A stretch of 64,000 bases of DNA from Selenomonas ruminantium subsp. ruminantium ATCC 12561 (GTDB taxonomy: Bacteria; Bacillota; Negativicutes; Selenomonadales; Selenomonadaceae), in NCBI RefSeq assembly GCF_000424065.1, contig NZ_AUJE01000020.1:1-64000 (forward strand), given 5' to 3'. The notes under the pieces were generated by a model. It searched no databases. It worked only from the letters and a program-made list of their open reading frames with translations, and was not told where the DNA came from. The translations under genes and the position numbers were made by a program. The stretch's first letter is position 1; every line of letters begins with the position of its first letter. Shown here piece after piece: positions 1 through 64,000 of the stretch.

Positions 1-170
1 GCATGGTAATTCTCCTCGTAATTGAGGAACTTCTTTTCCTTGAAATAGTATTGCCTGATGTTGTAGAGAGCCACATTGTACAGGTTATTGCTGTACTGGC
101 ACATCTCCCTGAGCATAGCATACTCTTCCTTGGAGAGTTTTCGGATTACATTCGATTGAGTTAGATACAT
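1..170 (-). CDS. tnpB: TnpB family protein of an IS200/IS605-type element, N-terminal part only
   Basis: Reading the minus strand from the ATG at 168-170 gives 56 codons that run off the window. The start MYLTQSNVIRKLSKEEY and the stretch CQYSNNLYNVALYNIRQYYF are typical of the N-terminus of TnpB, the RNA-guided nuclease encoded by IS200/IS605 and IS607 elements. A strong ribosome binding site (AGGAGGTG, complement of 178-184) lies 8 bases upstream. The RuvC-like catalytic residues, the zinc finger and the 3' guide-RNA end would lie outside the window, so activity cannot be judged. No tnpA is seen on the visible side. Confidence 0.85.
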   Translation of the reverse strand, partial: MYLTQSNVIRKLSKEEYAMLREMCQYSNNLYNVALYNIRQYYFKEKKFLNYEENYH

Positions 171-246
171 CTTGTTACACCTCCTTTCTTACTATATACA
201 TATTATATGGCAAAAAAACAGTTGGCAAGACTATCTACGTTGTTTT

Positions 247-281
247 GTAGATTGAGCGGGCATCGAACCCGCTCAATCTAC
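247..281. repeat. Perfect 14-bp inverted repeat upstream of tnpB
   Basis: Bases 247-260 (GTAGATTGAGCGGG) are perfectly complementary to 268-281, around a 7-base loop. No T-tract follows, so it is not an obvious terminator. Its position between tnpB and the next gene suggests a subterminal hairpin of the insertion element, but that role is inferred. Confidence 0.6.
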
Positions 282-323
282 CGCCATTCATCTCCCACCT
301 AAGAGGAAGGCGTCTTCTGGCGG
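281..323 (+). mobile_element. Possible IS200/IS605-type end structure
   Basis: CCGCC (281-285) pairs with GGCGG (319-323). Between them are ATTCATCTCCCACCT and GTCTTCT, a layout that resembles the structured ends of many tnpB elements. The inner stem is imperfect, suggesting decay. The rest of 171-484 shows no gene: an A/T-rich stretch follows to the next ribosome binding site. Confidence 0.4.
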
Positions 324-484
324 GGGCGATAAAAAAGCGTTTTTTACATTTTTTTCTGTGGCATTGTTTCAAATTGAGTTGGAATTCATGCCAAACTTTG
401 TAACAATGTATCAGAGTTCTGGCAATCTACTGTCTGTCTGGATAGGGGGTGATACAATAAGAATCAAGAAGGAGTGTGACAGAA

Positions 485-1357
485 TTGAATTATCTGGCTT
501 ATGATGTGGGCGGCAGTAGTGTGAAGTATGCTTTGGTTGATGCGAGTGGAAATTTGCAGGAAAAGGGAAGCTTTGCGACACCGGCAACTTTGGAACAGTT
601 CTATCAGGCAGTTGTGCAGGTACGGCAGAAATTGAGCAAGGGCAGGGAAATCTACGGGGCTGGTTTCAGCATGCCGGGGGCAGTCAATAATATGACAGGG
701 ATTATCGGCGGCAGCAGTGCCTTGGACTACATCCATGATTTCCCCATTCGGCAGACGTTGTCGGAGCGGCTGGGCATGATGGTCACGATTGAAAATGATG
801 CCAACTGTGCGGCTTTGGGCGAAGCATGGACAGGCGCTGGACGTGAGTATCAGAACCTGGCTTATTTCGTGATTGGTACGGGGGTTGGTGGCGCTTTGGT
901 TCATAATGGGAAAATCATCCATGGCCCGCATCAGCATGGTGGCGAATTTGGTTATATGGTCATGAATGATGACTACGATATTTTGAGTGAAGTGGGGTCT
1001 ACAGGCGGCCTTTGCCGTCAGCTGGCCAAAATCCGCAACGTGCCGGTGGATACCTATGATGGCCGCAAGGTTTTTGAGCTCAAAGAGCAGGGAGATGCCG
1101 ATGCAGCCCGTTTGATTGATAATATGTATGAATATCTGGCCCGTGCTGCCTATATCATCCAGTATACCTTTGATCCAGAGGCTATTCTCTTTGGCGGTGC
1201 CATCAGCTCTCGTCCAGACTTCATCCCAACCATAAATGAGCACTTGCAGAAAATCCTCATGATTGTAGGCGTGGCTCATGTAAAGCCAAAGCTGTTGCCC
1301 TGCCAGCATGGTAATGATGCCAACCTGCTCGGAGCGGTGGCTAATCTGCATAGATAA
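485..1357 (+). CDS. ROK family sugar kinase
   Basis: A cytoplasmic 290-residue ROK (repressor, ORF, kinase) protein that probably phosphorylates a hexose or N-acetylated sugar with ATP. The N-terminal phosphate-binding motif DVGGSS is at residues 7-12, the END segment with the presumed catalytic Asp near 105, and the GTGVGG glycine loop near 131-136. The usual ROK zinc motif (CxCGxxGC) is missing: after HGGEFGY comes a stretch without clustered cysteines, as in beta-glucoside-kinase-like members. Start choice: a GTG at 476 is only one base after AAGGAG, whereas TTG at 485 is 10 bases after it, so 485 is preferred. No sugar transporter adjoins, so the substrate is unknown. Confidence 0.85.
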   Translation: MNYLAYDVGGSSVKYALVDASGNLQEKGSFATPATLEQFYQAVVQVRQKLSKGREIYGAGFSMPGAVNNMTGIIGGSSALDYIHDFPIRQTLSERLGMMVTIENDANCAALGEAWTGAGREYQNLAYFVIGTGVGGALVHNGKIIHGPHQHGGEFGYMVMNDDYDILSEVGSTGGLCRQLAKIRNVPVDTYDGRKVFELKEQGDADAARLIDNMYEYLARAAYIIQYTFDPEAILFGGAISSRPDFIPTINEHLQKILMIVGVAHVKPKLLPCQHGNDANLLGAVANLHR

Positions 1358-1476
1358 TAGAATAGAAATGATTGAAAAATTATATAGATAGGAATGTGTG
1401 AAATATTTTTACGTATAAGTAGTATAGGCAGGAAAAAAGCCCTATTCATGGCGAATTATTCCTTGAGGTGATAACC

Positions 1477-2028
1477 ATGGATAAATATGCATTGGAACGT
1501 GCCCGTGGCTGCATGACGGCAGCAGGGCTTTTCTTTAAGCCCGGGGCAGAGGATATTTCGCAGGTAATCGAATTAGGCCTGCGCACAGAGGAAGAACCTA
1601 TAGCTATTTATGAATCTTGTACTAAGCGGACTACTGCAGATAAGAGTGTGCTGGCCATGACCTCACTGATTATTTTCTTTTTGGTTCGGGATGGTGCGAC
1701 GGTCAAGAAAGCCTGTATGTCTGCATGGAAAATTGCAGATAAATTTAATGATCCCATTATTCAAGCTGTTTCCAATGCTTTAATGGCTGCGGAAAAACCG
1801 AGGGTTCGCGGGAAATTGGTAGCAGGTTTTTTATCTTCCCAAAAGTTGCAGGATAAATTAAGTTTGGCGATATATCTTAATCTGATTAAAATGGAAGATA
1901 CATTTCGGGCGCATATGCAGGAACTCAGTAAGCAGCCGGACAATGAAACACGCATTATGGGGGCTGCTTTTGCTGGTGCTGTCTATGGGTTGAAGGAAGT
2001 AAATGCTGCGGGGAAACCTGCGGTTTAA
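1477..2028 (+). CDS. Hypothetical protein
   Basis: An 183-residue protein I do not recognise. It is predicted to be mostly helical, with a hydrophobic stretch near the middle (LAMTSLIIFFLV) that is too short and isolated to call a membrane anchor, and an Ala/Gly-rich end (MGAAFAGAVYG) faintly like the end of ADP-ribosylglycohydrolases; the acidic metal ligands of that family are not apparent. GAGGTG at 1465-1470 lies 6 bases before the ATG at 1477, which is preferred over the overlapping GTG at 1468. It is followed by its own terminator, so it is probably monocistronic. Confidence 0.7.
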   Translation: MDKYALERARGCMTAAGLFFKPGAEDISQVIELGLRTEEEPIAIYESCTKRTTADKSVLAMTSLIIFFLVRDGATVKKACMSAWKIADKFNDPIIQAVSNALMAAEKPRVRGKLVAGFLSSQKLQDKLSLAIYLNLIKMEDTFRAHMQELSKQPDNETRIMGAAFAGAVYGLKEVNAAGKPAV

Positions 2029-2088
2029 ATGGATAGCGGGAGAAATTACCTACAATAGTAGCAGATATCGGCTATGAGAGCTAAAAGA

Positions 2089-2142
2089 AGGGCTGTGTAT
2101 AAGTGTGATTTCACACTTATGCAACAGTCCTGCCTTTTTTTA
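2089..2142 (+). terminator. Rho-independent terminator
   Basis: The inner stem ATAAGTGTGA/TCACACTTAT (2099-2120) is extended by an outer AGGGCTGT/ACAGTCCT pairing with one G-T wobble. It is followed by a run of T at 2135-2141. It ends the transcript of the hypothetical gene at 1477-2028. Confidence 0.8.
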
Positions 2143-2241
2143 TTGGGAATGGCGTATTTTCTGCTAGCTATTTTTACGAAATATACAGAATAAAACGAAA
2201 ATTACTTAATGAAAATCTTTTCCATTTGTAAATGAGAATCC

Positions 2242-2271
2242 TTGACAAGTGTGATTGATATGCGTTATCAT
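2242..2271 (+). promoter_or_regulatory. feo promoter with Fur-box-like operator
   Basis: TTGACA (2242-2247), an 18-base spacer and TATCAT (2266-2271) form a good vegetative promoter. Overlapping its -10 is TGATATGCGTTATCA (2256-2270), with perfect 5-base ends and 11 of 14 matches to the 7-1-7 Fur consensus. Repression by an iron-loaded Fur-family protein is therefore likely. Confidence 0.7.
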
Positions 2272-2329
2272 AACTTAAGTAGAAATAATCTCATAATTTA
2301 TCAAGTAATCTTATTAGGAGGCGTTGATT

Positions 2330-2554
2330 TTGACACTGAAAGACGGTAAAACCGGCATGACGCTGAAAATTCAGCAGATTGGCGATTCCGACCTCAAGGA
2401 AAGATTGATGACCATGGGACTTACCCCGGGCACGAAGGTTAAGGTTCTGCGCAGTGCTCCGTTGGGTGACCCTATTGCTATCGGTGTTCGTTCTTACAAT
2501 CTGGCTCTGCGTCGCGATGATGCAGCCAAGGTTCAGGTGCAGCAGGTAAACTAA
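2330..2554 (+). CDS. feoA: Ferrous iron transport protein A
   Basis: A 74-residue SH3-like FeoA protein, the small cytoplasmic partner that supports FeoB in Fe(II) uptake. Family signatures are QIGDSDLKERLMTMGLTPG, the basic strand TKVKVLRSAPLGDP and the closing LALRRDDAAKV. TAGGAGG at 2315-2321 favours the TTG at 2330 (8 bases away) over the TTG at 2324 (2 bases away). It is first in an iron operon with feoB 46 bases downstream and a small Cys-rich membrane protein after that, all under the Fur-like box. Confidence 0.95.
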   Translation: MTLKDGKTGMTLKIQQIGDSDLKERLMTMGLTPGTKVKVLRSAPLGDPIAIGVRSYNLALRRDDAAKVQVQQVN

Positions 2555-2600
2555 ATCGCAACAGTAAATACGAATGAACAGAGGAGATGTGTAAATAACA

Positions 2601-4496
2601 ATGTCAACTTTAGCAGTAGCACTTACCGGTAATCCCAATGTGGGTAAATCCACAATTTTCAACGAGCTCACCGGTGCTCGTCAGAAAATCGGCAACTGGC
2701 CGGGGGTTACGGTAGATAAAAAAGTCGGTTACACCCGCCATAAGGACCGTGCCATTTCCATCGTGGACTTGCCGGGTACGTACAGCATCAATGCCCGCTC
2801 CCCGGAAGAAAAAATCGTTATTGATTATCTCATGAACACGAAGCTTGACCTCGTGGTGGATGTGGTGGATAGCTCCAATCTCGAGCGTAACTTGTTCTTG
2901 ACCATTCAGCTGCTCGAACAGGGCATTCCCCTTCTCATTGACCTCAACATGCAGGACGATGCAGAGCGCCGCGGCATCAAGGTGGACTGCCGCAAGATGG
3001 AAGATGCGCTGGGCATGCCGGTGGTAGAAACCGTGGGCCGCAGCAGCAAGAGCACCAAGAAACTTCTGGATGTCTTTACCACTACGGTGATGGCTAACTA
3101 CCAGCCCAGTGACCGCGTAAAGGCGCATATCGCCAAGGTGGAAGAAATCAAGGCCAGCAGCAAGAGCAAGGAGCAGAAGAACGAAGAAATCATCGAGGCC
3201 CGCTATGCGTTGATTGATACGGTGGTGGCAGATGCTGTAACCGCCAGCAATGTAGGTGCGAGCACTTCGGAAAAGATGGATAAATTCCTGGCTAATGGCA
3301 TTTTGGCACTGCCGATTTTCTTGGCTATCATGTATGCGGTATTTAATATCACATTTGAATGGATTGGCCAGCCGATTGCCGATGCTTTGGATGCAGCCAT
3401 CAATGAGGATTTCCTCGATTTTGCCAAGGAATCCTTGGAAGCAGCAGGTGTGGCTGACTGGATGGTATCTCTCGTCTGCGATGGCGTTATCGCCGGCGTG
3501 GGTGCCGTGCTCACCTTTGTACCGCTGATTTTCGTGCTGTTCTTCTGCCTGTCCTTCCTCGATGGCACGGGTTATATGGCTCGCATTGCCTTCATCATGG
3601 ACCCGATTATGCGTCGCTGCGGTCTCACAGGTAAAGGCGTTATGCCGTTGATGATGGGCTTTGGCTGCGCTGTGCCTGCTGTTATGGGTGCGCGTGCTTT
3701 GGATTCGGAAAAAGACCGTATGGTTTCCATTATGGTTACGCCGTTTTTGACCTGTGGTGCAAAACTACCGATTATGGCGCTGTTTGCGGCCATGTTCTTC
3801 CCGGATAATGCCGCTAATGTGGTCTTTGCGATGTACATCATCGGTGTAATCATGGCGATTGTTGCCGCAAAAATCCTCGGCAGTTCCGTATTTAAGGATG
3901 GCGGGTCCACGTTCCTGCTCGAACTTCCGCCGTATCGTATGCCGGATATGAAGACGGTTCTTTTGGAAACCTGGGATAAGGGTAAGGGCTACCTCGTCAA
4001 AGCCGGTACCATTATCTTTGCCGCTTCTGTTCTGCTGTGGGTAATGTCCAACTACAACTTCGATGGTCCCTGCGAAATCAACGAATCCATCTTGGCAACG
4101 CTGGGTAACTGGATGAGCACGCTCTTTGTGTTCCATGGTTTTGCCACCTGGGAAGCCGGTGCAGCCCTGCTCTCCGGTATCATGGCCAAGGAAACCGTGG
4201 TAGCTACTATCGGTATCCTTTATGGTGCTGATGAAGTTTCCACGGAAGCAGAAGATGCTGTGGAAACGGCAGATACCCTGTTGGAAACGGGCATGGCAAC
4301 GAGCTTTACGGCTCTGTCCGCTTTTGCCTTCATGATTTTCTCGCAGCTGTACACTCCGTGCGTAACGGCTTTGGGGACGATTAAGAAAGAAGCCGGCGGC
4401 TGGAAGTGGATGGGCTTCTCCGCTGTATATATGTTTGCTATTGCCTGGGTGGTTTCCCTGCTGGTTTACCAGATTGGCAGCCTCTTAGGTTTCTGA
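2601..4496 (+). CDS. feoB: Ferrous iron transporter FeoB
   Basis: A 631-residue inner-membrane Fe(II) transporter. The N-terminal G domain shows G1 GNPNVGKST (residues 10-18), G3 DLPGTYS (about 56-62) and G4 NMQD (about 119). A helical linker follows to about 225, then a polytopic membrane region with the two Gate domains. The protein is somewhat shorter than the E. coli form (773 residues). GAGGAG at 2581-2586 is 14 bases from the ATG, longer than usual, but no better in-frame start is present. Its stop overlaps an ATG that precedes the next gene. Confidence 0.97.
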   Translation: MSTLAVALTGNPNVGKSTIFNELTGARQKIGNWPGVTVDKKVGYTRHKDRAISIVDLPGTYSINARSPEEKIVIDYLMNTKLDLVVDVVDSSNLERNLFLTIQLLEQGIPLLIDLNMQDDAERRGIKVDCRKMEDALGMPVVETVGRSSKSTKKLLDVFTTTVMANYQPSDRVKAHIAKVEEIKASSKSKEQKNEEIIEARYALIDTVVADAVTASNVGASTSEKMDKFLANGILALPIFLAIMYAVFNITFEWIGQPIADALDAAINEDFLDFAKESLEAAGVADWMVSLVCDGVIAGVGAVLTFVPLIFVLFFCLSFLDGTGYMARIAFIMDPIMRRCGLTGKGVMPLMMGFGCAVPAVMGARALDSEKDRMVSIMVTPFLTCGAKLPIMALFAAMFFPDNAANVVFAMYIIGVIMAIVAAKILGSSVFKDGGSTFLLELPPYRMPDMKTVLLETWDKGKGYLVKAGTIIFAASVLLWVMSNYNFDGPCEINESILATLGNWMSTLFVFHGFATWEAGAALLSGIMAKETVVATIGILYGADEVSTEAEDAVETADTLLETGMATSFTALSAFAFMIFSQLYTPCVTALGTIKKEAGGWKWMGFSAVYMFAIAWVVSLLVYQIGSLLGF

Positions 4497-4510
4497 TGGG
4501 AGGAATGACT

Positions 4511-4669
4511 ATGGCAACCTATATTGTAGGTTTAGTATTGGCTGTTGCCCTGTTCTTTGCCTTGAAACATGTATATCATAACTTTGTTTCCGGGCATAAC
4601 GATTGCTGTGGCAGTGAAAGCGGCGGCTGCGGTTGTGGCTGTGCTGAGTGCCATAGTGCAAAACATTAA
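4511..4669 (+). CDS. FeoB-associated Cys-rich membrane protein
   Basis: A 52-residue protein with one N-terminal membrane helix (YIVGLVLAVALFFAL) and a Gly/Cys-rich tail containing seven cysteines (CCGSESGGCGCGCAEC), ending in SAKH. This is the family found directly after feoB in many Firmicutes and is proposed to handle metal at the membrane; its biochemical role is not established. GGGAGGA at 4498-4504 is 7 bases before the chosen ATG. It is the last gene of the feo operon, followed by a long palindromic terminator-like repeat. Confidence 0.85.
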   Translation: MATYIVGLVLAVALFFALKHVYHNFVSGHNDCCGSESGGCGCGCAECHSAKH

Positions 4670-4700
4670 ACCGTTACGGTTTACATCGATAAAGTAAGAC

Positions 4701-4779
4701 GCCCGTGGGCTGGTAATGGCTTTCCTCTGCTTAGACAAGCTTGTCAAACGCGACGGAAAGTCATTACCAGCCCACGGGC
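4701..4779 (+). repeat. 79-bp palindromic repeat, copy 1 (probable terminator)
   Basis: Outer arms GCCCGTGGGCTGGTAATG (4701-4718) and 4762-4779 are perfectly complementary. A second stem CTTTCC/GGAAAG (4720-4725, 4755-4760) and an inner palindrome GACAAGCTTGTC (4734-4745) lie within, and TTTATT follows. The same architecture recurs at 26147-26225 and 26937-27018 with compensatory changes. It ends the feo operon. Confidence 0.85.
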
Positions 4780-4785
4780 TTTATT

Positions 4786-5026
4786 GCGTAGCAAATGGTT
4801 ATCAGCCAGTAGGACACAGGGCGAGGTTGGTTTGTGGGGGGGATTTTTCAATCAATATGGGGATGGATTTTTAAGCGGATTTTAAGAAAATATTCAGATA
4901 GATTTCAGTTGCTGGGGGTAAAATAAACACATGATTTCAGCAGGAGAAAATAGCTTTCTGTTGAAATGATAATTTGGATGGAAAAGTCCATCGAAGTGTA
5001 AAATTTTATAGTAGGAGGCAGAGTGT
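4786..5026 (+). other. Non-coding stretch before the small gene at 5027
   Basis: About 240 bases with no open reading frame of note on either strand and no convincing promoter pair. It is G-rich near 4830-4840 and otherwise A/T-rich. It ends in TAGGAGG, the ribosome binding site of the next gene. I see nothing further in it. Confidence 0.4.
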
Positions 5027-5242
5027 ATGAGGATCAGCAAGTTGCGAAACATGTCAAAGTCGCTATTCTGGGGTGACAGACCTTTACCGGAGGACTCTGA
5101 GATGAAGGGGGTTATCGAAACCGACAATGGGCGGACAGGAATTCTGCTCAAACTGAAAAATGGAATGTATGTGCTGGGGACGGCAGGTACGCTTTCCAAG
5201 TTGAATCAGGAGAAAATTCGGCATAAGCTGAAAGAAGCATAG
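5027..5242 (+). CDS. Small hypothetical protein
   Basis: A 71-residue protein with no family I recognise. The N-terminus is basic (MRISKLRNMSKS); a beta-rich middle (GVIETDNGRTGILLKLKNGMYVLG) and a charged helical tail (NQEKIRHKLKEA) follow. No signal peptide or membrane helix. A near-ideal TAGGAGG sits 9 bases before the ATG, supporting translation. It is separated from its neighbours by gaps on both sides and followed by a strong hairpin at 5284-5335. Confidence 0.65.
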   Translation: MRISKLRNMSKSLFWGDRPLPEDSEMKGVIETDNGRTGILLKLKNGMYVLGTAGTLSKLNQEKIRHKLKEA

Positions 5243-5283
5243 GTGATAGCCAATAGATTTTCTGTGACAAAGGCACAGACCAA

Positions 5284-5340
5284 CAGCCCTTTCTGCACTA
5301 TAATAACCATTGTGTATTATAGTCAGAAAGGGCTGTTTTG
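5284..5340 (+). promoter_or_regulatory. Long inverted repeat with T-tract abutting a start codon
   Basis: CAGCCCTTTCTG (5284-5295) and ACTATAATA (5297-5305) pair with TATTATAGT (5315-5323) and CAGAAAGGGCTG (5324-5335), leaving one bulged C at 5296 and a 9-base loop. TTTT and then the ATG at 5341 follow directly. It looks like a terminator for the gene at 5027, yet its right arm carries the AAAGGG that must serve as ribosome binding site for the ferredoxin, and both arms carry a -10-like TATAAT. Confidence 0.7.
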
Positions 5341-5559
5341 ATGAGTGAAATGGTAGGGAAAAAATTATCCCCCCGTCATGCGGTGGTGGACATAGCGGCT
5401 TGTGTGGCCTGTGGTACCTGTGAGGATGTTTGTCCCCGCGGTGCTATCCATATTTATCAGGGGCAGTATGCCAAAGTACAGGAAGAACGCTGTGTAGGCT
5501 GCGGCAAATGTGCCCAGGAATGTCCGGCTTCGCTTATCCAAGTGGAGGTGCGGGCATGA
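5341..5559 (+). CDS. 2[4Fe-4S] ferredoxin-like protein
   Basis: A 72-residue bacterial-type ferredoxin domain with two complete cluster motifs: CVACGTCEDVCP and CVGCGKCAQECP. It is likely an electron carrier for the membrane Fe-S protein encoded next, whose ATG overlaps this gene's stop codon (ATGA at 5556-5559). The ATG at 5341 is chosen over the TTG at 5338 because AAAGGG ends 8 bases before it. Expression may be gated by the hairpin that immediately precedes the start. Confidence 0.88.
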   Translation: MSEMVGKKLSPRHAVVDIAACVACGTCEDVCPRGAIHIYQGQYAKVQEERCVGCGKCAQECPASLIQVEVRA

Positions 5560-6128
5560 ATAAGCATTGGTATCATTATTTATGGATTTGGTCACTTATC
5601 TACTTTGGTATGGGCTTTTTCAATATTCTCTTTGCCTGGATGGGGTTAATCAGCTTTGCCCTGCCCTTGATTATGGCGATTGGCTTTGGCAATAAACTCT
5701 TCTGCAACCGCTATTGTGACAGAGGGCAGACGCTTAGAGCATTGGGGCAGCTTGGCTTTTCCCGGCGGCGGGATATGCCGGCGTGGATGAAAAGCAAGGC
5801 GTTTCGCTATGGTTTTATGCTGTTCTTCTTCGGCATGTTTGGCAGTGTTCTCTATACCACATGGTTGGTGTACAGTGGGGCAGAGTCCTTGCAGCAGGTC
5901 GTGTCGCTTCTCTGGACGTTCCATTTTCCTTGGGAATGGGCTTACAGTGGTGCGGTTTCGCCGTGGACGGCGCAGTTTGCCTTTGGGCTCTACAGTCTGA
6001 TGCTGACCTCGGAGGTCATTGCGCTGATTACCATGCTGTTGTTCCGCCCGCGTTCCTGGTGTGTGTACTGTCCTATGGGGACGCTTACACAGTTGATATG
6101 TCAGGCAAAGGCGGGAAAAACGCAATAA
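5556..6128 (+). CDS. Membrane 4Fe-4S protein, NapH/MauN-like
   Basis: A 190-residue integral membrane protein with about four hydrophobic segments and two cysteine groups facing one side: CNRYCDRGQ (about residues 49-57) and CVYCPMGTLTQ near the C-terminus. This is the pattern of the NapH/NosR-type redox membrane family, which passes electrons between quinol and Fe-S partners. The full C-terminal ferredoxin domain of NapH is absent; the separate ferredoxin encoded upstream probably supplies it. GGAGGTG ends 5 bases before the start. The ultimate electron acceptor is unknown. Confidence 0.8.
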   Translation: MNKHWYHYLWIWSLIYFGMGFFNILFAWMGLISFALPLIMAIGFGNKLFCNRYCDRGQTLRALGQLGFSRRRDMPAWMKSKAFRYGFMLFFFGMFGSVLYTTWLVYSGAESLQQVVSLLWTFHFPWEWAYSGAVSPWTAQFAFGLYSLMLTSEVIALITMLLFRPRSWCVYCPMGTLTQLICQAKAGKTQ

Positions 6129-6146
6129 TCCATAGCTAACCATTTT

Positions 6147-7373
6147 TTAGCGGATAAATATCGGTGATTGCTGAAAATCGTTGCGGGGCGATTTTTTTTC
6201 GCAGGTCAGCTGGCGCAGTTCCGTAGCCAGCGTGTCCAGCCGTAACATTTGTTCCAAAGGCGTGAGGTCTGTTTGTACTTCGCGCCTTTTTGTGGTGGTC
6301 AGGTATTGGCTGGTTTTGGTAATCAAGGGGAGGGAACTTTGGGCCTTTATCTCCCGCAGAATCGTTTTGCCCTGAGGGCTTACGGCCAGCAGACGGGCGT
6401 AGAGGGGGCCTGTCTGGTCAAATAAGGCAATGCTGTCCTTATCTATGTTCATTAAGAGATAAAGCAGAGTGCGGGCAATGCGGCTGGCGGGATAGCGTTT
6501 AGTCGTGACAGCCTGAATTAGCTCCTGCCAGTTGTCAGCTGTTTTTGCGCAGTCAAGGATACGGTTTTCCAGCCCTTCATTGATGCCGTAGATGTTCTGC
6601 AGGCGGGGAAGGTTACTGGTCAAAAGTTTGGCCTGCAGGGGCAGATAGAGCCGGTTCATTTTGGGGAGCTGACTGGTCAAATTTTGACTGGTCAATTCCT
6701 GGCTGGCTGGTGGCATAACGGCTTTCAAGTCAGATAGGTTTTCCCTGCGGTATAAGGCATGCCGGATGGCGGTGGCGCTCGCAAGGTTTCCGTTGATTTT
6801 TTCTTCATGATAGCCTGCGCCCTGACGGGGAATAAGCAACGGGCGGATATCGGAGCTTAGCAGGCGCAGACTGCGCAGGTATTCGATGGCCAAAATATTA
6901 TTGGGCTGTTTAATCAGCGCAGTGATTTCCGTGTCTAAATCCAGTGCTGCACTGATGGCCTGTGCATAGGAAAGGCCGCTGGCAATATGGGCATGGAGTT
7001 TTTCCTGGAAGGCTTTATCGTCCAGCTGCAGGGCAATGTTTTGCAATATGGACAGGTCAGCGCATTCTGCACCAAAGGCCAGCTGATTGACAATGCCCAG
7101 CCGGTTTAATAAGGTCACTCCGCCGCGGGCAAAGTCCTGAGCACTGCGGCAGGCAAAGGCAAAGGGCAGTTCGAGTACGATATCACAACCGCTTTTTACC
7201 GCAGTTTCCGCCCGTTGCCATTTGTCAAAGATTGCAGCCTCCCCGCGTTGGGTAAAACTGCCGCTCATGACGGCGATAATCAGGGACTCGTCCTGTGCTT
7301 TTATTTTTTTGATTTGGTAAAGATGCCCATTGTGAAAGGGATTATATTCGGCAATAATGCCCGTGACGTTCAT
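6147..7373 (-). CDS. tmcAL: tRNA(Met) cytidine acetate ligase
   Basis: A 408-residue protein of the YlbM/DUF795 nucleotidyltransferase family. TmcAL uses ATP and acetate to make N4-acetylcytidine at the wobble position of elongator tRNA(Met). The N-terminus MNVTGIIAEYNPFHNGHLYQ holds the HxGH-like nucleotide-binding motif; MSGSFTQRGE and LELPFAFACRSAQDFA follow. The start at 7373 is set by GGAGG (complement of 7382-7386); an in-frame extension upstream lacks family similarity. Odd point: residues around LTSQNLTSQL in the middle are encoded by a TGACNNGTCA repeat cluster. It diverges from mnmA, another tRNA-modifying gene. Confidence 0.9.
   Translation of the reverse strand: MNVTGIIAEYNPFHNGHLYQIKKIKAQDESLIIAVMSGSFTQRGEAAIFDKWQRAETAVKSGCDIVLELPFAFACRSAQDFARGGVTLLNRLGIVNQLAFGAECADLSILQNIALQLDDKAFQEKLHAHIASGLSYAQAISAALDLDTEITALIKQPNNILAIEYLRSLRLLSSDIRPLLIPRQGAGYHEEKINGNLASATAIRHALYRRENLSDLKAVMPPASQELTSQNLTSQLPKMNRLYLPLQAKLLTSNLPRLQNIYGINEGLENRILDCAKTADNWQELIQAVTTKRYPASRIARTLLYLLMNIDKDSIALFDQTGPLYARLLAVSPQGKTILREIKAQSSLPLITKTSQYLTTTKRREVQTDLTPLEQMLRLDTLATELRQLTCEKKSPRNDFQQSPIFIR
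6670..6695. repeat. TGACNNGTCA repeat cluster in tmcAL
   Basis: Two TGACTGGTCA palindromes (6670-6679 and 6685-6694) are spaced 15 bp apart. A third near-copy, TACTGGTCA, is at 6614-6622. On the coding strand each reads as Leu-Thr-Ser-Gln. Confidence 0.7.
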
Positions 7374-7434
7374 ATTCCTGCCTCCGTAATCGTATTGATT
7401 CCAGTTTAACATGGTTTGCAATCGTAGAAAAGTA

Positions 7435-7463
7435 TTGAGCCATAGCCGTAAATATGTTATGGT
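7435..7463 (+). promoter_or_regulatory. Probable mnmA promoter
   Basis: TTGAGC (7435-7440), a 17-base spacer and TATGGT (7458-7463) lie about 50 bases before the mnmA start. The match is moderate. Confidence 0.45.
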
Positions 7464-7514
7464 AGTTAAATATAAACAGAGTACAGCTATAGGCATTAAG
7501 AGGTGGATGCTATT

Positions 7515-8603
7515 TTGGATAAAAAGACAGTAGCCGTGGCGATGAGCGGCGGTGTGGACAGTTCTCTGACAGCGGCCTTGCTGGCCGAGCAGGGATATAA
7601 GGTAATCGGCATTACCATGCTGCTGACGGAGGAAGGCCGCAGTGAAACGGTCAATGTGGCGGCAGGTGAAGAACCGGACTGTGTGCGGGATGCCAAGAAA
7701 GTGGCAGCAGCTTTGGGCATTGAACATCATACGGTGGATTTTCGCAAAGAATTTCAAGCAAATGTTATTGACTATTTCCTGAGCGAATATGCCAAGGGGC
7801 GTACGCCGAATCCCTGCGTGATGTGCAATCCGTCCATGAAATTCGGCCTGTTGCTGGATAAGGCCAGAGAATTAGGTGCAGACTTTTTAGCCACGGGTCA
7901 TTATGCCCGCATTGGTCAGCTGGAAAACGGCCGTTATGTGGTGAAAAAAGGTCTGGACGAGCATAAAGACCAGTCCTATGCTTTGCATCGTTTGCCGCAA
8001 ACGTCCTTGCAGCATATTCTGTTGCCATTGGGGGATATGACTAAGGAGCATGTGCGGGAATTGGCGGAGAAGATGGATTTGCCAGTGGCGCATAAAGCCG
8101 AAAGTCAGGAAATCTGCTTTGTGCCCCATGATGATTACAAGGCATTTTTACAAAAGCACCGGCCCAAGTGCTTGCGCAAGGGCAATATCGTCAACGATGA
8201 AGGAAAAGTGCTGGGCAGGCATAACGGCGTGCCACTTTATACCATTGGCCAGCGCAAGGGGCTGGGCATTGCGGCACCGGAACCACTCTATGTGCATAAG
8301 CTCGATATGCAGCACAATGAAGTGGTCGTGGGCGGCAACACTTCCGTCTTTGCCAAAGGGCTTTTGGCGAGTGATGCCAACTGGATTGCCATTGATAAAT
8401 TGGAGGACGGTATGGAATTTGGCGCCAAAATCCGCTATGGCAAGCGTGAGGCGCAGGCAAGGCTCTCTATGCAGGCAGATGGTCTGCTTAAAGTGGAATT
8501 TGCTGAACCACAGCGGGCGGTTACGCCAGGACAGTTTGTGGTATTCTATGATGATGATGTACTCGTGGGCGGCGCCATGATTGAGCAGGCTATTAATGAC
8601 TGA
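7515..8603 (+). CDS. mnmA: tRNA-specific 2-thiouridylase
   Basis: A 362-residue enzyme that activates U34 of Lys, Glu and Gln tRNAs with ATP and replaces the 2-oxygen by sulfur. The PP-loop SGGVDSS is near residues 11-17, the first catalytic cysteine is in NPCVMCNP (about 101), ATGHYAR follows, and the second catalytic cysteine is in ESQEICFV (about 200). The C-terminal beta-barrel is complete. AGAGGTGG at 7499-7506 favours TTG at 7515 (8 bases away) over the GTG at 7503, which overlaps the binding site. Length is normal for the family. Confidence 0.95.
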   Translation: MDKKTVAVAMSGGVDSSLTAALLAEQGYKVIGITMLLTEEGRSETVNVAAGEEPDCVRDAKKVAAALGIEHHTVDFRKEFQANVIDYFLSEYAKGRTPNPCVMCNPSMKFGLLLDKARELGADFLATGHYARIGQLENGRYVVKKGLDEHKDQSYALHRLPQTSLQHILLPLGDMTKEHVRELAEKMDLPVAHKAESQEICFVPHDDYKAFLQKHRPKCLRKGNIVNDEGKVLGRHNGVPLYTIGQRKGLGIAAPEPLYVHKLDMQHNEVVVGGNTSVFAKGLLASDANWIAIDKLEDGMEFGAKIRYGKREAQARLSMQADGLLKVEFAEPQRAVTPGQFVVFYDDDVLVGGAMIEQAIND

Positions 8604-8682
8604 ATTTGACTGTTTAGCAGGATTTTTTCCTTTGATGGCGAATGATACAAATATATAGGATCAAAATTAAAGGAAGGATTTT

Positions 8683-9474
8683 ATGACCTTAGATTCCAGT
8701 AACGAAGTTGTAGCGATTTTATACGATATTGAAAATGCGCCGTTTGAAATGCTGAATTACACCTTGGGCAAAGCGCGGCGCTATCAGCCCTGCCGAACCA
8801 TTGTGGTCTCCGACTGGGAGGCGCGTCCGGAGCAGAAGCGCTGGGAAAAACTCATGCGCCGTCCCGGCTTTACCTTCCGGCAAATTAGCCGTACTTATCA
8901 CGGGAAGAATTCTCTTGATTCAGCTATTTACGATTCGGCCAAGCTCCTTTATGATGAAGGTGTGCGGCGGTTCTTTATCATCACCACGGATTCGGATTTC
9001 GTGCGGATAGCGGAATATCTGAATTCGGATACGCCGTCTTATATCATCGGCGTGGGCACGAAGCAGGCCAGCGAAACGCTGCGCAATGCTTATGATGAGT
9101 TTATGGTTTACCCGCCGGAGGAAAAAGAGAAAAAGCCTGCCCGTAAGCCAAAGGCCGTTAAGGACGAGGCAAAACAGGAGAAGAAGACGACTAAAGCGGC
9201 AAAGGAAACAACGGCAACGAAAACGGCAAAGACGGTAAAAGAGACGAAAGCGGCCAAAACAGCGAAAATGGAAAAAGCCGTAAAGACGGCGAAAAACGCT
9301 AAAGCGGCCAAGTCAGAGGATAATGCTGCTTTGTCGGAGGGCAACTTGACCGTCAAGCTGCCTCGTACTTTGCGTGAGACTTTGCAGGAACGGCAGGCGG
9401 CTGAAGGTGTGTCGATAGATGAATTGGTGACGTATTTACTGATGCGGGGTATGGCCCGCTGGGTGGAGGACTGA
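8683..9474 (+). CDS. NYN-domain protein with Lys/Ala-rich linker and ribbon-helix-helix tail
   Basis: A 263-residue three-part protein. Residues 8-142 form a NYN (PIN-like) domain with acidic candidates D15 (YDIEN), D79, D84, D103 and D105 (TTDSDF), a fold usually linked to RNA cleavage. Residues 146-212 are a low-complexity Lys/Ala/Thr tract resembling histone H1 tails. Residues 221-258 (LTVKLPRTLRETLQERQ, then IDELVTYLLMRGM) look like a ribbon-helix-helix DNA-binding motif. The target is unknown. AAAGGAAGGA precedes the ATG. The DUF3783 gene follows after 4 bases, so the two are co-transcribed. Confidence 0.82.
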   Translation: MTLDSSNEVVAILYDIENAPFEMLNYTLGKARRYQPCRTIVVSDWEARPEQKRWEKLMRRPGFTFRQISRTYHGKNSLDSAIYDSAKLLYDEGVRRFFIITTDSDFVRIAEYLNSDTPSYIIGVGTKQASETLRNAYDEFMVYPPEEKEKKPARKPKAVKDEAKQEKKTTKAAKETTATKTAKTVKETKAAKTAKMEKAVKTAKNAKAAKSEDNAALSEGNLTVKLPRTLRETLQERQAAEGVSIDELVTYLLMRGMARWVED

Positions 9475-9478
9475 GTAG

Positions 9479-9871
9479 ATGAAACGGCAGGAACAGGTAC
9501 TTTTTTATCAATTTCAGGATGACGAAAAATTGGCGTTGGCCTGCAAGACCCTCCATAAAATGGGCATCGTGACCAAAATCCTGCAGCCGGAGGATTGGCG
9601 GGAAAAGGTGGGCTATTTATTGGGCGCCAAAGGATTTCAGCCCTCCAAGGCTAAAGACGAGGATAACTTTGTCTTTCCCCATGAGGTCATGGTGCTCCAG
9701 AATATCCGCAACAAACGCTTGGATGAAGTTCTATTGGCGCTTAAAGATGCCGGTGTGCCTCATATCCGCTTTAAGGCGGTGGTGACGCCGTTCAATACAC
9801 TGTGGACCCTCAGAAGATTGTGTGAAACGATGCAGAAGGAACACGGCGCGTTGGCGGAACAGGCGAATTAA
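9479..9871 (+). CDS. DUF3783 domain protein
   Basis: A 130-residue cytoplasmic protein. The C-terminal half carries the DUF3783 pattern: MVLQNIRNKRLDEVLLALKDAG, then a VVTPFNTLWTL segment. No enzymatic function is known for the family. The N-terminal half (QVLFYQFQDDEKLALACKTLHKMGI) may form a ferredoxin-like fold. It begins 4 bases after the NYN-domain gene with GGAGG inside that gene's end, so the pair is probably translated together. Confidence 0.75.
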   Translation: MKRQEQVLFYQFQDDEKLALACKTLHKMGIVTKILQPEDWREKVGYLLGAKGFQPSKAKDEDNFVFPHEVMVLQNIRNKRLDEVLLALKDAGVPHIRFKAVVTPFNTLWTLRRLCETMQKEHGALAEQAN

Positions 9872-9920
9872 AGACAGGTATTGCAGGCTTTAGGCTGTTC
9901 AAGTTGAACGCTCTCTTGGC

Positions 9921-9949
9921 TTGAAATATGTATCTATAGGTTGTATAAT
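9921..9949 (+). promoter_or_regulatory. Strong promoter for a small plus-strand RNA
   Basis: TTGAAA (9921-9926), a 17-base spacer and TATAAT (9944-9949) form a near-consensus promoter. Transcription would start near 9956, with no open reading frame before the terminator at 10021-10043. Confidence 0.75.
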
Positions 9950-9955
9950 ATGCAT

Positions 9956-10043
9956 AAAGAAATGGCTGGTGTGTAGCAGCGCCGGTCACTTCCCGTTATC
10001 TAGAATGTGAGGAAGGCCGCACCGCTTAACAAGCGGTCTTTTT
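9956..10043 (+). ncRNA. Candidate antitoxin RNA of a type I toxin-antitoxin locus
   Basis: A predicted RNA of about 88 nucleotides between the promoter at 9921-9949 and the terminator ACCGCTT-AAC-AAGCGGT with CTTTTT (10021-10043). It converges on the minus-strand holin-like toxin gene. Its GGAAGGCCG (10011-10019) matches the plus-strand sequence GGAAGACCG (10160-10168) opposite the toxin leader in 8 of 9 positions, so it could base-pair with the toxin mRNA near the ribosome binding site, as in par/Fst-type systems. Transcription is inferred, not shown. Confidence 0.55.
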
Positions 10044-10062
10044 CATATTACAAAGTAATTTC

Positions 10063-10140
10063 TTACCTGAATAATCCTAAGACGGCAACAATCAGCGTCA
10101 GGCCAGCTATCAACAAGGACAGCTTTTCATATAGCGTCAT
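10063..10140 (-). CDS. Holin-like toxin peptide (type I toxin)
   Basis: A 25-residue peptide, MTLYEKLSLLIAGLTLIVAV then LGLFR, with a short polar start and a single hydrophobic helix. It matches the pattern of the small putative holin-like toxins of Firmicutes, membrane peptides controlled by antisense RNAs. GGGGAGGTGG (complement of 10146-10155) is a very strong ribosome binding site 5 bases from the ATG. On the minus strand a -10-like TATAAT lies at 10192-10187; the -35 (TTTTCC) is weak. The gene is too short for standard gene finders. Confidence 0.72.
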   Translation of the reverse strand: MTLYEKLSLLIAGLTLIVAVLGLFR

Positions 10141-10203
10141 GGTTACCACCTCCCCAGCGGGAAGACCGACTCACCAACCGTAAAATATTATAGCACAGGA
10201 ATA

Positions 10204-10239
10204 CAGCGGGGAAAAGGTTAAAAAGAAACCGCTGTTTTT
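10204..10239 (+). terminator. Hairpin with T-tract
   Basis: CAGCGG (10204-10209) pairs with CCGCTG (10229-10234), followed by TTTTT. The T-tract overlaps the -35 of the next promoter. It may isolate the downstream operon from read-through of the toxin locus. Confidence 0.55.
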
Positions 10240-10266
10240 GACACGTCTGAGAAAAAAACGTATACT
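10238..10266 (+). promoter_or_regulatory. Promoter of the 10312-15238 operon
   Basis: TTGACA (10238-10243), a 17-base spacer and TATACT (10261-10266) give a near-consensus vegetative promoter 46 bases before the coiled-coil membrane protein gene. Confidence 0.8.
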
Positions 10267-10311
10267 ATCAATTAGTAGTTTTTAGTGGATAGCAAACGGA
10301 GATATAGTTAG

Positions 10312-11136
10312 ATGAAACAAGATGATTTGGATAAGACGCAGTTAATGCGTCCTGTTGACGGGCAGAGGTCAGATGACGAGCGAAAGTTCGATACCCAGCC
10401 GTTGCCACGGATTGAAGATAATACGGAGCGGCTGGACAGCGGCTATCGCGGCGTGCGGGAACTGCCGCCGGAGGAGATACCGCCCTGTGTGGAAAAGACG
10501 AAGGGGAAACCGTTTTTCACCGCAGGTAAGAAGCGAGGCATACTTTTGGCCATTTGCTTTGTGGCAGCGCTTTTTGGCGGTTTTATGCTGGCTGGTTACA
10601 GTCAGGACCAGTCTGAGGCCAAGCAGAATCAGCAGCAGATGGAACGTCAGCAGATGCAGGCAAGGGAACAGAAGCTGGCTGACCAGGAGGCAGACCTCAA
10701 GGCACGCCGTCAGGAATTGGAGCGGCAGAAACAGGCGTTGCAGGAGCGTGAGCGCGAGTTGGAGGATATGTCCAGCCGAGCCAAGGGGCGCAATGAGGAA
10801 ATCAGCAAGGAAGCGCCTGGTTCTGCATTAGGCAAGCTGGTAGATAAAGTTACCGGTAAAGAAGCCAAGCGGCAGGAGAAGCTGCAGGAAAACGAGAAGG
10901 TTTCCGCGCAGGCAGACAGCGATGTAGCGAAGCTGAAGCAGTCCATTGCCGAGGCCCAGAGCATGCTCGATAATGTGGATGCCAAGCTGGACACGGTGGC
11001 AGAAATGCAGCAGGAGACCGGCAGGATTAAAGCCAAGGCTGAGAGCGCCTATGCAGAAAACAAGGACGTTATCGACAAAGCGGTTTATTATGCTCGGACG
11101 GGAGCAGATTTCCTGTCCAAGTGGCTGTCTGAATAA
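10312..11136 (+). CDS. Single-pass membrane protein with long coiled coil
   Basis: A 274-residue protein I cannot assign to a named family. Residues 1-72 are cytoplasmic, acidic and proline-containing; residues 73-95 (RGILLAICFVAALFGGFMLAGY) are one membrane helix; residues 96-165 are a Gln/Glu/Arg-rich coiled coil (MERQQMQAREQKLADQEADL), and a second helical stretch runs to the end. The topology suggests an anchored spacer or scaffold in the periplasm. It is first in the operon with a lipoprotein-dependent importer 24 bases downstream. A TGA-free Lys/Glu/Gln bias is normal for coiled coils. Confidence 0.7.
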   Translation: MKQDDLDKTQLMRPVDGQRSDDERKFDTQPLPRIEDNTERLDSGYRGVRELPPEEIPPCVEKTKGKPFFTAGKKRGILLAICFVAALFGGFMLAGYSQDQSEAKQNQQQMERQQMQAREQKLADQEADLKARRQELERQKQALQERERELEDMSSRAKGRNEEISKEAPGSALGKLVDKVTGKEAKRQEKLQENEKVSAQADSDVAKLKQSIAEAQSMLDNVDAKLDTVAEMQQETGRIKAKAESAYAENKDVIDKAVYYARTGADFLSKWLSE

Positions 11137-11160
11137 ACAATCATGAAGGGAGTAAAAACG

Positions 11161-12096
11161 TTGAAGAAGTATGCATTATTAATCATGGCAATTTTATTGA
11201 TGGGATTGGTGGCTGGCTGTGGTCAGCAGGAGGCCAAGAAGGATTTACAGCCCTTGAATATCGGCCTGATGCCGGATACGGATTCCCTGCCGTTTATCAT
11301 CGCGCAGGAAAAGGGATATTTTAAGGAAGAAGGTCTGGAGGTCAACATTCAGCAGTATAAGAGTGCCATGGACCGAGATTCAGCGCTGCAGAGCGGCAAT
11401 CTGGACGGGGCAATCTCGGATATGTTGGCCGTGGCTTTTGCTAAAGACGGCGGCTTCAACGTGAAGGTAACGTCCTTCACCGATGGCAGTTACAAGCTGA
11501 TTGCAAGTAAGCAGTCCGGGGCGAAATCCGTAGCTGACCTTAAAGGTCAGGATGTAGCGGTTTCCCGCAACACCATCATTGAGTATGTGACCGACCAGAT
11601 TTTGGCGAAGGAAAATCTGCCGGAAGACAGCGTAAGCAAGGTGATTATTCCGCAGATTCCCACCCGTTTGGAAATGCTGCAGAATGGCAAATTGGCTGCA
11701 GCAACACTGCCGGAGCCGATGGCCAGCATTGCCGTACACAATGGCTGTCAGTTCGTAACGGGGTCTGACGAACTGGGCATCAATCCCGGCGTCATCATGT
11801 TTACGGCCAAGACTACGAACGACAGACGGGCAGAAATTGCCGCTATGTATCGCGCTTATAACAAGGCTGTGGATTACCTCAACAACACGCCGCGGGAAGA
11901 ATACATTGACCTGATTGTGGAAAAAGGCGGTTTCCCGCCGGCTGCCAAAGAAGCCTTGAAGCTGCCGGAATATCATCATGCAACTCTGCCCAAGGAAAGC
12001 GATGTGGTGGACTGCGTGAAGTGGCTGCAGGGCAAGGGGCTTATTCAGAAGAATTATACCTACGCCGATTTTGTGGTCGATGTATTGAGCAAGTGA
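11161..12096 (+). CDS. Substrate-binding lipoprotein of a NitT/SsuA/ThiY-type ABC importer
   Basis: A 311-residue lipoprotein. The signal peptide MKKYALLIMAILLMGLVAGC ends in the lipobox LVAGC. The mature part follows the NMT1/THI5/SsuA fold: NIGLMPDTDSLPFIIAQEKG, YFKEEGLEVNIQQY, and later a clear AATLPEPMASIA segment. Such proteins bind sulfonates, nitrate, taurine or pyrimidine precursors; the substrate cannot be read from sequence. GGGAG at 11148-11152 places the TTG at 11161 correctly; the ATG at 11143 has no binding site. The ATPase and permease follow with 1-base spacing and a 4-base overlap. Confidence 0.88.
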   Translation: MKKYALLIMAILLMGLVAGCGQQEAKKDLQPLNIGLMPDTDSLPFIIAQEKGYFKEEGLEVNIQQYKSAMDRDSALQSGNLDGAISDMLAVAFAKDGGFNVKVTSFTDGSYKLIASKQSGAKSVADLKGQDVAVSRNTIIEYVTDQILAKENLPEDSVSKVIIPQIPTRLEMLQNGKLAAATLPEPMASIAVHNGCQFVTGSDELGINPGVIMFTAKTTNDRRAEIAAMYRAYNKAVDYLNNTPREEYIDLIVEKGGFPPAAKEALKLPEYHHATLPKESDVVDCVKWLQGKGLIQKNYTYADFVVDVLSK

Positions 12097-12097
12097 T

Positions 12098-12862
12098 ATG
12101 ATTGAAGTAAAGAATTTAGCTGTTAGCTATTCCGGGTTAAAACAAAAGAATACGGCATTGCAAAATGTCAGCCTGACCGTTCCGCAAGGAACGGTTTGTG
12201 CTGTTATAGGCCCTTCCGGCTGTGGAAAGTCCACGCTGCTAAAGGTGGTTGCAGGGCTGATTACTGATTTTACGGGGCAGGTGCGCATTAACGGCGGTGA
12301 AGTCAGCCCCAAGAAACTGCGGATTGGCTTTATGCCGCAGAACTACGGCCTGTTGCCCTGGCAGACCGTGGCGGATAATATTCGGCTGGCCTGCCGGATT
12401 AAGGATGGCTGGACGGAGGCAAAGACGGCTAAAATGGAGGCTCTGTGCCAAAAACTGGGCATTGAGGATTTGCTCAGCCGCTATCCGCAGGAACTCAGCG
12501 GCGGTCAGCAGCAGCGGGTGAGCCTTGCCCGCGTGTTTTTGCTCGAGCCGGATATTTTGCTGATGGATGAACCTTTTTCGGCATTAGATGCCATTACCCG
12601 CGAGGAAATGCAGGATGTATTCCGTGACCTTTGGGAGGAGGCTGGCATAACCACAATCCTTGTGACCCATTATGTGGAAGAAGCCTTGTACTTAGGCCAG
12701 CAGATTGTACTGATGGCGGGCGGCCAAAATGGCGGCACGGTGGCCGAGGTCATGGAGAATAAATGGCAGGGCAGCCGTGCGTGGAAGACGACAACAGAAT
12801 TTTTCACCAAGAGTCAGGAACTGAAGGAGAAAATCAAGGCTATGGGGGCGCGGCAGTCATGA
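12098..12862 (+). CDS. ABC importer ATPase, SsuB/TauB-like
   Basis: A 254-residue ABC ATPase that powers the importer of this operon. Walker A GPSGCGKST (about residues 39-47), Q-loop in GFMPQNYGLLPW, signature LSGGQQQR, Walker B ILLMDEPFSALD and the H-loop TH in ILVTHYVEEAL are all intact. The Q-loop wording is characteristic of the nitrate/sulfonate/taurine class. It starts one base after the lipoprotein stop and ends in an ATGA overlap with the permease. Confidence 0.93.
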   Translation: MIEVKNLAVSYSGLKQKNTALQNVSLTVPQGTVCAVIGPSGCGKSTLLKVVAGLITDFTGQVRINGGEVSPKKLRIGFMPQNYGLLPWQTVADNIRLACRIKDGWTEAKTAKMEALCQKLGIEDLLSRYPQELSGGQQQRVSLARVFLLEPDILLMDEPFSALDAITREEMQDVFRDLWEEAGITTILVTHYVEEALYLGQQIVLMAGGQNGGTVAEVMENKWQGSRAWKTTTEFFTKSQELKEKIKAMGARQS

Positions 12863-13611
12863 GAAACAAAAGCAAAGTAGTTTTGCGTGCCTATCTTTTC
12901 GGCGTGCTCTTTTTGCTGCTCCTGTGGCAGCTGACGGCGGCTTTGGTACAGCTGCCCATCATACCGGAGCCCTTGTTGGTCTTTGAACGACTGGGCGAAA
13001 TTTTTGCGGACAAAATCGCTGTGCACGCCGCGTATAGCCTGTGGCGGATTTTTGCTGGCATTCTGCTGGCGGTATTGGTGGGTTACCCTTTAGGCATTAT
13101 CATGGGCTATTTTGGCAAGGCAGACCGGTATTTGGCACCGCTTGTATACCTGACCTATCCGATACCGAAGATTGCTCTGCTGCCCATTTTGATGCTTTTG
13201 GCAGGGATTGGGGAGCTGTCGAAAATCATCATGATTTTCCTCATTGTGGTATTTCAGATTGTCGTGGCGCTCAGAGATGGTATCCGTGCTATTCCTGCTG
13301 AAACCTATTATCCGCTGTATTCTTTGGGGGCGAGGTTCCGGCAGGTGTTCCGCTATATCCTCGTGCCGGCAACTTTGCCGAACTTTATCACGGCTATCCG
13401 CGTGGCTATGGCTACGGCGGTATCGGTGCTGTTTTTTACGGAAACCTTCGGCACGCAGTACGGCATGGGCTATTTTATCATGGATGCCTGGCTGCGGGTG
13501 AATTATCTGGAGATGTATACGGGTATTGTGATTCTGAGCCTGATGGGGTTATTACTCTTTGGCTTGCTGGATATCCTTGAAGCGCGCCTTTGCCGCTGGC
13601 AGATGAAGTGA
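12859..13611 (+). CDS. ABC importer permease, SsuC/TauC-like
   Basis: A 250-residue permease with about six membrane helices. It carries the EAA-type loop that contacts the ATPase (EALYPLYSLGARFRQVF region at about residues 150-175, ending in FRYILVPATLPNFI). The PIPKIALLPILML segment is typical of the nitrate/sulfonate/taurine permeases. The ATG overlaps the ATPase stop. The peptidase-like gene follows after 7 bases, which ties that protein to the transporter. Confidence 0.92.
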   Translation: MRNKSKVVLRAYLFGVLFLLLLWQLTAALVQLPIIPEPLLVFERLGEIFADKIAVHAAYSLWRIFAGILLAVLVGYPLGIIMGYFGKADRYLAPLVYLTYPIPKIALLPILMLLAGIGELSKIIMIFLIVVFQIVVALRDGIRAIPAETYYPLYSLGARFRQVFRYILVPATLPNFITAIRVAMATAVSVLFFTETFGTQYGMGYFIMDAWLRVNYLEMYTGIVILSLMGLLLFGLLDILEARLCRWQMK

Positions 13612-13618
13612 GGTCGGG

Positions 13619-15238
13619 ATGAGAAAATTAGGAATCTTTCTGTGGGTCTGCATATTGGCTTTGGGTCTTTGCCTGGGTGGCAAAATGGCTTGGGATTTTC
13701 TAAATGGGACAGTCGGAGCCACAGGGCCGGCGGCGGTTGCTGTTCATAGCCTTGGCCAGCCTGCACCGGAAACGATGCGGGATATCGAGCAGGCGGCAGC
13801 AGCCTTTCCAGAGCTGCTGGAAGAACGTTATCAGGTGAACCTGCAGCATAATGTCGATATCTGGGTCGGTGCGGACACGGGGAAATATGAGGAACTGCTG
13901 GTTAAAAAGCTGGGTGTAGAAGAGGAGAAGGTTAAGCCCAAAGCGCAATACACCAGTGGTGAGTCCATGGGCAGGAAGAATATCATTGCGCTGGACGGCG
14001 ACAAGCAGAAAATGACGGATAAAAGCGAGCGGTACAGCACTACTGGTCACGAGCTTTTTCATCAGCTGCAGTATGAATTGAGTGATGGCCGCAGCGGTTA
14101 TGAAAACTCCCTCTTTTGGCTGGAGGAAGGCACGGCCGATTATGCCGGCGCATTGCTGGCAGAGAAGATGGGCGGCCGCTCGGTAGAAAAGTGGTATATG
14201 GACGATTTGTTTACCCTGCAAAATGCCAAAGAAACAGCCAAAGTAGAAAAACTACAGCGCACTACGGAAGAAGAACGCGTGCAGCTCTTGAGCGGCAAGG
14301 CAAAGTATTATACGCTCTCGGATGTGATGGTTTACTATCTGCTGCATCATTATGGCGGCAGCAGCCCGGAGCAGAAAATCATTGCCTACTACAAGGGGCT
14401 GGCCAAGGGCGAGGCGGAGCAGGTCTTTGCCCAGGTTTTTGGTGTGGAACTAAGCGCATTTTTGCAGGAGTTTTCTGCCTGGTGGCAGGGCGAACTTAAC
14501 GCACCGGCGCAGCTGGCTGTGGTGGTGCGGCCGCAGGTAAATGAGTCCGTGGCCCGGCAGTATCGGCAGCATATCGCCCAATCCCGTAAGTGGCTGCAAA
14601 ATCATTGGGGGCATGATTTGAAGGGGCGCTATAAGCTGGTCTTTGTCAGCGGAGCCGAGGATTATGCTGCGGCTATGCAGGAATATTGCGGTGTCGATGC
14701 GGCTGAAGCCCAAAGGACTGCTGCCGACAGCGTCTGGGCAGAAAACAACAGTACGTTGTTTGTCAATGCCGCTAAAATCGATGATTCCCGCCAGTCAATT
14801 TTTGTGAGCTCAGCCATGGTCAGCCGTTTGTTTATCCTGCAGCAGCTGGGCAGTGAAGATGTGGGCATGACCTGGCTGCTCAGGGGCATGAGTTATGTGT
14901 CCGGTGTGGCGCGGCTGGTCGATGTCGGTGAAGGCAAACTGCCGGATTATCAGCGTGCCTGGCGGCAGGAGCTGCGGAAAAATGCGCCGCTGCTTACGGT
15001 GGATAAAATCATGAGCAATGCGGATATGCAAAAGGCTATGGAACAGTATGGCAATGAGCCGGTCAGTCACCTCTGTGAATATGCCGCAGCTGAACTGGTG
15101 CGCCGTTATGGCTGGACTGCACTCTATAATTGGCAGTTGGCCGCCCGCAGAAGTGGCGATGGCAAACAGGCCTTTTTGCAGGTGTTTGGCATAACGGCCG
15201 CAGACTTTGGTGCGCAGGTGCATATGATGATTTATTGA
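13619..15238 (+). CDS. Exported HExxH metallopeptidase-like protein with a degenerate second copy of the domain
   Basis: A 539-residue exported or N-anchored protein (hydrophobic residues 5-22). The first half has a zinc-peptidase-like centre: HELFH at residues 144-148 and WLEEGTADYAG at 167-177, supplying a possible glutamate ligand, as in MA-clan peptidases. The second half repeats the layout: LFILQQL (404-410), WLLRGMSYVSG (419-429) and QAFLQVFGITAADF (517-530), matching QVFAQVFGVELSAF (268-281). In the second copy the HExxH positions are S402, R403 and I406, so it is inactive. It sits 7 bases after the importer permease. Substrate unknown. Confidence 0.78.
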   Translation: MRKLGIFLWVCILALGLCLGGKMAWDFLNGTVGATGPAAVAVHSLGQPAPETMRDIEQAAAAFPELLEERYQVNLQHNVDIWVGADTGKYEELLVKKLGVEEEKVKPKAQYTSGESMGRKNIIALDGDKQKMTDKSERYSTTGHELFHQLQYELSDGRSGYENSLFWLEEGTADYAGALLAEKMGGRSVEKWYMDDLFTLQNAKETAKVEKLQRTTEEERVQLLSGKAKYYTLSDVMVYYLLHHYGGSSPEQKIIAYYKGLAKGEAEQVFAQVFGVELSAFLQEFSAWWQGELNAPAQLAVVVRPQVNESVARQYRQHIAQSRKWLQNHWGHDLKGRYKLVFVSGAEDYAAAMQEYCGVDAAEAQRTAADSVWAENNSTLFVNAAKIDDSRQSIFVSSAMVSRLFILQQLGSEDVGMTWLLRGMSYVSGVARLVDVGEGKLPDYQRAWRQELRKNAPLLTVDKIMSNADMQKAMEQYGNEPVSHLCEYAAAELVRRYGWTALYNWQLAARRSGDGKQAFLQVFGITAADFGAQVHMMIY

Positions 15239-15262
15239 CGGATGACTTATTGACCGCAGTCA
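15239..15262. repeat. Weak TGAC/GTCA cluster
   Basis: TTGACGGATGACTTATTGAC and the following GCAGTCA lie just after the stop codon of the peptidase-like gene. The stretch resembles the TGACNNGTCA clusters found elsewhere, but the palindromes are imperfect. Confidence 0.3.
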
Positions 15263-15277
15263 GGAGTGAAATTACTC

Positions 15278-15307
15278 TTGAATAGTGGCGGTGACTTGTG
15301 TTATACT
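15278..15307 (+). promoter_or_regulatory. efp promoter
   Basis: TTGAAT (15278-15283), an 18-base spacer and TATACT (15302-15307), 68 bases before the efp start. Confidence 0.65.
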
Positions 15308-15374
15308 AGTTACGTTATTTTGAAATTGAAACGCTTTGAAAAAGCATTCAGACATTATTGGAGGGCGTAAGTTA

Positions 15375-15932
15375 ATGATTAATAGTACTGATTTTCGCAC
15401 GGGTTTAACCATCGAAATCGACGGCAATGTTTGGCAGATTGTGGATTTCCAGCATGTAAAGCCGGGTAAAGGCGCTGCTTTCGTGCGCACGAAAATCAAG
15501 AATGTTGAAACCGGTGCAGTAGTTGAACGTACGTTCAACCCGAACGAAAAGATGCCGGCAGCACACCTCGAGACGCGCACTATGCAGTATCTCTATGAAG
15601 CTGATGGCATGTACACGTTCATGGACACGGAAACTTATGAACAGAGCGAACTCAACACGGAAACGCTCGGCGATGCACTGAACTACCTGAAAGAGAACAT
15701 GGAAGTTAACCTCCAGACGTTCAAGGGCCGCATCATCGGCATCAGCCTGCCGAACTCTGTTAACCTCGCTGTTACGGAATGCGAACCCAGCGTTAAGGGC
15801 AACACGGCTACGGGCGCAACGAAGATGGCTAAGCTGGAAACGGGCTATGAAGTCCGCGTACCGCTGTTCATCAACGAAGGCGATGTGCTGCGCATCGATA
15901 CCCGTACGGGTAACTACATCGAACGCGCATAA
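15375..15932 (+). CDS. efp: Elongation factor P
   Basis: A 185-residue EF-P with three beta-barrel domains. It binds stalled ribosomes and promotes peptide bonds at consecutive prolines. The tip loop KPGKGAAFVR carries K32, the residue modified in many bacteria; no modification gene (epmA, epmB or ymfI) is seen here. GGAGGG at 15360-15365 sets the ATG at 15375. Codon use is strongly biased (CTC, AAC, ACG), as expected for high expression. It is monocistronic with its own promoter and terminator. Confidence 0.97.
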   Translation: MINSTDFRTGLTIEIDGNVWQIVDFQHVKPGKGAAFVRTKIKNVETGAVVERTFNPNEKMPAAHLETRTMQYLYEADGMYTFMDTETYEQSELNTETLGDALNYLKENMEVNLQTFKGRIIGISLPNSVNLAVTECEPSVKGNTATGATKMAKLETGYEVRVPLFINEGDVLRIDTRTGNYIERA

Positions 15933-15953
15933 TTAAGTTCACGATGTACGGTG

Positions 15954-15988
15954 ACTGCCGCATCATTTATATGGTGCGGCAGTTTTTA
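15954..15988 (+). terminator. efp terminator
   Basis: ACTGCCGCA (15954-15962) pairs with TGCGGCAGT (15975-15983), followed by TTTTT. Confidence 0.88.
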
Positions 15989-16166
15989 TCTTTGCGGATA
16001 TTTTGCGAGAAACGGTATAAACTTGCATAATTTTGCAGGAATATGCCTGTTTATTCGCGAAAATATGTTATAATGAATCGGTTGTTTTGCCTATGGCAAA
16101 ACATGAACAAAGGCGTTATAATAATATAAGAGTTAGTGTGCGTCATATGATATGGAGGGATTTGTA

Positions 16167-16568
16167 ATGGATCAGGCAAAAGAAATGGTAAAGAAAGACA
16201 ATTCTCTGGGTTCAATTCGCATCGCTGATGAAGTGGTCAGCATTATTGCAGGCCTTGCCGCAACGGAAGTTGAGGGCATTGCCGGCATGAGTGGCGGCAT
16301 CGCTGGCGGCATTGCCGAGATGTTGGGCCGCAAGAACTTTGCCAAGGGCGTAAAGGTTGAAGTCGGCGAAAAAGAAGCTGCCGTCGACCTCTATATCATT
16401 GTGAAATATGGCGTGCGCATTCCGGATGTTGCTCTGGCAGCACAGGAAAATGTCAAGCAGGCCATTGAGAACATGACGGGACTTTCCGTAGTGGAAGTCA
16501 ATATTCATGTACAGGGCGTAGGCTTCCCGGACGAAGAAGAAAAGACGGATGAGGTACGCGTTCGCTAA
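16167..16568 (+). CDS. Asp23/Gls24 family envelope stress protein
   Basis: A 133-residue cytoplasmic protein of the Asp23 (alkaline shock protein) family. Signatures include SIRIADEVVSIIAGLAATEVEGI, a Gly-rich segment, and VDLYIIVKYGVRIPDVA. Such proteins attach to the membrane through AmaP, which is encoded 29 bases downstream. GGAGGG (16154-16159) supports ATG 16167 over the ATG at 16152. A -10-like TATAAT lies at 16069-16074 without a good -35, which may indicate an activated or alternative-sigma promoter. Confidence 0.92.
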   Translation: MDQAKEMVKKDNSLGSIRIADEVVSIIAGLAATEVEGIAGMSGGIAGGIAEMLGRKNFAKGVKVEVGEKEAAVDLYIIVKYGVRIPDVALAAQENVKQAIENMTGLSVVEVNIHVQGVGFPDEEEKTDEVRVR

Positions 16569-16597
16569 GACGAAGATAGCGGAAAGAGGCGTATTCT

Positions 16598-17173
16598 ATG
16601 AGTATAATCAATCGTTTTTTGTTATTGCTGTTGTCCCTGACGGGAATCGCCTTGTCCGGAGCCGTGCTGGCGGCGGCTATGCAGGTGTTGCCAGAAAATG
16701 TTTGGCTCAAACAGTTGCATTTTGCCTTGGCACAGAAGGAAACACTGGTCATTTGTGTGGCAGCCTTGCTCATTTGTCTAAAACTGCTGTTGGCGGTGTT
16801 TTCCCGCAAGCCGGGTGAGCCGTCTACCAGCAAGGGCGAGTATGTGATTGATGCCGGTCCAAAAGGAGAAGTGCGGGTAGCGCTGGAGGCCCTGCGCAGT
16901 CTGGCAGATCGGATGGCGCGAGAGGTTCATGGTGTGCGCGATGCCAATGTGCGCATCAAGGCGAAGAACCCCAAGGAAGGCGAGGCCAGTCTGTCGCTCG
17001 ATGTTGATTTGACGGTGGGCCGTGAGGCCGATGTTTCCCTGGTGGCCAAGACGCTGACGGACAGAGTACAGGAACATTTCCGGCGTACAATGGCACTGGA
17101 AGATGTACCGGTTAATGTAGTGGTTTCGGAGGTTTCCGATGTCCAGCCGGAGAAGAAACATCGTGTGGTCTAA
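16598..17173 (+). CDS. amaP: Alkaline shock response membrane anchor protein AmaP
   Basis: A 191-residue protein with two N-terminal membrane helices (about 5-28 and 48-67) and a C-terminal cytoplasmic Asp23-like domain containing VALEALRSLADRMAREV and LDVDLTVGREADVSLVAKTL. In staphylococci AmaP tethers Asp23 to the membrane. Gene order asp23-amaP-DUF2273 is the standard Firmicute arrangement; here nusB follows, which is common in Negativicutes and Clostridia. The function in wall stress is from the family, not from this sequence. Confidence 0.88.
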   Translation: MSIINRFLLLLLSLTGIALSGAVLAAAMQVLPENVWLKQLHFALAQKETLVICVAALLICLKLLLAVFSRKPGEPSTSKGEYVIDAGPKGEVRVALEALRSLADRMAREVHGVRDANVRIKAKNPKEGEASLSLDVDLTVGREADVSLVAKTLTDRVQEHFRRTMALEDVPVNVVVSEVSDVQPEKKHRVV

Positions 17174-17188
17174 GGCGGTGAAGGCATA

Positions 17189-17434
17189 GTGAAGGAAGAT
17201 TTTGGACAGATGCTGGCCCAGCTATGGCAGAATCATCGTGGCAAGACCAGCGGCCTTGTGATTGGCATGCTGTTCGGAACAGCGATTCTGTGCTTTGGCT
17301 TTTGGCATACGTTCTTTGTCATCTGTTGCGGGCTTATCGGTTTATTTATCGGTTTGCAGCTTGATAACGGTGAGGATGCTTGGGCAAATATCCGCGAAAA
17401 GGTATGGACTTTATTGGAGCGTTTTCAACGCTAG
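17189..17434 (+). CDS. DUF2273 small membrane protein
   Basis: An 81-residue protein with two closely spaced membrane helices (TSGLVIGMLFGTAILCFGFW and HTFFVICCGLIGLFIGLQL) and short cytoplasmic ends. DUF2273 proteins accompany asp23/amaP in many Firmicutes; no biochemical role is known. The GTG start at 17189 follows a GGTGAAGG binding site by about 5 bases. The spacing to amaP (15 bases) and nusB (32 bases) suggests one transcript. Confidence 0.85.
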   Translation: MKEDFGQMLAQLWQNHRGKTSGLVIGMLFGTAILCFGFWHTFFVICCGLIGLFIGLQLDNGEDAWANIREKVWTLLERFQR

Positions 17435-17466
17435 GAATAGAAAAAAGATTTTAAGGAAGGTTAGTA

Positions 17467-17892
17467 ATGAGTCGTAGACAAGCAAGAGAAGCAGCCCTGC
17501 AGGCGCTTTTTCAGTTAGATTTGAATCCGGGTGAGGAAGGGCAGCAGGAGCAGTATGAAACTCTCGCGATTGATACGGTGCTGGGCGAAGCGGAGAAGAT
17601 GAGTGTCCGGGACCGGGAATTTGTAAGTACCTTGGTACATGGCACCCGCGCGCATTTAGCGGAGATTGACAGCCTGATTGCCGCCAGCTCCAAGGATTGG
17701 AGACTTGAGCGTATGGCAACAGTGGACCGCAATATTACACGGTTGGCAACTTTTGAGATTCGTTTCGCAGAAGAAACGCTTACGCCGAATATTGCTATCA
17801 ATGAAGCTGTGGAACTGGCGAAAAAGTATGGTACTGATGATTCCAGCCGTTATGTCAACGGCATTCTGGGAGCAATGATGAAAGCCCAGTAA
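17467..17892 (+). CDS. nusB: Transcription antitermination factor NusB
   Basis: A 141-residue all-helical NusB. With NusE (S10) it binds boxA in rRNA leaders and keeps RNA polymerase processive. Signatures: SRRQAREAALQALFQLD at the N-terminus and NIAINEAVELAKKYGTDDSSRYVNGILG near the end. AAGGAAGG precedes the ATG. It is followed by a hairpin at 17902-17930 but probably reads on into xseA. Confidence 0.95.
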   Translation: MSRRQAREAALQALFQLDLNPGEEGQQEQYETLAIDTVLGEAEKMSVRDREFVSTLVHGTRAHLAEIDSLIAASSKDWRLERMATVDRNITRLATFEIRFAEETLTPNIAINEAVELAKKYGTDDSSRYVNGILGAMMKAQ

Positions 17893-17901
17893 GGTGCAAA
17901 G

Positions 17902-17933
17902 ACTGCCAGACCCATATCGGGGCTGGCAGTTTC
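17902..17933 (+). terminator. Hairpin between nusB and xseA
   Basis: ACTGCCAG (17902-17909) pairs with CTGGCAGT (17923-17930), with a CCC/GGG inner stem. Only TTT follows before CGTG, so termination would be partial. Confidence 0.5.
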
Positions 17934-17952
17934 GTGTGTATGGGGGAAAACG

Positions 17953-19158
17953 ATGGCTGTCCATTCGGTAAGTGATGTCAACCGCTATTTGAAGGACCTG
18001 CTGGCAGGGGAACCTTTGCTGCAGGGAATTTCGGTACGTGGAGAAATTTCCAACTTCAAACAATACCCTTCCGGGCATTGCTATTTTACCTTGAAGGATA
18101 CAAATTCGGCACTCAAATGCGTGATGTTCCGCAGTCGGGCGCAGTATCTGCGTTTTTTGCCGCAGAATGGCATGCAGGTGGTGGCTGGTGGCAGCATTGC
18201 GGTCTATGAGCGCGATGGCGTCTATCAGCTTTATGTGGATAGTCTGCTACCGGAAGGCACCGGCGATTTGGCGCTGGCTTTTGAACAGCTCAAGGAAAAA
18301 CTGGCGGCTGAAGGGCTTTTTGACCCCGCAAGGAAACAGCCCTTGCCAGCGTTTCCAAAAAAGATTGGCGTGGTGACGAGCTCTGCCGGTGCCGTACTGC
18401 GCGATATTTATCGTGTTTCCAAGCGGCGCTGGCCGGGAATTCAGCTGGTTCTCTATCCCGTGCAGGTACAGGGGGAAGGGGCCGCTGAGCAGATTGCCCG
18501 CGGCATAGATTTCTTTGCTGAGGAATATGCTGTAGATGTCATCATTGCTGGCCGGGGCGGCGGCTCGATGGAAGATTTATGGGCCTTCAATGAGGAGCCT
18601 GTGGTGCGGGCCATTGCGGCCTGTCCTGTGCCGCTGATTTCGGCGGTCGGGCATGAAACGGACTTTACGTTGGCGGATTTTGCAGCAGATGTGCGGGCGG
18701 CAACGCCTTCGCAGGCGGCTGAACTGGCTGTACCTGACCGGTCAGAAGTTATGCGTCAGGTAGAAAATCTGACCGGTCAAATGACTCGTCAAGTGCAGCG
18801 TGAGCTTGCCCTGCGCCGTCAGCGGTTGGAAGGGCTGTTGAACAGCCGTGTAATGCGGGACCCGCAGAGCATGCTTGTTGAGCGGCGCCAACGGCTGGAT
18901 TTCCTGCTGGCAGGTTTGCAGCGTACGGCCAAGGCGGAATTACAGGGTAAACAGCACAAGCTGGGCCTCATCTTAAACCGTTTGGCGGCCATTAATCCTG
19001 CTGCGGTTTTGGGCCGTGGTTATGGGATGGTCACCAAGCAGGATAAGCTCGTGAGCAGTATCCAGACTGTGGAGATTGATGATGAATTGCAGCTGACCTT
19101 TACGGACGGCCGTGTTCAGGCAAAGGTGCTGGCAAAGATAGGGAAGGGTGACGGATAA
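17953..19158 (+). CDS. xseA: Exodeoxyribonuclease VII large subunit
   Basis: A 401-residue subunit with an N-terminal OB-fold (SVRGEISNFKQYPSGHCYFTLKD) and a catalytic domain containing VVTSSAGAVLRDI, AGRGGGSMEDLWAFNEE and ISAVGHETDFTLADFAADVRAATPS patterns. With XseB it degrades single-stranded DNA processively from both ends. The long helical region after residue 250 is the XseB-binding coiled coil; here two exact TGACCGGTCA palindromes and a TGACTCGTCA encode LTGQ and MTRQ. Its TAA shares one base with the xseB ATG. Confidence 0.95.
   Translation: MAVHSVSDVNRYLKDLLAGEPLLQGISVRGEISNFKQYPSGHCYFTLKDTNSALKCVMFRSRAQYLRFLPQNGMQVVAGGSIAVYERDGVYQLYVDSLLPEGTGDLALAFEQLKEKLAAEGLFDPARKQPLPAFPKKIGVVTSSAGAVLRDIYRVSKRRWPGIQLVLYPVQVQGEGAAEQIARGIDFFAEEYAVDVIIAGRGGGSMEDLWAFNEEPVVRAIAACPVPLISAVGHETDFTLADFAADVRAATPSQAAELAVPDRSEVMRQVENLTGQMTRQVQRELALRRQRLEGLLNSRVMRDPQSMLVERRQRLDFLLAGLQRTAKAELQGKQHKLGLILNRLAAINPAAVLGRGYGMVTKQDKLVSSIQTVEIDDELQLTFTDGRVQAKVLAKIGKGDG
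18735..18791. repeat. TGACNNGTCA repeat cluster in xseA
   Basis: TGACCGGTCA at 18735-18744 and 18770-18779, and TGACTCGTCA at 18782-18791, with an isolated GCGTCA between. The last two are 12 bp apart. They lie in the coiled-coil coding region and read Leu-Thr-Gly-Gln and Met-Thr-Arg-Gln. Confidence 0.7.
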
Positions 19159-19400
19159 TGCCGCGCAAGAAAGAACTCTCTTTTGAGGAATCGCTGGACA
19201 AGCTGGAAAGCATTGTTCAGCAGATGGAAAATGGCGACAGCAGCCTCAAGGAGTTGATGGATAATTACACCGAGGGCATGAAACTGGGCGAGGCTTGTCT
19301 TAAAGAGCTCAGTAAAGCCGAAGCGGCCATGGATTTGGTGGTTCAGGTGGATGACAAGGGCAAAATTGCGGAAAGCAAATTGGTAATAGAGGGAGAATGA
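19158..19400 (+). CDS. xseB: Exodeoxyribonuclease VII small subunit
   Basis: An 80-residue helical protein; several copies wrap the XseA coiled coil and control its activity. Family pattern: LSFEESLDKLESIVQQMENG then SLKELMDNYTEGMKLGEACL. It overlaps xseA by one base and its TGA overlaps an ATG two codons before the preferred ispA start, so the three are translationally coupled. Confidence 0.95.
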   Translation: MPRKKELSFEESLDKLESIVQQMENGDSSLKELMDNYTEGMKLGEACLKELSKAEAAMDLVVQVDDKGKIAESKLVIEGE

Positions 19401-19402
19401 CC

Positions 19403-20284
19403 ATGGAGTTAAAGAAAATCTGGCAGGAACGCAGTGCACTGGTTGAGGAACAGTTGGTAAAAGAACTGAACGAAGCAAATCCGTTGGATAAGACGCTTTG
19501 TGAATCCATGAAGTACAGCCTGATGGCGGGCGGCAAACGCCTGCGTCCGGTGCTGTTGATGGCAGCCGCTGATGCCGTAGGCGCAAAAGGAACGGATTAC
19601 CTTACCACGGGCTGTGCCATGGAAATGATTCATACCTATTCCCTGATTCACGATGATTTGCCGGCTATGGATGATGACGATTACCGCCGTGGTAAGCTGA
19701 CCAATCACAAGGTCTATGGTGCCGGCATGGCAACGCTCGCTGGTGATGCGCTGCTGACCCTGGCCTTTGAGGTCATGTTGCGTCAGCAGGGAGTCAGTGC
19801 GGAAAAACTCGTGCAGGTGGTACGGGAAATCAGTACCGCTGCTGGTCCGGACGGCATGGTGGGCGGTCAGGCGCTCGATATGGAATCGGAAGATAAGCAG
19901 ATTTCCATGGAAACCATGAAAAACATCCATTTGGGCAAGACTGGTGCCCTGTTCCGCGCGGCTATCCGCAGCGGCGCTATCTTGGGCGGTGCCAGTGAAG
20001 ATGAGTTGCAGGCGCTTACGGTCTATGCCGATAATTTTGGCCTGGCCTTCCAGATTACAGATGATATTCTGGATGTCATTGGGGACGAACAGGTCATTGG
20101 CAAACCGGTAGGCAGTGATGAAAAGAACCATAAATCCACCTATGTAACGCTGACTTCGCTGGAAGAGGCGCAGAAACTTGCGCAGGAGGCAGTGGATACG
20201 GCCATCGATGCCTTGAAGATTTTCGGTGAGGAAGCAGATTTCCTGCGGGAATTGGTGGCTTTTCTGGTGAAACGCAATAAATAA
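19403..20284 (+). CDS. ispA: Short-chain polyprenyl diphosphate synthase (farnesyl/geranyl type)
   Basis: A 293-residue E-isoprenyl diphosphate synthase that condenses isopentenyl diphosphate with allylic primers. The first Asp-rich motif DDLPAMDDDD is at about residues 84-93 and the second, QITDDILD, near 215-222. GGKRLRP and GMVGGQALDM are also present. Bulky or small residues before the first motif (HTYSLIH) suggest a C15 product, as in IspA, but chain length cannot be proven. GAGGGAG at 19388-19394 fits the ATG at 19403 better than the one at 19397. dxs follows after 13 bases. Confidence 0.92.
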   Translation: MELKKIWQERSALVEEQLVKELNEANPLDKTLCESMKYSLMAGGKRLRPVLLMAAADAVGAKGTDYLTTGCAMEMIHTYSLIHDDLPAMDDDDYRRGKLTNHKVYGAGMATLAGDALLTLAFEVMLRQQGVSAEKLVQVVREISTAAGPDGMVGGQALDMESEDKQISMETMKNIHLGKTGALFRAAIRSGAILGGASEDELQALTVYADNFGLAFQITDDILDVIGDEQVIGKPVGSDEKNHKSTYVTLTSLEEAQKLAQEAVDTAIDALKIFGEEADFLRELVAFLVKRNK

Positions 20285-20297
20285 TGGGGATGTGCGC

Positions 20298-22175
20298 ATG
20301 ACAATGTATCCGTTACTGGAAAAAATCAAGGAAGCAGCAGATATCAAGCGATACAGTGTAACAGAATTGGAAAGGCTGGCTATGGAATTGCGGGCCTTTA
20401 TCGTAGAGACGGTGTCTGAAAACGGGGGACACTTGGCACCGAGCCTGGGAACCGTAGAACTGACGCTGGCGCTCTACAGTGTATTTAATTTTCCCAAGGA
20501 CAAACTGATTTGGGATGTAGGCCATCAGGCCTACACCCACAAGATTCTCACGGGACGCCGGGAAAGATTCCATACCCTGCGCCAAAAGGGGGGCATTACG
20601 GGGTTTCCCAACCGCTTTGAGTCGGATTATGATGCCTTTGGCGTAGGCCATGCCAGTACTTCGATTTCAGCGGCTTTGGGCATGGCGATTTCCCGGGATT
20701 TAACCGGGCGCAACAACGAGGTTATCGCCGTTATCGGTGATGGTGCCCTGACCGGCGGGGAAGCCTTTGAAGCACTGAATCAGGCCGGCGATTTGGGTAA
20801 AAAACTCATTGTCATTCTCAACGACAATGAAATGTCGATTGATAAAAATGTCGGCGGGCTTAGTGATTACCTGTCCCGCATTCGCATTACGCCGCAGTAC
20901 AACCGCGCCAAAAAGGATATGGGCAATCTCTTGATGAGCATTCCCCATATCGGCGACAAAGCCTTTAAAACCGCGCAGATTGTAAAAGACAGCGTCCGGG
21001 CGGCTTTGGTGCCGGGCAGTGTCTTTGAGGAAATCGGCTTTCATTATATCGGCCCGGTGGATGGACACAATATCAGCCTGTTGCAGGAGCTTTTCGAGCG
21101 GGTACGCGAGATGGATGGGCCAATTCTTATCCATATCCATACAACTAAGGGCAAGGGCTATGCGCCGGCCGAAATGGAACCGGACAAGTTCCACGGCATT
21201 GGCAAATTTGACCGGGAGACGGGCAAGTGCCCGCAAAAGACGGGGGCGCCTTCCTATACGTCTGTATTCAGCAAGGCCTTGATTGAGCTGGCCGCAAAGG
21301 ACAGCAATATCACCGCAATCACGGCGGCTATGCCCAGCGGCACGGGCCTCAAGGCCTTTGGCGAGGAATATCCTGGCCGGTTCTTTGATGTGGGCATTGC
21401 CGAAGAACATGCGGTGACACTGGCGGCTGGTATGGCTGCTGATGGCAGGCACCCAGTGGTGGCGCTTTATTCCACCTTTGCGCAGCGTGCCTATGACCAG
21501 CTGATGCATGATGTTTGTCTGCAGAATCTGCCTGTGACCTTGTGCCTCGATAGAGCCGGGCTGGTCGGTGCCGATGGCCCGACGCATCATGGTGCGTTTG
21601 ACTTATCCTATCTGCGGCATATGCCCAATATGACGATTTTTGTGCCCAAGGATGAAGCCGAGCTGCGGAATATGCTGGCCAAGGCAGTCAGCATGGACAG
21701 CCCCACGGCGGTTCGCTATCCTCGCGGTGCGGGCAAGGGCGCAGCGCTTGCGGCAGAGTTTGCCGATATTCCTGTGGGCAAAGCGCAGCTTCTGCGCGAG
21801 GGCAGCGATGTGGCTATTTTGGGTGTAGGCCCGCTGCTCTACAAGGCTGAAGAAACTGCCGATATGCTGCAACAGCAGGGCATTTCCGTTGCTGTGGTCA
21901 ATATGCGCTTTGTTAAGCCTTTGGATACGGATATGATTAAGCGGCTCAGCCATGTGAAATTAATGGTTACACTGGAAGAAAACAGTCTGGCCGGTGGTTT
22001 TGGCTCCGCTGTAGCGGAATACCTGATGGACAGCGGTTTAAGCCGCAATTTGGATTTACTGAGGCTGGGCTTGCCGGATAAGTTTATCGAGCAGGGCACG
22101 CAGGAAGAACTCTTGACCCTTTGCGGCTTGCAGCCGGAGCAGATGGCAACGAAGATAAAGGAAAGATTGAACTGA
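20298..22175 (+). CDS. dxs: 1-deoxy-D-xylulose-5-phosphate synthase
   Basis: A 625-residue thiamine-diphosphate enzyme that joins pyruvate and glyceraldehyde 3-phosphate, the first step of the MEP isoprenoid pathway. Visible signatures: SENGGHLAPSLGTVELT, WDVGHQAYTHKILTGR, the ThDP motif GDGALTGGEAFEALNQAG with NDNEMSI, and the transketolase C-terminal part DVGIAEEHAVTLAAGMA. GGGGA at 20286-20290 sets ATG 20298. It neighbours ispA, which uses the pathway product. The stop overlaps the tlyA start (TGATG). Confidence 0.96.
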   Translation: MTMYPLLEKIKEAADIKRYSVTELERLAMELRAFIVETVSENGGHLAPSLGTVELTLALYSVFNFPKDKLIWDVGHQAYTHKILTGRRERFHTLRQKGGITGFPNRFESDYDAFGVGHASTSISAALGMAISRDLTGRNNEVIAVIGDGALTGGEAFEALNQAGDLGKKLIVILNDNEMSIDKNVGGLSDYLSRIRITPQYNRAKKDMGNLLMSIPHIGDKAFKTAQIVKDSVRAALVPGSVFEEIGFHYIGPVDGHNISLLQELFERVREMDGPILIHIHTTKGKGYAPAEMEPDKFHGIGKFDRETGKCPQKTGAPSYTSVFSKALIELAAKDSNITAITAAMPSGTGLKAFGEEYPGRFFDVGIAEEHAVTLAAGMAADGRHPVVALYSTFAQRAYDQLMHDVCLQNLPVTLCLDRAGLVGADGPTHHGAFDLSYLRHMPNMTIFVPKDEAELRNMLAKAVSMDSPTAVRYPRGAGKGAALAAEFADIPVGKAQLLREGSDVAILGVGPLLYKAEETADMLQQQGISVAVVNMRFVKPLDTDMIKRLSHVKLMVTLEENSLAGGFGSAVAEYLMDSGLSRNLDLLRLGLPDKFIEQGTQEELLTLCGLQPEQMATKIKERLN

Positions 22176-22984
22176 TGGCAAAACAGAGATTGGATATGCT
22201 TTTGGTGGAGCGTGGTCTGGCAGGCAGCCGGGAACGCGCCAAACGCATGATTATGGCCGGGGAAGTCCTCGTAGACAATCAGAAGATAGATAAGGCCGGC
22301 GCTACGGTGAAGGCCGAAGCGGAAATCCGCCTGCTCGGCAGCGATATTCCCTATGTCAGCCGCGGCGGGTTGAAACTGGCCAAGGCCATGAAGGAATTTG
22401 GTGTGGAGATTACCGGCAAACGCTGTGCCGATATCGGTGCTTCGACCGGTGGTTTTACAGATTGCATGCTGCAAAATGGTGCGGTACAGGTCTTTGCCAT
22501 TGATGTTGGCTATGGCCAGCTGGCCTGGAAATTGCGTACCGATGAACGCGTGGTCAATATGGAGCGCACCAATATCCGCAATGTGACGCTCGAAGACATT
22601 GGCACGGCACTGGATTTTGCCTCCATTGATGTGGCGTTTATTTCGCTGACCAAGGTATTGCCGGTGACGTACAGCCTGCTCACGGACAGCGGGGAAGTGG
22701 TGGCGCTGATTAAGCCGCAGTTTGAAGCTGGCCGGGAAAATGTGGGCAAGAAGGGCGTTGTTCGTGACCCCAAAGTGCATGAAGACGTCATTCGCAAGGT
22801 AACGGCCTTTGCGCGGGAATTGGGCTTTGTCACCATGGCCCTGACCTATTCGCCGGTAAAAGGGCCGGAGGGTAATATCGAGTATCTTATCCGCCTGTCC
22901 AAGGATAAGGCGCAGGAAGATACGGTGACGGAGGAGCGGATTGTCACGGTGGTGGCGGAAGCTCATGGAGAACTGGATAAGTAA
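22175..22984 (+). CDS. tlyA: TlyA family rRNA 2'-O-methyltransferase
   Basis: A 269-residue protein. Residues 1-60 are an S4-like RNA-binding domain (QRLDMLLVERGLAGSRERAK and EVLVDNQKIDKAG); the rest is an FtsJ-like methyltransferase with the SAM motif DIGASTGGFTDCML and VALIKPQFEAGRENVGKKG. TlyA proteins methylate riboses in 16S and/or 23S rRNA. Older annotations call this family hemolysin A. It overlaps dxs by one base, a pairing seen in many Firmicutes. Confidence 0.92.
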   Translation: MAKQRLDMLLVERGLAGSRERAKRMIMAGEVLVDNQKIDKAGATVKAEAEIRLLGSDIPYVSRGGLKLAKAMKEFGVEITGKRCADIGASTGGFTDCMLQNGAVQVFAIDVGYGQLAWKLRTDERVVNMERTNIRNVTLEDIGTALDFASIDVAFISLTKVLPVTYSLLTDSGEVVALIKPQFEAGRENVGKKGVVRDPKVHEDVIRKVTAFARELGFVTMALTYSPVKGPEGNIEYLIRLSKDKAQEDTVTEERIVTVVAEAHGELDK

Positions 22985-23014
22985 ACAAACAGGCAGATAA
23001 GGAGCTGAATCTTT

Positions 23015-23884
23015 ATGCCGATTAAGACGATTGCCATATTTCCCAATGTCAGCAAACCTCAAGCCCCGGAGGTATTGCGGCGGATTTTACAATTTTATCA
23101 GGATAAAGATGTGCAGCTGATGCTTCCTGTGGATGAGTCCCGCTATTTTGATTTGGAATACTTAGGCGTGCCGGATATCGAAAAAAAGACGGCGGATATT
23201 GCCTTGTCCATTGGCGGTGATGGTACCCTTTTGGGCGTCTGCCGCCGTTATGGTGCCATGGCCGTGCCGGTCTGCGGCATCAATATCGGTACTTTAGGTT
23301 TTATGGCCGATATTGAGCTCAGCGAACTGGAAACGAAGCTGCAAAAGCTGCTTGATGGCGATTACCGCATTGAACATCGGCTGCTGCTCGCGGGCTTTGC
23401 CAAATCGGACGGCGAAGAACGCTTCTTAGGTCATGCCATCAATGATGTGGTTATCACCAAGGGCGGTGTGGCGCGTATGCTGCATTTGGGGTTATCCATC
23501 AACGATTCCCATCTGATGGATTACAAGGCCGATGGCGTAATCGTATCCTCGCCGACTGGTTCTACCGCTTATTCCCTGTCAGCCGGCGGGCCGATTATGA
23601 GCCCATCCATACAGGCGCTGCTCGTCACGCCCATCTGTGCCCATACCTTTAACATACGGCCGTTGGTGGTCGGGGAAGATGATGTGGTGCACATTAAGAT
23701 TGCGGCAATCCATCAGGATATTCTCGTGACCTTTGATGGCCAGGAAAGCTTCCGTCTGTTGCCAGGCGATGAGGTAACCGTGATGAAGTCCACGGTACAG
23801 GCCGGCATTATCAAATTTGAAGACAAGGATTATTATCAGATTTTAAGAACAAAACTTTGGAAAAACAATGGGGTGGAATCATGA
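23015..23884 (+). CDS. nadK: NAD kinase
   Basis: An 289-residue ATP-NAD kinase that makes NADP. The GGDGT motif is in LSIGGDGTLLG (about residues 70-80); INIGTLGFMADIE, KADGVIVSSPTGSTAYSLSAGGP and the C-terminal beta sheet are complete. AGGAG lies 10 bases before the ATG. The position between tlyA and argR-recN is the conserved Firmicute order tlyA-nadK-argR-recN. Confidence 0.96.
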   Translation: MPIKTIAIFPNVSKPQAPEVLRRILQFYQDKDVQLMLPVDESRYFDLEYLGVPDIEKKTADIALSIGGDGTLLGVCRRYGAMAVPVCGINIGTLGFMADIELSELETKLQKLLDGDYRIEHRLLLAGFAKSDGEERFLGHAINDVVITKGGVARMLHLGLSINDSHLMDYKADGVIVSSPTGSTAYSLSAGGPIMSPSIQALLVTPICAHTFNIRPLVVGEDDVVHIKIAAIHQDILVTFDGQESFRLLPGDEVTVMKSTVQAGIIKFEDKDYYQILRTKLWKNNGVES

Positions 23885-24372
23885 GCTCGATGAAAGGAAA
23901 TAAGCGTGAAGGTGAAAAGGTGAAAAGTGTTCGCCAGGCCGTGATAAAAAACATCATCGATCGGCAGATCATTGAAACGCAGGAGGATTTGGCTGAAGCC
24001 TTGCGGCAGGAGCGGATTAAGGTGACGCAGGCCACCGTTTCCCGGGATATCAAGGAAATGATGCTCATTAAAGTCCCCACTGGAGATGGACGCTATCGTT
24101 ATGCCTATCCGATGAATAATACGGTTATTTTTACGGAAGAACGCATGCAGCGCTTGTTTCAGGATACCGTGCTTGGCTGTGACTACAGTGAAAATATCGT
24201 TGTGCTGAAAACCCTGCCCGGCGGGGCGAATACGGTGGCTTCGGCGCTTGACCATGCCAACTGGCCGGAGGTGCTGGGCACCGTCGCCGGCGACGATAAT
24301 ATCTTCATCATTGTAAAGCCCAAGGATGCAGCTCCGGACGTTACACAGCGGCTGCTGGCTTTCTTGAACTAA
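23881..24372 (+). CDS. argR: Arginine repressor
   Basis: A 163-residue ArgR/AhrC regulator. The N-terminal winged helix has VRQAVIKNIIDRQIIETQED and the recognition region VTQATVSRDIKEM; the C-terminal hexamerisation and arginine-binding domain includes LPGGANTVASALDHANWPEVLGTVAGDDN, with the GT/DD positions that contact arginine. The ATG overlaps the nadK stop (ATGA). An in-frame ATG at 23890 is an alternative. A short basic extension before the winged helix (MSSMKGNKREGEKVK) is a little longer than usual. Confidence 0.95.
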   Translation: MSSMKGNKREGEKVKSVRQAVIKNIIDRQIIETQEDLAEALRQERIKVTQATVSRDIKEMMLIKVPTGDGRYRYAYPMNNTVIFTEERMQRLFQDTVLGCDYSENIVVLKTLPGGANTVASALDHANWPEVLGTVAGDDNIFIIVKPKDAAPDVTQRLLAFLN

Positions 24373-24381
24373 AGGAGACGC

Positions 24382-26103
24382 ATGGGAATGCTGAAAACAT
24401 TAACGGTTTGGAATTTTGCCTTGCTGGAACATGTTCAGGTGGAATTTGGCGAAGGGCTGAATATACTGACTGGTGAAACCGGTGCAGGCAAGTCAATCCT
24501 GATAGATGCTTTAGGTGCCATTTTAGGACAGAGAGTTTCCTCGGATGCTATCCGTACCGGTTGCGAATGGCTGCGGGTAGAGGCTGTCTTTACGCTGGAT
24601 GATGAATCCTTAGGGCTGCATGAGTTGCTTTCTGGTCAGGCCATTGATGACTCGGAGGGCTTATTAATCATCACGCGGCAGGTGACCAAAGGCGGCCGCA
24701 GTATGGTGTTGGTCAATGGCTGTCATGTTACGCTGACGATTTTGAAGCAGATTGGTGCCTTTTTGGTAGATATTCACGGCCAAAATGAAAATCTGGCCCT
24801 GCTGAAGGAAGAAAGCCAGTTTGCCCTGCTTGACCAATATGACCCGGATGTAACGGAGGCGTTGGCCGGTTATAAGCAGCTTTTTGGCACCTGGCGGGAA
24901 AAGAAGCAGGAGCAGGCGCAAAAAGCGCAGGCTGCCAGGGAATACGCACAACGGCTGGATATGCTGCGCTGGCAGGACAAGGAAATCAGCGAAGCGGAAC
25001 TCAAGGAAAATGAGGACGAGGAACTCGATGCGGAAATACGCAAACTCTCCCATGCTGAAAAAATAGCGGGATTTGTGGAAGAATCCTATAATATTTTGGA
25101 TGTGGGGGTCGGTGGCAGTGCCGTACTTACAGCCGTGGCCAAGGTCAAGAAGAACCTTGAGGATATGAGCCGCTATGATGACAGCCTCGACAATACCTAT
25201 ACGATGGTGGAGGAGGCCTATATCTCCTTGCAGGAGGCCGCTGGCGAGCTGCGGGATTACGGTGAGTCTTTGGAATTCCAGCCCGCGAAACTTGACAAAT
25301 TACAAAGCCGTATGGATGTTATCGACCGTCTGTGCCGGAAATACGGGGCTACCATTGCCGATGTGCTGGAACATCAGAGCAAGGTACAGCAGGAGCTCAT
25401 GGATATCGAAAATTATGATGACGATATGGCAAAGCTCGAAAAAGAAATTGCGCTGCTCGAAGAAAAGCTGGGCAAAAAGGCCGCTCAGCTTACCGGCCTG
25501 CGACAGCGGGCGGGGGCAGAACTGGCTGCGGCTATTGGCAGCCAGCTTGCCGCCCTGGGCATGCCACAGGCAGCTTTCCATATACGCGTGGAACCGGCAG
25601 AAAAATTCCTGTCTAATGGTGCCGATAACGTAGCGATGTACTTTTCGGCCAACCCTGGCGAGGAAGAAAAACTGCTGTCGAAAGTGGCCTCCGGTGGTGA
25701 GCTTTCCCGTATTGCCTTGGCCATCAAGACAGTGGCCGCTTCAAGGGATTCCTCTGTGCCCAGCATGGTCTTTGACGAAATCGACACGGGGATTGGCGGC
25801 CGCACAGCGCAGATGGTGGCCGAGCGCATTGCCCTTGTGGCACAGTATAAGCAGGTGCTCTGCATTACGCATTTGCCGCAAATTGCCTGCATGGCGGATA
25901 TTCATCTCTACATTGCCAAGACCAGCGCCGGAGAGTCTACGGTTACGCAGGTACGCCCGCTTACTGAGCGCGAGCGCATCAGTGAGATTGCCCGTATGGC
26001 TTCCGGTGTGGATGTGACTACTGCTTCCTTGGATAATGCTAAGGAAATGGTGAGTCATGCAAAGCTTACGAAGCAGAAATTTGCAATGAACACGCCCGAA
26101 TGA
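24382..26103 (+). CDS. recN: DNA repair protein RecN
   Basis: A 573-residue SMC-like ATPase that acts early in double-strand-break repair. Walker A TGETGAGKSILIDAL is near residues 33-47; a long coiled coil runs to about 430; the signature VASGGELSRIALAIK, Walker B MVFDEIDTGIGGR and the closing THLPQIACMAD are intact. AAAGGAGA at 24371-24378 serves ATG 24382; the ATG at 24388 is a possible alternative. It is last in the run that begins near asp23 and is followed by palindromic repeat copy 2. Confidence 0.95.
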   Translation: MGMLKTLTVWNFALLEHVQVEFGEGLNILTGETGAGKSILIDALGAILGQRVSSDAIRTGCEWLRVEAVFTLDDESLGLHELLSGQAIDDSEGLLIITRQVTKGGRSMVLVNGCHVTLTILKQIGAFLVDIHGQNENLALLKEESQFALLDQYDPDVTEALAGYKQLFGTWREKKQEQAQKAQAAREYAQRLDMLRWQDKEISEAELKENEDEELDAEIRKLSHAEKIAGFVEESYNILDVGVGGSAVLTAVAKVKKNLEDMSRYDDSLDNTYTMVEEAYISLQEAAGELRDYGESLEFQPAKLDKLQSRMDVIDRLCRKYGATIADVLEHQSKVQQELMDIENYDDDMAKLEKEIALLEEKLGKKAAQLTGLRQRAGAELAAAIGSQLAALGMPQAAFHIRVEPAEKFLSNGADNVAMYFSANPGEEEKLLSKVASGGELSRIALAIKTVAASRDSSVPSMVFDEIDTGIGGRTAQMVAERIALVAQYKQVLCITHLPQIACMADIHLYIAKTSAGESTVTQVRPLTERERISEIARMASGVDVTTASLDNAKEMVSHAKLTKQKFAMNTPE

Positions 26104-26146
26104 ATACCATTGGCTGTTGTTCGTATATTCCTCCGTTTAAATTGAC

Positions 26147-26225
26147 GCCCGGTGGCTGATAATACTTTTCCTTTGCTTAGGCAGGCTTGCCAAACGCGAT
26201 GGTAAAGTATCATCAGCCACCGGGC
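26147..26225 (+). repeat. 79-bp palindromic repeat, copy 2
   Basis: Arms GCCCGGTGGCTGATAATAC and 26207-26225 pair with few mismatches. TTTTCC/GGTAAA is the second stem and GGCA-GGCT-TGCC (26180-26191) the inner hairpin; TTTATTGCG follows. Relative to copy 1 many bases differ on both arms in a compensating way (for example inner GACA/TGTC becomes GGCA/TGCC). It lies 43 bases after recN and probably terminates it. Confidence 0.85.
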
Positions 26226-26324
26226 TTTATTGCGTATAGTAATAACATCTATGTACTTAGTCATACTGTTGTGTTAAAATGAAAACAAGAGAAGCGACAA
26301 TCATAGGAAGATGGGAGGGGTTGG

Positions 26325-26591
26325 ATGCCGGAGTTGAGTCGGTTTGGTGGCATGGTCATTTATATGTTGTTTTATGATGTAGGCCAACACAATAAACCTC
26401 ATGTACATGTTTATTACGGGGAATATGAAGCGGTGGTAGCTATAGATGGGGAATTATTAGCAGGGGCTTTGCCGCGAAAACAATTGAAAATCGTGACGGG
26501 TTGGTTAGCCTATAATGAAGAAAAAGCATACAAGGCATGGAATCAGGCTGTTCGTGGTGAGCACTTTGATAAAATTCCACCGATGGAATGA
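26325..26591 (+). CDS. DUF4160 domain protein
   Basis: An 88-residue protein with the DUF4160 pattern: ISRFGG-like start (ELSRFGGMVIYMLFYD), then HNKPHVHVYYGEYEAVVAIDGELLAG and LKIVTGWLAYNEEKAYKAWN. The conserved HxPHVH suggests metal or nucleotide handling, but no activity is known. It is paired with a DUF2442 gene 9 bases downstream; such pairs recur across bacteria and have been suggested to be toxin-antitoxin-like. GGGAGGGG precedes the ATG. Confidence 0.85.
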   Translation: MPELSRFGGMVIYMLFYDVGQHNKPHVHVYYGEYEAVVAIDGELLAGALPRKQLKIVTGWLAYNEEKAYKAWNQAVRGEHFDKIPPME

Positions 26592-26600
26592 GGTGATGAT

Positions 26601-26894
26601 ATGTATGTGAAAGATGAAGTATGCTATGCTGGAAGTTTGGCAGAGAACATAAAGGTAACTGAGGCAAAGCCACTGCGTGGTGGCATGTTGTTGGTCACTT
26701 TTTCCACCGGAGAACGAAGACTATTCGATACGACATTACTTAAAGGTGCTGCCTTTAAGCCATTGGCGGATGAAAGCGTGTTTAACAAGCCGGTGATATT
26801 TCATGGGGCAATTACGTGGAATAATGGCGAGATAGATATTGCACCAGAAAAAGTTTATATGGATAGTTATGTTTATGATGATGTGGCAGTATAA
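26601..26894 (+). CDS. DUF2442 domain protein
   Basis: A 97-residue protein with a DUF2442 core: KVTEAKPLRGGMLLVTFSTGERRLFD, then an acidic middle and FHGAITWNNGEIDIAPEKVYMDS. The family is small, mostly beta, and commonly follows DUF4160. Function unknown. GAGGTGAT is 4 bases before the ATG. The gene pair lies between two copies of the long palindromic repeat, which may mark it as an inserted cassette. Confidence 0.85.
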   Translation: MYVKDEVCYAGSLAENIKVTEAKPLRGGMLLVTFSTGERRLFDTTLLKGAAFKPLADESVFNKPVIFHGAITWNNGEIDIAPEKVYMDSYVYDDVAV

Positions 26895-26936
26895 AATACT
26901 TTTTTACTGTTAGTACATTCACCTGCTTAAATAGAT

Positions 26937-27018
26937 GCCCGTGGGGCTGGCAATATTTTTCCTTCGCCATAGACAGGCTTGTCAAAAGCTGCGGAAAAAT
27001 ACTGCCAGCCCCACGGGC
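26937..27018 (+). repeat. 82-bp palindromic repeat, copy 3
   Basis: Arms GCCCGTGGGGCTGGC (26937-26951) and GCCAGCCCCACGGGC (27004-27018) pair perfectly. ATTTTTCC pairs with GGAAAAAT, and GACA-GGCT-TGTC (26972-26983) is the inner hairpin. It ends in TTAGTG rather than TTTATTG. It lies between the convergent DUF2442 and rqcH genes. Confidence 0.85.
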
Positions 27019-27053
27019 TTAGTGTATTATATAGTAAACGTTCTTAGAAAGTT

Positions 27054-28814
27054 CTATTGCGGGTCTTGAGCTAGGAGGGGGGCAAGTTCTGCTTCATCCG
27101 GCGTGATGTAGAGGGTTTTCTGATTGGTGAAGATGACGAAACCGGGCTTGCTGCCGGAGGGCTTTTTGACGTAACGGATTTCGGTATAATCCACAGGTAC
27201 CTTGGATGAACCCTGTGCCTTGCTGAAGTGGGCAGCCAGCTGGGCACATAATAGAATCGTGTCTTCACTGGGCTCGATGCCGCCGTTGCGCAGGATGACG
27301 TGGGAACCGGGGATGTTCTGCGTATGGAACCAGGTGTCGTTGAAGCTGGCGGTTTTGCAGGTCAGTTTGTCGTTCTGGTAGTTGTTCTTGCCCACGAGAA
27401 TTTGCGTGCCATCGGGAGCGGTGAAGCGGAACGGGTGGGAAGGTTTGTCGTTGTTCTTGCGTTTGAGCTTTTCGCGCAGGTAACCGCCTTCCACGAGTTC
27501 ATTGTGGATTTCGGCGATTTCGCCAAGGCTGGAGGACGCCATTAGCGAGGCTTCAATGCTTTCTAAGTAGGTGATGGAAGCTTCGCATTCCTGCCGCTGA
27601 ACCTGCAGGAGTTCCTGTGCGCGCTTGAGTTTATCGTATTTTTTGTAGCAAAGCTGCATATTCTGAATGATGGTATAGCGCTGGTCGAGAGGAATGGTGA
27701 TTTTCTCGCCGGTTTCGCTGTAAATATTGGCGACCGTTATAGCAGCATCCTCGTGGTCGTTGTACTGATACTGATAGGTCATCAGATTATCACCACGGAT
27801 TTTGTATTCTTCAGCATTTTCAGCGGCGGCAATTTCTTCATCGAGCTTGACCAATTTGTTTTCTGCGCGGTGCAGTTCATTTTTGACGAGTTTCTTGAAC
27901 CGGTCCTTGTCTGGCAGGACATAACTTCCCGCTAAAGCACTAGCCTTTTCGAGCATGGCGCTAATGGATTCAAAATTAAGTGTAATGGCTTGTGGCAAAT
28001 AGTGCAGGGGGAAGGAGGCCATGGCCAGCACTTTTTGGTGTTCGTCGAGAAGAATTACCGGTGCAGCCTGTTCCTGGCTTGCGGCATCGCGCACTTCAAT
28101 GAGGGCATTTTCGAGGGACTGATAGTCGGCATCGTCCAAGGTGTTTAAGCGTGTGCTAGGAGCAAGTCCGGCACTAAAGCAGACTTCTTTGGCTGAAATG
28201 GGGCCAAAGCCCATGCAGGTCGCCAAAAGTGCCTTGTCGATACGTTCTTCGGGGGAGAGCTGGCGCAGTTTTACGATAACGTCTGTCATGGGCGTGGTAA
28301 AGATATCCAGCTTATCCTGTCCCGGGGGGAGTTCGTAGGTGTCACCGGGCAGGACGGTGCGCACGCGGCTGCTGTTGGTGCCGATTTTGCGCAGGGCGTC
28401 AATGATTATGCCATCCTGCACGAGAATCATATTGCTGTATTTGCCCATCAGTTCCATAATCAGGGTTTTGGTTACGATTTTGCCGCCCGCCGCAATGGAA
28501 TCTACATCCATCAGCAGAATGCGGTCCAGGCCATGCTGTCGGATAGCGGCAATGCGGCCGGTTTCGAGCTGCTTGCGGAGCACCATACAAAAGACCGGTG
28601 GTTCCGGGGGATTTTCCAGATTCTTGGTCATCAGATGCGCCGCGGGATTCTGGGAATTGATGCAGATATGCAGCTGCTGGTTTTGTCCTGGCTGACGAAT
28701 GGACAGGACAATGGATTGTTTATTGGGCTGGGTTATTTTATCAATGCGGCCGCCAGCCAAGGTGTTGTTTAACTCGCGCACCAGCGGACGCATGGAAAAG
28801 CCGTCAAGACTCAT
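27054..28814 (-). CDS. rqcH: Rqc2 homolog RqcH (NFACT family)
   Basis: A 586-residue NFACT protein. RqcH binds the large ribosomal subunit with stalled peptidyl-tRNA and directs C-terminal alanine tailing for degradation. NFACT-N starts MSLDGFSMRPLVRELNNTLAGGRIDKITQP-like; two helix-hairpin-helix and coiled-coil segments follow (residues about 290-420), and the C-terminal NFACT-R domain contains the region GSHVILRNGGIEPSEDTILLCAQLAAHFSKA. AAGGAGAAG is 5 bases before the ATG. Older annotation calls the family fibronectin-binding protein. Convergent with the DUF2442 gene. Confidence 0.93.
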   Translation of the reverse strand: MSLDGFSMRPLVRELNNTLAGGRIDKITQPNKQSIVLSIRQPGQNQQLHICINSQNPAAHLMTKNLENPPEPPVFCMVLRKQLETGRIAAIRQHGLDRILLMDVDSIAAGGKIVTKTLIMELMGKYSNMILVQDGIIIDALRKIGTNSSRVRTVLPGDTYELPPGQDKLDIFTTPMTDVIVKLRQLSPEERIDKALLATCMGFGPISAKEVCFSAGLAPSTRLNTLDDADYQSLENALIEVRDAASQEQAAPVILLDEHQKVLAMASFPLHYLPQAITLNFESISAMLEKASALAGSYVLPDKDRFKKLVKNELHRAENKLVKLDEEIAAAENAEEYKIRGDNLMTYQYQYNDHEDAAITVANIYSETGEKITIPLDQRYTIIQNMQLCYKKYDKLKRAQELLQVQRQECEASITYLESIEASLMASSSLGEIAEIHNELVEGGYLREKLKRKNNDKPSHPFRFTAPDGTQILVGKNNYQNDKLTCKTASFNDTWFHTQNIPGSHVILRNGGIEPSEDTILLCAQLAAHFSKAQGSSKVPVDYTEIRYVKKPSGSKPGFVIFTNQKTLYITPDEAELAPLLAQDPQ

Positions 28815-28856
28815 GATTTCTTCTCCTTAAAGTTACAATTAAATAGCATAAATTTC

Positions 28857-28886
28857 ATTATAGCATTTCCCCTCATGCAGGGTCAA
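28857..28886 (-). promoter_or_regulatory. rqcH promoter
   Basis: On the minus strand TTGACC (28886-28881), an 18-base spacer and TATAAT (28862-28857), 42 bases before the rqcH start. Confidence 0.75.
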
Positions 28887-28927
28887 ATTTTGCTAAGCGA
28901 ATGCGGCAGATTTTTTTGCTAGAAACC

Positions 28928-28956
28928 TTTTCAGCTGCGGTGGTTTGCGGTATAAT
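28928..28956 (+). promoter_or_regulatory. Promoter of the hyf-like cluster
   Basis: TTTTCA (28928-28933), a 17-base spacer and TATAAT (28951-28956). The -10 is perfect and the -35 weak, so an activator is possible. Confidence 0.55.
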
Positions 28957-29005
28957 GTGAAAGTTACTATATCATTCAAGCAATTATTTTTTATGGGAGG
29001 AACGT

Positions 29006-30988
29006 ATGGAATCTTTTATGGGGGCGTTAGGGCTGTATGGCCTCGGAACGCTGGCGCTGATTTGGCCTAAGCGGCTGGAATTAGCTGCCCATTATGTGTC
29101 CATGGGGCTGGCGGTTATAGCCAGCCTTATGGTGTTGGGACTGGCCTCACAGGAACTTTTGGGGCTGGCAGGAAGCGGCATGCTGCAGTTTGGCCGTTAC
29201 TCGCTGGTGATTGACGGCTGGGCAGCGGCTTTCCTCGTGATTATCGGCCTGTCGGGAACGGCGGTCAGCCTGTATGGCATGGGCTACGGCCGGGGCTATT
29301 TGGGTGCCCGCATCCGTCAGCTGACGGGGCTTTGGAACCTCTTTTTAGGCTCGATGGTCCTGGTGGTGCTCGCAGGCGATGCCTTTACCTTTATTCTGGC
29401 CTGGGAAGTTATGGCGCTGGTTTCTTTCCTGCTCGTGAATCACGAGAGCGAGAAGAAACAGGTGGTCAGTGCCGCTTACCAGTATATGGTCATGACTCAT
29501 TTGGGTACAGCGGCCATTTTGATGGCGTTTTACCTTTTGGGCAGCGGAGCAGAGAGCTTTGCTTTTGCCGATTTGGCGCATAGCGAATTGCCGCCGATGC
29601 TGAAACATATTGCCTTTGGCTGTGCTTTTGCCGGCTTTGCCTTGAAATCCGGCCTGATGCCTTTGCATGTATGGCTGCCCAATGCACATCCGGCGGCACC
29701 TTCCCATGTGTCGGCGCTCATGAGCGGTGTCATGCTCAAGGTGGCGGTTTATGGTTTTGGCCGTTTCGTCTTTGAATTTATCGGTGCCGATGTGTTTGCC
29801 TATGGCCTTATCGTCATGGTGGTGGGGTTGGTATCGGCGTTCCTGGGGGTGCTCTATGCGTCCATGGAAAAGGATATGAAACGCATTCTGGCCTATTCCT
29901 CCGTGGAAAACATGGGCATCATCTTTGCCGCCTTTGGCTGCGGTATGATTCTGGTGGCATTGGACAGACCTTATCTGTCGGTGGTCGCGTTTACGGCGGT
30001 GCTCGTACATTCCTTTGCCCACAGCCTGATGAAATGCCTGCTCTTTATGAGTGCTGGTGCGGTTATGCATGCTACGGGCACGCGTAATGTGGAACTGTTG
30101 GGTGGACTCTTAAAGAAGATGCCCTGGACGGCGGCATTTACGCTGGTGGGTTCCATGTCGCTGGCATCTCTGCCGTTTACGGGCGGGCTGGTCGGTGAAT
30201 GGCTGACCTTGCAGGGCATGATGACGCTGGCCTATGAATCCGGCACGCCGGAACTGCGCCTGCTCGTCATCTTTGCCTTTATCCTGCTGGGGCTTACGGG
30301 CGCTTTGGCCCTGGGCTGTTTTGTGCGGCTCTATGGCGTGACCTTTTTGGGACGCCGCCGCTCCAATCTCGTGCTCAAAGCACACGAAATGCCCTTTACC
30401 ATGCTGGTTGGCATGGGGCTGGAAGCATTGGCGATTCTCGCCATGGGCATTATGCCGGCACCGGTTGTCAATCTTATGCGTCATGTGCTCGTGACGAGTC
30501 CGTTGGCGATTCCTGCCGGTGATGTTATCGGTCTGTGGTGGAACGGCGGTCAGTCGGAGTCGGTGTTTAATCCGCTGCTGATTCTGCTGGCGGCCTTGGT
30601 GCTCACAGCACTGTTGCTCATGACCATCAGCAGCGACAAGATTATCGTCCACCAGGATGTGACCTGGAACTGCGGTACGGAACCGACCCGCCGCCAGCAG
30701 TATACGGCGACAGGTTTTTCCAAGCCCTTGCGCCGTGCCTTTGACTTTATCTTGAAGCCACGCCGTGAGCGCGTTTTCCTGCAGCGGGACCATGCGTATT
30801 TTGGCCGCAAGCTTCATTATAATCTGCTGATTCCTGACCAGTTTACGGACAGGCTTTATCGTCCGGTCGAACACATTATGGTCAAATTGGCCGATACCCT
30901 GCGCATTGTGCAGCAGGGCAGTGTGCGGCTCTATATCGGTTATACCATGATTGCGATGGTTATTGTCTTGATTTGGGGAGGGTTATAA
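29006..30988 (+). CDS. hyfB: Hydrogenase-4-like antiporter subunit B (NuoL/HyfB family)
   Basis: A 660-residue polytopic proton/sodium-translocating subunit of the NuoL/HycC/HyfB type. Conserved charged residues of the channel are visible in AWEVMALVSFLLVNHES, GFALKSGLMPLHVWLPNAHPAAPSHVSALMSG (Lys and His of helix 8) and MEKDMKRILAYSSVENMGII. It would form the distal pump of the membrane arm. GGGAGGA precedes the ATG. The next gene starts after 1 base; all six genes to 36278 are one transcription unit. Confidence 0.9.
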   Translation: MESFMGALGLYGLGTLALIWPKRLELAAHYVSMGLAVIASLMVLGLASQELLGLAGSGMLQFGRYSLVIDGWAAAFLVIIGLSGTAVSLYGMGYGRGYLGARIRQLTGLWNLFLGSMVLVVLAGDAFTFILAWEVMALVSFLLVNHESEKKQVVSAAYQYMVMTHLGTAAILMAFYLLGSGAESFAFADLAHSELPPMLKHIAFGCAFAGFALKSGLMPLHVWLPNAHPAAPSHVSALMSGVMLKVAVYGFGRFVFEFIGADVFAYGLIVMVVGLVSAFLGVLYASMEKDMKRILAYSSVENMGIIFAAFGCGMILVALDRPYLSVVAFTAVLVHSFAHSLMKCLLFMSAGAVMHATGTRNVELLGGLLKKMPWTAAFTLVGSMSLASLPFTGGLVGEWLTLQGMMTLAYESGTPELRLLVIFAFILLGLTGALALGCFVRLYGVTFLGRRRSNLVLKAHEMPFTMLVGMGLEALAILAMGIMPAPVVNLMRHVLVTSPLAIPAGDVIGLWWNGGQSESVFNPLLILLAALVLTALLLMTISSDKIIVHQDVTWNCGTEPTRRQQYTATGFSKPLRRAFDFILKPRRERVFLQRDHAYFGRKLHYNLLIPDQFTDRLYRPVEHIMVKLADTLRIVQQGSVRLYIGYTMIAMVIVLIWGGL

Positions 30989-30989
30989 G

Positions 30990-31865
30990 ATGGCACTTAG
31001 TTTTTATCATGCCGCTGTGCAGGCGCTCTGTCTGCTCATCTGTGCTCCCCTGATTGCCGGAATCGTCAACAAGACCAAGGCGTTTTTGCAGAAACGGCAG
31101 GGAGCCAGCATCTTTCAGGAGTATTTTGACCTCTGGAAGTGGTGGCGCAAGCCGGTTATTGTGACCAAATACACCAGCTGGGTGTTTTTGGCGGCACCTA
31201 TCGTCTATCTTGTGACGAGCATTATGGCGGCCATGATGCTGCCGGGGCTTTTGCAGGGCAATATCCGTTTTGGTGATGCCTTTGTCTTTGTCTATGTGCT
31301 GGCTTTGGGGCGTTTCTTTATGACCTTGGGTTCGCTGGATTCAGCTACGGCCTTTGGCGGCATGGGCGGTTCCCGCGAAATCTATATTTCCGTATTGGTG
31401 GAACCGGCTGTAATGCTCGCGGTGCTCTTAAATGCCTCCCGCTACGGCTCGACCATGCTCTCGCAGATGGTCATTGACTACAATGCCTTTTACTTCACCG
31501 TTCCGGCGGTGCTGGGCAGCGTGGCGTTCTTCCTCGTGATGCTGGCGGAAAACAGCCGGCTGCCGGTGGACAATCCGGATACACATTTGGAACTTACCAT
31601 GATTCACGAGTGCATGACGCTGGAATATTCCGGACGCCTGTTGAGCTACATCCATTTGGGAAGTATGCTCAAAATGCTGTCCTTCTTCGTGCTGTTCGGT
31701 GCGCTTTACCTGCCTTTGCCGCTGCCGATGGTGGTCAAGGTACTTATGACGGCGCTGCTGGTTGGTTTAGTGGAAATCCTGAACAATAAGATGCGTCTGT
31801 TCAAGGTTCGTGTTTATTTGGCGGCAGCGGTTATCATGCTGGCTGTTGCGATTATTGCCCAGTAA
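30990..31865 (+). CDS. hyfC: Hydrogenase-4-like membrane subunit C (NuoH/HyfC family)
   Basis: A 291-residue membrane protein homologous to complex I subunit 1. It links the catalytic arm to the pump. Signatures: FLQKRQGASIFQEYFDLWKWWRKP, LGSLDSATAFGGMGGSREI and ENSRLPVDNPDTHLELTMIHE, where the acidic cytoplasmic loop residues are conserved. About eight membrane helices. Start 1 base after hyfB; hyfE follows after 14 bases. Confidence 0.92.
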   Translation: MALSFYHAAVQALCLLICAPLIAGIVNKTKAFLQKRQGASIFQEYFDLWKWWRKPVIVTKYTSWVFLAAPIVYLVTSIMAAMMLPGLLQGNIRFGDAFVFVYVLALGRFFMTLGSLDSATAFGGMGGSREIYISVLVEPAVMLAVLLNASRYGSTMLSQMVIDYNAFYFTVPAVLGSVAFFLVMLAENSRLPVDNPDTHLELTMIHECMTLEYSGRLLSYIHLGSMLKMLSFFVLFGALYLPLPLPMVVKVLMTALLVGLVEILNNKMRLFKVRVYLAAAVIMLAVAIIAQ

Positions 31866-31879
31866 GCTAAGGAGGAAAA

Positions 31880-32506
31880 ATGGAATATTTAGTCGTTCTG
31901 CTCCTGGCGGTGGTCTATTTCCAGACCCGGGTGATGGAGCTTAAACGTTCAGTTGTCTGCCTGATGGCACAGTCCGCCATCATTGCCTGCGCCTGCCTGC
32001 TGGCCGGGCTCAATCATGGCCTTATGCATGCCCTTATTCCCTTTGCCCTGACCTTGGGCGTTAAGGTGCTCTTTATCCCGATGGCCATGCTGAAATTAAT
32101 CAAACGGATTACCGACGAACGGGAAATCTTTTCCGATATCAATGTGAATTATTCGACCATGGCGGCGGCAGCCTTTTTGGTGTTCGGCTATGTGCTGGGC
32201 AGCCGTTTTATGCTTGACCCCTTGGCACGGGATTTCTTTGCTGCGACCATCATGATGATTATGACGGGGCTGGCCCTCATGGTCATGCGCAAGCGGGCCA
32301 TTTTGCAGATGTGCGGCCTGATTACCTTGGAAAACGGCATTTATCTGCTGGGCCTGATTATCACCGAGGGGTTGCCGTTGGTGGTGGAACTGGGCGTATT
32401 TTTGGACGTGTTGATCGCTGTGGTCGTGCTGGTCATTCTCACCAACCGCATGAGCCTGTCCTTTATGACCACGGATACCACGGTAATGAGAAAGTTGAAG
32501 GGCTGA
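31880..32506 (+). CDS. hyfE: Hydrogenase-4-like membrane subunit E (HyfE, NuoK-related)
   Basis: A 208-residue protein with about six membrane helices. The C-terminal half matches the NuoK-type core: GLITLENGIYLLGLIITEGLPLVVELGVFLDVLIAVVVLVIL, with the two membrane glutamates typical of the proton path. AAGGAGG at 31869-31875 gives a strong start. HyfD has no separate counterpart, so the membrane arm consists of B, C, E and F. Confidence 0.88.
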   Translation: MEYLVVLLLAVVYFQTRVMELKRSVVCLMAQSAIIACACLLAGLNHGLMHALIPFALTLGVKVLFIPMAMLKLIKRITDEREIFSDINVNYSTMAAAAFLVFGYVLGSRFMLDPLARDFFAATIMMIMTGLALMVMRKRAILQMCGLITLENGIYLLGLIITEGLPLVVELGVFLDVLIAVVVLVILTNRMSLSFMTTDTTVMRKLKG

Positions 32507-32514
32507 GGTAGTTT

Positions 32515-34005
32515 ATGGAACTTTATTATATACTTGGGCTGCCGCTGCTCTTTGCAGTGGTGGCGGTCACAGGGCTGCTGGGGCTAAAGCTCCTGCACGT
32601 TGCCGACAGGCTGACGGCCACGGTGGTCTTTGGTCTGATTCTGCACATGGCGGCAGAATTTGCCATGCATCCCCATGAGCCAATCCGGCAGGGATTTTTC
32701 TATGTGGATTCGCTGAGCATTTGGATGCTCGTCATTGTCGGTGCGCTGTACCTGGCTTTTGCCTGGACCAGCAAAGCGTACCTGGAACGCGATACCAATA
32801 TCCGTTATGGATACTTGCGCCGCTTTACCCATTTGGAAGGACGTTTCTATGCGTTGTCGCATCTTTTCGTCTGGACGATGATGCTGGTGGTGACGGTGGA
32901 CAGCTTAGGCCTGATGTGGGTAACCATTGAGGCGACCACCCTGGTATCGGCACTGCTCGTAGCATTTAAATTCACCCGTACTTCGCTGGAAGCGGCCTGG
33001 AAATACGTTATGGTCTGCACCGTGGGCATCTGTCTGGCTCTTTTGGGTACGATTATTCTCTACTACGGTCAGCTGCAAGCTATGGGCGATGTGCTGCCGC
33101 TGAACTGGGAATTTATGAAAGTTCATGCCGATATGCTCGACCATGATGTGGCAAAACTCGCGTTTTGCTTCCTCTTTGTGGGCTATGGCACGAAAATCGG
33201 CCTGGCACCTATGCATGCCTGGCTGCCGGATGCTCATTCGGAAGCACCGGCCCTCACGAGCGGTCTGCTTTCCGGTGCGCTCTGTATCTGTGCGCTCTAT
33301 GTGCTTCTGCGCGCTACGGCGATTGTGATGCCCGTGGTGGGGCTTGATTTCATCAGCTCCATGTATGTGGGCTTTGGCCTGCTGACCATTGCATTGGCTG
33401 TGCCATTCGTGGTGGTGCAGCGTGATGTCAAGCGTATGCTCGCCTATTCCTCGATGGAAAACTTCGGCCTGCTGGCCGCAGGTTTCGGCCTCTTTATGCC
33501 GTTGGCGGCAGAGGCGTCCCTTTTGCATATGTTCAACCATGCCTTGGTTAAATACATGCTGTTCTATACGGCCGGTACCATTATGGAAACCTATGCGACG
33601 AAAAATATGATGCGCATTCATGGCATGATGCAGCAGGCACCCAAAACGGCGATGTTCTGGCTGCTCGGCATTGTGGGCATCTTGGGGATGCCACCGATGG
33701 GGGTATTTTTCAGTAAGTTCTACATCATTGCCAGCTTCTTCCAGGCACATCATCCGTATTTAGGGATTTTGGCGCTCGTGCTGCTGGCCGGTATGCTGAT
33801 TGGTATTCTTTACCATGCCATGCGCATGCTGGGCGGCAAACCGACCCGCAAGGCGGCTGGTGAACTGATGGGCAAACTGGACAGCTGTGTATTGCTGCTG
33901 ATGTTGGCCATCAGCGGCGTAGTAAGTGCCTTTGCTTATGAGCTTCCCTATGTGGGAACGCTTTTGACTGAGGCGGCAAAAGTGGTCATGGGAGGTGTAC
34001 AGTAA
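32515..34005 (+). CDS. hyfF: Hydrogenase-4-like antiporter subunit F (NuoN/HyfF family)
   Basis: A 496-residue second antiporter-like subunit. Key segments: DSLGLMWVTIEATTLVSALL (with the helix 5 glutamate), YGTKIGLAPMHAWLPDAHSEAPALTSGLLSG (Lys, His, and the broken-helix region) and QRDVKRMLAYSSMENFGLL. It would provide an additional ion-translocating unit. Its TAA shares one base with the start of hyfG. Confidence 0.92.
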   Translation: MELYYILGLPLLFAVVAVTGLLGLKLLHVADRLTATVVFGLILHMAAEFAMHPHEPIRQGFFYVDSLSIWMLVIVGALYLAFAWTSKAYLERDTNIRYGYLRRFTHLEGRFYALSHLFVWTMMLVVTVDSLGLMWVTIEATTLVSALLVAFKFTRTSLEAAWKYVMVCTVGICLALLGTIILYYGQLQAMGDVLPLNWEFMKVHADMLDHDVAKLAFCFLFVGYGTKIGLAPMHAWLPDAHSEAPALTSGLLSGALCICALYVLLRATAIVMPVVGLDFISSMYVGFGLLTIALAVPFVVVQRDVKRMLAYSSMENFGLLAAGFGLFMPLAAEASLLHMFNHALVKYMLFYTAGTIMETYATKNMMRIHGMMQQAPKTAMFWLLGIVGILGMPPMGVFFSKFYIIASFFQAHHPYLGILALVLLAGMLIGILYHAMRMLGGKPTRKAAGELMGKLDSCVLLLMLAISGVVSAFAYELPYVGTLLTEAAKVVMGGVQ

Positions 34006-35537
34006 TGGCGGATTGGTCTTTGAAAGTCGTAAAACCGGAAAACTTCCGCGGCACGGCCAATATCCTGTCCAACGGTGGTAAAAATCCGTTGACGGCGATG
34101 TTTGGCCGGGATGAAACGGAAAATCCCGAAGTAAAGGGGTATGCGATTTACGCTGTTTTTGAAAATCTGAGCGAGCATAAAATGGAGGCAGTTAAGGCTG
34201 TCTTCGGTGAAGGGGAGTCCCTGTGCTATGAATCCCTGACCAGTGTGATTCCTGCCGCCGTTTGGTACGAACGTGAGATTCAGGATATGTTCGGCATTGT
34301 GCCGCAGAATCATCCCGACCCGCGCCCGCTTGTCCTGCACGATACCTTCCCAGAGGGCTTTTATCCTCTGCGTAAGACTGTGGCTAAAGATGCTGACGTG
34401 CATGGCAGCCGCCGTATGGATATGAGTGTGGCCAAGGGCGAAGGCGTTTATGAAGTGCCGGTTGGTCCGATTCATGCGGGCATTATCGAACCGGGGCACT
34501 TCCGCTTCAGTCAGGCCGGTGAATCCATGCTGCAGCTGGACGCCCGTCTGTTCTATACCCATCGTGGTTTGGAAAAAATCATGGAAGGCAAGACGCCCGA
34601 AGAAGCTCTGCCCATTGTCGAGCGTATCTGCGGTGCCTGCACCATTGCTAATACCTGGAGCTTCTGTCAGGCGGTGGAAAAAATCGCTGGCGTAAAGGTT
34701 CCGCGGCGGGCGGAAATCATTCGCACGCTGCTGATGGAAATTGAGCGCATCACCAACCATGTGGGCGACCTGGGCAATATTCCCGCCGGTGTGGGCTTTA
34801 ATCCGGCCATCAGCCTTGGCGGCCGTACGAAGGAAATGCTTATGCGCCTGCAGGAACGCATTGCGGGCAACCGCTTCCTGCGCGGTGTAATCGTTCCCGG
34901 CGGCGTGCGTCAGGATATTGACAGCGCCTTGCTCAACGATATCGCCGATATTATGGATAAAACCAAGGCCAATGTCAGCGATTTAAGCGAAATGTTTGCC
35001 CAACAGGCCAACTTCCAGAACCGCGTGCGCACCACGGGCGTTGTGCGCAAAAATACCGCCGTGGATTTGGCGATGGTCGGTGTCGGCGCAAGAGCCTCGG
35101 GTTTTGCCCATGACAGCCGCAAGGATTTTGCTTATGGCCTTTATCCGGAACTCGACTTTAAGCTCGTGACGGAAAAGACCGGCGATGTGGCCGCAAGACT
35201 GGCTCTGCGCATTGCGGAATTAAAAGAATCCTTTGCTCTTGTGCAGCAGCTTTGCAATCTGCTGAAGGCGGACAAGTCAAATGACCCGTCAAATCTGACC
35301 GTTCAAATTGACTGGTCAACTGTAAGTGGTGAGGATTGGGGCCTTAGCGAATCGGCACGGGGCAGCAACTTCCAGTTTGTGGCCCTGCAGGATGGCAAAA
35401 TTGACCGCATCTTCGTCCGCAGTGCCTCCTATCCGAACTGGCCGGCTGTGACCATTGCCGTGCAGGGAGATATCATTCCGGACTTTCCGTTGATTAACAA
35501 GAGTTTTGAACTGTGTTATGCGTGCATTGACCGCTAA
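34005..35537 (+). CDS. hyfG: Group-4-hydrogenase-like large subunit with altered metal-site motifs (HyfG/NuoCD-like)
   Basis: A 510-residue fusion of a NuoC-like domain (to about 125) and a NuoD/hydrogenase large-subunit domain (from about 145, GPIHAGIIEPGHFRF). Motif L1 is RICGAC at 207-212, followed by TIAN where hydrogenases usually have a His four residues after the Cys. Motif L2 is ELCYACIDR (C504, C507), with EL in place of the usual DP. All four Ni-Fe cysteines are thus kept, but second-sphere residues differ. The protein ends three residues after the last Cys, so there is no C-terminal peptide for a maturation protease. A TGACNNGTCA cluster encodes residues about 422-438. Confidence 0.88.
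   Translation: MADWSLKVVKPENFRGTANILSNGGKNPLTAMFGRDETENPEVKGYAIYAVFENLSEHKMEAVKAVFGEGESLCYESLTSVIPAAVWYEREIQDMFGIVPQNHPDPRPLVLHDTFPEGFYPLRKTVAKDADVHGSRRMDMSVAKGEGVYEVPVGPIHAGIIEPGHFRFSQAGESMLQLDARLFYTHRGLEKIMEGKTPEEALPIVERICGACTIANTWSFCQAVEKIAGVKVPRRAEIIRTLLMEIERITNHVGDLGNIPAGVGFNPAISLGGRTKEMLMRLQERIAGNRFLRGVIVPGGVRQDIDSALLNDIADIMDKTKANVSDLSEMFAQQANFQNRVRTTGVVRKNTAVDLAMVGVGARASGFAHDSRKDFAYGLYPELDFKLVTEKTGDVAARLALRIAELKESFALVQQLCNLLKADKSNDPSNLTVQIDWSTVSGEDWGLSESARGSNFQFVALQDGKIDRIFVRSASYPNWPAVTIAVQGDIIPDFPLINKSFELCYACIDR
35270..35318. repeat. TGACNNGTCA repeat cluster in hyfG
   Basis: GGACAAGTCA (35270-35279), TGACCCGTCA (35282-35291), TGACCGTTCA (35296-35305) and TGACTGGTCA (35309-35318), spaced 12, 14 and 13 bp. 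Two reading frames are used: Asp-x-Ser and Leu-Thr-x-Gln. Confidence 0.75.
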
Positions 35538-35552
35538 TTTTGAGGAGAGTTT

Positions 35553-36278
35553 ATGTTTAAGGTAATAGAACGCTTATTAGGCGATAAAATCGCCACCGAA
35601 AATATTTCCCTCACCGGCAGTGCCCGCTTTCGGGGAAAAATCACGGGCGATTGCCCGGAAAATCTGCGCACGGATTGTGCCAAGGCATGCCCCGTGGGAG
35701 CCTTTAAGGTCACCAGTGAGGGACAGGGCTATGCCATTGACTATAAAAAATGCCTGTTCTGTGGCAAATGCGTCGAAAAGGCTATGGGCAGCCTGCAGCA
35801 CAGTCGTGATGAGGCCCTGCCGGTAATCACCGAAGATGCTGCCGAGATTACGGCGGAGGTCATCAAGCAGAAATTAGGCCGCAGTCTGCATGTGCGCCAT
35901 CTAGACGCTGGTTCCTGCAATGCCTGTGACTTCGAGATGGGCGCGATGTCCAATCCCATCTATGATTTGCACCGCTATGGTGTGCATGTGGATGCATCGC
36001 CCCGTCATGCTGACCTCCTGATGGTCACGGGCGTGGTGACGAGAAACTTGGAGCAGGCACTTAAAATGTCCTATGAAGCCATGCCGGAGCCAAGACTGGT
36101 TATGGCATGTGGTGCCTGCGCAGCCGGCGGTGAAACCTACGGCGCCAGCTACGCTATTGTAGGTGCAGCCGATAAGGTGGTGCCGGTGGATATCTACATC
36201 CCCGGCTGCCCACCAAGACCCAGTGCCATGATTGCCGGGTTACTGGCAGCGGCAGATATGTTGGCTGAGCGAATGTAA
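35553..36278 (+). CDS. Fused Fe-S and small subunit of the hydrogenase-like complex (HyfH-HyfI)
   Basis: A 241-residue protein. Residues 1-85 are ferredoxin-like with C34, C42, C46 (ACPVGAF) and C67, C70, C73 (CLFCGKC); the fourth cysteine after C73 is absent, so one complete [4Fe-4S] cluster (C67, C70, C73 with C46) is likely and the second is incomplete. Residues 110-240 are a NuoB/HycG-type small subunit with SCNACDFE (C122, C125), ACGAC (C186, C189) and GCPPRP (C219) for the proximal cluster. Separate hyfH and hyfI genes are usual; here they are one protein. Starts 15 bases after hyfG. Confidence 0.87.
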   Translation: MFKVIERLLGDKIATENISLTGSARFRGKITGDCPENLRTDCAKACPVGAFKVTSEGQGYAIDYKKCLFCGKCVEKAMGSLQHSRDEALPVITEDAAEITAEVIKQKLGRSLHVRHLDAGSCNACDFEMGAMSNPIYDLHRYGVHVDASPRHADLLMVTGVVTRNLEQALKMSYEAMPEPRLVMACGACAAGGETYGASYAIVGAADKVVPVDIYIPGCPPRPSAMIAGLLAAADMLAERM

Positions 36279-36298
36279 AATTTAGGCAACAAAAGAAG

Positions 36299-36337
36299 CC
36301 TGTGTATCAATGTCCTGCATTGGTACGCAGGTTTTTT
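36299..36337 (+). terminator. Terminator of the hyf-like cluster
   Basis: A 14-base stem at 36299-36312 / 36318-36331 (CCTGTGTATCAATG and CATTGGTACGCAGG, two mismatches), then TTTTTT. Confidence 0.85.
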
Positions 36338-36354
36338 GGCTTGTTGAGGGTAAT

Positions 36355-36393
36355 AAAAAAGCAATGGCGAATAATTGTTTTCGTCATTGCTTT
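36355..36393 (-). terminator. Terminator of the phosphoribosyltransferase gene
   Basis: AAAGCAATG (36358-36366) pairs with CATTGCTTT (36385-36393); on the minus strand it is followed by a T-run (complement of 36355-36360). Confidence 0.75.
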
Positions 36394-36404
36394 CTTTTGT
36401 AATA

Positions 36405-36956
36405 TTATTCTGCATCAAACAGCGGCAGTGCTTCGAGGAAGATGATATCCTTGCGCTTGGCAGCATCGCCTTCAGCGAGTACGCAGGCTTCGCCGATTAC
36501 CTTGCCGCCTGCTTTTTCTGTGAGTTCAGTCAGGGCTTTCATGGAGCCGCCGGTGCTGATTACATCGTCCAGGAGCAGGACGTTTTTGCCTTTGAGGCGG
36601 TCAACATCTACGCCGTCCAGGCAGAGTTTCTGTACCCCCTTGGTGGTGATAGAAATATCTTCGACCCAAACAGCGTTTTCCATGTAAGCCTTGACGGATT
36701 TGCGGGCTACCACATAGCGTTCCATACCCAGCTCGCGGGCAAGGTCAGCAGCCAAAGGGATACCTTTGGTTTCAGCGGTGAGAATTACGTCCGTGTCTGC
36801 GGGAATCTTTTTTGCCAGTTCCTTAGCGCAGGCCAGCGTGAGGTCCGGGTCACCGAGCATGATGAAGCCGGCGATTGCTAGTTTGTCCGTGACGTTCAAA
36901 ATCGGCAGGGAACGTTTGCAGCCAGCTACGGTCAGTTCATAAAATCTATTAGCCAT
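36405..36956 (-). CDS. Phosphoribosyltransferase family protein, adenine PRT-like
   Basis: A 183-residue type I phosphoribosyltransferase. The PRPP motif is VLLLDDVISTGGS (about residues 126-138), preceded by a flexible loop region (ARKSVKAYMEN) and an N-terminal TAETKGIPLAADLAREL segment like those of adenine and xanthine phosphoribosyltransferases. A purine-salvage role is likely, yet the base specificity cannot be read. GAGGAG lies 14 bases before the ATG, somewhat far. It is monocistronic, with its own promoter and terminator, and divergent from surE. Confidence 0.82.
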   Translation of the reverse strand: MANRFYELTVAGCKRSLPILNVTDKLAIAGFIMLGDPDLTLACAKELAKKIPADTDVILTAETKGIPLAADLARELGMERYVVARKSVKAYMENAVWVEDISITTKGVQKLCLDGVDVDRLKGKNVLLLDDVISTGGSMKALTELTEKAGGKVIGEACVLAEGDAAKRKDIIFLEALPLFDAE

Positions 36957-37002
36957 AATTCATTAATCTCCTCGTCTGAGAAATTTCGCATATTGCAGAA
37001 CT

Positions 37003-37031
37003 ATTATACGCTCTTTGGGAGAGAAGTGCAA
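37003..37031 (-). promoter_or_regulatory. Promoter of the phosphoribosyltransferase gene
   Basis: Minus strand TTGCAC (37031-37026), a 17-base spacer and TATAAT (37008-37003). Confidence 0.8.
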
Positions 37032-37037
37032 ATATTA

Positions 37038-37066
37038 TTGTAAGAAAATCAAAAAATTGGTAGAAT
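37038..37066 (+). promoter_or_regulatory. surE promoter
   Basis: TTGTAA (37038-37043), a 17-base spacer and TAGAAT (37061-37066). Its -35 lies 6 bases from the -35 of the divergent promoter, so the two may interfere or be co-regulated. Confidence 0.65.
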
Positions 37067-37108
37067 AGGGATAAAATGTTTATTCGTAGCAGTTAAGGAG
37101 GCTTTTTC

Positions 37109-37864
37109 TTGCGAATTTTATTATCCAATGATGATGGCATTAAGGCGGCTGGGATTGAGGCGCTGGTGCGGGCTTTGCATAAAGAGCATGAGATTATTGT
37201 TTCGGCTCCGATGAAGCAGCAGAGCGGCATGAGCAACGCTCTGACCATCGGGACTCCTATTGAAGTGGCTCGGGATAAGATGCTGGAGGAAAAGTACGGC
37301 ATTGAGGCTTGGGCGGTAGGGGGCACGCCTGCTGACAGTGCTAAACTATATATTGAAGCGTTTATGACGAAAGACAGACCTGTGGATCTGGTGGTTTCTG
37401 GTATCAATCATGGCGCGAATCTGGCCACGGATATTATTTATTCGGGGACAGTGGGCGCGGCGATGGAAGGTTATTTCCATGATATTCCTTCTTTTGCCTT
37501 GTCTTTGGATACAGCCAGTAAACTGACTTATGATGAGGCTGCAGAGATATTTGCCCGTGACCTGGCTAAGCTGATGCCAGACGCTGGAAAAGTGTTTCTG
37601 TATAATGTCAATTTTCCGCTATTTCTCAAAGATGGGTTGCCACAATATGTGTATGGACGTCAGGGAAAGCGTGATTATCTCAATGCGTTTACCAGAGAAG
37701 AACGAGACGGAAAGGTTTACTACACAATGGCCGGGGAAGTTTACGATTCGGATAAAGGCAGTGCCACGGATATTTATGCGACGGAGCAGGGCTATATTTC
37801 GATTACGCCGCTCGTGGCGGATATGACGGATTATGTGGCGCTTGACCAGCAGCTTGAAAAATAA
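37109..37864 (+). CDS. surE: 5'/3'-nucleotidase SurE
   Basis: A 251-residue divalent-metal-dependent phosphatase of nucleoside monophosphates. The metal-binding start LLSNDDG (D8, D9) and APMKQQSGMSNALT, VGGTPADSAKL and VVSGINHGANLATDIIYSGTVGAAMEG are the family signatures. AAGGAGG (37095-37101) is 7 bases before the TTG start. Not in an obvious operon; ahcY follows after 83 bases with its own leader. Confidence 0.94.
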   Translation: MRILLSNDDGIKAAGIEALVRALHKEHEIIVSAPMKQQSGMSNALTIGTPIEVARDKMLEEKYGIEAWAVGGTPADSAKLYIEAFMTKDRPVDLVVSGINHGANLATDIIYSGTVGAAMEGYFHDIPSFALSLDTASKLTYDEAAEIFARDLAKLMPDAGKVFLYNVNFPLFLKDGLPQYVYGRQGKRDYLNAFTREERDGKVYYTMAGEVYDSDKGSATDIYATEQGYISITPLVADMTDYVALDQQLEK

Positions 37865-37947
37865 GGTGACGGACGCAGGCTTTTCGTGCTACAATTGAGG
37901 TTGAGATTTTTCAGTGTATGTTTGGCTTTTATGGGGAGGCTTTTTAC

Positions 37948-39189
37948 ATGGAATCAATGATTAGAGATATTAAACTTGCATCAAGCGGTCATGATAAAAT
38001 CGAATGGGTAAAGAATTTTATGCCGGTTATGCGTGCTGTGGATGAGGAGTTTTCCAAGACAAAGCCCTTTGCTGGCAAGAAGATGGTCATTACCCTGCAC
38101 TTAGAAGCCAAGACGGCTTATATGGCAGAGGTCTTTATGCATGCTGGTGCTGAAGTGGCCATTACGGGCAGCAATCCTTTGTCCACGCAGGATGATGTGG
38201 CGGCTGCTCTTGTGGAGGATGGCGTAAATGTCTTTGCCTGGCATGACTGCACGGAAGCAGAATACTTTAAGTTCATTGATGAAGCATTGAAGATTGAGCC
38301 GGATTTCATCATTGATGATGGTGGTGATTTGGTGCATGCGCTGCATACGACGCATCGCGATTTACTGCCGAAAATCGTTGGCGGTTCCGAGGAAACGACT
38401 ACGGGTGTACACCGTTTGCGTGGTCTGGCACAGGAAGGCAAGCTGGAATTTCCGATGATTGCGGCAAATGATGCCTATATGAAGTTCTTGTTTGACAACC
38501 GTTATGGCACAGGCCAGTCTACCTGGGATGGCATTATGCGCACGACGAATCTCGTGATTGCGGGCAAGACTGTGGTCATCGCCGGTTATGGCTGGTGCGG
38601 CAAGGGCGGCGCTATGCGTGCACGTGGCCTCGGTGCAAATGTCGTGATTACGGAGGTTGACCCGATTAAGGCCATTGAAGCGGTCTTTGATGGTTTCCGC
38701 GTAATGCCGATGGATGAAGCCGCGAAAATCGGGGATATCTTCCTGACGCTTACGGGCGATAAGGATGTTATCGTGAAGCGTCATTTTGAATCCATGAAGG
38801 ATGGCGCAATGCTTGCTAACTCCGGTCATTTTGACTGCGAAATCAATATCCCGGAACTGGAGAGCCTGTCCCAGTCCCGCCGCAAGGTGCGCAATAATAT
38901 CGAAGAGTTCCTGCAGAAAGATGGTCGCAAGATTTATCTGTTGGCAGAAGGCCGCCTCGTAAATCTGGCCGCTGGTGATGGTCATCCTGCAGAAATCATG
39001 GATTTGTCCTTTGGTGTGCAGTTCTTCTCGATGATGCATCTTTTGGAACATGGCAAGGAACTCAAGAAAGAAGTTCATCTGATGCCCAATGAAGTCAATG
39101 TGAAACTGGCCGAGCTGAAATTAAAGTCTTTGGGGATGGCGATTGACACGCTGACGCCGGAACAACGGGCATATCTCAATTTGGAATAA
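37948..39189 (+). CDS. ahcY: Adenosylhomocysteinase
   Basis: A 413-residue NAD-dependent enzyme that splits S-adenosylhomocysteine into adenosine and homocysteine. Substrate residues are in HLEAKTAYMAEVF and GGSEETTTGVHRL; the NAD-binding loop is GYGWCGKGGAMRARG. It belongs to the shorter archaeal/Thermotoga-like class: it ends LTPEQRAYLNLE and lacks the C-terminal Lys/Tyr extension of eukaryotic enzymes. GGGGAGG (37934-37940) sets ATG 37948, 30 bases inside a longer frame. It lies 20 bases before an SAH/MTA deaminase gene, so SAH has two fates. Confidence 0.94.
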   Translation: MESMIRDIKLASSGHDKIEWVKNFMPVMRAVDEEFSKTKPFAGKKMVITLHLEAKTAYMAEVFMHAGAEVAITGSNPLSTQDDVAAALVEDGVNVFAWHDCTEAEYFKFIDEALKIEPDFIIDDGGDLVHALHTTHRDLLPKIVGGSEETTTGVHRLRGLAQEGKLEFPMIAANDAYMKFLFDNRYGTGQSTWDGIMRTTNLVIAGKTVVIAGYGWCGKGGAMRARGLGANVVITEVDPIKAIEAVFDGFRVMPMDEAAKIGDIFLTLTGDKDVIVKRHFESMKDGAMLANSGHFDCEINIPELESLSQSRRKVRNNIEEFLQKDGRKIYLLAEGRLVNLAAGDGHPAEIMDLSFGVQFFSMMHLLEHGKELKKEVHLMPNEVNVKLAELKLKSLGMAIDTLTPEQRAYLNLE

Positions 39190-39209
39190 ATCATTAGGAG
39201 GAAGTATTT

Positions 39210-40490
39210 TTGAAAACGTTAATTAAAGATGTATATGTGGTTAAGCCGGATGGTACTACGCCGCTTACGAATATCATGCTGGATGGGGATAAAATCGCGG
39301 GCATTGGTGAAGTGCCGGAGGATTTTCGTCCGGGCAAGATTATTGACGGCAAGAATCATCTGGCTGTGCCGGGCTTTGTCAATGCCCATACGCATACATC
39401 GATGACGCTTCTGCGCAGCTATGCCGATGATATGGCGCTGATGGATTGGCTGGAAAATAAAATCTGGCCCATTGAAGCCAAGATGAATGATGATGATATT
39501 TACTGGGGGGCTATGCTGGCTTTGGTCGAAATGGTACGCAGTGGTACCACGACCTTTGCGGATATGTATGGTCCATACATGAACCGTGTGGCAGAAGCAA
39601 CCATCGATGCAGGTATTCGTGGCGTGCTTTCTCGTGGTATTATCGGCGTAGCTCCGGACAGCGAGAAGAAATTAGCGGAAAATGTGGAACTCTACCATGA
39701 TTATCATGGTGCCAATAATGGTAAGATTTCTGTAATGTTTGGTCCGCATGCGCCCTATACCTGCCCTCCGGAGTTCCTCAAGAAGGTGGCCAAGGCTGCG
39801 CAGGATTTGGGAGCTGGCATCCATATCCATATGCATGAGACGAAGACGGAAGTGGAAGATTCTCTCAAGCAGTATGGCAAGCGTCCTTTTGCCTGGGTGG
39901 AGGAAACGGGCATCTTTGATAATGACCATGTACTGGCTGCGCATTGCGTGCACTTGGACGACAATGATATTGACATCATCAAAAAGCATAAGATTGCTGT
40001 TGCCCACAATCCGGGCAGTAATATGAAACTGGCCAGCGGTGTGGCTCCTGTGCCCCGCCTGCTCAAAGAAGGTGTTGTGACAGCTTTGGGGACGGATGGT
40101 GTGTCCTCCAACAACAATATGGATATGCTCGAAGAAGTGAACCTTGCCGCTATGCTGCATAAGGTCAATGAATATGACCCGCTGGCAATTCCGGCTTTTG
40201 AAGCGTTGAAGATGGGGACGGAATACGGTGCCAAGGCTGTGGGGATTGAAGGTTTGGGACGTTTGGAAGCTGGCTGCAAGGCCGATATCACGCTCTGGAA
40301 TATGAACAGCCCCGCATGGTTCCCGCGGCATAATCTTATTTCCCTGCTGGTCTATGCGGCGAATGCCAGCTCTGTGGATACGGTTATCTGCGGCGGTCAG
40401 GTTATTATGGAAAAGAACGAACTGAAAACCCTCGATGAAGAGCGGATTTGCTATGAGGCACAGCGTTGTGCTGAACGCCTCAAAAAGTAA
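39210..40490 (+). CDS. mtaD: 5-methylthioadenosine/S-adenosylhomocysteine deaminase
   Basis: A 426-residue amidohydrolase. Metal ligands are visible in VNAHTHTSMTLLRSY, IHIHMHETKTEVED, LAAHCVHLDDNDI and ALGTDGVSSNNNMDMLEE. It deaminates MTA and SAH to the inosyl forms; related proteins also act on adenosine. GGAGGAAG is 9 bases before the TTG start. The clustering with ahcY supports a role in clearing SAH. Length is normal. Confidence 0.9.
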   Translation: MKTLIKDVYVVKPDGTTPLTNIMLDGDKIAGIGEVPEDFRPGKIIDGKNHLAVPGFVNAHTHTSMTLLRSYADDMALMDWLENKIWPIEAKMNDDDIYWGAMLALVEMVRSGTTTFADMYGPYMNRVAEATIDAGIRGVLSRGIIGVAPDSEKKLAENVELYHDYHGANNGKISVMFGPHAPYTCPPEFLKKVAKAAQDLGAGIHIHMHETKTEVEDSLKQYGKRPFAWVEETGIFDNDHVLAAHCVHLDDNDIDIIKKHKIAVAHNPGSNMKLASGVAPVPRLLKEGVVTALGTDGVSSNNNMDMLEEVNLAAMLHKVNEYDPLAIPAFEALKMGTEYGAKAVGIEGLGRLEAGCKADITLWNMNSPAWFPRHNLISLLVYAANASSVDTVICGGQVIMEKNELKTLDEERICYEAQRCAERLKK

Positions 40491-40508
40491 TTTGGTTGAG
40501 GTGATCCC

Positions 40509-43064
40509 TTGAATAAGAAGACAGCGGAGCGCAAGACGGCTCCGCGGCGACGTAAGGCTTCCGGCAGGAAAAAAACAACGGTAAATTCTGTCGGCAGCCC
40601 GGAACGCAAATATGAACTTTTAGGTCTGCTATTGGTGGCTGTAAGCCTGATTTCCGTCTGCGGCCTTTGCGGGCTGAATGTTGGTTTTGTGGGAGTTTAC
40701 TTTGCCAAGTGCCTGAACTATATGTTCGGCGTGGGGGCAGTACTTATTTCCCTGCTGATTCTGCTGATTGGCTATCAGTATATCGTCAAGCATCATGGAC
40801 TGGTGTATTCTCCCCGCTTTTTCGGTTTGGGGCTACTATTTGTATCGGTATTGGCAATTTGGCATCACCTGGTGGTGGAGCCGGGAGCGGAGATTCTTCC
40901 GGAAAGCCTGCCACAGGGCGGCGGCCTTTTGGCGGGGGCTTTTTTGCTGATTTTGCGGAAGTTCTTCGGCGTCGATGGCTCGATTATCCTGCTGGGGGCA
41001 GGAGTTATTGGTTCCATATTGTTGTCAACCACCTGGTCACTGGCCAATGGCGTGCGGCGCACGCAGCGAACGGCGGCCAAAAGCGCGGTGGTTACAGGCA
41101 AGGCAATGGCTGTAGCTTACGAAAAAGTGGCCGATGTCAGTGAGCGTGTAGAGGAAAAAGTCGTAGAAAAAGTCAAAGCTTCCTTTTATAATCAGGAGGA
41201 AGATGACCATTTTGCCGAATTGCCGCTGACGGAAGCGGCAGAAAAGCTTACTGCAGAGCCCGTGGCAGAAGAAGTGACAGTAGCAGCAGAACCGGAGGTT
41301 CCGGCAGAGGAAGTGCCGAAATTTACGATTGAGTATGGCAGGCAGGAAGATGATATGGTTGAGCCTGCTGGTACGGAGAAGAGTGGGTTTACGTCAACGG
41401 TTGACCGTTCAAATGACGTGTCAGCCGTGAATAGTCAGCCGGCGATAAATGTGGACCAGCCTAAACCGGTAGCACCTTCGGCCAAGCCGATGAAGGATGC
41501 GGCCAAGCGGACAGCAATGCCCAGTTATGGAGAGATTGCACCAATAAGGCCTGCGGCGGCTATTTTGGATGGTTCAGAACAGACAGTTGAAGCGGCACCG
41601 TCGCCTGTTAAGCCCTATGAACTGCCTAAGGTTACGGAAATTCTCAGCAAGCATGTAAAAACGCAAAATTCGGCACTTGAAAAAGAGATTGCCGAAAATG
41701 CTATGACCTTGCAGCAGACCTTGGCGGATTTTAAGGTCAAGGCGACAATCTTGAATGCCTGCCACGGCCCAGCGGTTACCCGCTATGAGCTGGAGCCTGC
41801 ACCGGGGGTGAAGGTCAGCAAGATTACCAATCTTGCCGACGATATTGCCCTGCGTCTGGCGGCTGCGTCCGTGCGTATCGAGCAGATTCCTGGCAAGAGC
41901 GCCATCGGTATCGAAGTGCCGAACAAGGAGCTCGAAGGTGTACAGCTCCGCGAAGTTTTGGAAAATGCCAAGTTTGACAAAGCAAAATCTAAACTCACGG
42001 TGGGCCTGGGCATGGATATCGGCGGACAGGGCATTTTTGCCGACTTGGGCAAGATGCCGCACCTGTTGGTGGCTGGTGCCACGGGTTCCGGTAAGTCGGT
42101 GTGCATTAACACATTGATTACCAGTATTCTCTTTAAGGCCAAGCCGGATGAAGTAAAATTCATCCTCGTTGACCCCAAGATGGTCGAACTGTCCAATTAT
42201 AACGGCATACCGCATCTAATGGTGCCTGTTGTTACTGATGCCAAGAAAGCGGCTTCGGTGCTCAACTGGTCGGTGCAGGAGATGGAGAAGCGTTACAGCA
42301 AGTTTGCGGAGAAAGGTGTCCGCAATATGCAGGGCTATAACGACAATTTCCCTGAGGATAAGATGCCCGCCATCGTCATCATCATTGACGAGCTTGCGGA
42401 TTTGATGATGGTTGCGCCGCATGATGTAGAAGATGCCATCTGCCGTCTGGCACAGAAGGCGCGTGCGGCAGGCATCCATATGGTGCTGGCTACGCAGCGT
42501 CCTTCCGTTGACGTTATCACGGGTATCATCAAGGCCAATGTGCCTTCACGCATTTCCTTTGCGGTATCCAGCCAGATTGACTCGCGTACCATCCTCGACC
42601 GCAGCGGTGCCGAAAAACTGCTGGGGCGCGGCGATATGCTGTTCTTCCCGATTGGTGAGTCCAAGCCCCGCCGCGTGCAGGGGGCGTTCATCAGTGATGA
42701 TGAAGTAGAAAAACTGTTGGACTTCATCCGCGCCCAAGGTCAGGAAATGGAGCCCAACGAGGAAATCGAAGCCTTTACCCAAAAGGAAATGGCCGAAGCG
42801 GTAGAGGAAGAAAGCGGCAGCAAGGGCGCGCGCAGTGCGCCTAAGACCGATGCCCTGCTGGCTGATGCGGTCAATCTCGTCATGAGTACGGGGCAGGCTT
42901 CGGCATCGAGCATTCAGCGGCGCTTCCATATCGGCTTTACCCGGGCCGGGCGGCTGATTGATACCATGGAAGAGTTAAATATCGTGGGGCCGAATGTCGG
43001 CAGCAAACCACGCGAAATATTGATGACCAGTGATGAAGCATTGGAAGTCCTGGCCAATTTGTAA
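40509..43064 (+). CDS. ftsK: DNA translocase FtsK/SpoIIIE
   Basis: An 851-residue DNA pump for chromosome segregation at the septum. A basic N-terminus ([20 protein letters not shown]) precedes four membrane helices (about 36-190). A variable linker (200-390) follows, rich in Glu, Ala and Pro. The motor has Walker [15 protein letters not shown] and Walker [13 protein letters not shown]; the C-terminal gamma winged helix ([20 protein letters not shown]) recognises KOPS sites. A TGACNNGTCA cluster lies in the linker. GAGGTGAT is 6 bases before the TTG. Confidence 0.95.
41402..41423. repeat. TGACNNGTCA repeat cluster in ftsK
   Basis: TGACCGTTCA (41402-41411) and TGACGTGTCA (41414-41423) are 12 bp apart, with a further ACGTCAA at 41391-41397. 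They encode Asp-Arg-Ser and Asp-Val-Ser in the variable linker. Confidence 0.7.
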
Positions 43065-43078
43065 GAGGTGTAAGTTTT

Positions 43079-43570
43079 TTGCATATTGTTTTAATCGAAC
43101 CGGAAATTCCCGGTAACACAGGCAACATAGCGCGTCTCTGTGCGGCTACGGGGATTGAGCTTCACTTGGTAAAGCCCTTGGGCTTTTCTACGGACGACAA
43201 GCATTTGAAGCGGGCGGGACTTGACTACTGGCACTTGGTGAAGGTGCATTATCATGAGAACTTCAATGAAGTGCTGGAAAAATATCCTGACCATAATTTT
43301 TATTATTGTTCCACCAAGGCACCGCATGCCCATACGGAAGTGCAGTATACTTCCGAGGATATGCTGGTGTTTGGCAAGGAGTCGGCGGGGATTCCCGAGG
43401 AAATCTTAAATGCACATTGGGAATCCTGCGTACGCATTCCGATGATTGCCGATGCCCGGTCGCTAAATCTCTCCAATGCCGTGGCAGTGGTGGCCTATGA
43501 GGCTTTGCGTCAGCTTGACTTTGGCCAGCTGGCAGAAGTGGGCCCCGGGTTGCGTATGTGGAAAAAGTAA
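43079..43570 (+). CDS. trmL: tRNA (cytidine(34)-2'-O)-methyltransferase
   Basis: A 163-residue SPOUT methyltransferase with the trefoil-knot core. Signatures: EPEIPGNTGNIARLCAATG at the N-terminus, LVFGKESAGIPEEIL, and the knot SLNLSNAVAVVAYEALRQ. It methylates the wobble ribose in leucine tRNAs. GAGGTG at 43065-43070 is 8 bases before the TTG start at 43079. It lies between ftsK and murB in a co-directional run. Confidence 0.93.
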   Translation: MHIVLIEPEIPGNTGNIARLCAATGIELHLVKPLGFSTDDKHLKRAGLDYWHLVKVHYHENFNEVLEKYPDHNFYYCSTKAPHAHTEVQYTSEDMLVFGKESAGIPEEILNAHWESCVRIPMIADARSLNLSNAVAVVAYEALRQLDFGQLAEVGPGLRMWKK

Positions 43571-43594
43571 GTTAAAGAGGAATGAACTGGAAAG

Positions 43595-44509
43595 ATGATA
43601 AATGAAAATTTTATTGAAGCTTGCCGTAAGTTTCTGAAGCCGGAACAGCTGCTCTTAGATGCCCCGATGCGGGAACATACCACCTTTGAAATTGGCGGTC
43701 CCGCAGACTGTCTGCTTAAGCCGGCCAGCATGGAGGAAACGCAGCAAATCCTGCGTCTCGTGAAGGAATATGAACTGCCGCTTACCTTTGTGGGCAATGG
43801 CTCCAATATGCTGGTCAGCGACAAGGGCATTCGCGGTGTCGTGGTTAATTTTGCCGATACCTTTAATACCATTCAGGTGGAAGGTACGAAAATGACCGTG
43901 GGCGCAGGTGCACTCTTGAAAGATATTGCTGAAGCTGCTGCTCAGCACAGTCTCGCTGGCCTGGAATTTGCCTGCGGCATTCCCGGCAGCATTGGCGGTG
44001 CCGTCTTTATGAACGCCGGTGCCTACGGCGGGGAGACGAAAAACGTGGTCAAGGCTGTGCGGGCGGTAACCCGTGATGGCGAAGTCAAAACCTATGGTTT
44101 GGATGAGTTGGAGCTGGGCTATCGTCACAGCATTTTCCAGACCAATGGCGAGGCTATTGTGGAAGTGGAACTCGAGCTCACGTTGGGAAGTGAAGAAGAA
44201 ATCCGCGCGAGCATTGCTGATTTCACGCAGCGCCGTGAGAGCAAGCAGCCCTTGGAGATGCCTAGTGCCGGCAGTACGTTCAAGCGGCCGGAAGGGTATT
44301 TTGCCGGTACGCTGATCGACCAGACGGGGCTTAAGGGCCTGTCGGTTGGCGGTGCGCAGGTTTCCACCAAGCATGCTGGCTTTGTGGTGAACAAGGGCGG
44401 TGCAACTGCTGCGGATGTAATCAATCTCATTCATGAAGTGCAGAAGCGTGTGAAAGAAGCGCATGGCGTAGAGCTGCAGCCGGAAGTTCGTCTGATTGGT
44501 GAAAAATAA
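43595..44509 (+). CDS. murB: UDP-N-acetylenolpyruvoylglucosamine reductase
   Basis: A 304-residue FAD enzyme that forms UDP-N-acetylmuramate for peptidoglycan. FAD-binding segments include VGNGSNMLVSDKGIRGVVV and ACGIPGSIGGAVFMNAGAYGGE; the catalytic Ser lies in SAGSTFKRPEG and the Glu near the end (LQPEVRLIGE). It is of the short type IIb class typical of Firmicutes. It starts 24 bases after trmL. Confidence 0.95.
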   Translation: MINENFIEACRKFLKPEQLLLDAPMREHTTFEIGGPADCLLKPASMEETQQILRLVKEYELPLTFVGNGSNMLVSDKGIRGVVVNFADTFNTIQVEGTKMTVGAGALLKDIAEAAAQHSLAGLEFACGIPGSIGGAVFMNAGAYGGETKNVVKAVRAVTRDGEVKTYGLDELELGYRHSIFQTNGEAIVEVELELTLGSEEEIRASIADFTQRRESKQPLEMPSAGSTFKRPEGYFAGTLIDQTGLKGLSVGGAQVSTKHAGFVVNKGGATAADVINLIHEVQKRVKEAHGVELQPEVRLIGEK

Positions 44510-44524
44510 ATAAGCAGGATTTTT

Positions 44525-44575
44525 CCGCTCCTTTAGGGAATTATATCAATATATTCTTGAAAGGGGCGGATTTTT
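44525..44575 (+). promoter_or_regulatory. Inverted repeat with T-tract abutting a start codon
   Basis: CCGCTCCTTT (44525-44534) pairs with AAAGGGGCGG (44560-44569), then ATTTTT and the ATG at 44576. The right arm contains the only ribosome binding site for the next gene. It could be the murB terminator, a translational gate, or both, and it is built like the hairpin at 5284-5340. Confidence 0.6.
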
Positions 44576-46189
44576 ATGCGGTTAGATTTTTTAGGCGCAG
44601 CGCATACGGTTACCGGTTCTTGCTATCTGTTGGAAACGCAGGAACATCAGTATCTCATTGACTGTGGTATGTTTCAGGGAGCGCGGAGAATCCGCGAGCT
44701 GAATTATGAGAATTTTCCCTTTAATCCTGTGGGGATTGAGGCGGTAATTCTCACCCATGCTCATGTGGACCATTGCGGTCTGATTCCGAAACTCGTCAAG
44801 GATGGCTTCAAGGGCACGGTGTACGCCACGCAGGCTACCTGTGATTTGGCGCAGATTATGCTGCCGGATTCGGCCTTCATTCAGCAGTCTGATGCGGAAT
44901 CCTTCAACCGCAAAAATCAGCGGCGCGGTGAGGAACCGGTGGAGCCCATCTATTCTCTAGACGATGCAGCAGAGGCACTGAAGCATTTTGTCCCCATGCC
45001 CTATGAACAGGAATTTACTTTGGGGGACAATGTAAAGGTCAAGTTTTTCGATGCCGGTCATATCATCGGTTCGGCGATTGTGGATTTGCAGGTGACTGAA
45101 GGAGAAAAGACTACGAAACTGGTATTTTCCGGTGACCTGGGTCAGCCCAAACAGCCCATTATCAAAGACCCGACCGTGATTACCGGGGCCGATTTCCTCG
45201 TGGTGGAATCCACTTATGGAGACCGGCAGCATAAGCTTTATGACAAGGAAACGAAGCTGCTGGAAATCGTCAATGATACGATGGACAGAGGCGGTAATGT
45301 GATTATTCCTTCCTTTGCTGTTGGGCGTACACAAACGTTGCTGTACTATTTCTATAACCTTTGGAAACAGGGAAGGCTCGACGGGGATATCCCCATTATT
45401 CTGGACAGTCCATTGGCCATCAACGCCACCCGCATCTTTATGAAGAATTATCAGGACTTTGACGAGGAAGCCATTGAGATGTTTGGTGACAGCGAAAAAC
45501 TGACGGAATTTCCGCAGTTGCGTATCTGCAAGACGCCGGAAGAATCGCGGGCACTTAATAGTTCCGAAGGTTCGGCAATTATCATTTCGGCATCGGGCAT
45601 GGCGGATGCCGGGCGCATCCTGCATCATCTGAAACACAATCTCTGGCGGCCGGAATCGACGATTCTCTTTGTGGGCTATCAGGCAGAAGGGAGCCTGGGC
45701 CGTCGTTTGGTCGAAGGCATCAAGCGCGTGCGGGTCATGGGCGAGGAAGTGGCAGTTAAGGCACAGATTCAGGTCATGAATGGTTTTTCTGCCCATGCCG
45801 ATACCGACCAGCTTATGGATTGGATTAGCAATTTCCAGAATCCCAAACCGGCGAAAATCTTTATCGTGCATGGTGAAGCGCAGGGGCAGGAATTCTTGAA
45901 GAGCCGGATTCAGAAGGAATATCAGGGCGAAGCCTATATTCCCTTCCGCGGAGATGCCGTAGTTATTCATGGCCGTGCCTGCGATTTGCAGCCGTCCAAT
46001 ATTCCTGCGGTGTCGGTGGAGATGGAAATGGAGGAGCAGCTGGCGATTTTCGATGCGGAATACCGCAATCTGCGGCATAAGGTTCTGCAGTTGGCCGTTC
46101 GTCAGCCCAAGACGATGGAGCCGCTTTTAAAAGCGATTACCAAAGGATTCAATTATTTGCGGAAACTCTTTGCGCCGTTTAATATTTAG
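44576..46189 (+). CDS. MBL-fold beta-CASP ribonuclease-like protein
   Basis: A 537-residue metallo-beta-lactamase-fold protein. The zinc motif is LTHAHVDHCGLIPKL (about residues 58-72), with further ligands in DAGHIIGSA and SGDLG; a beta-CASP insert follows (YGDRQHKLYDKETKLL), then SASGMADAGRILHHLKHNL and a closing RMMBL domain (MNGFSAHADTDQLMDW, FIVHGE). The closest described relatives are bacterial and archaeal RNA-processing nucleases. Residues after about 460 form an unassigned helical tail. The specific RNA target is unknown. Confidence 0.87.
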   Translation: MRLDFLGAAHTVTGSCYLLETQEHQYLIDCGMFQGARRIRELNYENFPFNPVGIEAVILTHAHVDHCGLIPKLVKDGFKGTVYATQATCDLAQIMLPDSAFIQQSDAESFNRKNQRRGEEPVEPIYSLDDAAEALKHFVPMPYEQEFTLGDNVKVKFFDAGHIIGSAIVDLQVTEGEKTTKLVFSGDLGQPKQPIIKDPTVITGADFLVVESTYGDRQHKLYDKETKLLEIVNDTMDRGGNVIIPSFAVGRTQTLLYYFYNLWKQGRLDGDIPIILDSPLAINATRIFMKNYQDFDEEAIEMFGDSEKLTEFPQLRICKTPEESRALNSSEGSAIIISASGMADAGRILHHLKHNLWRPESTILFVGYQAEGSLGRRLVEGIKRVRVMGEEVAVKAQIQVMNGFSAHADTDQLMDWISNFQNPKPAKIFIVHGEAQGQEFLKSRIQKEYQGEAYIPFRGDAVVIHGRACDLQPSNIPAVSVEMEMEEQLAIFDAEYRNLRHKVLQLAVRQPKTMEPLLKAITKGFNYLRKLFAPFNI

Positions 46190-46215
46190 CTTTGTACAGG
46201 ACTATGAAAAAAAGA

Positions 46216-46244
46216 TTGACAATATGCGCTGTCTTTGCTACTAT
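46216..46244 (+). promoter_or_regulatory. Promoter of the PAS-GGDEF gene
   Basis: TTGACA (46216-46221), a 17-base spacer and TACTAT (46239-46244). The ACTAT-ACGG-ATAGT inverted repeat (46240-46253) overlaps the start-site region and could bind a regulator. Confidence 0.65.
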
Positions 46245-46276
46245 ACGGATAGTATATTACAATGCAAAATTTTATG

Positions 46277-46306
46277 GAGCCCCATGAGTTACTCGTGGGG
46301 CTCTTT
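46277..46306 (+). terminator. Terminator-like hairpin in the leader of the PAS-GGDEF gene
   Basis: GAGCCCCATGAG pairs with CTCGTGGGGCTC around TTA (one mismatch), then TTTG. It lies between a promoter about 30 bases upstream and the gene's start at 46341, so it is an attenuator candidate or ends a very short RNA. Confidence 0.65.
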
Positions 46307-46340
46307 GTGAGTTTTTACAACTTGTTTGAGGTGTAAACAT

Positions 46341-47642
46341 ATGTTCCGTTGTCATCTTTTGGTTGTTATGGTTGGTATGCCGGAGATTGCAGTCAGGGCG
46401 ATGCAGGATGCCAATATACCTGAAAATTGTCAGGTTGAGTTTGAAGTGGCAGCTTCGCTGGCTGATTTGCCGCCGATGGCCGGGCGAAAATGTGCCGCTT
46501 TGCTCTTAAATACGGTGGCTGATTGGGAACCTGCGCAGATAGATGCACAGTTTGGACGGGATACGCGATTAGTCATTTGTACGGACAGATTGGATGAACT
46601 ATCGCCAGACAAAATTGCTCGTGCCTGTCGTGTATGGCCGCTTACGAAGATAGATAATTATTGGCCTTTTTTTTGCGAGCATTTATTGGAAGACCTTTAT
46701 AAGCAGAAGGAATTGTGGCATACCCGTAACTGCCTGCAGACGATGGTGGATACCATGCCCGGTTTTGTCTGGTTCAAGGACATGGAAGGTCGCCACTTAA
46801 AGGTCAATCATGCTTTTTGCGAAATGGTGGGCAAGTCCATGCAGGAGGTTGAAGGCAAGGAGCACTATGAGATTTGGGGCGTAACGCCTGAACAGTATGA
46901 GGAAGGCGAATATGTTTGCCTCGAAACGGATAAAGCCATTGCGGACAATCCTAAACCAACGCTGTTTCAGGAGCAGGTATTGCATTCCAAATTGGGGCTT
47001 AGGCAGCTGGAAACCTATAAAGCACCGATTTTTGATGAAGATGGCAAGATGATTGGCAATATCGGTGTGGCTAAGGATGTAACCGAGGAGTATGCCTATA
47101 AAGAGCGGATTTTGCTTTTATCCCGTACCGATGAATTGACCAAACTGGCTAACCGCCGTTATTTTTATCAGTTTGTGGATATGCATCGCCGTAAGGGCAG
47201 TGGTGAGCTTACCTTATGCTATGTGGATTTGGATTACTTCAAGCAGCTCAATGATACCTTCGGTCATCAGTATGGCGATGCGGCTTTGATGGCGATTGGT
47301 GAACTATTGACCAGGGCTTTTCCTAAGGATTTTATTGCCCGTTTGGGCGGTGATGAATTCATTGTGGCGATTTTTGCGGTGCCGGAACGGGAAGTATTGG
47401 TGGATAAACTGGAAAAATTATATCAGTCCGCCAGAGAATTCTTCCACCATGATATATGCTTCCAGCATTTGGACATGAGTATCGGTGTGGCCTCCACGGA
47501 ATCGCATGCGGTAAGCTTAGATACGCTGTTGCAGCGCAGTGATAATGCTTTGTATTACACCAAGAAGAATAATCGCGGAAAGTATACTTTTTATGAAGAT
47601 ATTAAAGATAAAATGACTTTTCAGCGGGAATTTCATCAATAA
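46341..47642 (+). CDS. PAS-GGDEF diguanylate cyclase
   Basis: A 433-residue soluble protein. Residues 1-125 are an unassigned alpha/beta sensor region, 128-252 a PAS domain (MVDTMPGFVWFKDMEGRHLK to NIGVAKDVTEE) and 262-425 a GGDEF domain with RTDELTKLANRR and an intact GGDEF at 336-340, so c-di-GMP synthesis is likely. The inhibitory I-site RxxD is not conserved: D330 is present but F327 takes the Arg place. GAGGTG (46328-46333) is 7 bases before ATG 46341. No membrane helices. Confidence 0.92.
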   Translation: MFRCHLLVVMVGMPEIAVRAMQDANIPENCQVEFEVAASLADLPPMAGRKCAALLLNTVADWEPAQIDAQFGRDTRLVICTDRLDELSPDKIARACRVWPLTKIDNYWPFFCEHLLEDLYKQKELWHTRNCLQTMVDTMPGFVWFKDMEGRHLKVNHAFCEMVGKSMQEVEGKEHYEIWGVTPEQYEEGEYVCLETDKAIADNPKPTLFQEQVLHSKLGLRQLETYKAPIFDEDGKMIGNIGVAKDVTEEYAYKERILLLSRTDELTKLANRRYFYQFVDMHRRKGSGELTLCYVDLDYFKQLNDTFGHQYGDAALMAIGELLTRAFPKDFIARLGGDEFIVAIFAVPEREVLVDKLEKLYQSAREFFHHDICFQHLDMSIGVASTESHAVSLDTLLQRSDNALYYTKKNNRGKYTFYEDIKDKMTFQREFHQ

Positions 47643-47646
47643 GAAC

Positions 47647-47693
47647 AGGGCTTTGCGGGATAATTTGCAAAAATTACTGCAAGCCCTTTTATT
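47647..47693 (+). terminator. Terminator after the GGDEF gene
   Basis: AGGGCTTTGC (47647-47656) pairs with GCAAGCCCT (47679-47687) with one bulge, then TTTATTT. Confidence 0.7.
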
Positions 47694-47739
47694 TATAGCT
47701 AATTTTGTGCTAAAATAGGAACGTTAAGTTTGTAAATTA

Positions 47740-47758
47740 CAGCAGATTCTCTCTGCTG
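47740..47758 (+). promoter_or_regulatory. Leader hairpin before alaS
   Basis: CAGCAGA (47740-47746) pairs with TCTGCTG (47752-47758) around TTCTC, 29 bases before the alaS start. A -10-like TAAAAT is at 47711-47716. The leader is too short for a T-box. Confidence 0.45.
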
Positions 47759-47787
47759 CAAAATACCTATATGGGGGTAGATTTGAT

Positions 47788-50415
47788 TTGAAGTATATGA
47801 GTGGTAACGAACTGCGCGAAGCTTATTTGCAGTTCTTTGCAGAAAAGAAAGGGCATCTTCGCCTGCCGAGTTTCTCGCTGATTCCGCAGGATGACCCGAC
47901 CCTGCTCCTGATTGGTGCAGGTATGGCGCCGTTGAAGCCGTTCTTCACGGGCAAGATGAAACCGCCCCGCACGCGTGTGACGACCAGTCAGCGCTGCGTG
48001 CGTACCGGCGATATCGAAAATGTCGGCCGTACCGCCCGTCATCAGACATTCTTTGAAATGCTGGGCAACTTCTCCTTTGGCGATTACTTCAAGGGCGAAG
48101 CTATTCCCTGGGCATGGGAATTCCTGACGGAAGTCGTCGAACTGCCGAAGGACAAACTCTGGGTTACGGTTTATCCGGATGATGATGAAGCCATCGAAAT
48201 CTGGAAATCCCAGCCGGGCTTCCCGCAGGACCATATCGTCAAGATGGAAGATAACTTCTGGGAAATCGGCCCTGGCCCCTGTGGTCCGGACTCTGAAATC
48301 TACATCGACCTGGGCGAAGAACGCGGCTGCGGCTCGCCGGACTGCGCTGTTGGCTGTGACTGCGATAGATACCTCGAAATCTGGAACCTCGTGTTCACGC
48401 AGTACGACAAGCAGGAAGATGGTTCCTACAAGAACCTCGCCCATAAGAACATCGATACGGGTTGTGGTCTGGAGCGTCTGGCTTCCGTTGTACAGGAAAA
48501 GAAAACCAACTTTGAAACAGATCTCCTGTACCCGATTATCGAATACGCTGCTGGCGTTGCCGGTGTAAAATACGGTGAAGATGCCGAAAAGGATATTTCC
48601 CTCAAGGTTATCGCTGACCATGCCCGCTCCATGGCCATCATGATTATGGACGGCATTCTGCCCTCCAACGAAGGTCGTGGCTATGTCCTGCGCCGCATTC
48701 TGCGCCGTGCTATCCGTCATGGCCGCATGCTCGGCATCAAGGACAAGTTCCTCGAAGGTGCTGTTAACGCTGCTGTGGAAATCTACCGCGGTGCTAAGGA
48801 CTTTGAAGAACTCGTCAACAAAGCAGACTACATCAAGAAGGTTATCAGCCTCGAAGAAGACCGTTTCGCTGCTACCCTTAATCAGGGTATGGAACTTCTC
48901 GGCGCCGAAATCGAAAAGGTTAAGGCTGCCGGCAAGACGGCGCTCGACGGCGAAGTTACTTTCCGCCTTTACGATACCTTTGGTTTCCCCTGGGAACTGA
49001 CGGAAGAAATTCTCCATGAAAATGGTTTGGAACTCGATAAGGAAGGCTTTGACAAGGCTATGGACGAGCAGCGCACCCGCGCCCGCAACGCCCGTGCCGA
49101 AAACACCCGCGTGGCTGTACCCGACCTGTCCTCCATCGATGTCAGCAAGCTGACGGTCGATGAACAGGCTACGGCAGGCAAGGTTGTCGCTATCTGGCAG
49201 GATGGCAAGCTGGTGGACGAAATCACCGACGGCCAGGAAGCTGGTGTAATTCTCACGACGACGCCGTTCTACGCAGAAGGTGGCGGACAGGTTGGTGACG
49301 AAGGTATCCTGACCTCTGAATTCGGTCATATCAGCGTCAGCAACGCCAAGAAGCTGCCGGACGGTACGGTTTACCATGTGGCTTATGTCGAAGAAGGTCA
49401 GCTTAAAGTTGGCGACGAAGTGCAGATTGCGGTCAATAAGGCACAGAAACTGGCTTCTGCTCGCAACCATACGGCTACGCATCTCTTGCAGGCTGCCCTC
49501 AAGAAGGTTGTTGGTGACCAGATCAGTCAGGCTGGTTCCTCCGTTACGCCGGAACGCCTGCGTTTCGACTTCACGAACTTTGAACCGGTGACGGCTCAGC
49601 AGCTCGCTGATGTGGAAGAGCTCGTCAATAACGAAATCCTCAAGGGGCAGGATGTGGAAATTTCCCATATGAGCCTCGACGAAGCTAAAGCCGCTGGCGC
49701 TATGGCTTTGTTCTCCGAAAAATACGGTGATGTGGTACGCGTGGTCAAGGTTCCCGAATTCTCCATGGAACTTTGCGGCGGCTCCCATGTAGCCAATGTT
49801 GGCCAGATTGGCATGTTCAAGATTGTCAGCGAATCTGGTGTAGCTTCCGGCGTACGTCGTATCGAAGCCATCACGGGTAAGGCTGCGCTTGACTATGCCA
49901 ACGCTAAGATGTCAGTTCTTGCTGACGCTGCTGGCAAGCTCAAGACCAAGGAAGAAGAAGTTCCGGCGCAGATTGAAAAGCTGCAGGGCGAAATGAAGGC
50001 TATGCAGAAGCAGCTCGACGAAGTGGCTGCTATGCGTGACAAGGCCGATGCGGCTAAACTCATTGCAGGTCTGCAGGATATTAACGGTGTGAACGTTGTC
50101 TGCGGCAAGACCAATGCCGGCAGCATGGACGAACTCCGTGAAGTGGCCGATATGACGAGCTCCAAGCTCGATACGCCGAGCGTTGTGGTTCTGGCCTGCG
50201 TGAGTGGCGGCAAGGTAAATCTCGTGGTTAAGGCAACGAAAGAAGCCAATGCCAAGGGCATCCATGCCGGCAAGATCATCAAGGAAGCAGCTGCTGTTGT
50301 CGGTGGTGGCGGCGGCGGTCGTCCGGACATGGCTCAGGCTGGCGGTAAGAATGCGGAAGCACTGCCGCAGGCATTTGATAAGGCTGTAGAAGTGATTAAG
50401 GCTCAGCTGGGCTAA
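47788..50415 (+). CDS. alaS: Alanine--tRNA ligase
   Basis: An 875-residue class II synthetase with all four parts: aminoacylation core (QRCVRTGDIENVGRTARHQTFFEM, LEIWNLVFTQY), tRNA-recognition helices, the editing domain with zinc-site residues ARNHTATHLLQ and ELCGGSHVANVGQIG, and the C-terminal oligomerisation domain ending in GGGGGGRPDMAQAGG. Codon use is strongly biased, as in efp. The TTG start at 47788 follows a GGGGG tract by about 11 bases. Own terminator downstream. Confidence 0.97.
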   Translation: MKYMSGNELREAYLQFFAEKKGHLRLPSFSLIPQDDPTLLLIGAGMAPLKPFFTGKMKPPRTRVTTSQRCVRTGDIENVGRTARHQTFFEMLGNFSFGDYFKGEAIPWAWEFLTEVVELPKDKLWVTVYPDDDEAIEIWKSQPGFPQDHIVKMEDNFWEIGPGPCGPDSEIYIDLGEERGCGSPDCAVGCDCDRYLEIWNLVFTQYDKQEDGSYKNLAHKNIDTGCGLERLASVVQEKKTNFETDLLYPIIEYAAGVAGVKYGEDAEKDISLKVIADHARSMAIMIMDGILPSNEGRGYVLRRILRRAIRHGRMLGIKDKFLEGAVNAAVEIYRGAKDFEELVNKADYIKKVISLEEDRFAATLNQGMELLGAEIEKVKAAGKTALDGEVTFRLYDTFGFPWELTEEILHENGLELDKEGFDKAMDEQRTRARNARAENTRVAVPDLSSIDVSKLTVDEQATAGKVVAIWQDGKLVDEITDGQEAGVILTTTPFYAEGGGQVGDEGILTSEFGHISVSNAKKLPDGTVYHVAYVEEGQLKVGDEVQIAVNKAQKLASARNHTATHLLQAALKKVVGDQISQAGSSVTPERLRFDFTNFEPVTAQQLADVEELVNNEILKGQDVEISHMSLDEAKAAGAMALFSEKYGDVVRVVKVPEFSMELCGGSHVANVGQIGMFKIVSESGVASGVRRIEAITGKAALDYANAKMSVLADAAGKLKTKEEEVPAQIEKLQGEMKAMQKQLDEVAAMRDKADAAKLIAGLQDINGVNVVCGKTNAGSMDELREVADMTSSKLDTPSVVVLACVSGGKVNLVVKATKEANAKGIHAGKIIKEAAAVVGGGGGGRPDMAQAGGKNAEALPQAFDKAVEVIKAQLG

Positions 50416-50437
50416 AATAAAGTAAGTTAGGCTCGAT

Positions 50438-50480
50438 AAGGCCCGGCATAACCTTTGTAAAAAAGTTACGCCGGGCCTTT
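50438..50480 (+). terminator. alaS terminator
   Basis: GGCCCGGC-A-TAAC (50440-50452) pairs with GTTA-C-GCCGGGCC (50465-50477), then TTT. Confidence 0.85.
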
Positions 50481-50518
50481 GGGTAGTCTAATGTTTATCA
50501 TCCCAAGGGGGGATATAA

Positions 50519-51520
50519 ATGGAAGTAGATGTTACAGAGAAAGCGAAGAATTTTATCCGTTTTGGCTTAATTGGCTTGATTGTGCTCGCAGCTTTGGCGG
50601 GCGGCGGTTTATACCTCTATCAGCACAGCAATCGCGGTTTTGTAGTAAGCGATGCGATGGTGGTAGGCACTGAGTCTGTGATTACCGCTAAAGGTGACGG
50701 CAAGATTACGGAAGTACTGGTGCAGGACGGTGACTATGTGGAAGAAGGCACTGTGATTGCGCGGGTAGAGTCTAAGATTACGCCGGAAGATATCGCCCAG
50801 TTAGAGCAGAATGTGCAGATGGCTCAGCAAAGCTATGCCCAGCTGCAAAAGGGAACAACGGCAGTTACGCAGGCACCGGCAGCGCCAGTAGTGGACAGCG
50901 GTGCCCAGCAACGGGCGGCTAATGCTTATGCCCGCATGCAGCGCATGAATGAACTTTTTAGCATGGGCGCCATCAGCGCGGCTAAGCGCGATGAAGCAGC
51001 TGCTGCGTATGCGGCTGCACAGGCAGCAGCTAATGCTGCTCCTGCCCCAGCTGCTGCGCCGCAGACCACAGTGATTCCAACGAGTCCTGAGGTGCTGAAG
51101 CAGGCAGAATTACAGGTGAAACAGGCAGAGATTGCGCTGGCCAATGCTAAAAACGACCAGCAGGCCACAGAAATTGTGGCAACGGCGAGCGGTGTTATCA
51201 GTTTAGCCGAGGGCCTGGCTGCTGATAGTGAACTCAAGAATGAACAGGAAGTGGCCCGCATTCAGGCCAGCAATGATGCCTGGCTGGAAGCTAAGCTCAC
51301 GGAAAATCAGGCAGCAAAAGTACGTTTGGGTGAGTTTGTCAATTACGAGATTGATGGTCATAAGCTTCAGGGTACAGTGAAGGATATCGCAGCTCCGGAA
51401 AATGACGAGTCAGAATCTGACCAGTCAAAATCCTTGACCATTGTCAAAATATCCCTGCCCGCTGATCCGTCCTTTACCATTAAATCGGGGATGAGCGGAA
51501 GAATCGAATTCAAAGAATAA
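50519..51520 (+). CDS. HlyD-family membrane fusion protein, orphan
   Basis: A 333-residue periplasmic adaptor anchored by one N-terminal helix (RFGLIGLIVLAALAGGGLYLY). A biotinyl-lipoyl-like half follows (TESVITAKGDGKITEVLVQDGDYVEEGTVIARV), then a helical hairpin interrupted by an Ala/Pro-rich stretch (about 165-190) and the second lipoyl half (ATEIVATASGVISLA) with a beta-barrel. No pump or outer-membrane channel gene adjoins. Residues about 295-309 are encoded by a TGACNNGTCA cluster. AGGGGGGAT is 5 bases before the ATG. Confidence 0.85.
   Translation: MEVDVTEKAKNFIRFGLIGLIVLAALAGGGLYLYQHSNRGFVVSDAMVVGTESVITAKGDGKITEVLVQDGDYVEEGTVIARVESKITPEDIAQLEQNVQMAQQSYAQLQKGTTAVTQAPAAPVVDSGAQQRAANAYARMQRMNELFSMGAISAAKRDEAAAAYAAAQAAANAAPAPAAAPQTTVIPTSPEVLKQAELQVKQAEIALANAKNDQQATEIVATASGVISLAEGLAADSELKNEQEVARIQASNDAWLEAKLTENQAAKVRLGEFVNYEIDGHKLQGTVKDIAAPENDESESDQSKSLTIVKISLPADPSFTIKSGMSGRIEFKE
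51403..51446. repeat. TGACNNGTCA repeat cluster in the membrane fusion protein gene
   Basis: TGACGAGTCA (51403-51412), TGACCAGTCA (51418-51427) and the longer TGACCATTGTCA (51435-51446), spaced 15-17 bp. They encode Asp-Glu-Ser, Asp-Gln-Ser and Leu-Thr-Ile-Val. Confidence 0.7.
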
Positions 51521-51531
51521 AAAGCTGTCAA

Positions 51532-51568
51532 AACTGCTCTTTTTCCATTGCGGGAAGGGCAGTTTTTC
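51532..51568 (+). terminator. Terminator after the membrane fusion protein gene
   Basis: AACTGCTCTT (51532-51541) pairs with AAGGGCAGTT (51555-51564), then TTT. Confidence 0.8.
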
Positions 51569-51619
51569 GTTGCGGTTTTGTCCGTTCAGACGTCAATTTT
51601 TATAGGAGGTTGTATCAAT

Positions 51620-52609
51620 ATGATGAAAAAAAGTCATCTATGGGAAAAATCAAGCTGCAGAATATTAGCTGTAATTTGCTGTTTGCTGGTTATGCTGATG
51701 ACAGCAGCACAGGCTGCCGAAAAGCAGGATGAAGTCGTTTGGCGGCTCGATGCTAGGCCTGGGTCAGTATTTCCCCGCAGTTTGCGCTTTATGACCGATG
51801 AATTTACGCAGTCTTTGCCTTCGGCACCTAGCCGTCAGGGGCTTGATCATTTGCGCTGTTCTGCCAGTGCTGCGTTTTCCGGTTCAGGTCTTTCCTTGAT
51901 GCAGGATAAAATTCGTACAGTGGCAGGCAGCAATGCGGTTATCTATGTGGTGGATTTACGCAAGGAATCGCATGGCTTTGTTAACGGAGATATTCCCGTA
52001 AGCCGTTACACGAAAAAGAATTTAGACAACTACCGGCTTAATTCTGCTGCTGTAATCAAAGCTGAGAAAAAGAAGTTACAGTCTCTCGTAGGAAAGGAAA
52101 TGATGTTTGTTCCGTTGGGCAAAACAGATACAAAGCTGTTTCCTGCTTGTAAGTCTAAAGTAGAACAGGTGGAAACCGAAGGAGAACTTGCTGCCCGGCT
52201 CGGCATGCGCTATAAACGCATACCCCTTACCGACCGGTCTGCACCTGCCGATGAAAATATTGATGATTTTGTGGCATTTTATAAGAGTCTGCCGTCAAAT
52301 GCCTGGCTGCATTTTCATTGCCATGCCGGACATGGCCGCACGACAACCTTTGCGGTGTTCTATGATATTTTAAGCAATCCGGATGTGGCCTTGGAAGATA
52401 TTGTGGCACGGCAATATGCTCTGGGAGGAGCGAATCTCTTTGCTCCGGCCAAAAAGGACAATTGGAAGGGCAGGGAAATGCGGAAACGCGCTCAGCAAAT
52501 ACGCAGATTTTATGCCTATGTACAGGCCAATCGCAAAACGCAATACGTGCAAACGTTTTCCCAATGGGTAAAGAAAAATGCACCTGTTGAGGATAAATGT
52601 ATTCAATAA
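51620..52609 (+). CDS. Secreted PTP-like phytase (cysteine phosphatase)
   Basis: A 329-residue exported protein with a signal peptide ending near AQAAEK (residues 30-34). The active-site P-loop is HCHAGHGRTT with nucleophile C234 and R240, and the likely general acid is D205 in the segment LTDRSAPADENIDDF. This layout matches the protein-tyrosine-phosphatase-like inositol polyphosphatases known from Selenomonas ruminantium, which release phosphate from phytate stepwise. TAGGAGG (51602-51608) serves ATG 51620. Monocistronic, between two terminators. Confidence 0.87.
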   Translation: MMKKSHLWEKSSCRILAVICCLLVMLMTAAQAAEKQDEVVWRLDARPGSVFPRSLRFMTDEFTQSLPSAPSRQGLDHLRCSASAAFSGSGLSLMQDKIRTVAGSNAVIYVVDLRKESHGFVNGDIPVSRYTKKNLDNYRLNSAAVIKAEKKKLQSLVGKEMMFVPLGKTDTKLFPACKSKVEQVETEGELAARLGMRYKRIPLTDRSAPADENIDDFVAFYKSLPSNAWLHFHCHAGHGRTTTFAVFYDILSNPDVALEDIVARQYALGGANLFAPAKKDNWKGREMRKRAQQIRRFYAYVQANRKTQYVQTFSQWVKKNAPVEDKCIQ

Positions 52610-52628
52610 GATGATATTGTGAAACAAA

Positions 52629-52670
52629 AAGCTTTGGAAAGTAAAAAAATCATTCCAAGGCTTTTTTTTT
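52629..52670 (+). terminator. Terminator before the his operon
   Basis: AAGCTTTGGAA (52629-52639) pairs with TTCCAAGGCTT (52653-52663), followed by seven more T. Confidence 0.88.
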
Positions 52671-52681
52671 GTTTACGCTTA

Positions 52682-52690
52682 TGTTATAAT
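52682..52690 (+). promoter_or_regulatory. Extended -10 promoter of the his operon
   Basis: TGTTATAAT is an extended -10 element. No -35 match exists because the corresponding bases are the T-tract of the preceding terminator. It lies 62 bases before the first gene. Confidence 0.55.
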
Positions 52691-52752
52691 GAATGACATA
52701 ATTTCACAAACTAAAGGATTAAAGATAAAAAGCATAAGAGGAGGAGAGGGAA

Positions 52753-53055
52753 TTGGTTAATCCAAAACTGCGGGATGAGCAGAATGATATGTTGTTTCAA
52801 GCCATCCTGTCGCTGAAGTCGGTGGAGGAGTGCTATCAGTTCTTCGAGGATATCTGTACCATCAGTGAACTCAAGGCATTATCCCAGCGCTTGGCGGTAG
52901 CCCGTATGCTGCAGGGGGGGCATATCTACGATGATATTGTGGCCCGCACCGGTGCCAGCACGGCTACCATCAGCCGGGTAAAACGTTGTTTGAACTATGG
53001 TGCGGATGGTTATAAGATTGTTCTGGACAGGATACCTGCTGACAAGGCAGACTGA
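52753..53055 (+). CDS. YerC/YecD family TrpR-related regulator
   Basis: A 100-residue helical protein of the TrpR superfamily. Helix-turn-helix residues are ISELKALSQRLAVARMLQGG and the recognition part VARTGASTATISRVKRCLNYG. Its place at the head of the his operon, 28 bases before hisZ, makes it a candidate histidine-responsive autorepressor; this is inference from context. AGGAGGAGAGGG lies directly before the TTG start at 52753. Confidence 0.85.
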   Translation: MVNPKLRDEQNDMLFQAILSLKSVEECYQFFEDICTISELKALSQRLAVARMLQGGHIYDDIVARTGASTATISRVKRCLNYGADGYKIVLDRIPADKAD

Positions 53056-53083
53056 TTGATGAATAATGAGGGGAGCAGTGTTC

Positions 53084-54268
53084 ATGGAAAAAGATAGAAG
53101 CTTGTTAAAGATTCCCTATGGAACCCGGGATTTTCTGCCGGCAGAAGCAGCTGGCAAGCGGGTGGTAGAAACACGCCTGGCTGAGCTATTTGCCCAATGG
53201 GGGTATGAGGAAGTGGTCACGCCTTCGCTTGAATATCTGGACACATTGAGTTTGGGCGGTAATCGCGGCATTGGCAACCATCTGTTTAAGCTCTTTGACA
53301 AGGAAAATAAAACCGTGGCGCTGCGTCATGAAATGACGACTCCCATTGCCCGTCTGGTAAGCACCAGACTGCAGGATAGTCCCCTGCCGTTGAAACTTTC
53401 CTATATCAGCAGTGTTTTTCGCTATGAACAGGCACAGGCTGGCCGGCAGTGTGAATTCTACCAGGCTGGTGTGGAACTCATGGGACCCGGCAGTCCGGCT
53501 ACGGATGCTGAGGTAGTAGCCTTGGCTGTATCAGGGCTTTTGCGTTCCGGGCTGACGGAATTTACGGTTTGCTTGGGACAGGTGGAATTCTTAAACGGCA
53601 TTCTCAATCAGTACCGCCTGAGTGAGCAGGAACAGGCCGATTTGAAAGCGGCTATGGAACGCCGCAATCTGGTGGAATTAAATCAGCTGGTGGAACAGCT
53701 GAGCTTGCCGGAAAATGCCAAGCAGGTATTAAAGAAACTGCCGCTCTTGAATGGCGGAGAAGAACTTCTAAAGAGCGCATATGATATCGCCCTTAATGAA
53801 CAGAGCCGCCGGGCGCTGGATAATCTGGCGGAAATTTATCGTTTGCTGAAAGCCTATAAGGTAGAACAGTATGTGCGCTTTGATTTGGGCATCATCCGTG
53901 ATTTCAGCTATTATACCGGCATGGTCTTTGAGGTTTATGCGCCAGGGTTGGGGTATCCGCTTTGCGGCGGCGGCCGTTATGACCATCTGCTCGCGGACTT
54001 TGGTACAGCCTGCCCAGCAACGGGCTTTGCGTTAGGCATTGAGCGTATCTTGCTCGCCATTGAGCGGCAGAAACTGCCCATGCACAGCCTGCCCAGAGAT
54101 GTGTATGTGGGCTATGCTGCCGGTAAAGAAACAGAAGCGATTGAGAAGGCGGCGCAGCTGCGTGAGCAGGGTAAGTCCGTGGAACTGGCAGTCAATAGCC
54201 AGACGGAAACCGCCGCTAAGGAAAGTCAGCAGCAGAAAAATTATGCGGCTTTCGTGTATATATCATGA
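53084..54268 (+). CDS. hisZ: ATP phosphoribosyltransferase regulatory subunit HisZ
   Basis: A 394-residue HisRS-like protein without ligase activity that pairs with short HisG and confers histidine feedback. Class II motifs are visible (YGTRDFLPAEA, FRYEQAQAGRQCEFYQAGVE, CGGGRYDHL, GFALGIERIL). It lacks most of the HisRS anticodon-binding domain fold features but has a short C-terminal domain. GAGGGGAG sets ATG 53084. Its stop overlaps the start of an HD-domain gene. Confidence 0.92.
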   Translation: MEKDRSLLKIPYGTRDFLPAEAAGKRVVETRLAELFAQWGYEEVVTPSLEYLDTLSLGGNRGIGNHLFKLFDKENKTVALRHEMTTPIARLVSTRLQDSPLPLKLSYISSVFRYEQAQAGRQCEFYQAGVELMGPGSPATDAEVVALAVSGLLRSGLTEFTVCLGQVEFLNGILNQYRLSEQEQADLKAAMERRNLVELNQLVEQLSLPENAKQVLKKLPLLNGGEELLKSAYDIALNEQSRRALDNLAEIYRLLKAYKVEQYVRFDLGIIRDFSYYTGMVFEVYAPGLGYPLCGGGRYDHLLADFGTACPATGFALGIERILLAIERQKLPMHSLPRDVYVGYAAGKETEAIEKAAQLREQGKSVELAVNSQTETAAKESQQQKNYAAFVYIS

Positions 54269-54777
54269 TTCAGCGTGTTAAACAATTTTGCCTAGCGGTG
54301 ACCGCCCAAATTACGCCCGCGGACAGACAGTGGGTGGCAGAAAGCCTGCCGCCTGCCGCGCAAGAACTTTTTTATGCTATGCATCCGGCTGACCAGTACC
54401 ATGCGTTAAATGTAGCCAGGACGGCTATGGAACTGTGGGAAAAACAGCAGACAGGCGATAGAGACTTACTATTGCGGGCGGCGCTTCTGCATGATATTGG
54501 CAAGAAGCGGGGAGATATGGACATCATGGGGAAGGTTTGGGCCGTTCTTCTGAAACATTTTTTCCCTGTCAAGGCACAAGAGCTGGGCAAAGTGGATAAT
54601 GGCTGGCTGAGTCATATTATGTATATAAGTTATCAGCATCCTGTAATCGGTGCGGCAAAACTGGAAAAAATCGGCATGACTGCTGAAGCGGCGATTATTC
54701 GCTGTCATCATCGAAAAAAAATGGAGAATGACCCGCCGGAACTGGCTCTTTTGCAGGTGGCGGATGAACTGAACTGA
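54265..54777 (+). CDS. HD-domain hydrolase inside the his operon
   Basis: A 170-residue metal-dependent phosphohydrolase-like protein. The HD signature is in AALLHDIGKKRGD, with an upstream His in DQYHALNVARTA and later RCHHRKK and LLQVADELN providing the last ligand. The ATG overlaps the hisZ stop (ATGA). It resembles small HD proteins acting on nucleotides or phosphate esters. HD genes are not part of the classical pathway, so a link to histidine synthesis is open. It is followed by a TGACNNGTCA cluster before hisG. Confidence 0.82.
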   Translation: MIQRVKQFCLAVTAQITPADRQWVAESLPPAAQELFYAMHPADQYHALNVARTAMELWEKQQTGDRDLLLRAALLHDIGKKRGDMDIMGKVWAVLLKHFFPVKAQELGKVDNGWLSHIMYISYQHPVIGAAKLEKIGMTAEAAIIRCHHRKKMENDPPELALLQVADELN

Positions 54778-54788
54778 CAATTGACTTT

Positions 54789-54824
54789 TGACATGTCAAA
54801 TTGACCGGTCAAGCTGATATGTCA
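54789..54824. repeat. TGACNNGTCA repeat cluster between the HD gene and hisG
   Basis: TGACATGTCA (54789-54798), TGACCGGTCA (54802-54811) and TGATATGTCA (54815-54824), spaced 13 bp, with partial copies TGACAA and TTGACT just upstream (54775-54785). This is the only clear cluster outside a gene. Confidence 0.75.
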
Positions 54825-54853
54825 ATTATATGAATCGAATTGGAGGCCTGTGC

Positions 54854-55516
54854 ATGAAGTCTGAAATGGAATATCTTACCATAGCGCTGCCCAAGGGCAA
54901 GCTCTTTGGCCTGTCGGCCAGGTTGCTGGAAAAAATCGGTTATACCGCCGAAGGCTTATCGGATAAATCCCGCAAGCTGATTATCAGCAATGAAGAAAAG
55001 AAAATTCGCTTTATCGTATCTAAGACCGCTGATGTGCCCACCTATGTGGAATATGGGGCGGCAGATATCGGCGTGATTGGCAAGGATGTACTGCTCGAAA
55101 CCGAAAAAGACGTCTATGAACTTCTCGACATGGGCTTTGGCAAATGCCACTTGATGATGGCCGTGCCCAAGGCCGAGAAACGGGCTAAACTTATGGATTA
55201 CAACCATACCCGGGTGGCGACGAAATTCCCGCATATTGCCGAGAAATTCTTCCGCCAGCAGGGCATGCAGATGGAGTACATCAAGCTCAATGGTTCTATT
55301 GAATTGGGGCCGATTGTGGGGCTTTCCGAGAGCATTGTGGATATTGTCGAAACCGGCACGACCTTGCGGGAAAATGATTTGGAGGAAATCGTCTCGATTC
55401 AGGAAGCCACGGCACGGTTAATTGCCAATCGGGTGAGCTTTAAGTTGAAGTTTGACCGGATTCATAGTCTGGTGGAAGATTTGCGGAAGGTCTTAGAAGC
55501 GGAGGCGGCACAATGA
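54854..55516 (+). CDS. hisG: ATP phosphoribosyltransferase catalytic subunit (short form)
   Basis: A 220-residue short-form HisG, lacking the C-terminal regulatory domain and requiring HisZ, encoded upstream. It couples ATP and PRPP in the first step of histidine synthesis. Signatures: IALPKGKLFGLSARLLEKIG, EYGAADIGVIGKDVLLE and the PRPP loop DIVETGTTLRENDL. GGAGG at 54842-54846 sets ATG 54854. The stop overlaps hisD (ATGA). Confidence 0.95.
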   Translation: MKSEMEYLTIALPKGKLFGLSARLLEKIGYTAEGLSDKSRKLIISNEEKKIRFIVSKTADVPTYVEYGAADIGVIGKDVLLETEKDVYELLDMGFGKCHLMMAVPKAEKRAKLMDYNHTRVATKFPHIAEKFFRQQGMQMEYIKLNGSIELGPIVGLSESIVDIVETGTTLRENDLEEIVSIQEATARLIANRVSFKLKFDRIHSLVEDLRKVLEAEAAQ

Positions 55517-56853
55517 AGATAGTCAAGGCAAGTGAATTAGGCGAAGCAGCCATCAATAAATTGTTACAGAAACCTGCTTTTGATGAGGTGGAACTGAGCC
55601 CGAAAATCCGGGAAGCCAACAAGGCAACCTTTGGCAAGGATATGACGGCGGCAGAACTCGTGGCACAGATTGTGCGCGATGTGCGCTTTGAAGGCGATAA
55701 GGCTGTTCTGCGCTATACGAAACTCATTGATAAAGTGGACTGTGCTATCGAGGATTTGCTGGTGACGGAGGAAGAATTTGCCGCAGCCGAAAAACAGGCT
55801 GACCCGCAGGTGGTTGCATCCTTGAAGAAAGCGGCGGAAAATGTGCGTCGTTACCATGAGGAACAGAAGCCCAATTCCTGGATGACTTATCGGGAACATG
55901 GTTCTCTTTTGGGCCAATCATTGATTCCGTTAGATAGAGTAGGTATTTATGTGCCCGGTGGCACGGCAGCTTATCCGTCCTCCGTTATTATGAACGCTAT
56001 GCCGGCAGTTGTCGCTGGCGTGGGCGAAATCGTCATGATGGTGCCGCCGAAAAATGGCGCCATCAATCCCTATGTGCTGATTGCGGCAAGACTCGCAGGC
56101 GTAAAGAAAATCTATAAAATCGGCGGTGCGCAGGCGATAGCTGCGTTGGCCTTTGGCACGGAAACCATTCCGCGCGTGGATAAGATTACCGGCCCAGGCA
56201 ATATCTTTGTGACCCTGGCGAAAAAAGAAGTCTATGGTCATGTGGACATTGATATGCTGGCCGGCCCCAGCGAAATCCTGATTGTGGCGGACGACAGCGC
56301 TGACCCTGTTTATACGGCAGCCGATATGCTGAGTCAGGCTGAACATGACCCCTTGGCTTCAAGTATCGTGATTACCGATAGTGAAAAGCTGGCTCGGCAG
56401 GTGGCTATTGAAGCGGAAAATCAGCTGCAAAAACTGCCGCGTCAGGAAATTGCCCGCGCATCCATCGAGCGCAATGGCCTGATTGTCATTGCAGACGATA
56501 TGATGCAAGCGCTAAGATTTGCCAACACTTCAGCGCCGGAGCATCTGGAACTTTTGACCCGTGAGCCCTTCCAGCTGCTGCCCTATGTGCACCATGCAGG
56601 CGCCGTGTTCTTGGGCGCATACTCGCCGGAACCGTTGGGTGATTATTTTGCGGGGCCGAACCATGTACTGCCTACCGGTGGCACTGCTCGTTACTACAGC
56701 GTGCTGAACGTGGAAACGTTTATGAAGCGCACGAGCCTGATTTCCTATACGCAGCCTGCTTTGGAAGCAGTCAGTGAGGATATTATCCGTCTGGCAGAAA
56801 CAGAAGGCCTGCAGGCTCATGCTAATGCCATTCGTTTGAGGAGGAACTCTTGA
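55513..56853 (+). CDS. hisD: Histidinol dehydrogenase
   Basis: A 446-residue NAD- and zinc-dependent enzyme that oxidises histidinol to histidine. Signatures: PLDRVGIYVPGGTAAYPSS, KIGGAQAIAALAFGTETIP, and the metal-ligand region LSQAEHDPLAS and ANTSAPEHLEL. Overlaps hisG by 4 bases and ends one base into hisC, so translation is coupled. Confidence 0.96.
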   Translation: MKIVKASELGEAAINKLLQKPAFDEVELSPKIREANKATFGKDMTAAELVAQIVRDVRFEGDKAVLRYTKLIDKVDCAIEDLLVTEEEFAAAEKQADPQVVASLKKAAENVRRYHEEQKPNSWMTYREHGSLLGQSLIPLDRVGIYVPGGTAAYPSSVIMNAMPAVVAGVGEIVMMVPPKNGAINPYVLIAARLAGVKKIYKIGGAQAIAALAFGTETIPRVDKITGPGNIFVTLAKKEVYGHVDIDMLAGPSEILIVADDSADPVYTAADMLSQAEHDPLASSIVITDSEKLARQVAIEAENQLQKLPRQEIARASIERNGLIVIADDMMQALRFANTSAPEHLELLTREPFQLLPYVHHAGAVFLGAYSPEPLGDYFAGPNHVLPTGGTARYYSVLNVETFMKRTSLISYTQPALEAVSEDIIRLAETEGLQAHANAIRLRRNS

Positions 56854-57923
56854 TGTTAAAATACCGTACTGGTTTGAAAGATATGCCGTCCTATGATGTG
56901 GTGGAACGGGATTGGCAGATAAAAGTAAATGCCAATGAATGCAATATGAATCTGCCGCCCATGGTTGAAGACCGCGTGATGGGCCGTCTTTCCCGTGTGG
57001 CCTTTAATCGTTATCCCAACGAGGAATACGATTATCTCTGTGAACAGATTGCCGATAATCACAATTTACAGAAGAAAAATGTTTTGCTCGGCAATGGTTC
57101 CAGCGAAATCATTGAAAAACTCTTTTTCTGCTTTGGCGGTACCAAAGCAAAGAAAATCATTTATCCTGTACCGTCTTTTTCTATGTATGGCATTTACGCC
57201 AAGGCTGCACAGGCACAGGGAATTGCGGTAGAGTTAAATGAAGATTATACGCTGGATAAGGAAAAGTTTGTTCAGACGGTCAACGAAGAAAAGGCCGGAT
57301 TAGCGGTTATCTGCAATCCGAATAACCCCACGGGGACAGCTTATGCTTTGGCAGATATCGAATATATTGCGGCCAACATCCATAGCAATTGCGCCCTGCT
57401 GATTGATGAAGCCTATATAGAATTTTACGGTCAGACGGCAGTGGGGCTGCTGGCAAAATACCCGAATCTGATTGTGGCAAGGACATTCTCCAAAGCATAT
57501 GGCCTGGCATCTGCCCGCGTGGGGTATATGTTGGCTGCCAAGGAAATTGTGGAAATGATTGGTAAGTCCTATATGCCTTATCATATGAATGTATTGTCCT
57601 TGGTTACGGCCGATATTGTCTATCAGATGCGCCATGAATATGTGCCCCGCATTCAGATGATGATTGCCGAACGCAAGCGCATGACAACCCTTTTGGACAA
57701 ACTGCCCGGCGTGACGGTTTATCCTTCGGAAACGAATTTTATTCTGATTAAATATGCCAAAGCAGATGAATTAAACAAGTATCTGGAAGAAAAAGGCATC
57801 GGCGTGCGCAGCTTTGGCAAGGCGCCAAGACTGGAAAACTGCCTGCGCATTTCTATGGGCCTGCGGGAAGAAAACGATATTTGGTATAACGAAATGAAAG
57901 CCTTTGTGGAGGGACGGGCATGA
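56853..57923 (+). CDS. hisC: Histidinol-phosphate aminotransferase
   Basis: A 356-residue class I/II PLP aminotransferase. Visible: NANECNMNLPP, GNGSSEIIEKLF, CNPNNPTGTAY, IDEAYIEFYG and the PLP lysine in ARTFSKAYGLASARVGY. GAGGAGGAA at 56838-56846 supports ATG 56853 over the TTG at 56850. The stop overlaps the hisB start (ATGA). Confidence 0.95.
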   Translation: MLKYRTGLKDMPSYDVVERDWQIKVNANECNMNLPPMVEDRVMGRLSRVAFNRYPNEEYDYLCEQIADNHNLQKKNVLLGNGSSEIIEKLFFCFGGTKAKKIIYPVPSFSMYGIYAKAAQAQGIAVELNEDYTLDKEKFVQTVNEEKAGLAVICNPNNPTGTAYALADIEYIAANIHSNCALLIDEAYIEFYGQTAVGLLAKYPNLIVARTFSKAYGLASARVGYMLAAKEIVEMIGKSYMPYHMNVLSLVTADIVYQMRHEYVPRIQMMIAERKRMTTLLDKLPGVTVYPSETNFILIKYAKADELNKYLEEKGIGVRSFGKAPRLENCLRISMGLREENDIWYNEMKAFVEGRA

Positions 57924-58507
57924 ACAGAGTCGCTGCAGTAAACAGGGAAACTGCCGAAACGAAAATCGCTTTGCAATTAAATCTTGATGGCACAGGCAAA
58001 AGTGTGATTGATTCCGGTATTGGCTTTTTTGACCATATGCTGAATCTCATGACTGTGCATGGACAGCTGGATTTGGATTTACGCTGTGATGGTGATTTGG
58101 AAGTGGACGGCCATCACAGTGTGGAAGATATCGGTATAGCTTTAGGCGATGCTTTTAAGGAAGCTATTGGTGATAAAAAAGGGATTTGCCGTTATGGTAC
58201 CTTTTATCTGCCGATGGATGAATCGCTGGCCTTTGTCACGCTCGATATCAGCGGGCGGCCGTTTCTCGTCTATGATGGCGGCGAAATGGCTCCCATGGTG
58301 GGCGGTTTTGATACGGAACTCACTGAGGAATTTTTGCGGGCATTTGCTATGCACGCCGGAATTACCCTCCATGTAAAAGTCCTTTATGGCACGAATACCC
58401 ATCATAAGATTGAAGCGATTTTCAAGGCTTTGGGTCATGTACTGCGGATTGCAGTAAGTCAGGACCCAAAGGTTACAGGTGTTCCATCGACCAAAGGTAT
58501 GCTCTAA
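57920..58507 (+). CDS. hisB: Imidazoleglycerol-phosphate dehydratase
   Basis: A 195-residue single-function HisB that dehydrates IGP to imidazole acetol phosphate, with manganese bound by histidine clusters. Signatures: GIGFFDHMLNLMTVHGQLDL, DGHHSVEDIGIALGDAF and GTNTHHKIEAIFKALG. No histidinol-phosphatase domain is fused, so that step must come from another gene. Starts on the hisC stop. Confidence 0.96.
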   Translation: MNRVAAVNRETAETKIALQLNLDGTGKSVIDSGIGFFDHMLNLMTVHGQLDLDLRCDGDLEVDGHHSVEDIGIALGDAFKEAIGDKKGICRYGTFYLPMDESLAFVTLDISGRPFLVYDGGEMAPMVGGFDTELTEEFLRAFAMHAGITLHVKVLYGTNTHHKIEAIFKALGHVLRIAVSQDPKVTGVPSTKGML

Positions 58508-58519
58508 GGAGGCAGGTAC

Positions 58520-59137
58520 ATGATTGCAATAATTGACTATGGTGTGGGCAATTTATTCAGCGTGGAAAAAGCCTTTTCTGCTTTAGGAGCAGAGGCCAAG
58601 ATTACCAATAATCCTTCGGAAATCAAAGCTGCGGAAAAACTGGTTCTGCCTGGCGTGGGTGCCTTTGGTGACTGTATGAAGAATTTGGAAGAAAGTGGTT
58701 TGATTCCACTGCTCAAAGCGGAAGTGGCAGCAGGTAAGCCGCTTTTGGGGATTTGTGTAGGTCTGCAGATTCTCTTTGATGGCAGTGAAGAATCATCGGA
58801 ATCAAGAGGTTTGGGATTTATACCCGGTCAGGTGAAAAAGATTCAGGCCGAAGGCTTGAAGGTTCCCCATATGGGATGGAACAGGCTGCATATTGCTGAG
58901 CCGCGAAAAGGGCAGGACTTATTTGCGGGGCTGGAGCAGGATAAGGAATATGTGTATTTTGTGCATAGTTTCCATGCAGTTCCTGCGGACAAAAATGTAA
59001 TAACTGCTACGACAAATTATGGTGGGGAAGTTACGGCAGCGGTGCAATGTGGTAACATCTTTGCGGCGCAGTTCCATCCGGAAAAATCTGGAGACGTTGG
59101 TTTGCATATAATTGATAATTTCTGCAAACTAAGTTAG
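58520..59137 (+). CDS. hisH: Imidazole glycerol phosphate synthase glutaminase subunit
   Basis: A 205-residue class I glutamine amidotransferase. The nucleophile is in LLGICVGLQILFDGSEES, and the His/Glu pair in FAAQFHPEKSGDVGL. It passes ammonia to HisF, whose gene is absent from this operon. AGGAGG lies 7 bases before the ATG. Separated from hisA by a 127-base gap with three hairpins. Confidence 0.95.
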   Translation: MIAIIDYGVGNLFSVEKAFSALGAEAKITNNPSEIKAAEKLVLPGVGAFGDCMKNLEESGLIPLLKAEVAAGKPLLGICVGLQILFDGSEESSESRGLGFIPGQVKKIQAEGLKVPHMGWNRLHIAEPRKGQDLFAGLEQDKEYVYFVHSFHAVPADKNVITATTNYGGEVTAAVQCGNIFAAQFHPEKSGDVGLHIIDNFCKLS

Positions 59138-59148
59138 TGCGTTGTTCT

Positions 59149-59245
59149 GTACTTTTCTTTGGCGCAAAGAAAAGTACCAAAAGAAAACAGCGGACTGAAA
59201 TCACATCACGTGATTTACGTCCGCGAGCGCTCATCCTTGAGCGCT
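59149..59245. repeat. Triple-hairpin element between hisH and hisA
   Basis: Three stems in a row: GTACTTTTCTTTG/CAAAGAAAAGTAC (59149-59177, perfect 13 bp), GCGGACTGAAATCA/TGATTTACGTCCGC (59190-59224, 12 of 14 pairs) and AGCGCTCA/TGAGCGCT (59226-59245). The first motif resembles a short repeat seen in many Gram-negative genomes. No T-tract follows any of the stems. Confidence 0.7.
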
Positions 59246-59270
59246 GGGCTGGTGTTGGGGGAGGATGTTT

Positions 59271-59996
59271 ATGATAATATTTCCGGCGATTGATATTCGG
59301 GGCGGTAAATGTGTTCGCTTGCTGAAAGGTGACTTTAATCAGGAAACGGTGTTTTCGGATAGTCCAGCGGATATGGCTCGTAAGTGGCAGGCGCAGGGAG
59401 CGGAGTATTTGCATCTTGTGGATTTAGATGGGGCATTGGCTGGTTCTTCGCAGAATTTGGCGGCTATTGAAGAAATATTGAAAGCTGTGGATATTCCTAC
59501 CGAACTTGGTGGCGGTATTCGCAGTATGGAGCAGATTGATAAGCTGCTGGCGATGGGAATAACCCGCGTTATTCTCGGGTCAGTTGCCGTCAAAAATCCG
59601 GACTTGGTACGCGAGGCCTGCACCAAATATGGCGAACGTATTGTCGTAGGTATTGATGCCAAAGATGGGATTGTGGCTGTGGAAGGCTGGGGGGAATCTG
59701 GCAATATCGGTGTGGTTGAACTGGCCAAAAAAATGAAAGATGCTGGCGTTAAAACCATTATCTATACGGATATTTCCCGTGATGGGACGTTAAGTGGTGT
59801 AAATGTCGAAGCTACGGTTAAACTGGCACAGGAAAGCGGCGTAAAAATTGTTGCGTCCGGTGGAGTGAAATCTCTTGAGGATATAAACGCATTGAAAAAG
59901 CAGGAAGCTGTTGGCATTGAAGGTGTGATTGCAGGAAAATCCATTTACATGGGAAAATTGGATTTAGCTGCTGCGATAAAAATTGCCAAAGCTTGA
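59271..59996 (+). CDS. hisA: Phosphoribosylformimino-5-aminoimidazole carboxamide ribotide isomerase
   Basis: A 241-residue beta/alpha barrel. Catalytic Asp residues are in FPAIDIRGGKCVRL (D8) and TDISRDGTLSGVN. GGGGGAGG (59257-59264) fits ATG 59271 (6 bases) rather than ATG 59265. It is the last his gene here; no hisF or hisIE follows. Confidence 0.95.
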   Translation: MIIFPAIDIRGGKCVRLLKGDFNQETVFSDSPADMARKWQAQGAEYLHLVDLDGALAGSSQNLAAIEEILKAVDIPTELGGGIRSMEQIDKLLAMGITRVILGSVAVKNPDLVREACTKYGERIVVGIDAKDGIVAVEGWGESGNIGVVELAKKMKDAGVKTIIYTDISRDGTLSGVNVEATVKLAQESGVKIVASGGVKSLEDINALKKQEAVGIEGVIAGKSIYMGKLDLAAAIKIAKA

Positions 59997-60026
59997 AGAT
60001 TTTTCGGAAAATTTTTCAAAAAAAAC

Positions 60027-60055
60027 TTGCCAAATATATTTTTATTGTCTAAAAT
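60027..60055 (+). promoter_or_regulatory. Promoter of the small coiled-coil gene
   Basis: TTGCCA (60027-60032), a 17-base A/T-rich spacer and TAAAAT (60050-60055), 39 bases before the start. Confidence 0.7.
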
Positions 60056-60093
60056 AGAAATATAAAATTTTTTCAATAGAGGAGAAATGAAAA

Positions 60094-60297
60094 ATGGCAA
60101 GAAAAGCAAATTACGAAGAAAAGATCAGTGGCATCGAAGCAAAAATTGCTAAGAAGCAGGAAGAACTGAAATCCCTGAAGGCACAGCTGAACGAAATCAA
60201 AGCAAAGAAAGCTCAGGATGATTACAAAGAACTGACGGAATACATGCAGAATAACAATCTGTCTGCTTCTGACGTTCTCGCCAGCATCAAAGGTTAA
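60094..60297 (+). CDS. Small coiled-coil protein
   Basis: A 67-residue soluble, highly charged protein. Residues 8-42 (YEEKISGIEAKIAKKQEELK and KAQLNEIKAKK) form a coiled coil; the tail (LTEYMQNNNLSASDVLASIKG) resembles the C-terminus of small DUF4315-like proteins. Codon use is that of a highly expressed gene, and it has a good promoter, a GAGGAG binding site and its own terminator. Function unknown. Confidence 0.75.
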   Translation: MARKANYEEKISGIEAKIAKKQEELKSLKAQLNEIKAKKAQDDYKELTEYMQNNNLSASDVLASIKG

Positions 60298-60311
60298 TTC
60301 AGATGCCCAAT

Positions 60312-60353
60312 AAAAAAGGAACCATTCTGCTCATGCATGATGGTTCCTTTTTT
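60312..60353. terminator. Bidirectional terminator
   Basis: AAAAAAGGAACCAT (60312-60325) pairs perfectly with ATGGTTCCTTTTTT (60340-60353), giving T-tracts on both strands for the convergent genes on each side. Confidence 0.9.
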
Positions 60354-60355
60354 AT

Positions 60356-60709
60356 TTACAAATCTTCGTGTACTTCTGTAAAGTAGATAACGGTTACGGT
60401 ATCTTCCATAAGAATACGGCGTTTGTAGATTTTTTCAAAATCTGCGACCAGTTCCTCCTGGGAATTTATTTCGGGATTCTGATGACCTAAATCGCTGGAA
60501 GTAAGCGTGCCCATGGTTTTTACCCTTACTTTGTCCAAATATGCCGGATAAAGCTTGTGCTTTGGTTCACCTTTAACCCCTGTGGTAATCCAAACGATGG
60601 AACCCTCGGGATAAAGCTGGCTAACATCCCCTAAGCGCACAGTGCAGTTTTTCGTGCGTTCCATCAGCATTTTCTTATGCTTGGCGGCTTGAAAATTCAA
60701 GGCCATCAT
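60356..60709 (-). CDS. Possible ASCH-domain RNA-binding protein
   Basis: A 117-residue protein. The stretch VRLGDVSQLYPEGSIVWITT and LDKVRVKTMGTLTSSDLG recalls the ASCH (PUA-like) fold, with a closing VTVIYFTEVHEDL strand. The assignment is by pattern only. AGGAGAT (complement of 60719-60724) precedes ATG 60709; a second ATG follows at once. A -10-like TATAAT lies on the minus strand near 60762-60757. Confidence 0.6.
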   Translation of the reverse strand: MMALNFQAAKHKKMLMERTKNCTVRLGDVSQLYPEGSIVWITTGVKGEPKHKLYPAYLDKVRVKTMGTLTSSDLGHQNPEINSQEELVADFEKIYKRRILMEDTVTVIYFTEVHEDL

Positions 60710-60873
60710 AAAGCAACATCTCCTATCTGTATATGAGTAATAACAACTTGTATTTTATTATAGCATAAAACATAAACCATTGATAGAGTTTCTGTGTAAA
60801 GTTGTATAGAAGGATTTTTCCTTCTCCCTAACGAAATAAACTAATCAAATGCGAATTTTGAGGGGGCAATAGT

Positions 60874-61854
60874 ATGGATAAGCAGCGTTTGCGGGATTTT
60901 TTAGTAGAAAAAACAGGGCAGTGCAAAATTTTGGTCGTTGGGGATATCATGCTGGATAAATATTATTATGGGGAAGTTACCCGTATATCCGGTGAAGCTC
61001 CTGTGCCCATCACAAGAGTAGAGTCCTCGTCGGAAAAATTAGGCGGTGGTGCCAATATTGCCTACAGTTTGGCGGTGTTGGGCTGCAAGGTCAGTATTGC
61101 CGGCTTTGTGGGGAAGGATTCTCATTGTGAAAGTTTGGTGGAGAAGTTTAACCACTATGGGATTGATGCCAGCGGACTTATCTATACCGACCGGCCGACA
61201 ACAACCAAGGTACGCATAATGAGTGGCAATCAGCAGATGTTTCGGCTGGATTTTGAGGCAAAGCAGGATATTGAGCTGCAGGATATGGCGCGTTTTGAGC
61301 AGTATATCGGCGAAAAGCTCAGTGAAAGCCTGGACTGTGTGATTGTTTCTGACCATGCCAATGGTGCCTGCACCGATGCTTCCTGCAGCTGGATTATTGA
61401 AAGATGTCACAATCATGGTGTACCTGTAGTGGTGGATATGAGCGCTGCTTCCTGGGGAAATTACCGCAATGCGGATTATGTAGTGGCAAATCTTAAACGG
61501 ATTAACAAGGAGCTTTTGCAACCTATAGAAAATGAGCGAGCTGCTGTGGAAAAAGCCTGCCATTATCTCATGCGCAAGTTCCATATCAAAAATATTATTG
61601 CTACTCGTTCACAGAAGGGGCTGGCCTTGGTTCGGGAAAATGAAACGGTACATATTTCCACTGTAGCGCAGGAACTCTTTGATGTGTTGGGGGCTACCGA
61701 TGCGGTGACAGCGGTATATGGTATGGCTCTGGCGGGTGGCTTGCCACCAGCGCTGGGAGCTTATCTGGCCAATTTGGCTGCCAGCCGGGTTGTGGCTCGT
61801 TTGGGTACTTATGCGGTTACGCGTGAGGAACTTGAGGGGATGCTTGCTCAGTGA
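60874..61854 (+). CDS. PfkB-family heptose-7-phosphate kinase-like protein
   Basis: A 326-residue carbohydrate kinase most like RfaE1/HldA, which phosphorylates D-glycero-D-manno-heptose 7-phosphate for LPS inner core. Substrate-binding segments: GDIMLDKYYYGEVTRISGEAP-type start, KLGGGANIAYSLAVLG, and SDHANGAC. The anion hole/catalytic motif reads GATD (273-276) instead of GAGD, keeping the catalytic Asp D276. No nucleotidyltransferase half is fused. It supports an organism with an outer membrane. Confidence 0.82.
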   Translation: MDKQRLRDFLVEKTGQCKILVVGDIMLDKYYYGEVTRISGEAPVPITRVESSSEKLGGGANIAYSLAVLGCKVSIAGFVGKDSHCESLVEKFNHYGIDASGLIYTDRPTTTKVRIMSGNQQMFRLDFEAKQDIELQDMARFEQYIGEKLSESLDCVIVSDHANGACTDASCSWIIERCHNHGVPVVVDMSAASWGNYRNADYVVANLKRINKELLQPIENERAAVEKACHYLMRKFHIKNIIATRSQKGLALVRENETVHISTVAQELFDVLGATDAVTAVYGMALAGGLPPALGAYLANLAASRVVARLGTYAVTREELEGMLAQ

Positions 61855-61896
61855 TATAATATATTGGTGATAATAAATTGCAGTAGGAGTGATTTT

Positions 61897-64000
61897 GTGA
61901 AGATAAATGACCATATTCATGGATTTAAGGTAATAAATCGCAGTGAGAGCAAGGAGACCAGCTCCGTTGCCTGGACTTTTGAGCATGAAAAGAGCGGTGC
62001 CCGCCTTTTCTTCCTGCAGAATGATGACGACAATAAGGTGTTTTCCATCAGCTTCCGCACGCCGCCTTTTGACGATACCGGTGTAGCGCATATCGTGGAG
62101 CATTCTACGCTCTGCGGCAGCCGCAAGTATCCTTTGAAGGAACCGTTTGTGGAACTGGTGAAAGGTTCCTTAAATACGTTCCTCAATGCCATGACCTATC
62201 CCGATAAGACTATGTATCCTGTGGCGAGCCGCAACGACAAGGACTTCCAGAATCTTATGGATGTATATCTTGATGCGGTATTCTATCCGGCCATGCTGGA
62301 AAATCCGCAGATTCTGATGCAGGAAGGCTGGCATTATGAGATTGACAGCGCCGATGCGCCGCTGACTTATAGTGGTGTAGTTTATAATGAAATGAAGGGT
62401 GCGCTGTCGGCTCCGGATGATTTACTCGAAAGCCGCATTATGGCTGCGCTCTACCCGGATACGACCTATGGCTATGAATCCGGCGGTGACCCGGAGGCCA
62501 TTCCGCAGCTCACTTATGAGATGTTCAAGAACTTCCATCAGCGCTACTATCATCCGAGCAACAGCTATATCTATCTCTATGGCGATATGGATATTGAAGA
62601 AAAGCTGGCTTATTTGGACAAAGAATATCTGTCGGCTTTTGACCGCATTGCTATTGATTCCCATATTGAAAAGCAGACGGCTTTTACCGGCTTGCAGCGT
62701 CAGGCGTTGAAGTATCCGGCCAGCCCGGATGAGGATACGGCGGAAAAGACCTTTCTGTCCTTGAACTGGGTAACGGGCGAGTCCTTGAATCCCGTGGATA
62801 TGATGGGCTTGGAAATTCTGGAACATGCCCTCTTGCGGACGCCGGCAGCTCCCTTGCGCAAAGCCCTGATTGATGCACAGCTGGGCAAGGATGTGGATTC
62901 TTCCTTTGAAGATGATATGTTGCAGCCGTTCTTCAGCATCATCATCAGCAATTCGGAAAAAGACCGTGTAGATAAGTTCTATGCAATCGTGCAGGAAACC
63001 TTACAGCAGTTAGCCGATAAGGGCATTGACCGTACCTTGCTGGAAGCGTCCATCAACTTGCTCGAATTCCGTCTGCGTGAATCGGATTTTGGCTCTGCAC
63101 CTAAGGGGCTTATCTATGGTATTCGCGTGATGAAGACCTGGCTCTATGACGGCCAGCCGGAAACGTGCCTGGCTTATGAGCCGCTGATTAAGGCCATGAA
63201 AGATGGCCTTGATAATGGCTATTTTGAAGAACTGATTCGCCGCTACTTCCTGAACAATAAGCATGCCGCACTGATTACCATGGAACCCTCCAAGACCATG
63301 GGAACTGAACGCGAAAAGGCGCAGGCCGAGGCCTTGGCTGCCTGCAAGGCTAAGCTGAGCGAAAAGGAAATTCAGCAGCTTATTGCTGACAACAAGGCGC
63401 TCAAAGAGCGTCAGCAGAGTGAAGATACGGAAGAAGCCTTAAAGACGATTCCGCTTCTGAAGCTCAGCGATATCCGCCGCAAGGCTTATGACTTGCCGTT
63501 AGAGGAAAAGGACTTGGCAGGGACAAAAGTGTTGTTCAGCGATGTAGAAACCAGCGGCATTACCTATCTGAGCCTGCTCTTTGATGCGCAGACGGTACCG
63601 CAGGAAGATATTCCTTATGCGTTCCTGTTGAGTGAACTTATCGGCAATGTGGATACGGAAACGAGCACTTATGGAGAACTGGCCAACCGCAAGAACCTGC
63701 ATACCGGCGGTATTTCCTATGATATTGTGACCTATACGAAGCAAAATGAGCCGGATTCCTCAACGCCGAAGTTCAAGGTCAAGGCAAAGGTCCTGCGGGA
63801 AAAACTGCCGCAGCTGCTGGAACTCTTGCAGGAAATCCTGATGACCAGCAAATTCAGCGATGAAAAACGTATGCGGGAGCTGTTGGAACAGGAACAGGCC
63901 ACGATTGAACTCAATCTGCAGCGCAGTGCCCATCAGGTGGTCAGTGCTCGCTTGGCGGGGTATCTCATGCCATCTGGTCGTTACGCTGATGAAGGAGGCC
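61897..64000 (+). CDS. M16C insulinase-family peptidase (PreP-like), 3' end beyond window
   Basis: The first 701 codons of a zinc peptidase of about 970 residues by family standard. The inverted zinc motif HIVEH is at about residues 64-68, in VAHIVEHSTLCGSRKYP, with the distal Glu in PFVELVKGSLNTFLNAMTYPDKTMYP. The linker between the two M16 halves is at about 465-520 (Lys/Glu/Ala-rich). Such enzymes degrade unfolded peptides. AGGAGTGA precedes the GTG start at 61897. No stop occurs before the window ends. Confidence 0.92.
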   Translation, partial: MKINDHIHGFKVINRSESKETSSVAWTFEHEKSGARLFFLQNDDDNKVFSISFRTPPFDDTGVAHIVEHSTLCGSRKYPLKEPFVELVKGSLNTFLNAMTYPDKTMYPVASRNDKDFQNLMDVYLDAVFYPAMLENPQILMQEGWHYEIDSADAPLTYSGVVYNEMKGALSAPDDLLESRIMAALYPDTTYGYESGGDPEAIPQLTYEMFKNFHQRYYHPSNSYIYLYGDMDIEEKLAYLDKEYLSAFDRIAIDSHIEKQTAFTGLQRQALKYPASPDEDTAEKTFLSLNWVTGESLNPVDMMGLEILEHALLRTPAAPLRKALIDAQLGKDVDSSFEDDMLQPFFSIIISNSEKDRVDKFYAIVQETLQQLADKGIDRTLLEASINLLEFRLRESDFGSAPKGLIYGIRVMKTWLYDGQPETCLAYEPLIKAMKDGLDNGYFEELIRRYFLNNKHAALITMEPSKTMGTEREKAQAEALAACKAKLSEKEIQQLIADNKALKERQQSEDTEEALKTIPLLKLSDIRRKAYDLPLEEKDLAGTKVLFSDVETSGITYLSLLFDAQTVPQEDIPYAFLLSELIGNVDTETSTYGELANRKNLHTGGISYDIVTYTKQNEPDSSTPKFKVKAKVLREKLPQLLELLQEILMTSKFSDEKRMRELLEQEQATIELNLQRSAHQVVSARLAGYLMPSGRYADEGG

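Follow-up and report, generated by a model that had tools for sequence, protein, structure and literature searches.

We analysed a window of 64,000 nucleotides from Selenomonas ruminantium subsp. ruminantium ATCC 12561, in which a short interrupted palindrome, TGACNNGTCA, recurs within and between conserved genes. The word consists of two TGAC half-sites around a 2-bp centre (NN), and is frequently found in a longer form, TTGACNNGTCAA. The window holds 12 exact copies; dinucleotide shuffles averaged 0.54, and none of 100 reached 12. An earlier note on this DNA had reported five coding clusters, in the tmcAL-type, xseA, hyfG-type, ftsK and HlyD-type genes. We found all five in correctly identified genes (Table 1). 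The hyfG array is present, but just two of its units are exact and the other two carry one mismatch each; likewise the ftsK cluster (41402-41423) is present with 41414-41423 as its sole exact unit. The list was also incomplete, as the intergenic array at 54789-54811 had been overlooked.

Table 1. Copies of TGACNNGTCA in the window and the genes that carry them
Feature	Position	Strand	Description
tmcAL-type gene (HIGH_NTase1/TmcAL)	6147-7757	minus	two TGACTGGTCA sites, 6670..6694, 15 bp apart, read LTSQNLTSQ
xseA (exonuclease VII large subunit)	17953-19158		single site TGACCGGTCA at 18735..18744, phase 2
xseA, second cluster	18770..18791		two sites, 12 bp apart, phase 1, NLTGQMTRQ
hyfG-type gene (Complex1_30kDa+49kDa)	34005-35537		four-unit array, 35270..35318
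hyfG array, exact units	35282-35291 and 35309-35318		
hyfG array, one-mismatch units	35270-35279 and 35296-35305		GGACAAGTCA and TGACCGTTCA
ftsK	40509-43064		one exact site, 41414..41423, in the linker that joins the membrane part to the motor part
ftsK, one-mismatch unit	just upstream of 41414..41423		TTGACCGTTCAA
HlyD-type membrane fusion protein gene	50519-51520		two sites, 51403..51427, 15 bp apart
Intergenic pair	54789..54811		13 bp apart, half-sites on flanks, between HD-domain gene and hisG

Relatives of HyfG assign the window to the Selenomonas ruminantium group. All four units of the hyfG array are exact in the relative SIG242 (L021), and most outgroups lack 18 bp of the array segment in the ortholog comparison. 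The HlyD-type gene carries one extra unit in G099 and G060, a 15-bp in-frame difference. The intergenic pair lies 11 bp past the stop codon of the HD-domain gene and 18 bp ahead of hisG, and its length varies among relatives.

We counted TGACNNGTCA in whole genomes, and found 227 copies in the genome of the window and 51 of the backward-read pattern, placing the word well above background. Enrichment was seen in 14 of the 16 counted genomes of the genus Selenomonas, with 198-434 copies each (for example 434, 403 and 421, against 33, 20 and 18 for the control). The two remaining members, G087 (50 vs 44) and G109 (41 vs 30), are at background level, and form long branches beside one of the two enriched clades in an FtsK tree. 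In a class-wide sample of 301 Negativicutes genomes, the standouts were the same 14 genus members and G022 (215 vs 16), and nearly all of the 285 genomes outside the genus are at background. G022 (L135-L152) belongs to another genus of the same family. It contains about 870 copies of TGACGTCA in 2.0 Mb, compared with 32 for the control, and this word shows a graded excess of near-misses, indicating that the main word there has no spacer; it is a distinct word that uses the same half-site. We found no prior description of TGACNNGTCA in the open-access papers searched.

The arrangement of the word in genes follows the reading frame. Among coding sites in 464 kb of the window genome, with open reading frames defined by length only, 19 are in phase 2 (xxT GAC NNG TCA), 12 in phase 1 (xTG ACN NGT CAx) and none in phase 0, which would create a TGA stop. 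This agrees with the earlier claim that only two frames are used. Coding copies exceed those in synonymous-codon shuffles in each of three genomes (31 vs 4.2, 66 vs 10.3 and 37 vs 3.8). Site density per kb is about 2-4 times higher in noncoding than in coding DNA, as estimated from sampled stretches and the listed positions of some NN classes. An artefact of chance or codon usage was ruled out by dinucleotide and synonymous shuffles, reversed-pattern controls and phase-matched spacings. Taken together, we consider it highly probable that a host-maintained, DNA-level recognition word of some kind is present.

The counts of exact and near-miss copies bear on how the word arises. Five genomes contributed 1.42 Mb, in which exact TGAC-N2-GTCA occurs 225 times, and the same half-sites at the phase-matched gaps of 5, 8, 11 and 14 bp occur 13, 23, 12 and 20 times (about 17). 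One-mismatch copies number 369 at gap 2 and 362, 337, 354 and 358 at the other gaps (about 353). Thus, in these counts, which pool related genomes, the excess amounts to about 208 exact copies, with essentially no one-mismatch excess. An apparent depletion of near-misses, 0.65 of the independence expectation, was set aside because the ratio is equal at the other phase-matched gaps and is therefore a baseline. An equilibrium that favours the exact word alone predicts the observed counts, with a strength of ln 13, about 2.6. For the Neisseria DUS, a related argument gave 2Nes of about 4, with 1,892 DUS against 815 DUS-1 (PMC2397512).

The earlier note had preferred a dispersed palindromic element, comparable to Rickettsia palindromic elements, with in-frame insertion into coding sites that tolerate it. 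If inserted copies were neutral, their decay would be expected to yield a comparably large class of near-misses, so the lack of such an excess argues against them and already largely refutes this reading. Ortholog comparisons, which again pool related genomes, gave evidence on both sides. An indel within 12 bp of the site was found in 35% of the coding-site comparisons, compared with 4% for other palindromes (38% vs 4% for site comparisons overall). This association would fit insertion, and it bears out statistically the earlier observation that the clusters fall in variable segments. Some orthologs also differ by whole in-frame units of 12-18 bp, such as the 15 bp in the HlyD-type gene and 12 bp extra in G043 at another gene. 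Many site differences come without an indel, however. Among 146 comparisons in which the ortholog lacks the site, 79 are free of indels within 12 bp; a single core base makes the difference in 44 of these 79. The LeuB protein here reads VDKS where the five best-matching solved LeuB sequences read VDKA, and the serine codon completes TGACAAGTCA; this site was gained when a conserved Ala was replaced by Ser. With the freely varying NN and the background-level small plasmids described below, an inserting and decaying element is very improbable. The evidence is better matched by the other option in the earlier note, a motif for protein binding or methylation.

The same comparisons describe how the word itself changes. 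In orthologs 85-93% identical, the eight core bases differ at a rate of 0.073, the flanks at 0.110 and NN at 0.198, a contrast to be read as a trend rather than a rate since a single genome served to pick the sites and the rows are partly related. NN varies freely, even among units within one array.

The usual distance between adjacent sites is 12-16 bp, in line with the clustering that had been reported. In noncoding pairs, the NN of the two copies are complementary, wobble counted, in 14 of 22 cases against 5.1 expected, and noncoding copies often lie within 30 bp past a stop codon, several of them followed by a T run. This suggests that paired intergenic copies have been co-opted as putative terminator-like hairpins, as DUS and USS pairs have (PMC1852404, PMC3630211). 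Complementary NN were found in 5 of 26 coding pairs, equal to the 5.1 expected. An RNA hairpin as the general cause was therefore rejected, as it fits the noncoding pairs but fails for the coding ones; the coding copies are DNA-level features.

Two further observations concern noncoding copies. In G016, the word forms near-identical hairpins at both ends of a stretch of about 0.7 kb (L118:11297 and 12000) and of another of about 0.9 kb (L124:11250 and 12131). At L111:7891, L189:16335, L191:16330 and L121:1187, a TTGAC half lies about 17 bp ahead of a TATAAT-like hexamer and could act as a -35 element.

To describe the distribution over replicons, we used G099 and G121, the latter comprising a chromosome and nine smaller replicons. 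Eight sampled small and mid-size plasmids of G121 carry 4 sites in 187 kb, which is background, and its 285-kb megaplasmid carries 25 sites in 180 kb (about 5e-5 by a hand-calculated binomial). Sites also adjoin probable accessory genes, such as the HepT-like/nucleotidyltransferase cluster of G016. On the two closed chromosomes, the third around the origin is depleted, with 9 of 71 and 8 of 46 clusters among the NN classes listed, the G099 origin being taken from sign changes of the GC skew and that of G121 assumed at the contig start. The depletion is also seen in the noncoding DNA of the sample. Restriction to the terminus of the MatP/matS type was not found, as sites are spread over the other two thirds of the chromosome and the megaplasmid.

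These results are relevant to a second reading, in which the copies are bound by a protein that associates with the nucleoid or organises the chromosome. Such a protein, for instance one of the ribbon-helix-helix type acting like MetJ (tandem boxes) or MatP (matS), would bind cooperatively along arrays with an origin-distal preference. A palindrome with 4-bp half-sites, coding arrays at 12-16 bp without hairpin pairing, the depleted origin third and a megaplasmid that, like the chromosome, is rich in sites are what such a protein would lead one to expect. It is harder to reconcile with the near-miss counts, because binding sites of this kind usually show a graded near-miss class and none is seen here. 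Moreover, the sites are not limited to a terminus domain, DNA compaction alone does not predict small plasmids at background level, and no candidate protein was found. We regard this reading as rather unlikely, yet as the chief rival of the explanation that we favour below.

We also searched for the protein that might read the word. Among ten genes beside intergenic sites, including transporters, SurE, NFACT, HisG, an amidase and a PDDEXK transposase, no regulator was found that could be an autoregulated DNA-binding protein. Viral contigs L220, L221, L222, L224, L225, L226, L228 and L231 (44-63% GC) carry TTGACNNGTCAA arrays of similar spacing in intergenic or repeat regions; many of the units are degenerate, and some arrays lie near packaging-type genes. 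When phage arrays, on contigs of 35-65% GC, were used to look for the binder, no common neighbouring gene was seen. A different palindrome, GACA-N4-TGTC, is over-represented in the sample of the window's genome (G000; window and L095-L114), with 25 copies against 4.3 expected.

The search for methyltransferases bears on a third reading, a methylation-linked iterated palindrome as proposed for HIP1. Here a methyltransferase would read TGACNNGTCA, and methyl-directed repair or selection would create and maintain the word. An all-or-none interrupted palindrome is typical of type II enzymes, and cyanobacterial HIP1 provides a precedent (PMC4390886). Among the families PF01555, PF02086 and PF00145, however, none is common to all enriched genomes, the search having been confined to these three. 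In G080 and in G114, both of them enriched and complete, two of these families are missing. Since this reading also leaves arrays and unit indels unexplained, we judge it improbable.

Our leading, though tentative, explanation, to which we give a little less than an even chance, is that TGACNNGTCA is an uptake-type self tag of the DNA-uptake-sequence kind; both the reader protein and the uptake role are inferred. In the proposed mechanism, a symmetric (dimeric) protein would read TGACNNGTCA/TTGACNNGTCAA as double-stranded DNA; its demand for the two TGAC half-sites would be all-or-none, and it would disregard the centre. New copies would arise through point substitution and small in-frame indels at permissive positions, and would be retained by weak selection or biased recombination. 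Intergenic neighbours right after stop codons would be co-opted as terminator-like hairpins. Word-bearing DNA would be preferentially taken up and recombined, so that the word would build up in DNA of long residence but not in plasmids that come and go.

Consistent with an uptake tag are the confinement of the word to one genus (14 of the 16 genomes counted), the excess over synonymous shuffles, and the excess of exact copies without one of near-misses. The same holds for a core that differs less than its flanks, with NN differing more, and for the indel-prone permissive positions, the hairpin pairing of intergenic copies, the contrast of small plasmids with the dense megaplasmid and the variant word TGACGTCA in a related genus. 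Origin-near depletion and sites beside probable accessory genes in G016 speak against it. ComEC was found in 22 of 22 genus genomes, which suits an uptake role, but these include the word-free G087 and G109, so its presence does not discriminate. Competence loss as the reason that these two lack the word was rejected, given that both have ComEC.

If this is correct in full, no diderm Firmicute would have had a self-recognition word of the uptake type before. The word would be a palindrome that a dimer reads, able to form arrays and terminators, and would have a sister-genus dialect, TGACGTCA, made by removal of the 2-bp spacer. We put this fuller proposal forward as possible but doubtful.

Few recognition words span a whole genome, and they are informative in that each leads to a protein reading the entire chromosome (Chi/RecBCD, DUS/ComP, HIP/methyltransferase). 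Since TGACNNGTCA alters residues in core metabolic and division genes, recognition at the DNA level shapes proteins here. G087 and G109 are natural negative controls for tracing the reader protein, and, with such word-free very close relatives, and with a sister genus that uses a second word, the protein should be findable by comparing gene presence. A true uptake tag would also aid genetic work on a major rumen bacterium.

Compared with known systems, the word shares with Rickettsia palindromic elements an in-frame position at tolerant coding sites. It differs in being a 10-bp word with gains by substitution and background levels in small plasmids, and no series of insertion copies decaying into divergent ones was found. 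The MatP site matS is GTGACRNYGTCAC, with TGAC half-sites and a spacer of 3. The likeness lies in TGAC half-sites round a short spacer and in fewer sites near the origin. The Selenomonas spacer is 2, not 3, and the word has 200-430 copies, arrays, and a distribution over most of the chromosome and the megaplasmid. HIP1 (GCGATCGC) is likewise a palindrome specific to its lineage that occurs both inside and outside coding DNA, and some relatives have other words; the Selenomonas word is interrupted, arrayed and less dense, with no conserved methyltransferase among the three families tested.

The closest comparison is with the DNA uptake sequences of Neisseriaceae (DUS) and Pasteurellaceae (USS). 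Neither DUS nor USS are known to be palindromic, and DUS are not known to form tandem arrays in coding DNA. Their copy number is usually more than 1,000. The Selenomonas word is palindromic with a free 2-bp centre, has 200-430 copies rather than thousands, and shows tandem coding arrays and origin depletion. Its symmetry and lower copy number also speak for a chromosome-binding protein. In other respects the resemblance to an uptake tag is broad: a short word is over-represented genome-wide in one lineage, near-misses are few, and copies sit at permissive positions, within genes too, where one frame is closed by TGA. Close pairs occur in terminators (a putative role for the Selenomonas pairs), and relatives carry variant words. 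As to recently acquired DNA, the small plasmids here are at background and the megaplasmid is dense, and in G016 sites adjoin probable accessory genes. Work on the Neisseria DUS has described a stringent word, permissive placement, pairs at terminators, dialects and a lack of copies in genes of recent acquisition (PMC2397512, PMC3630211, PMC1852404), and the parallels support an uptake-type tag in Selenomonas.
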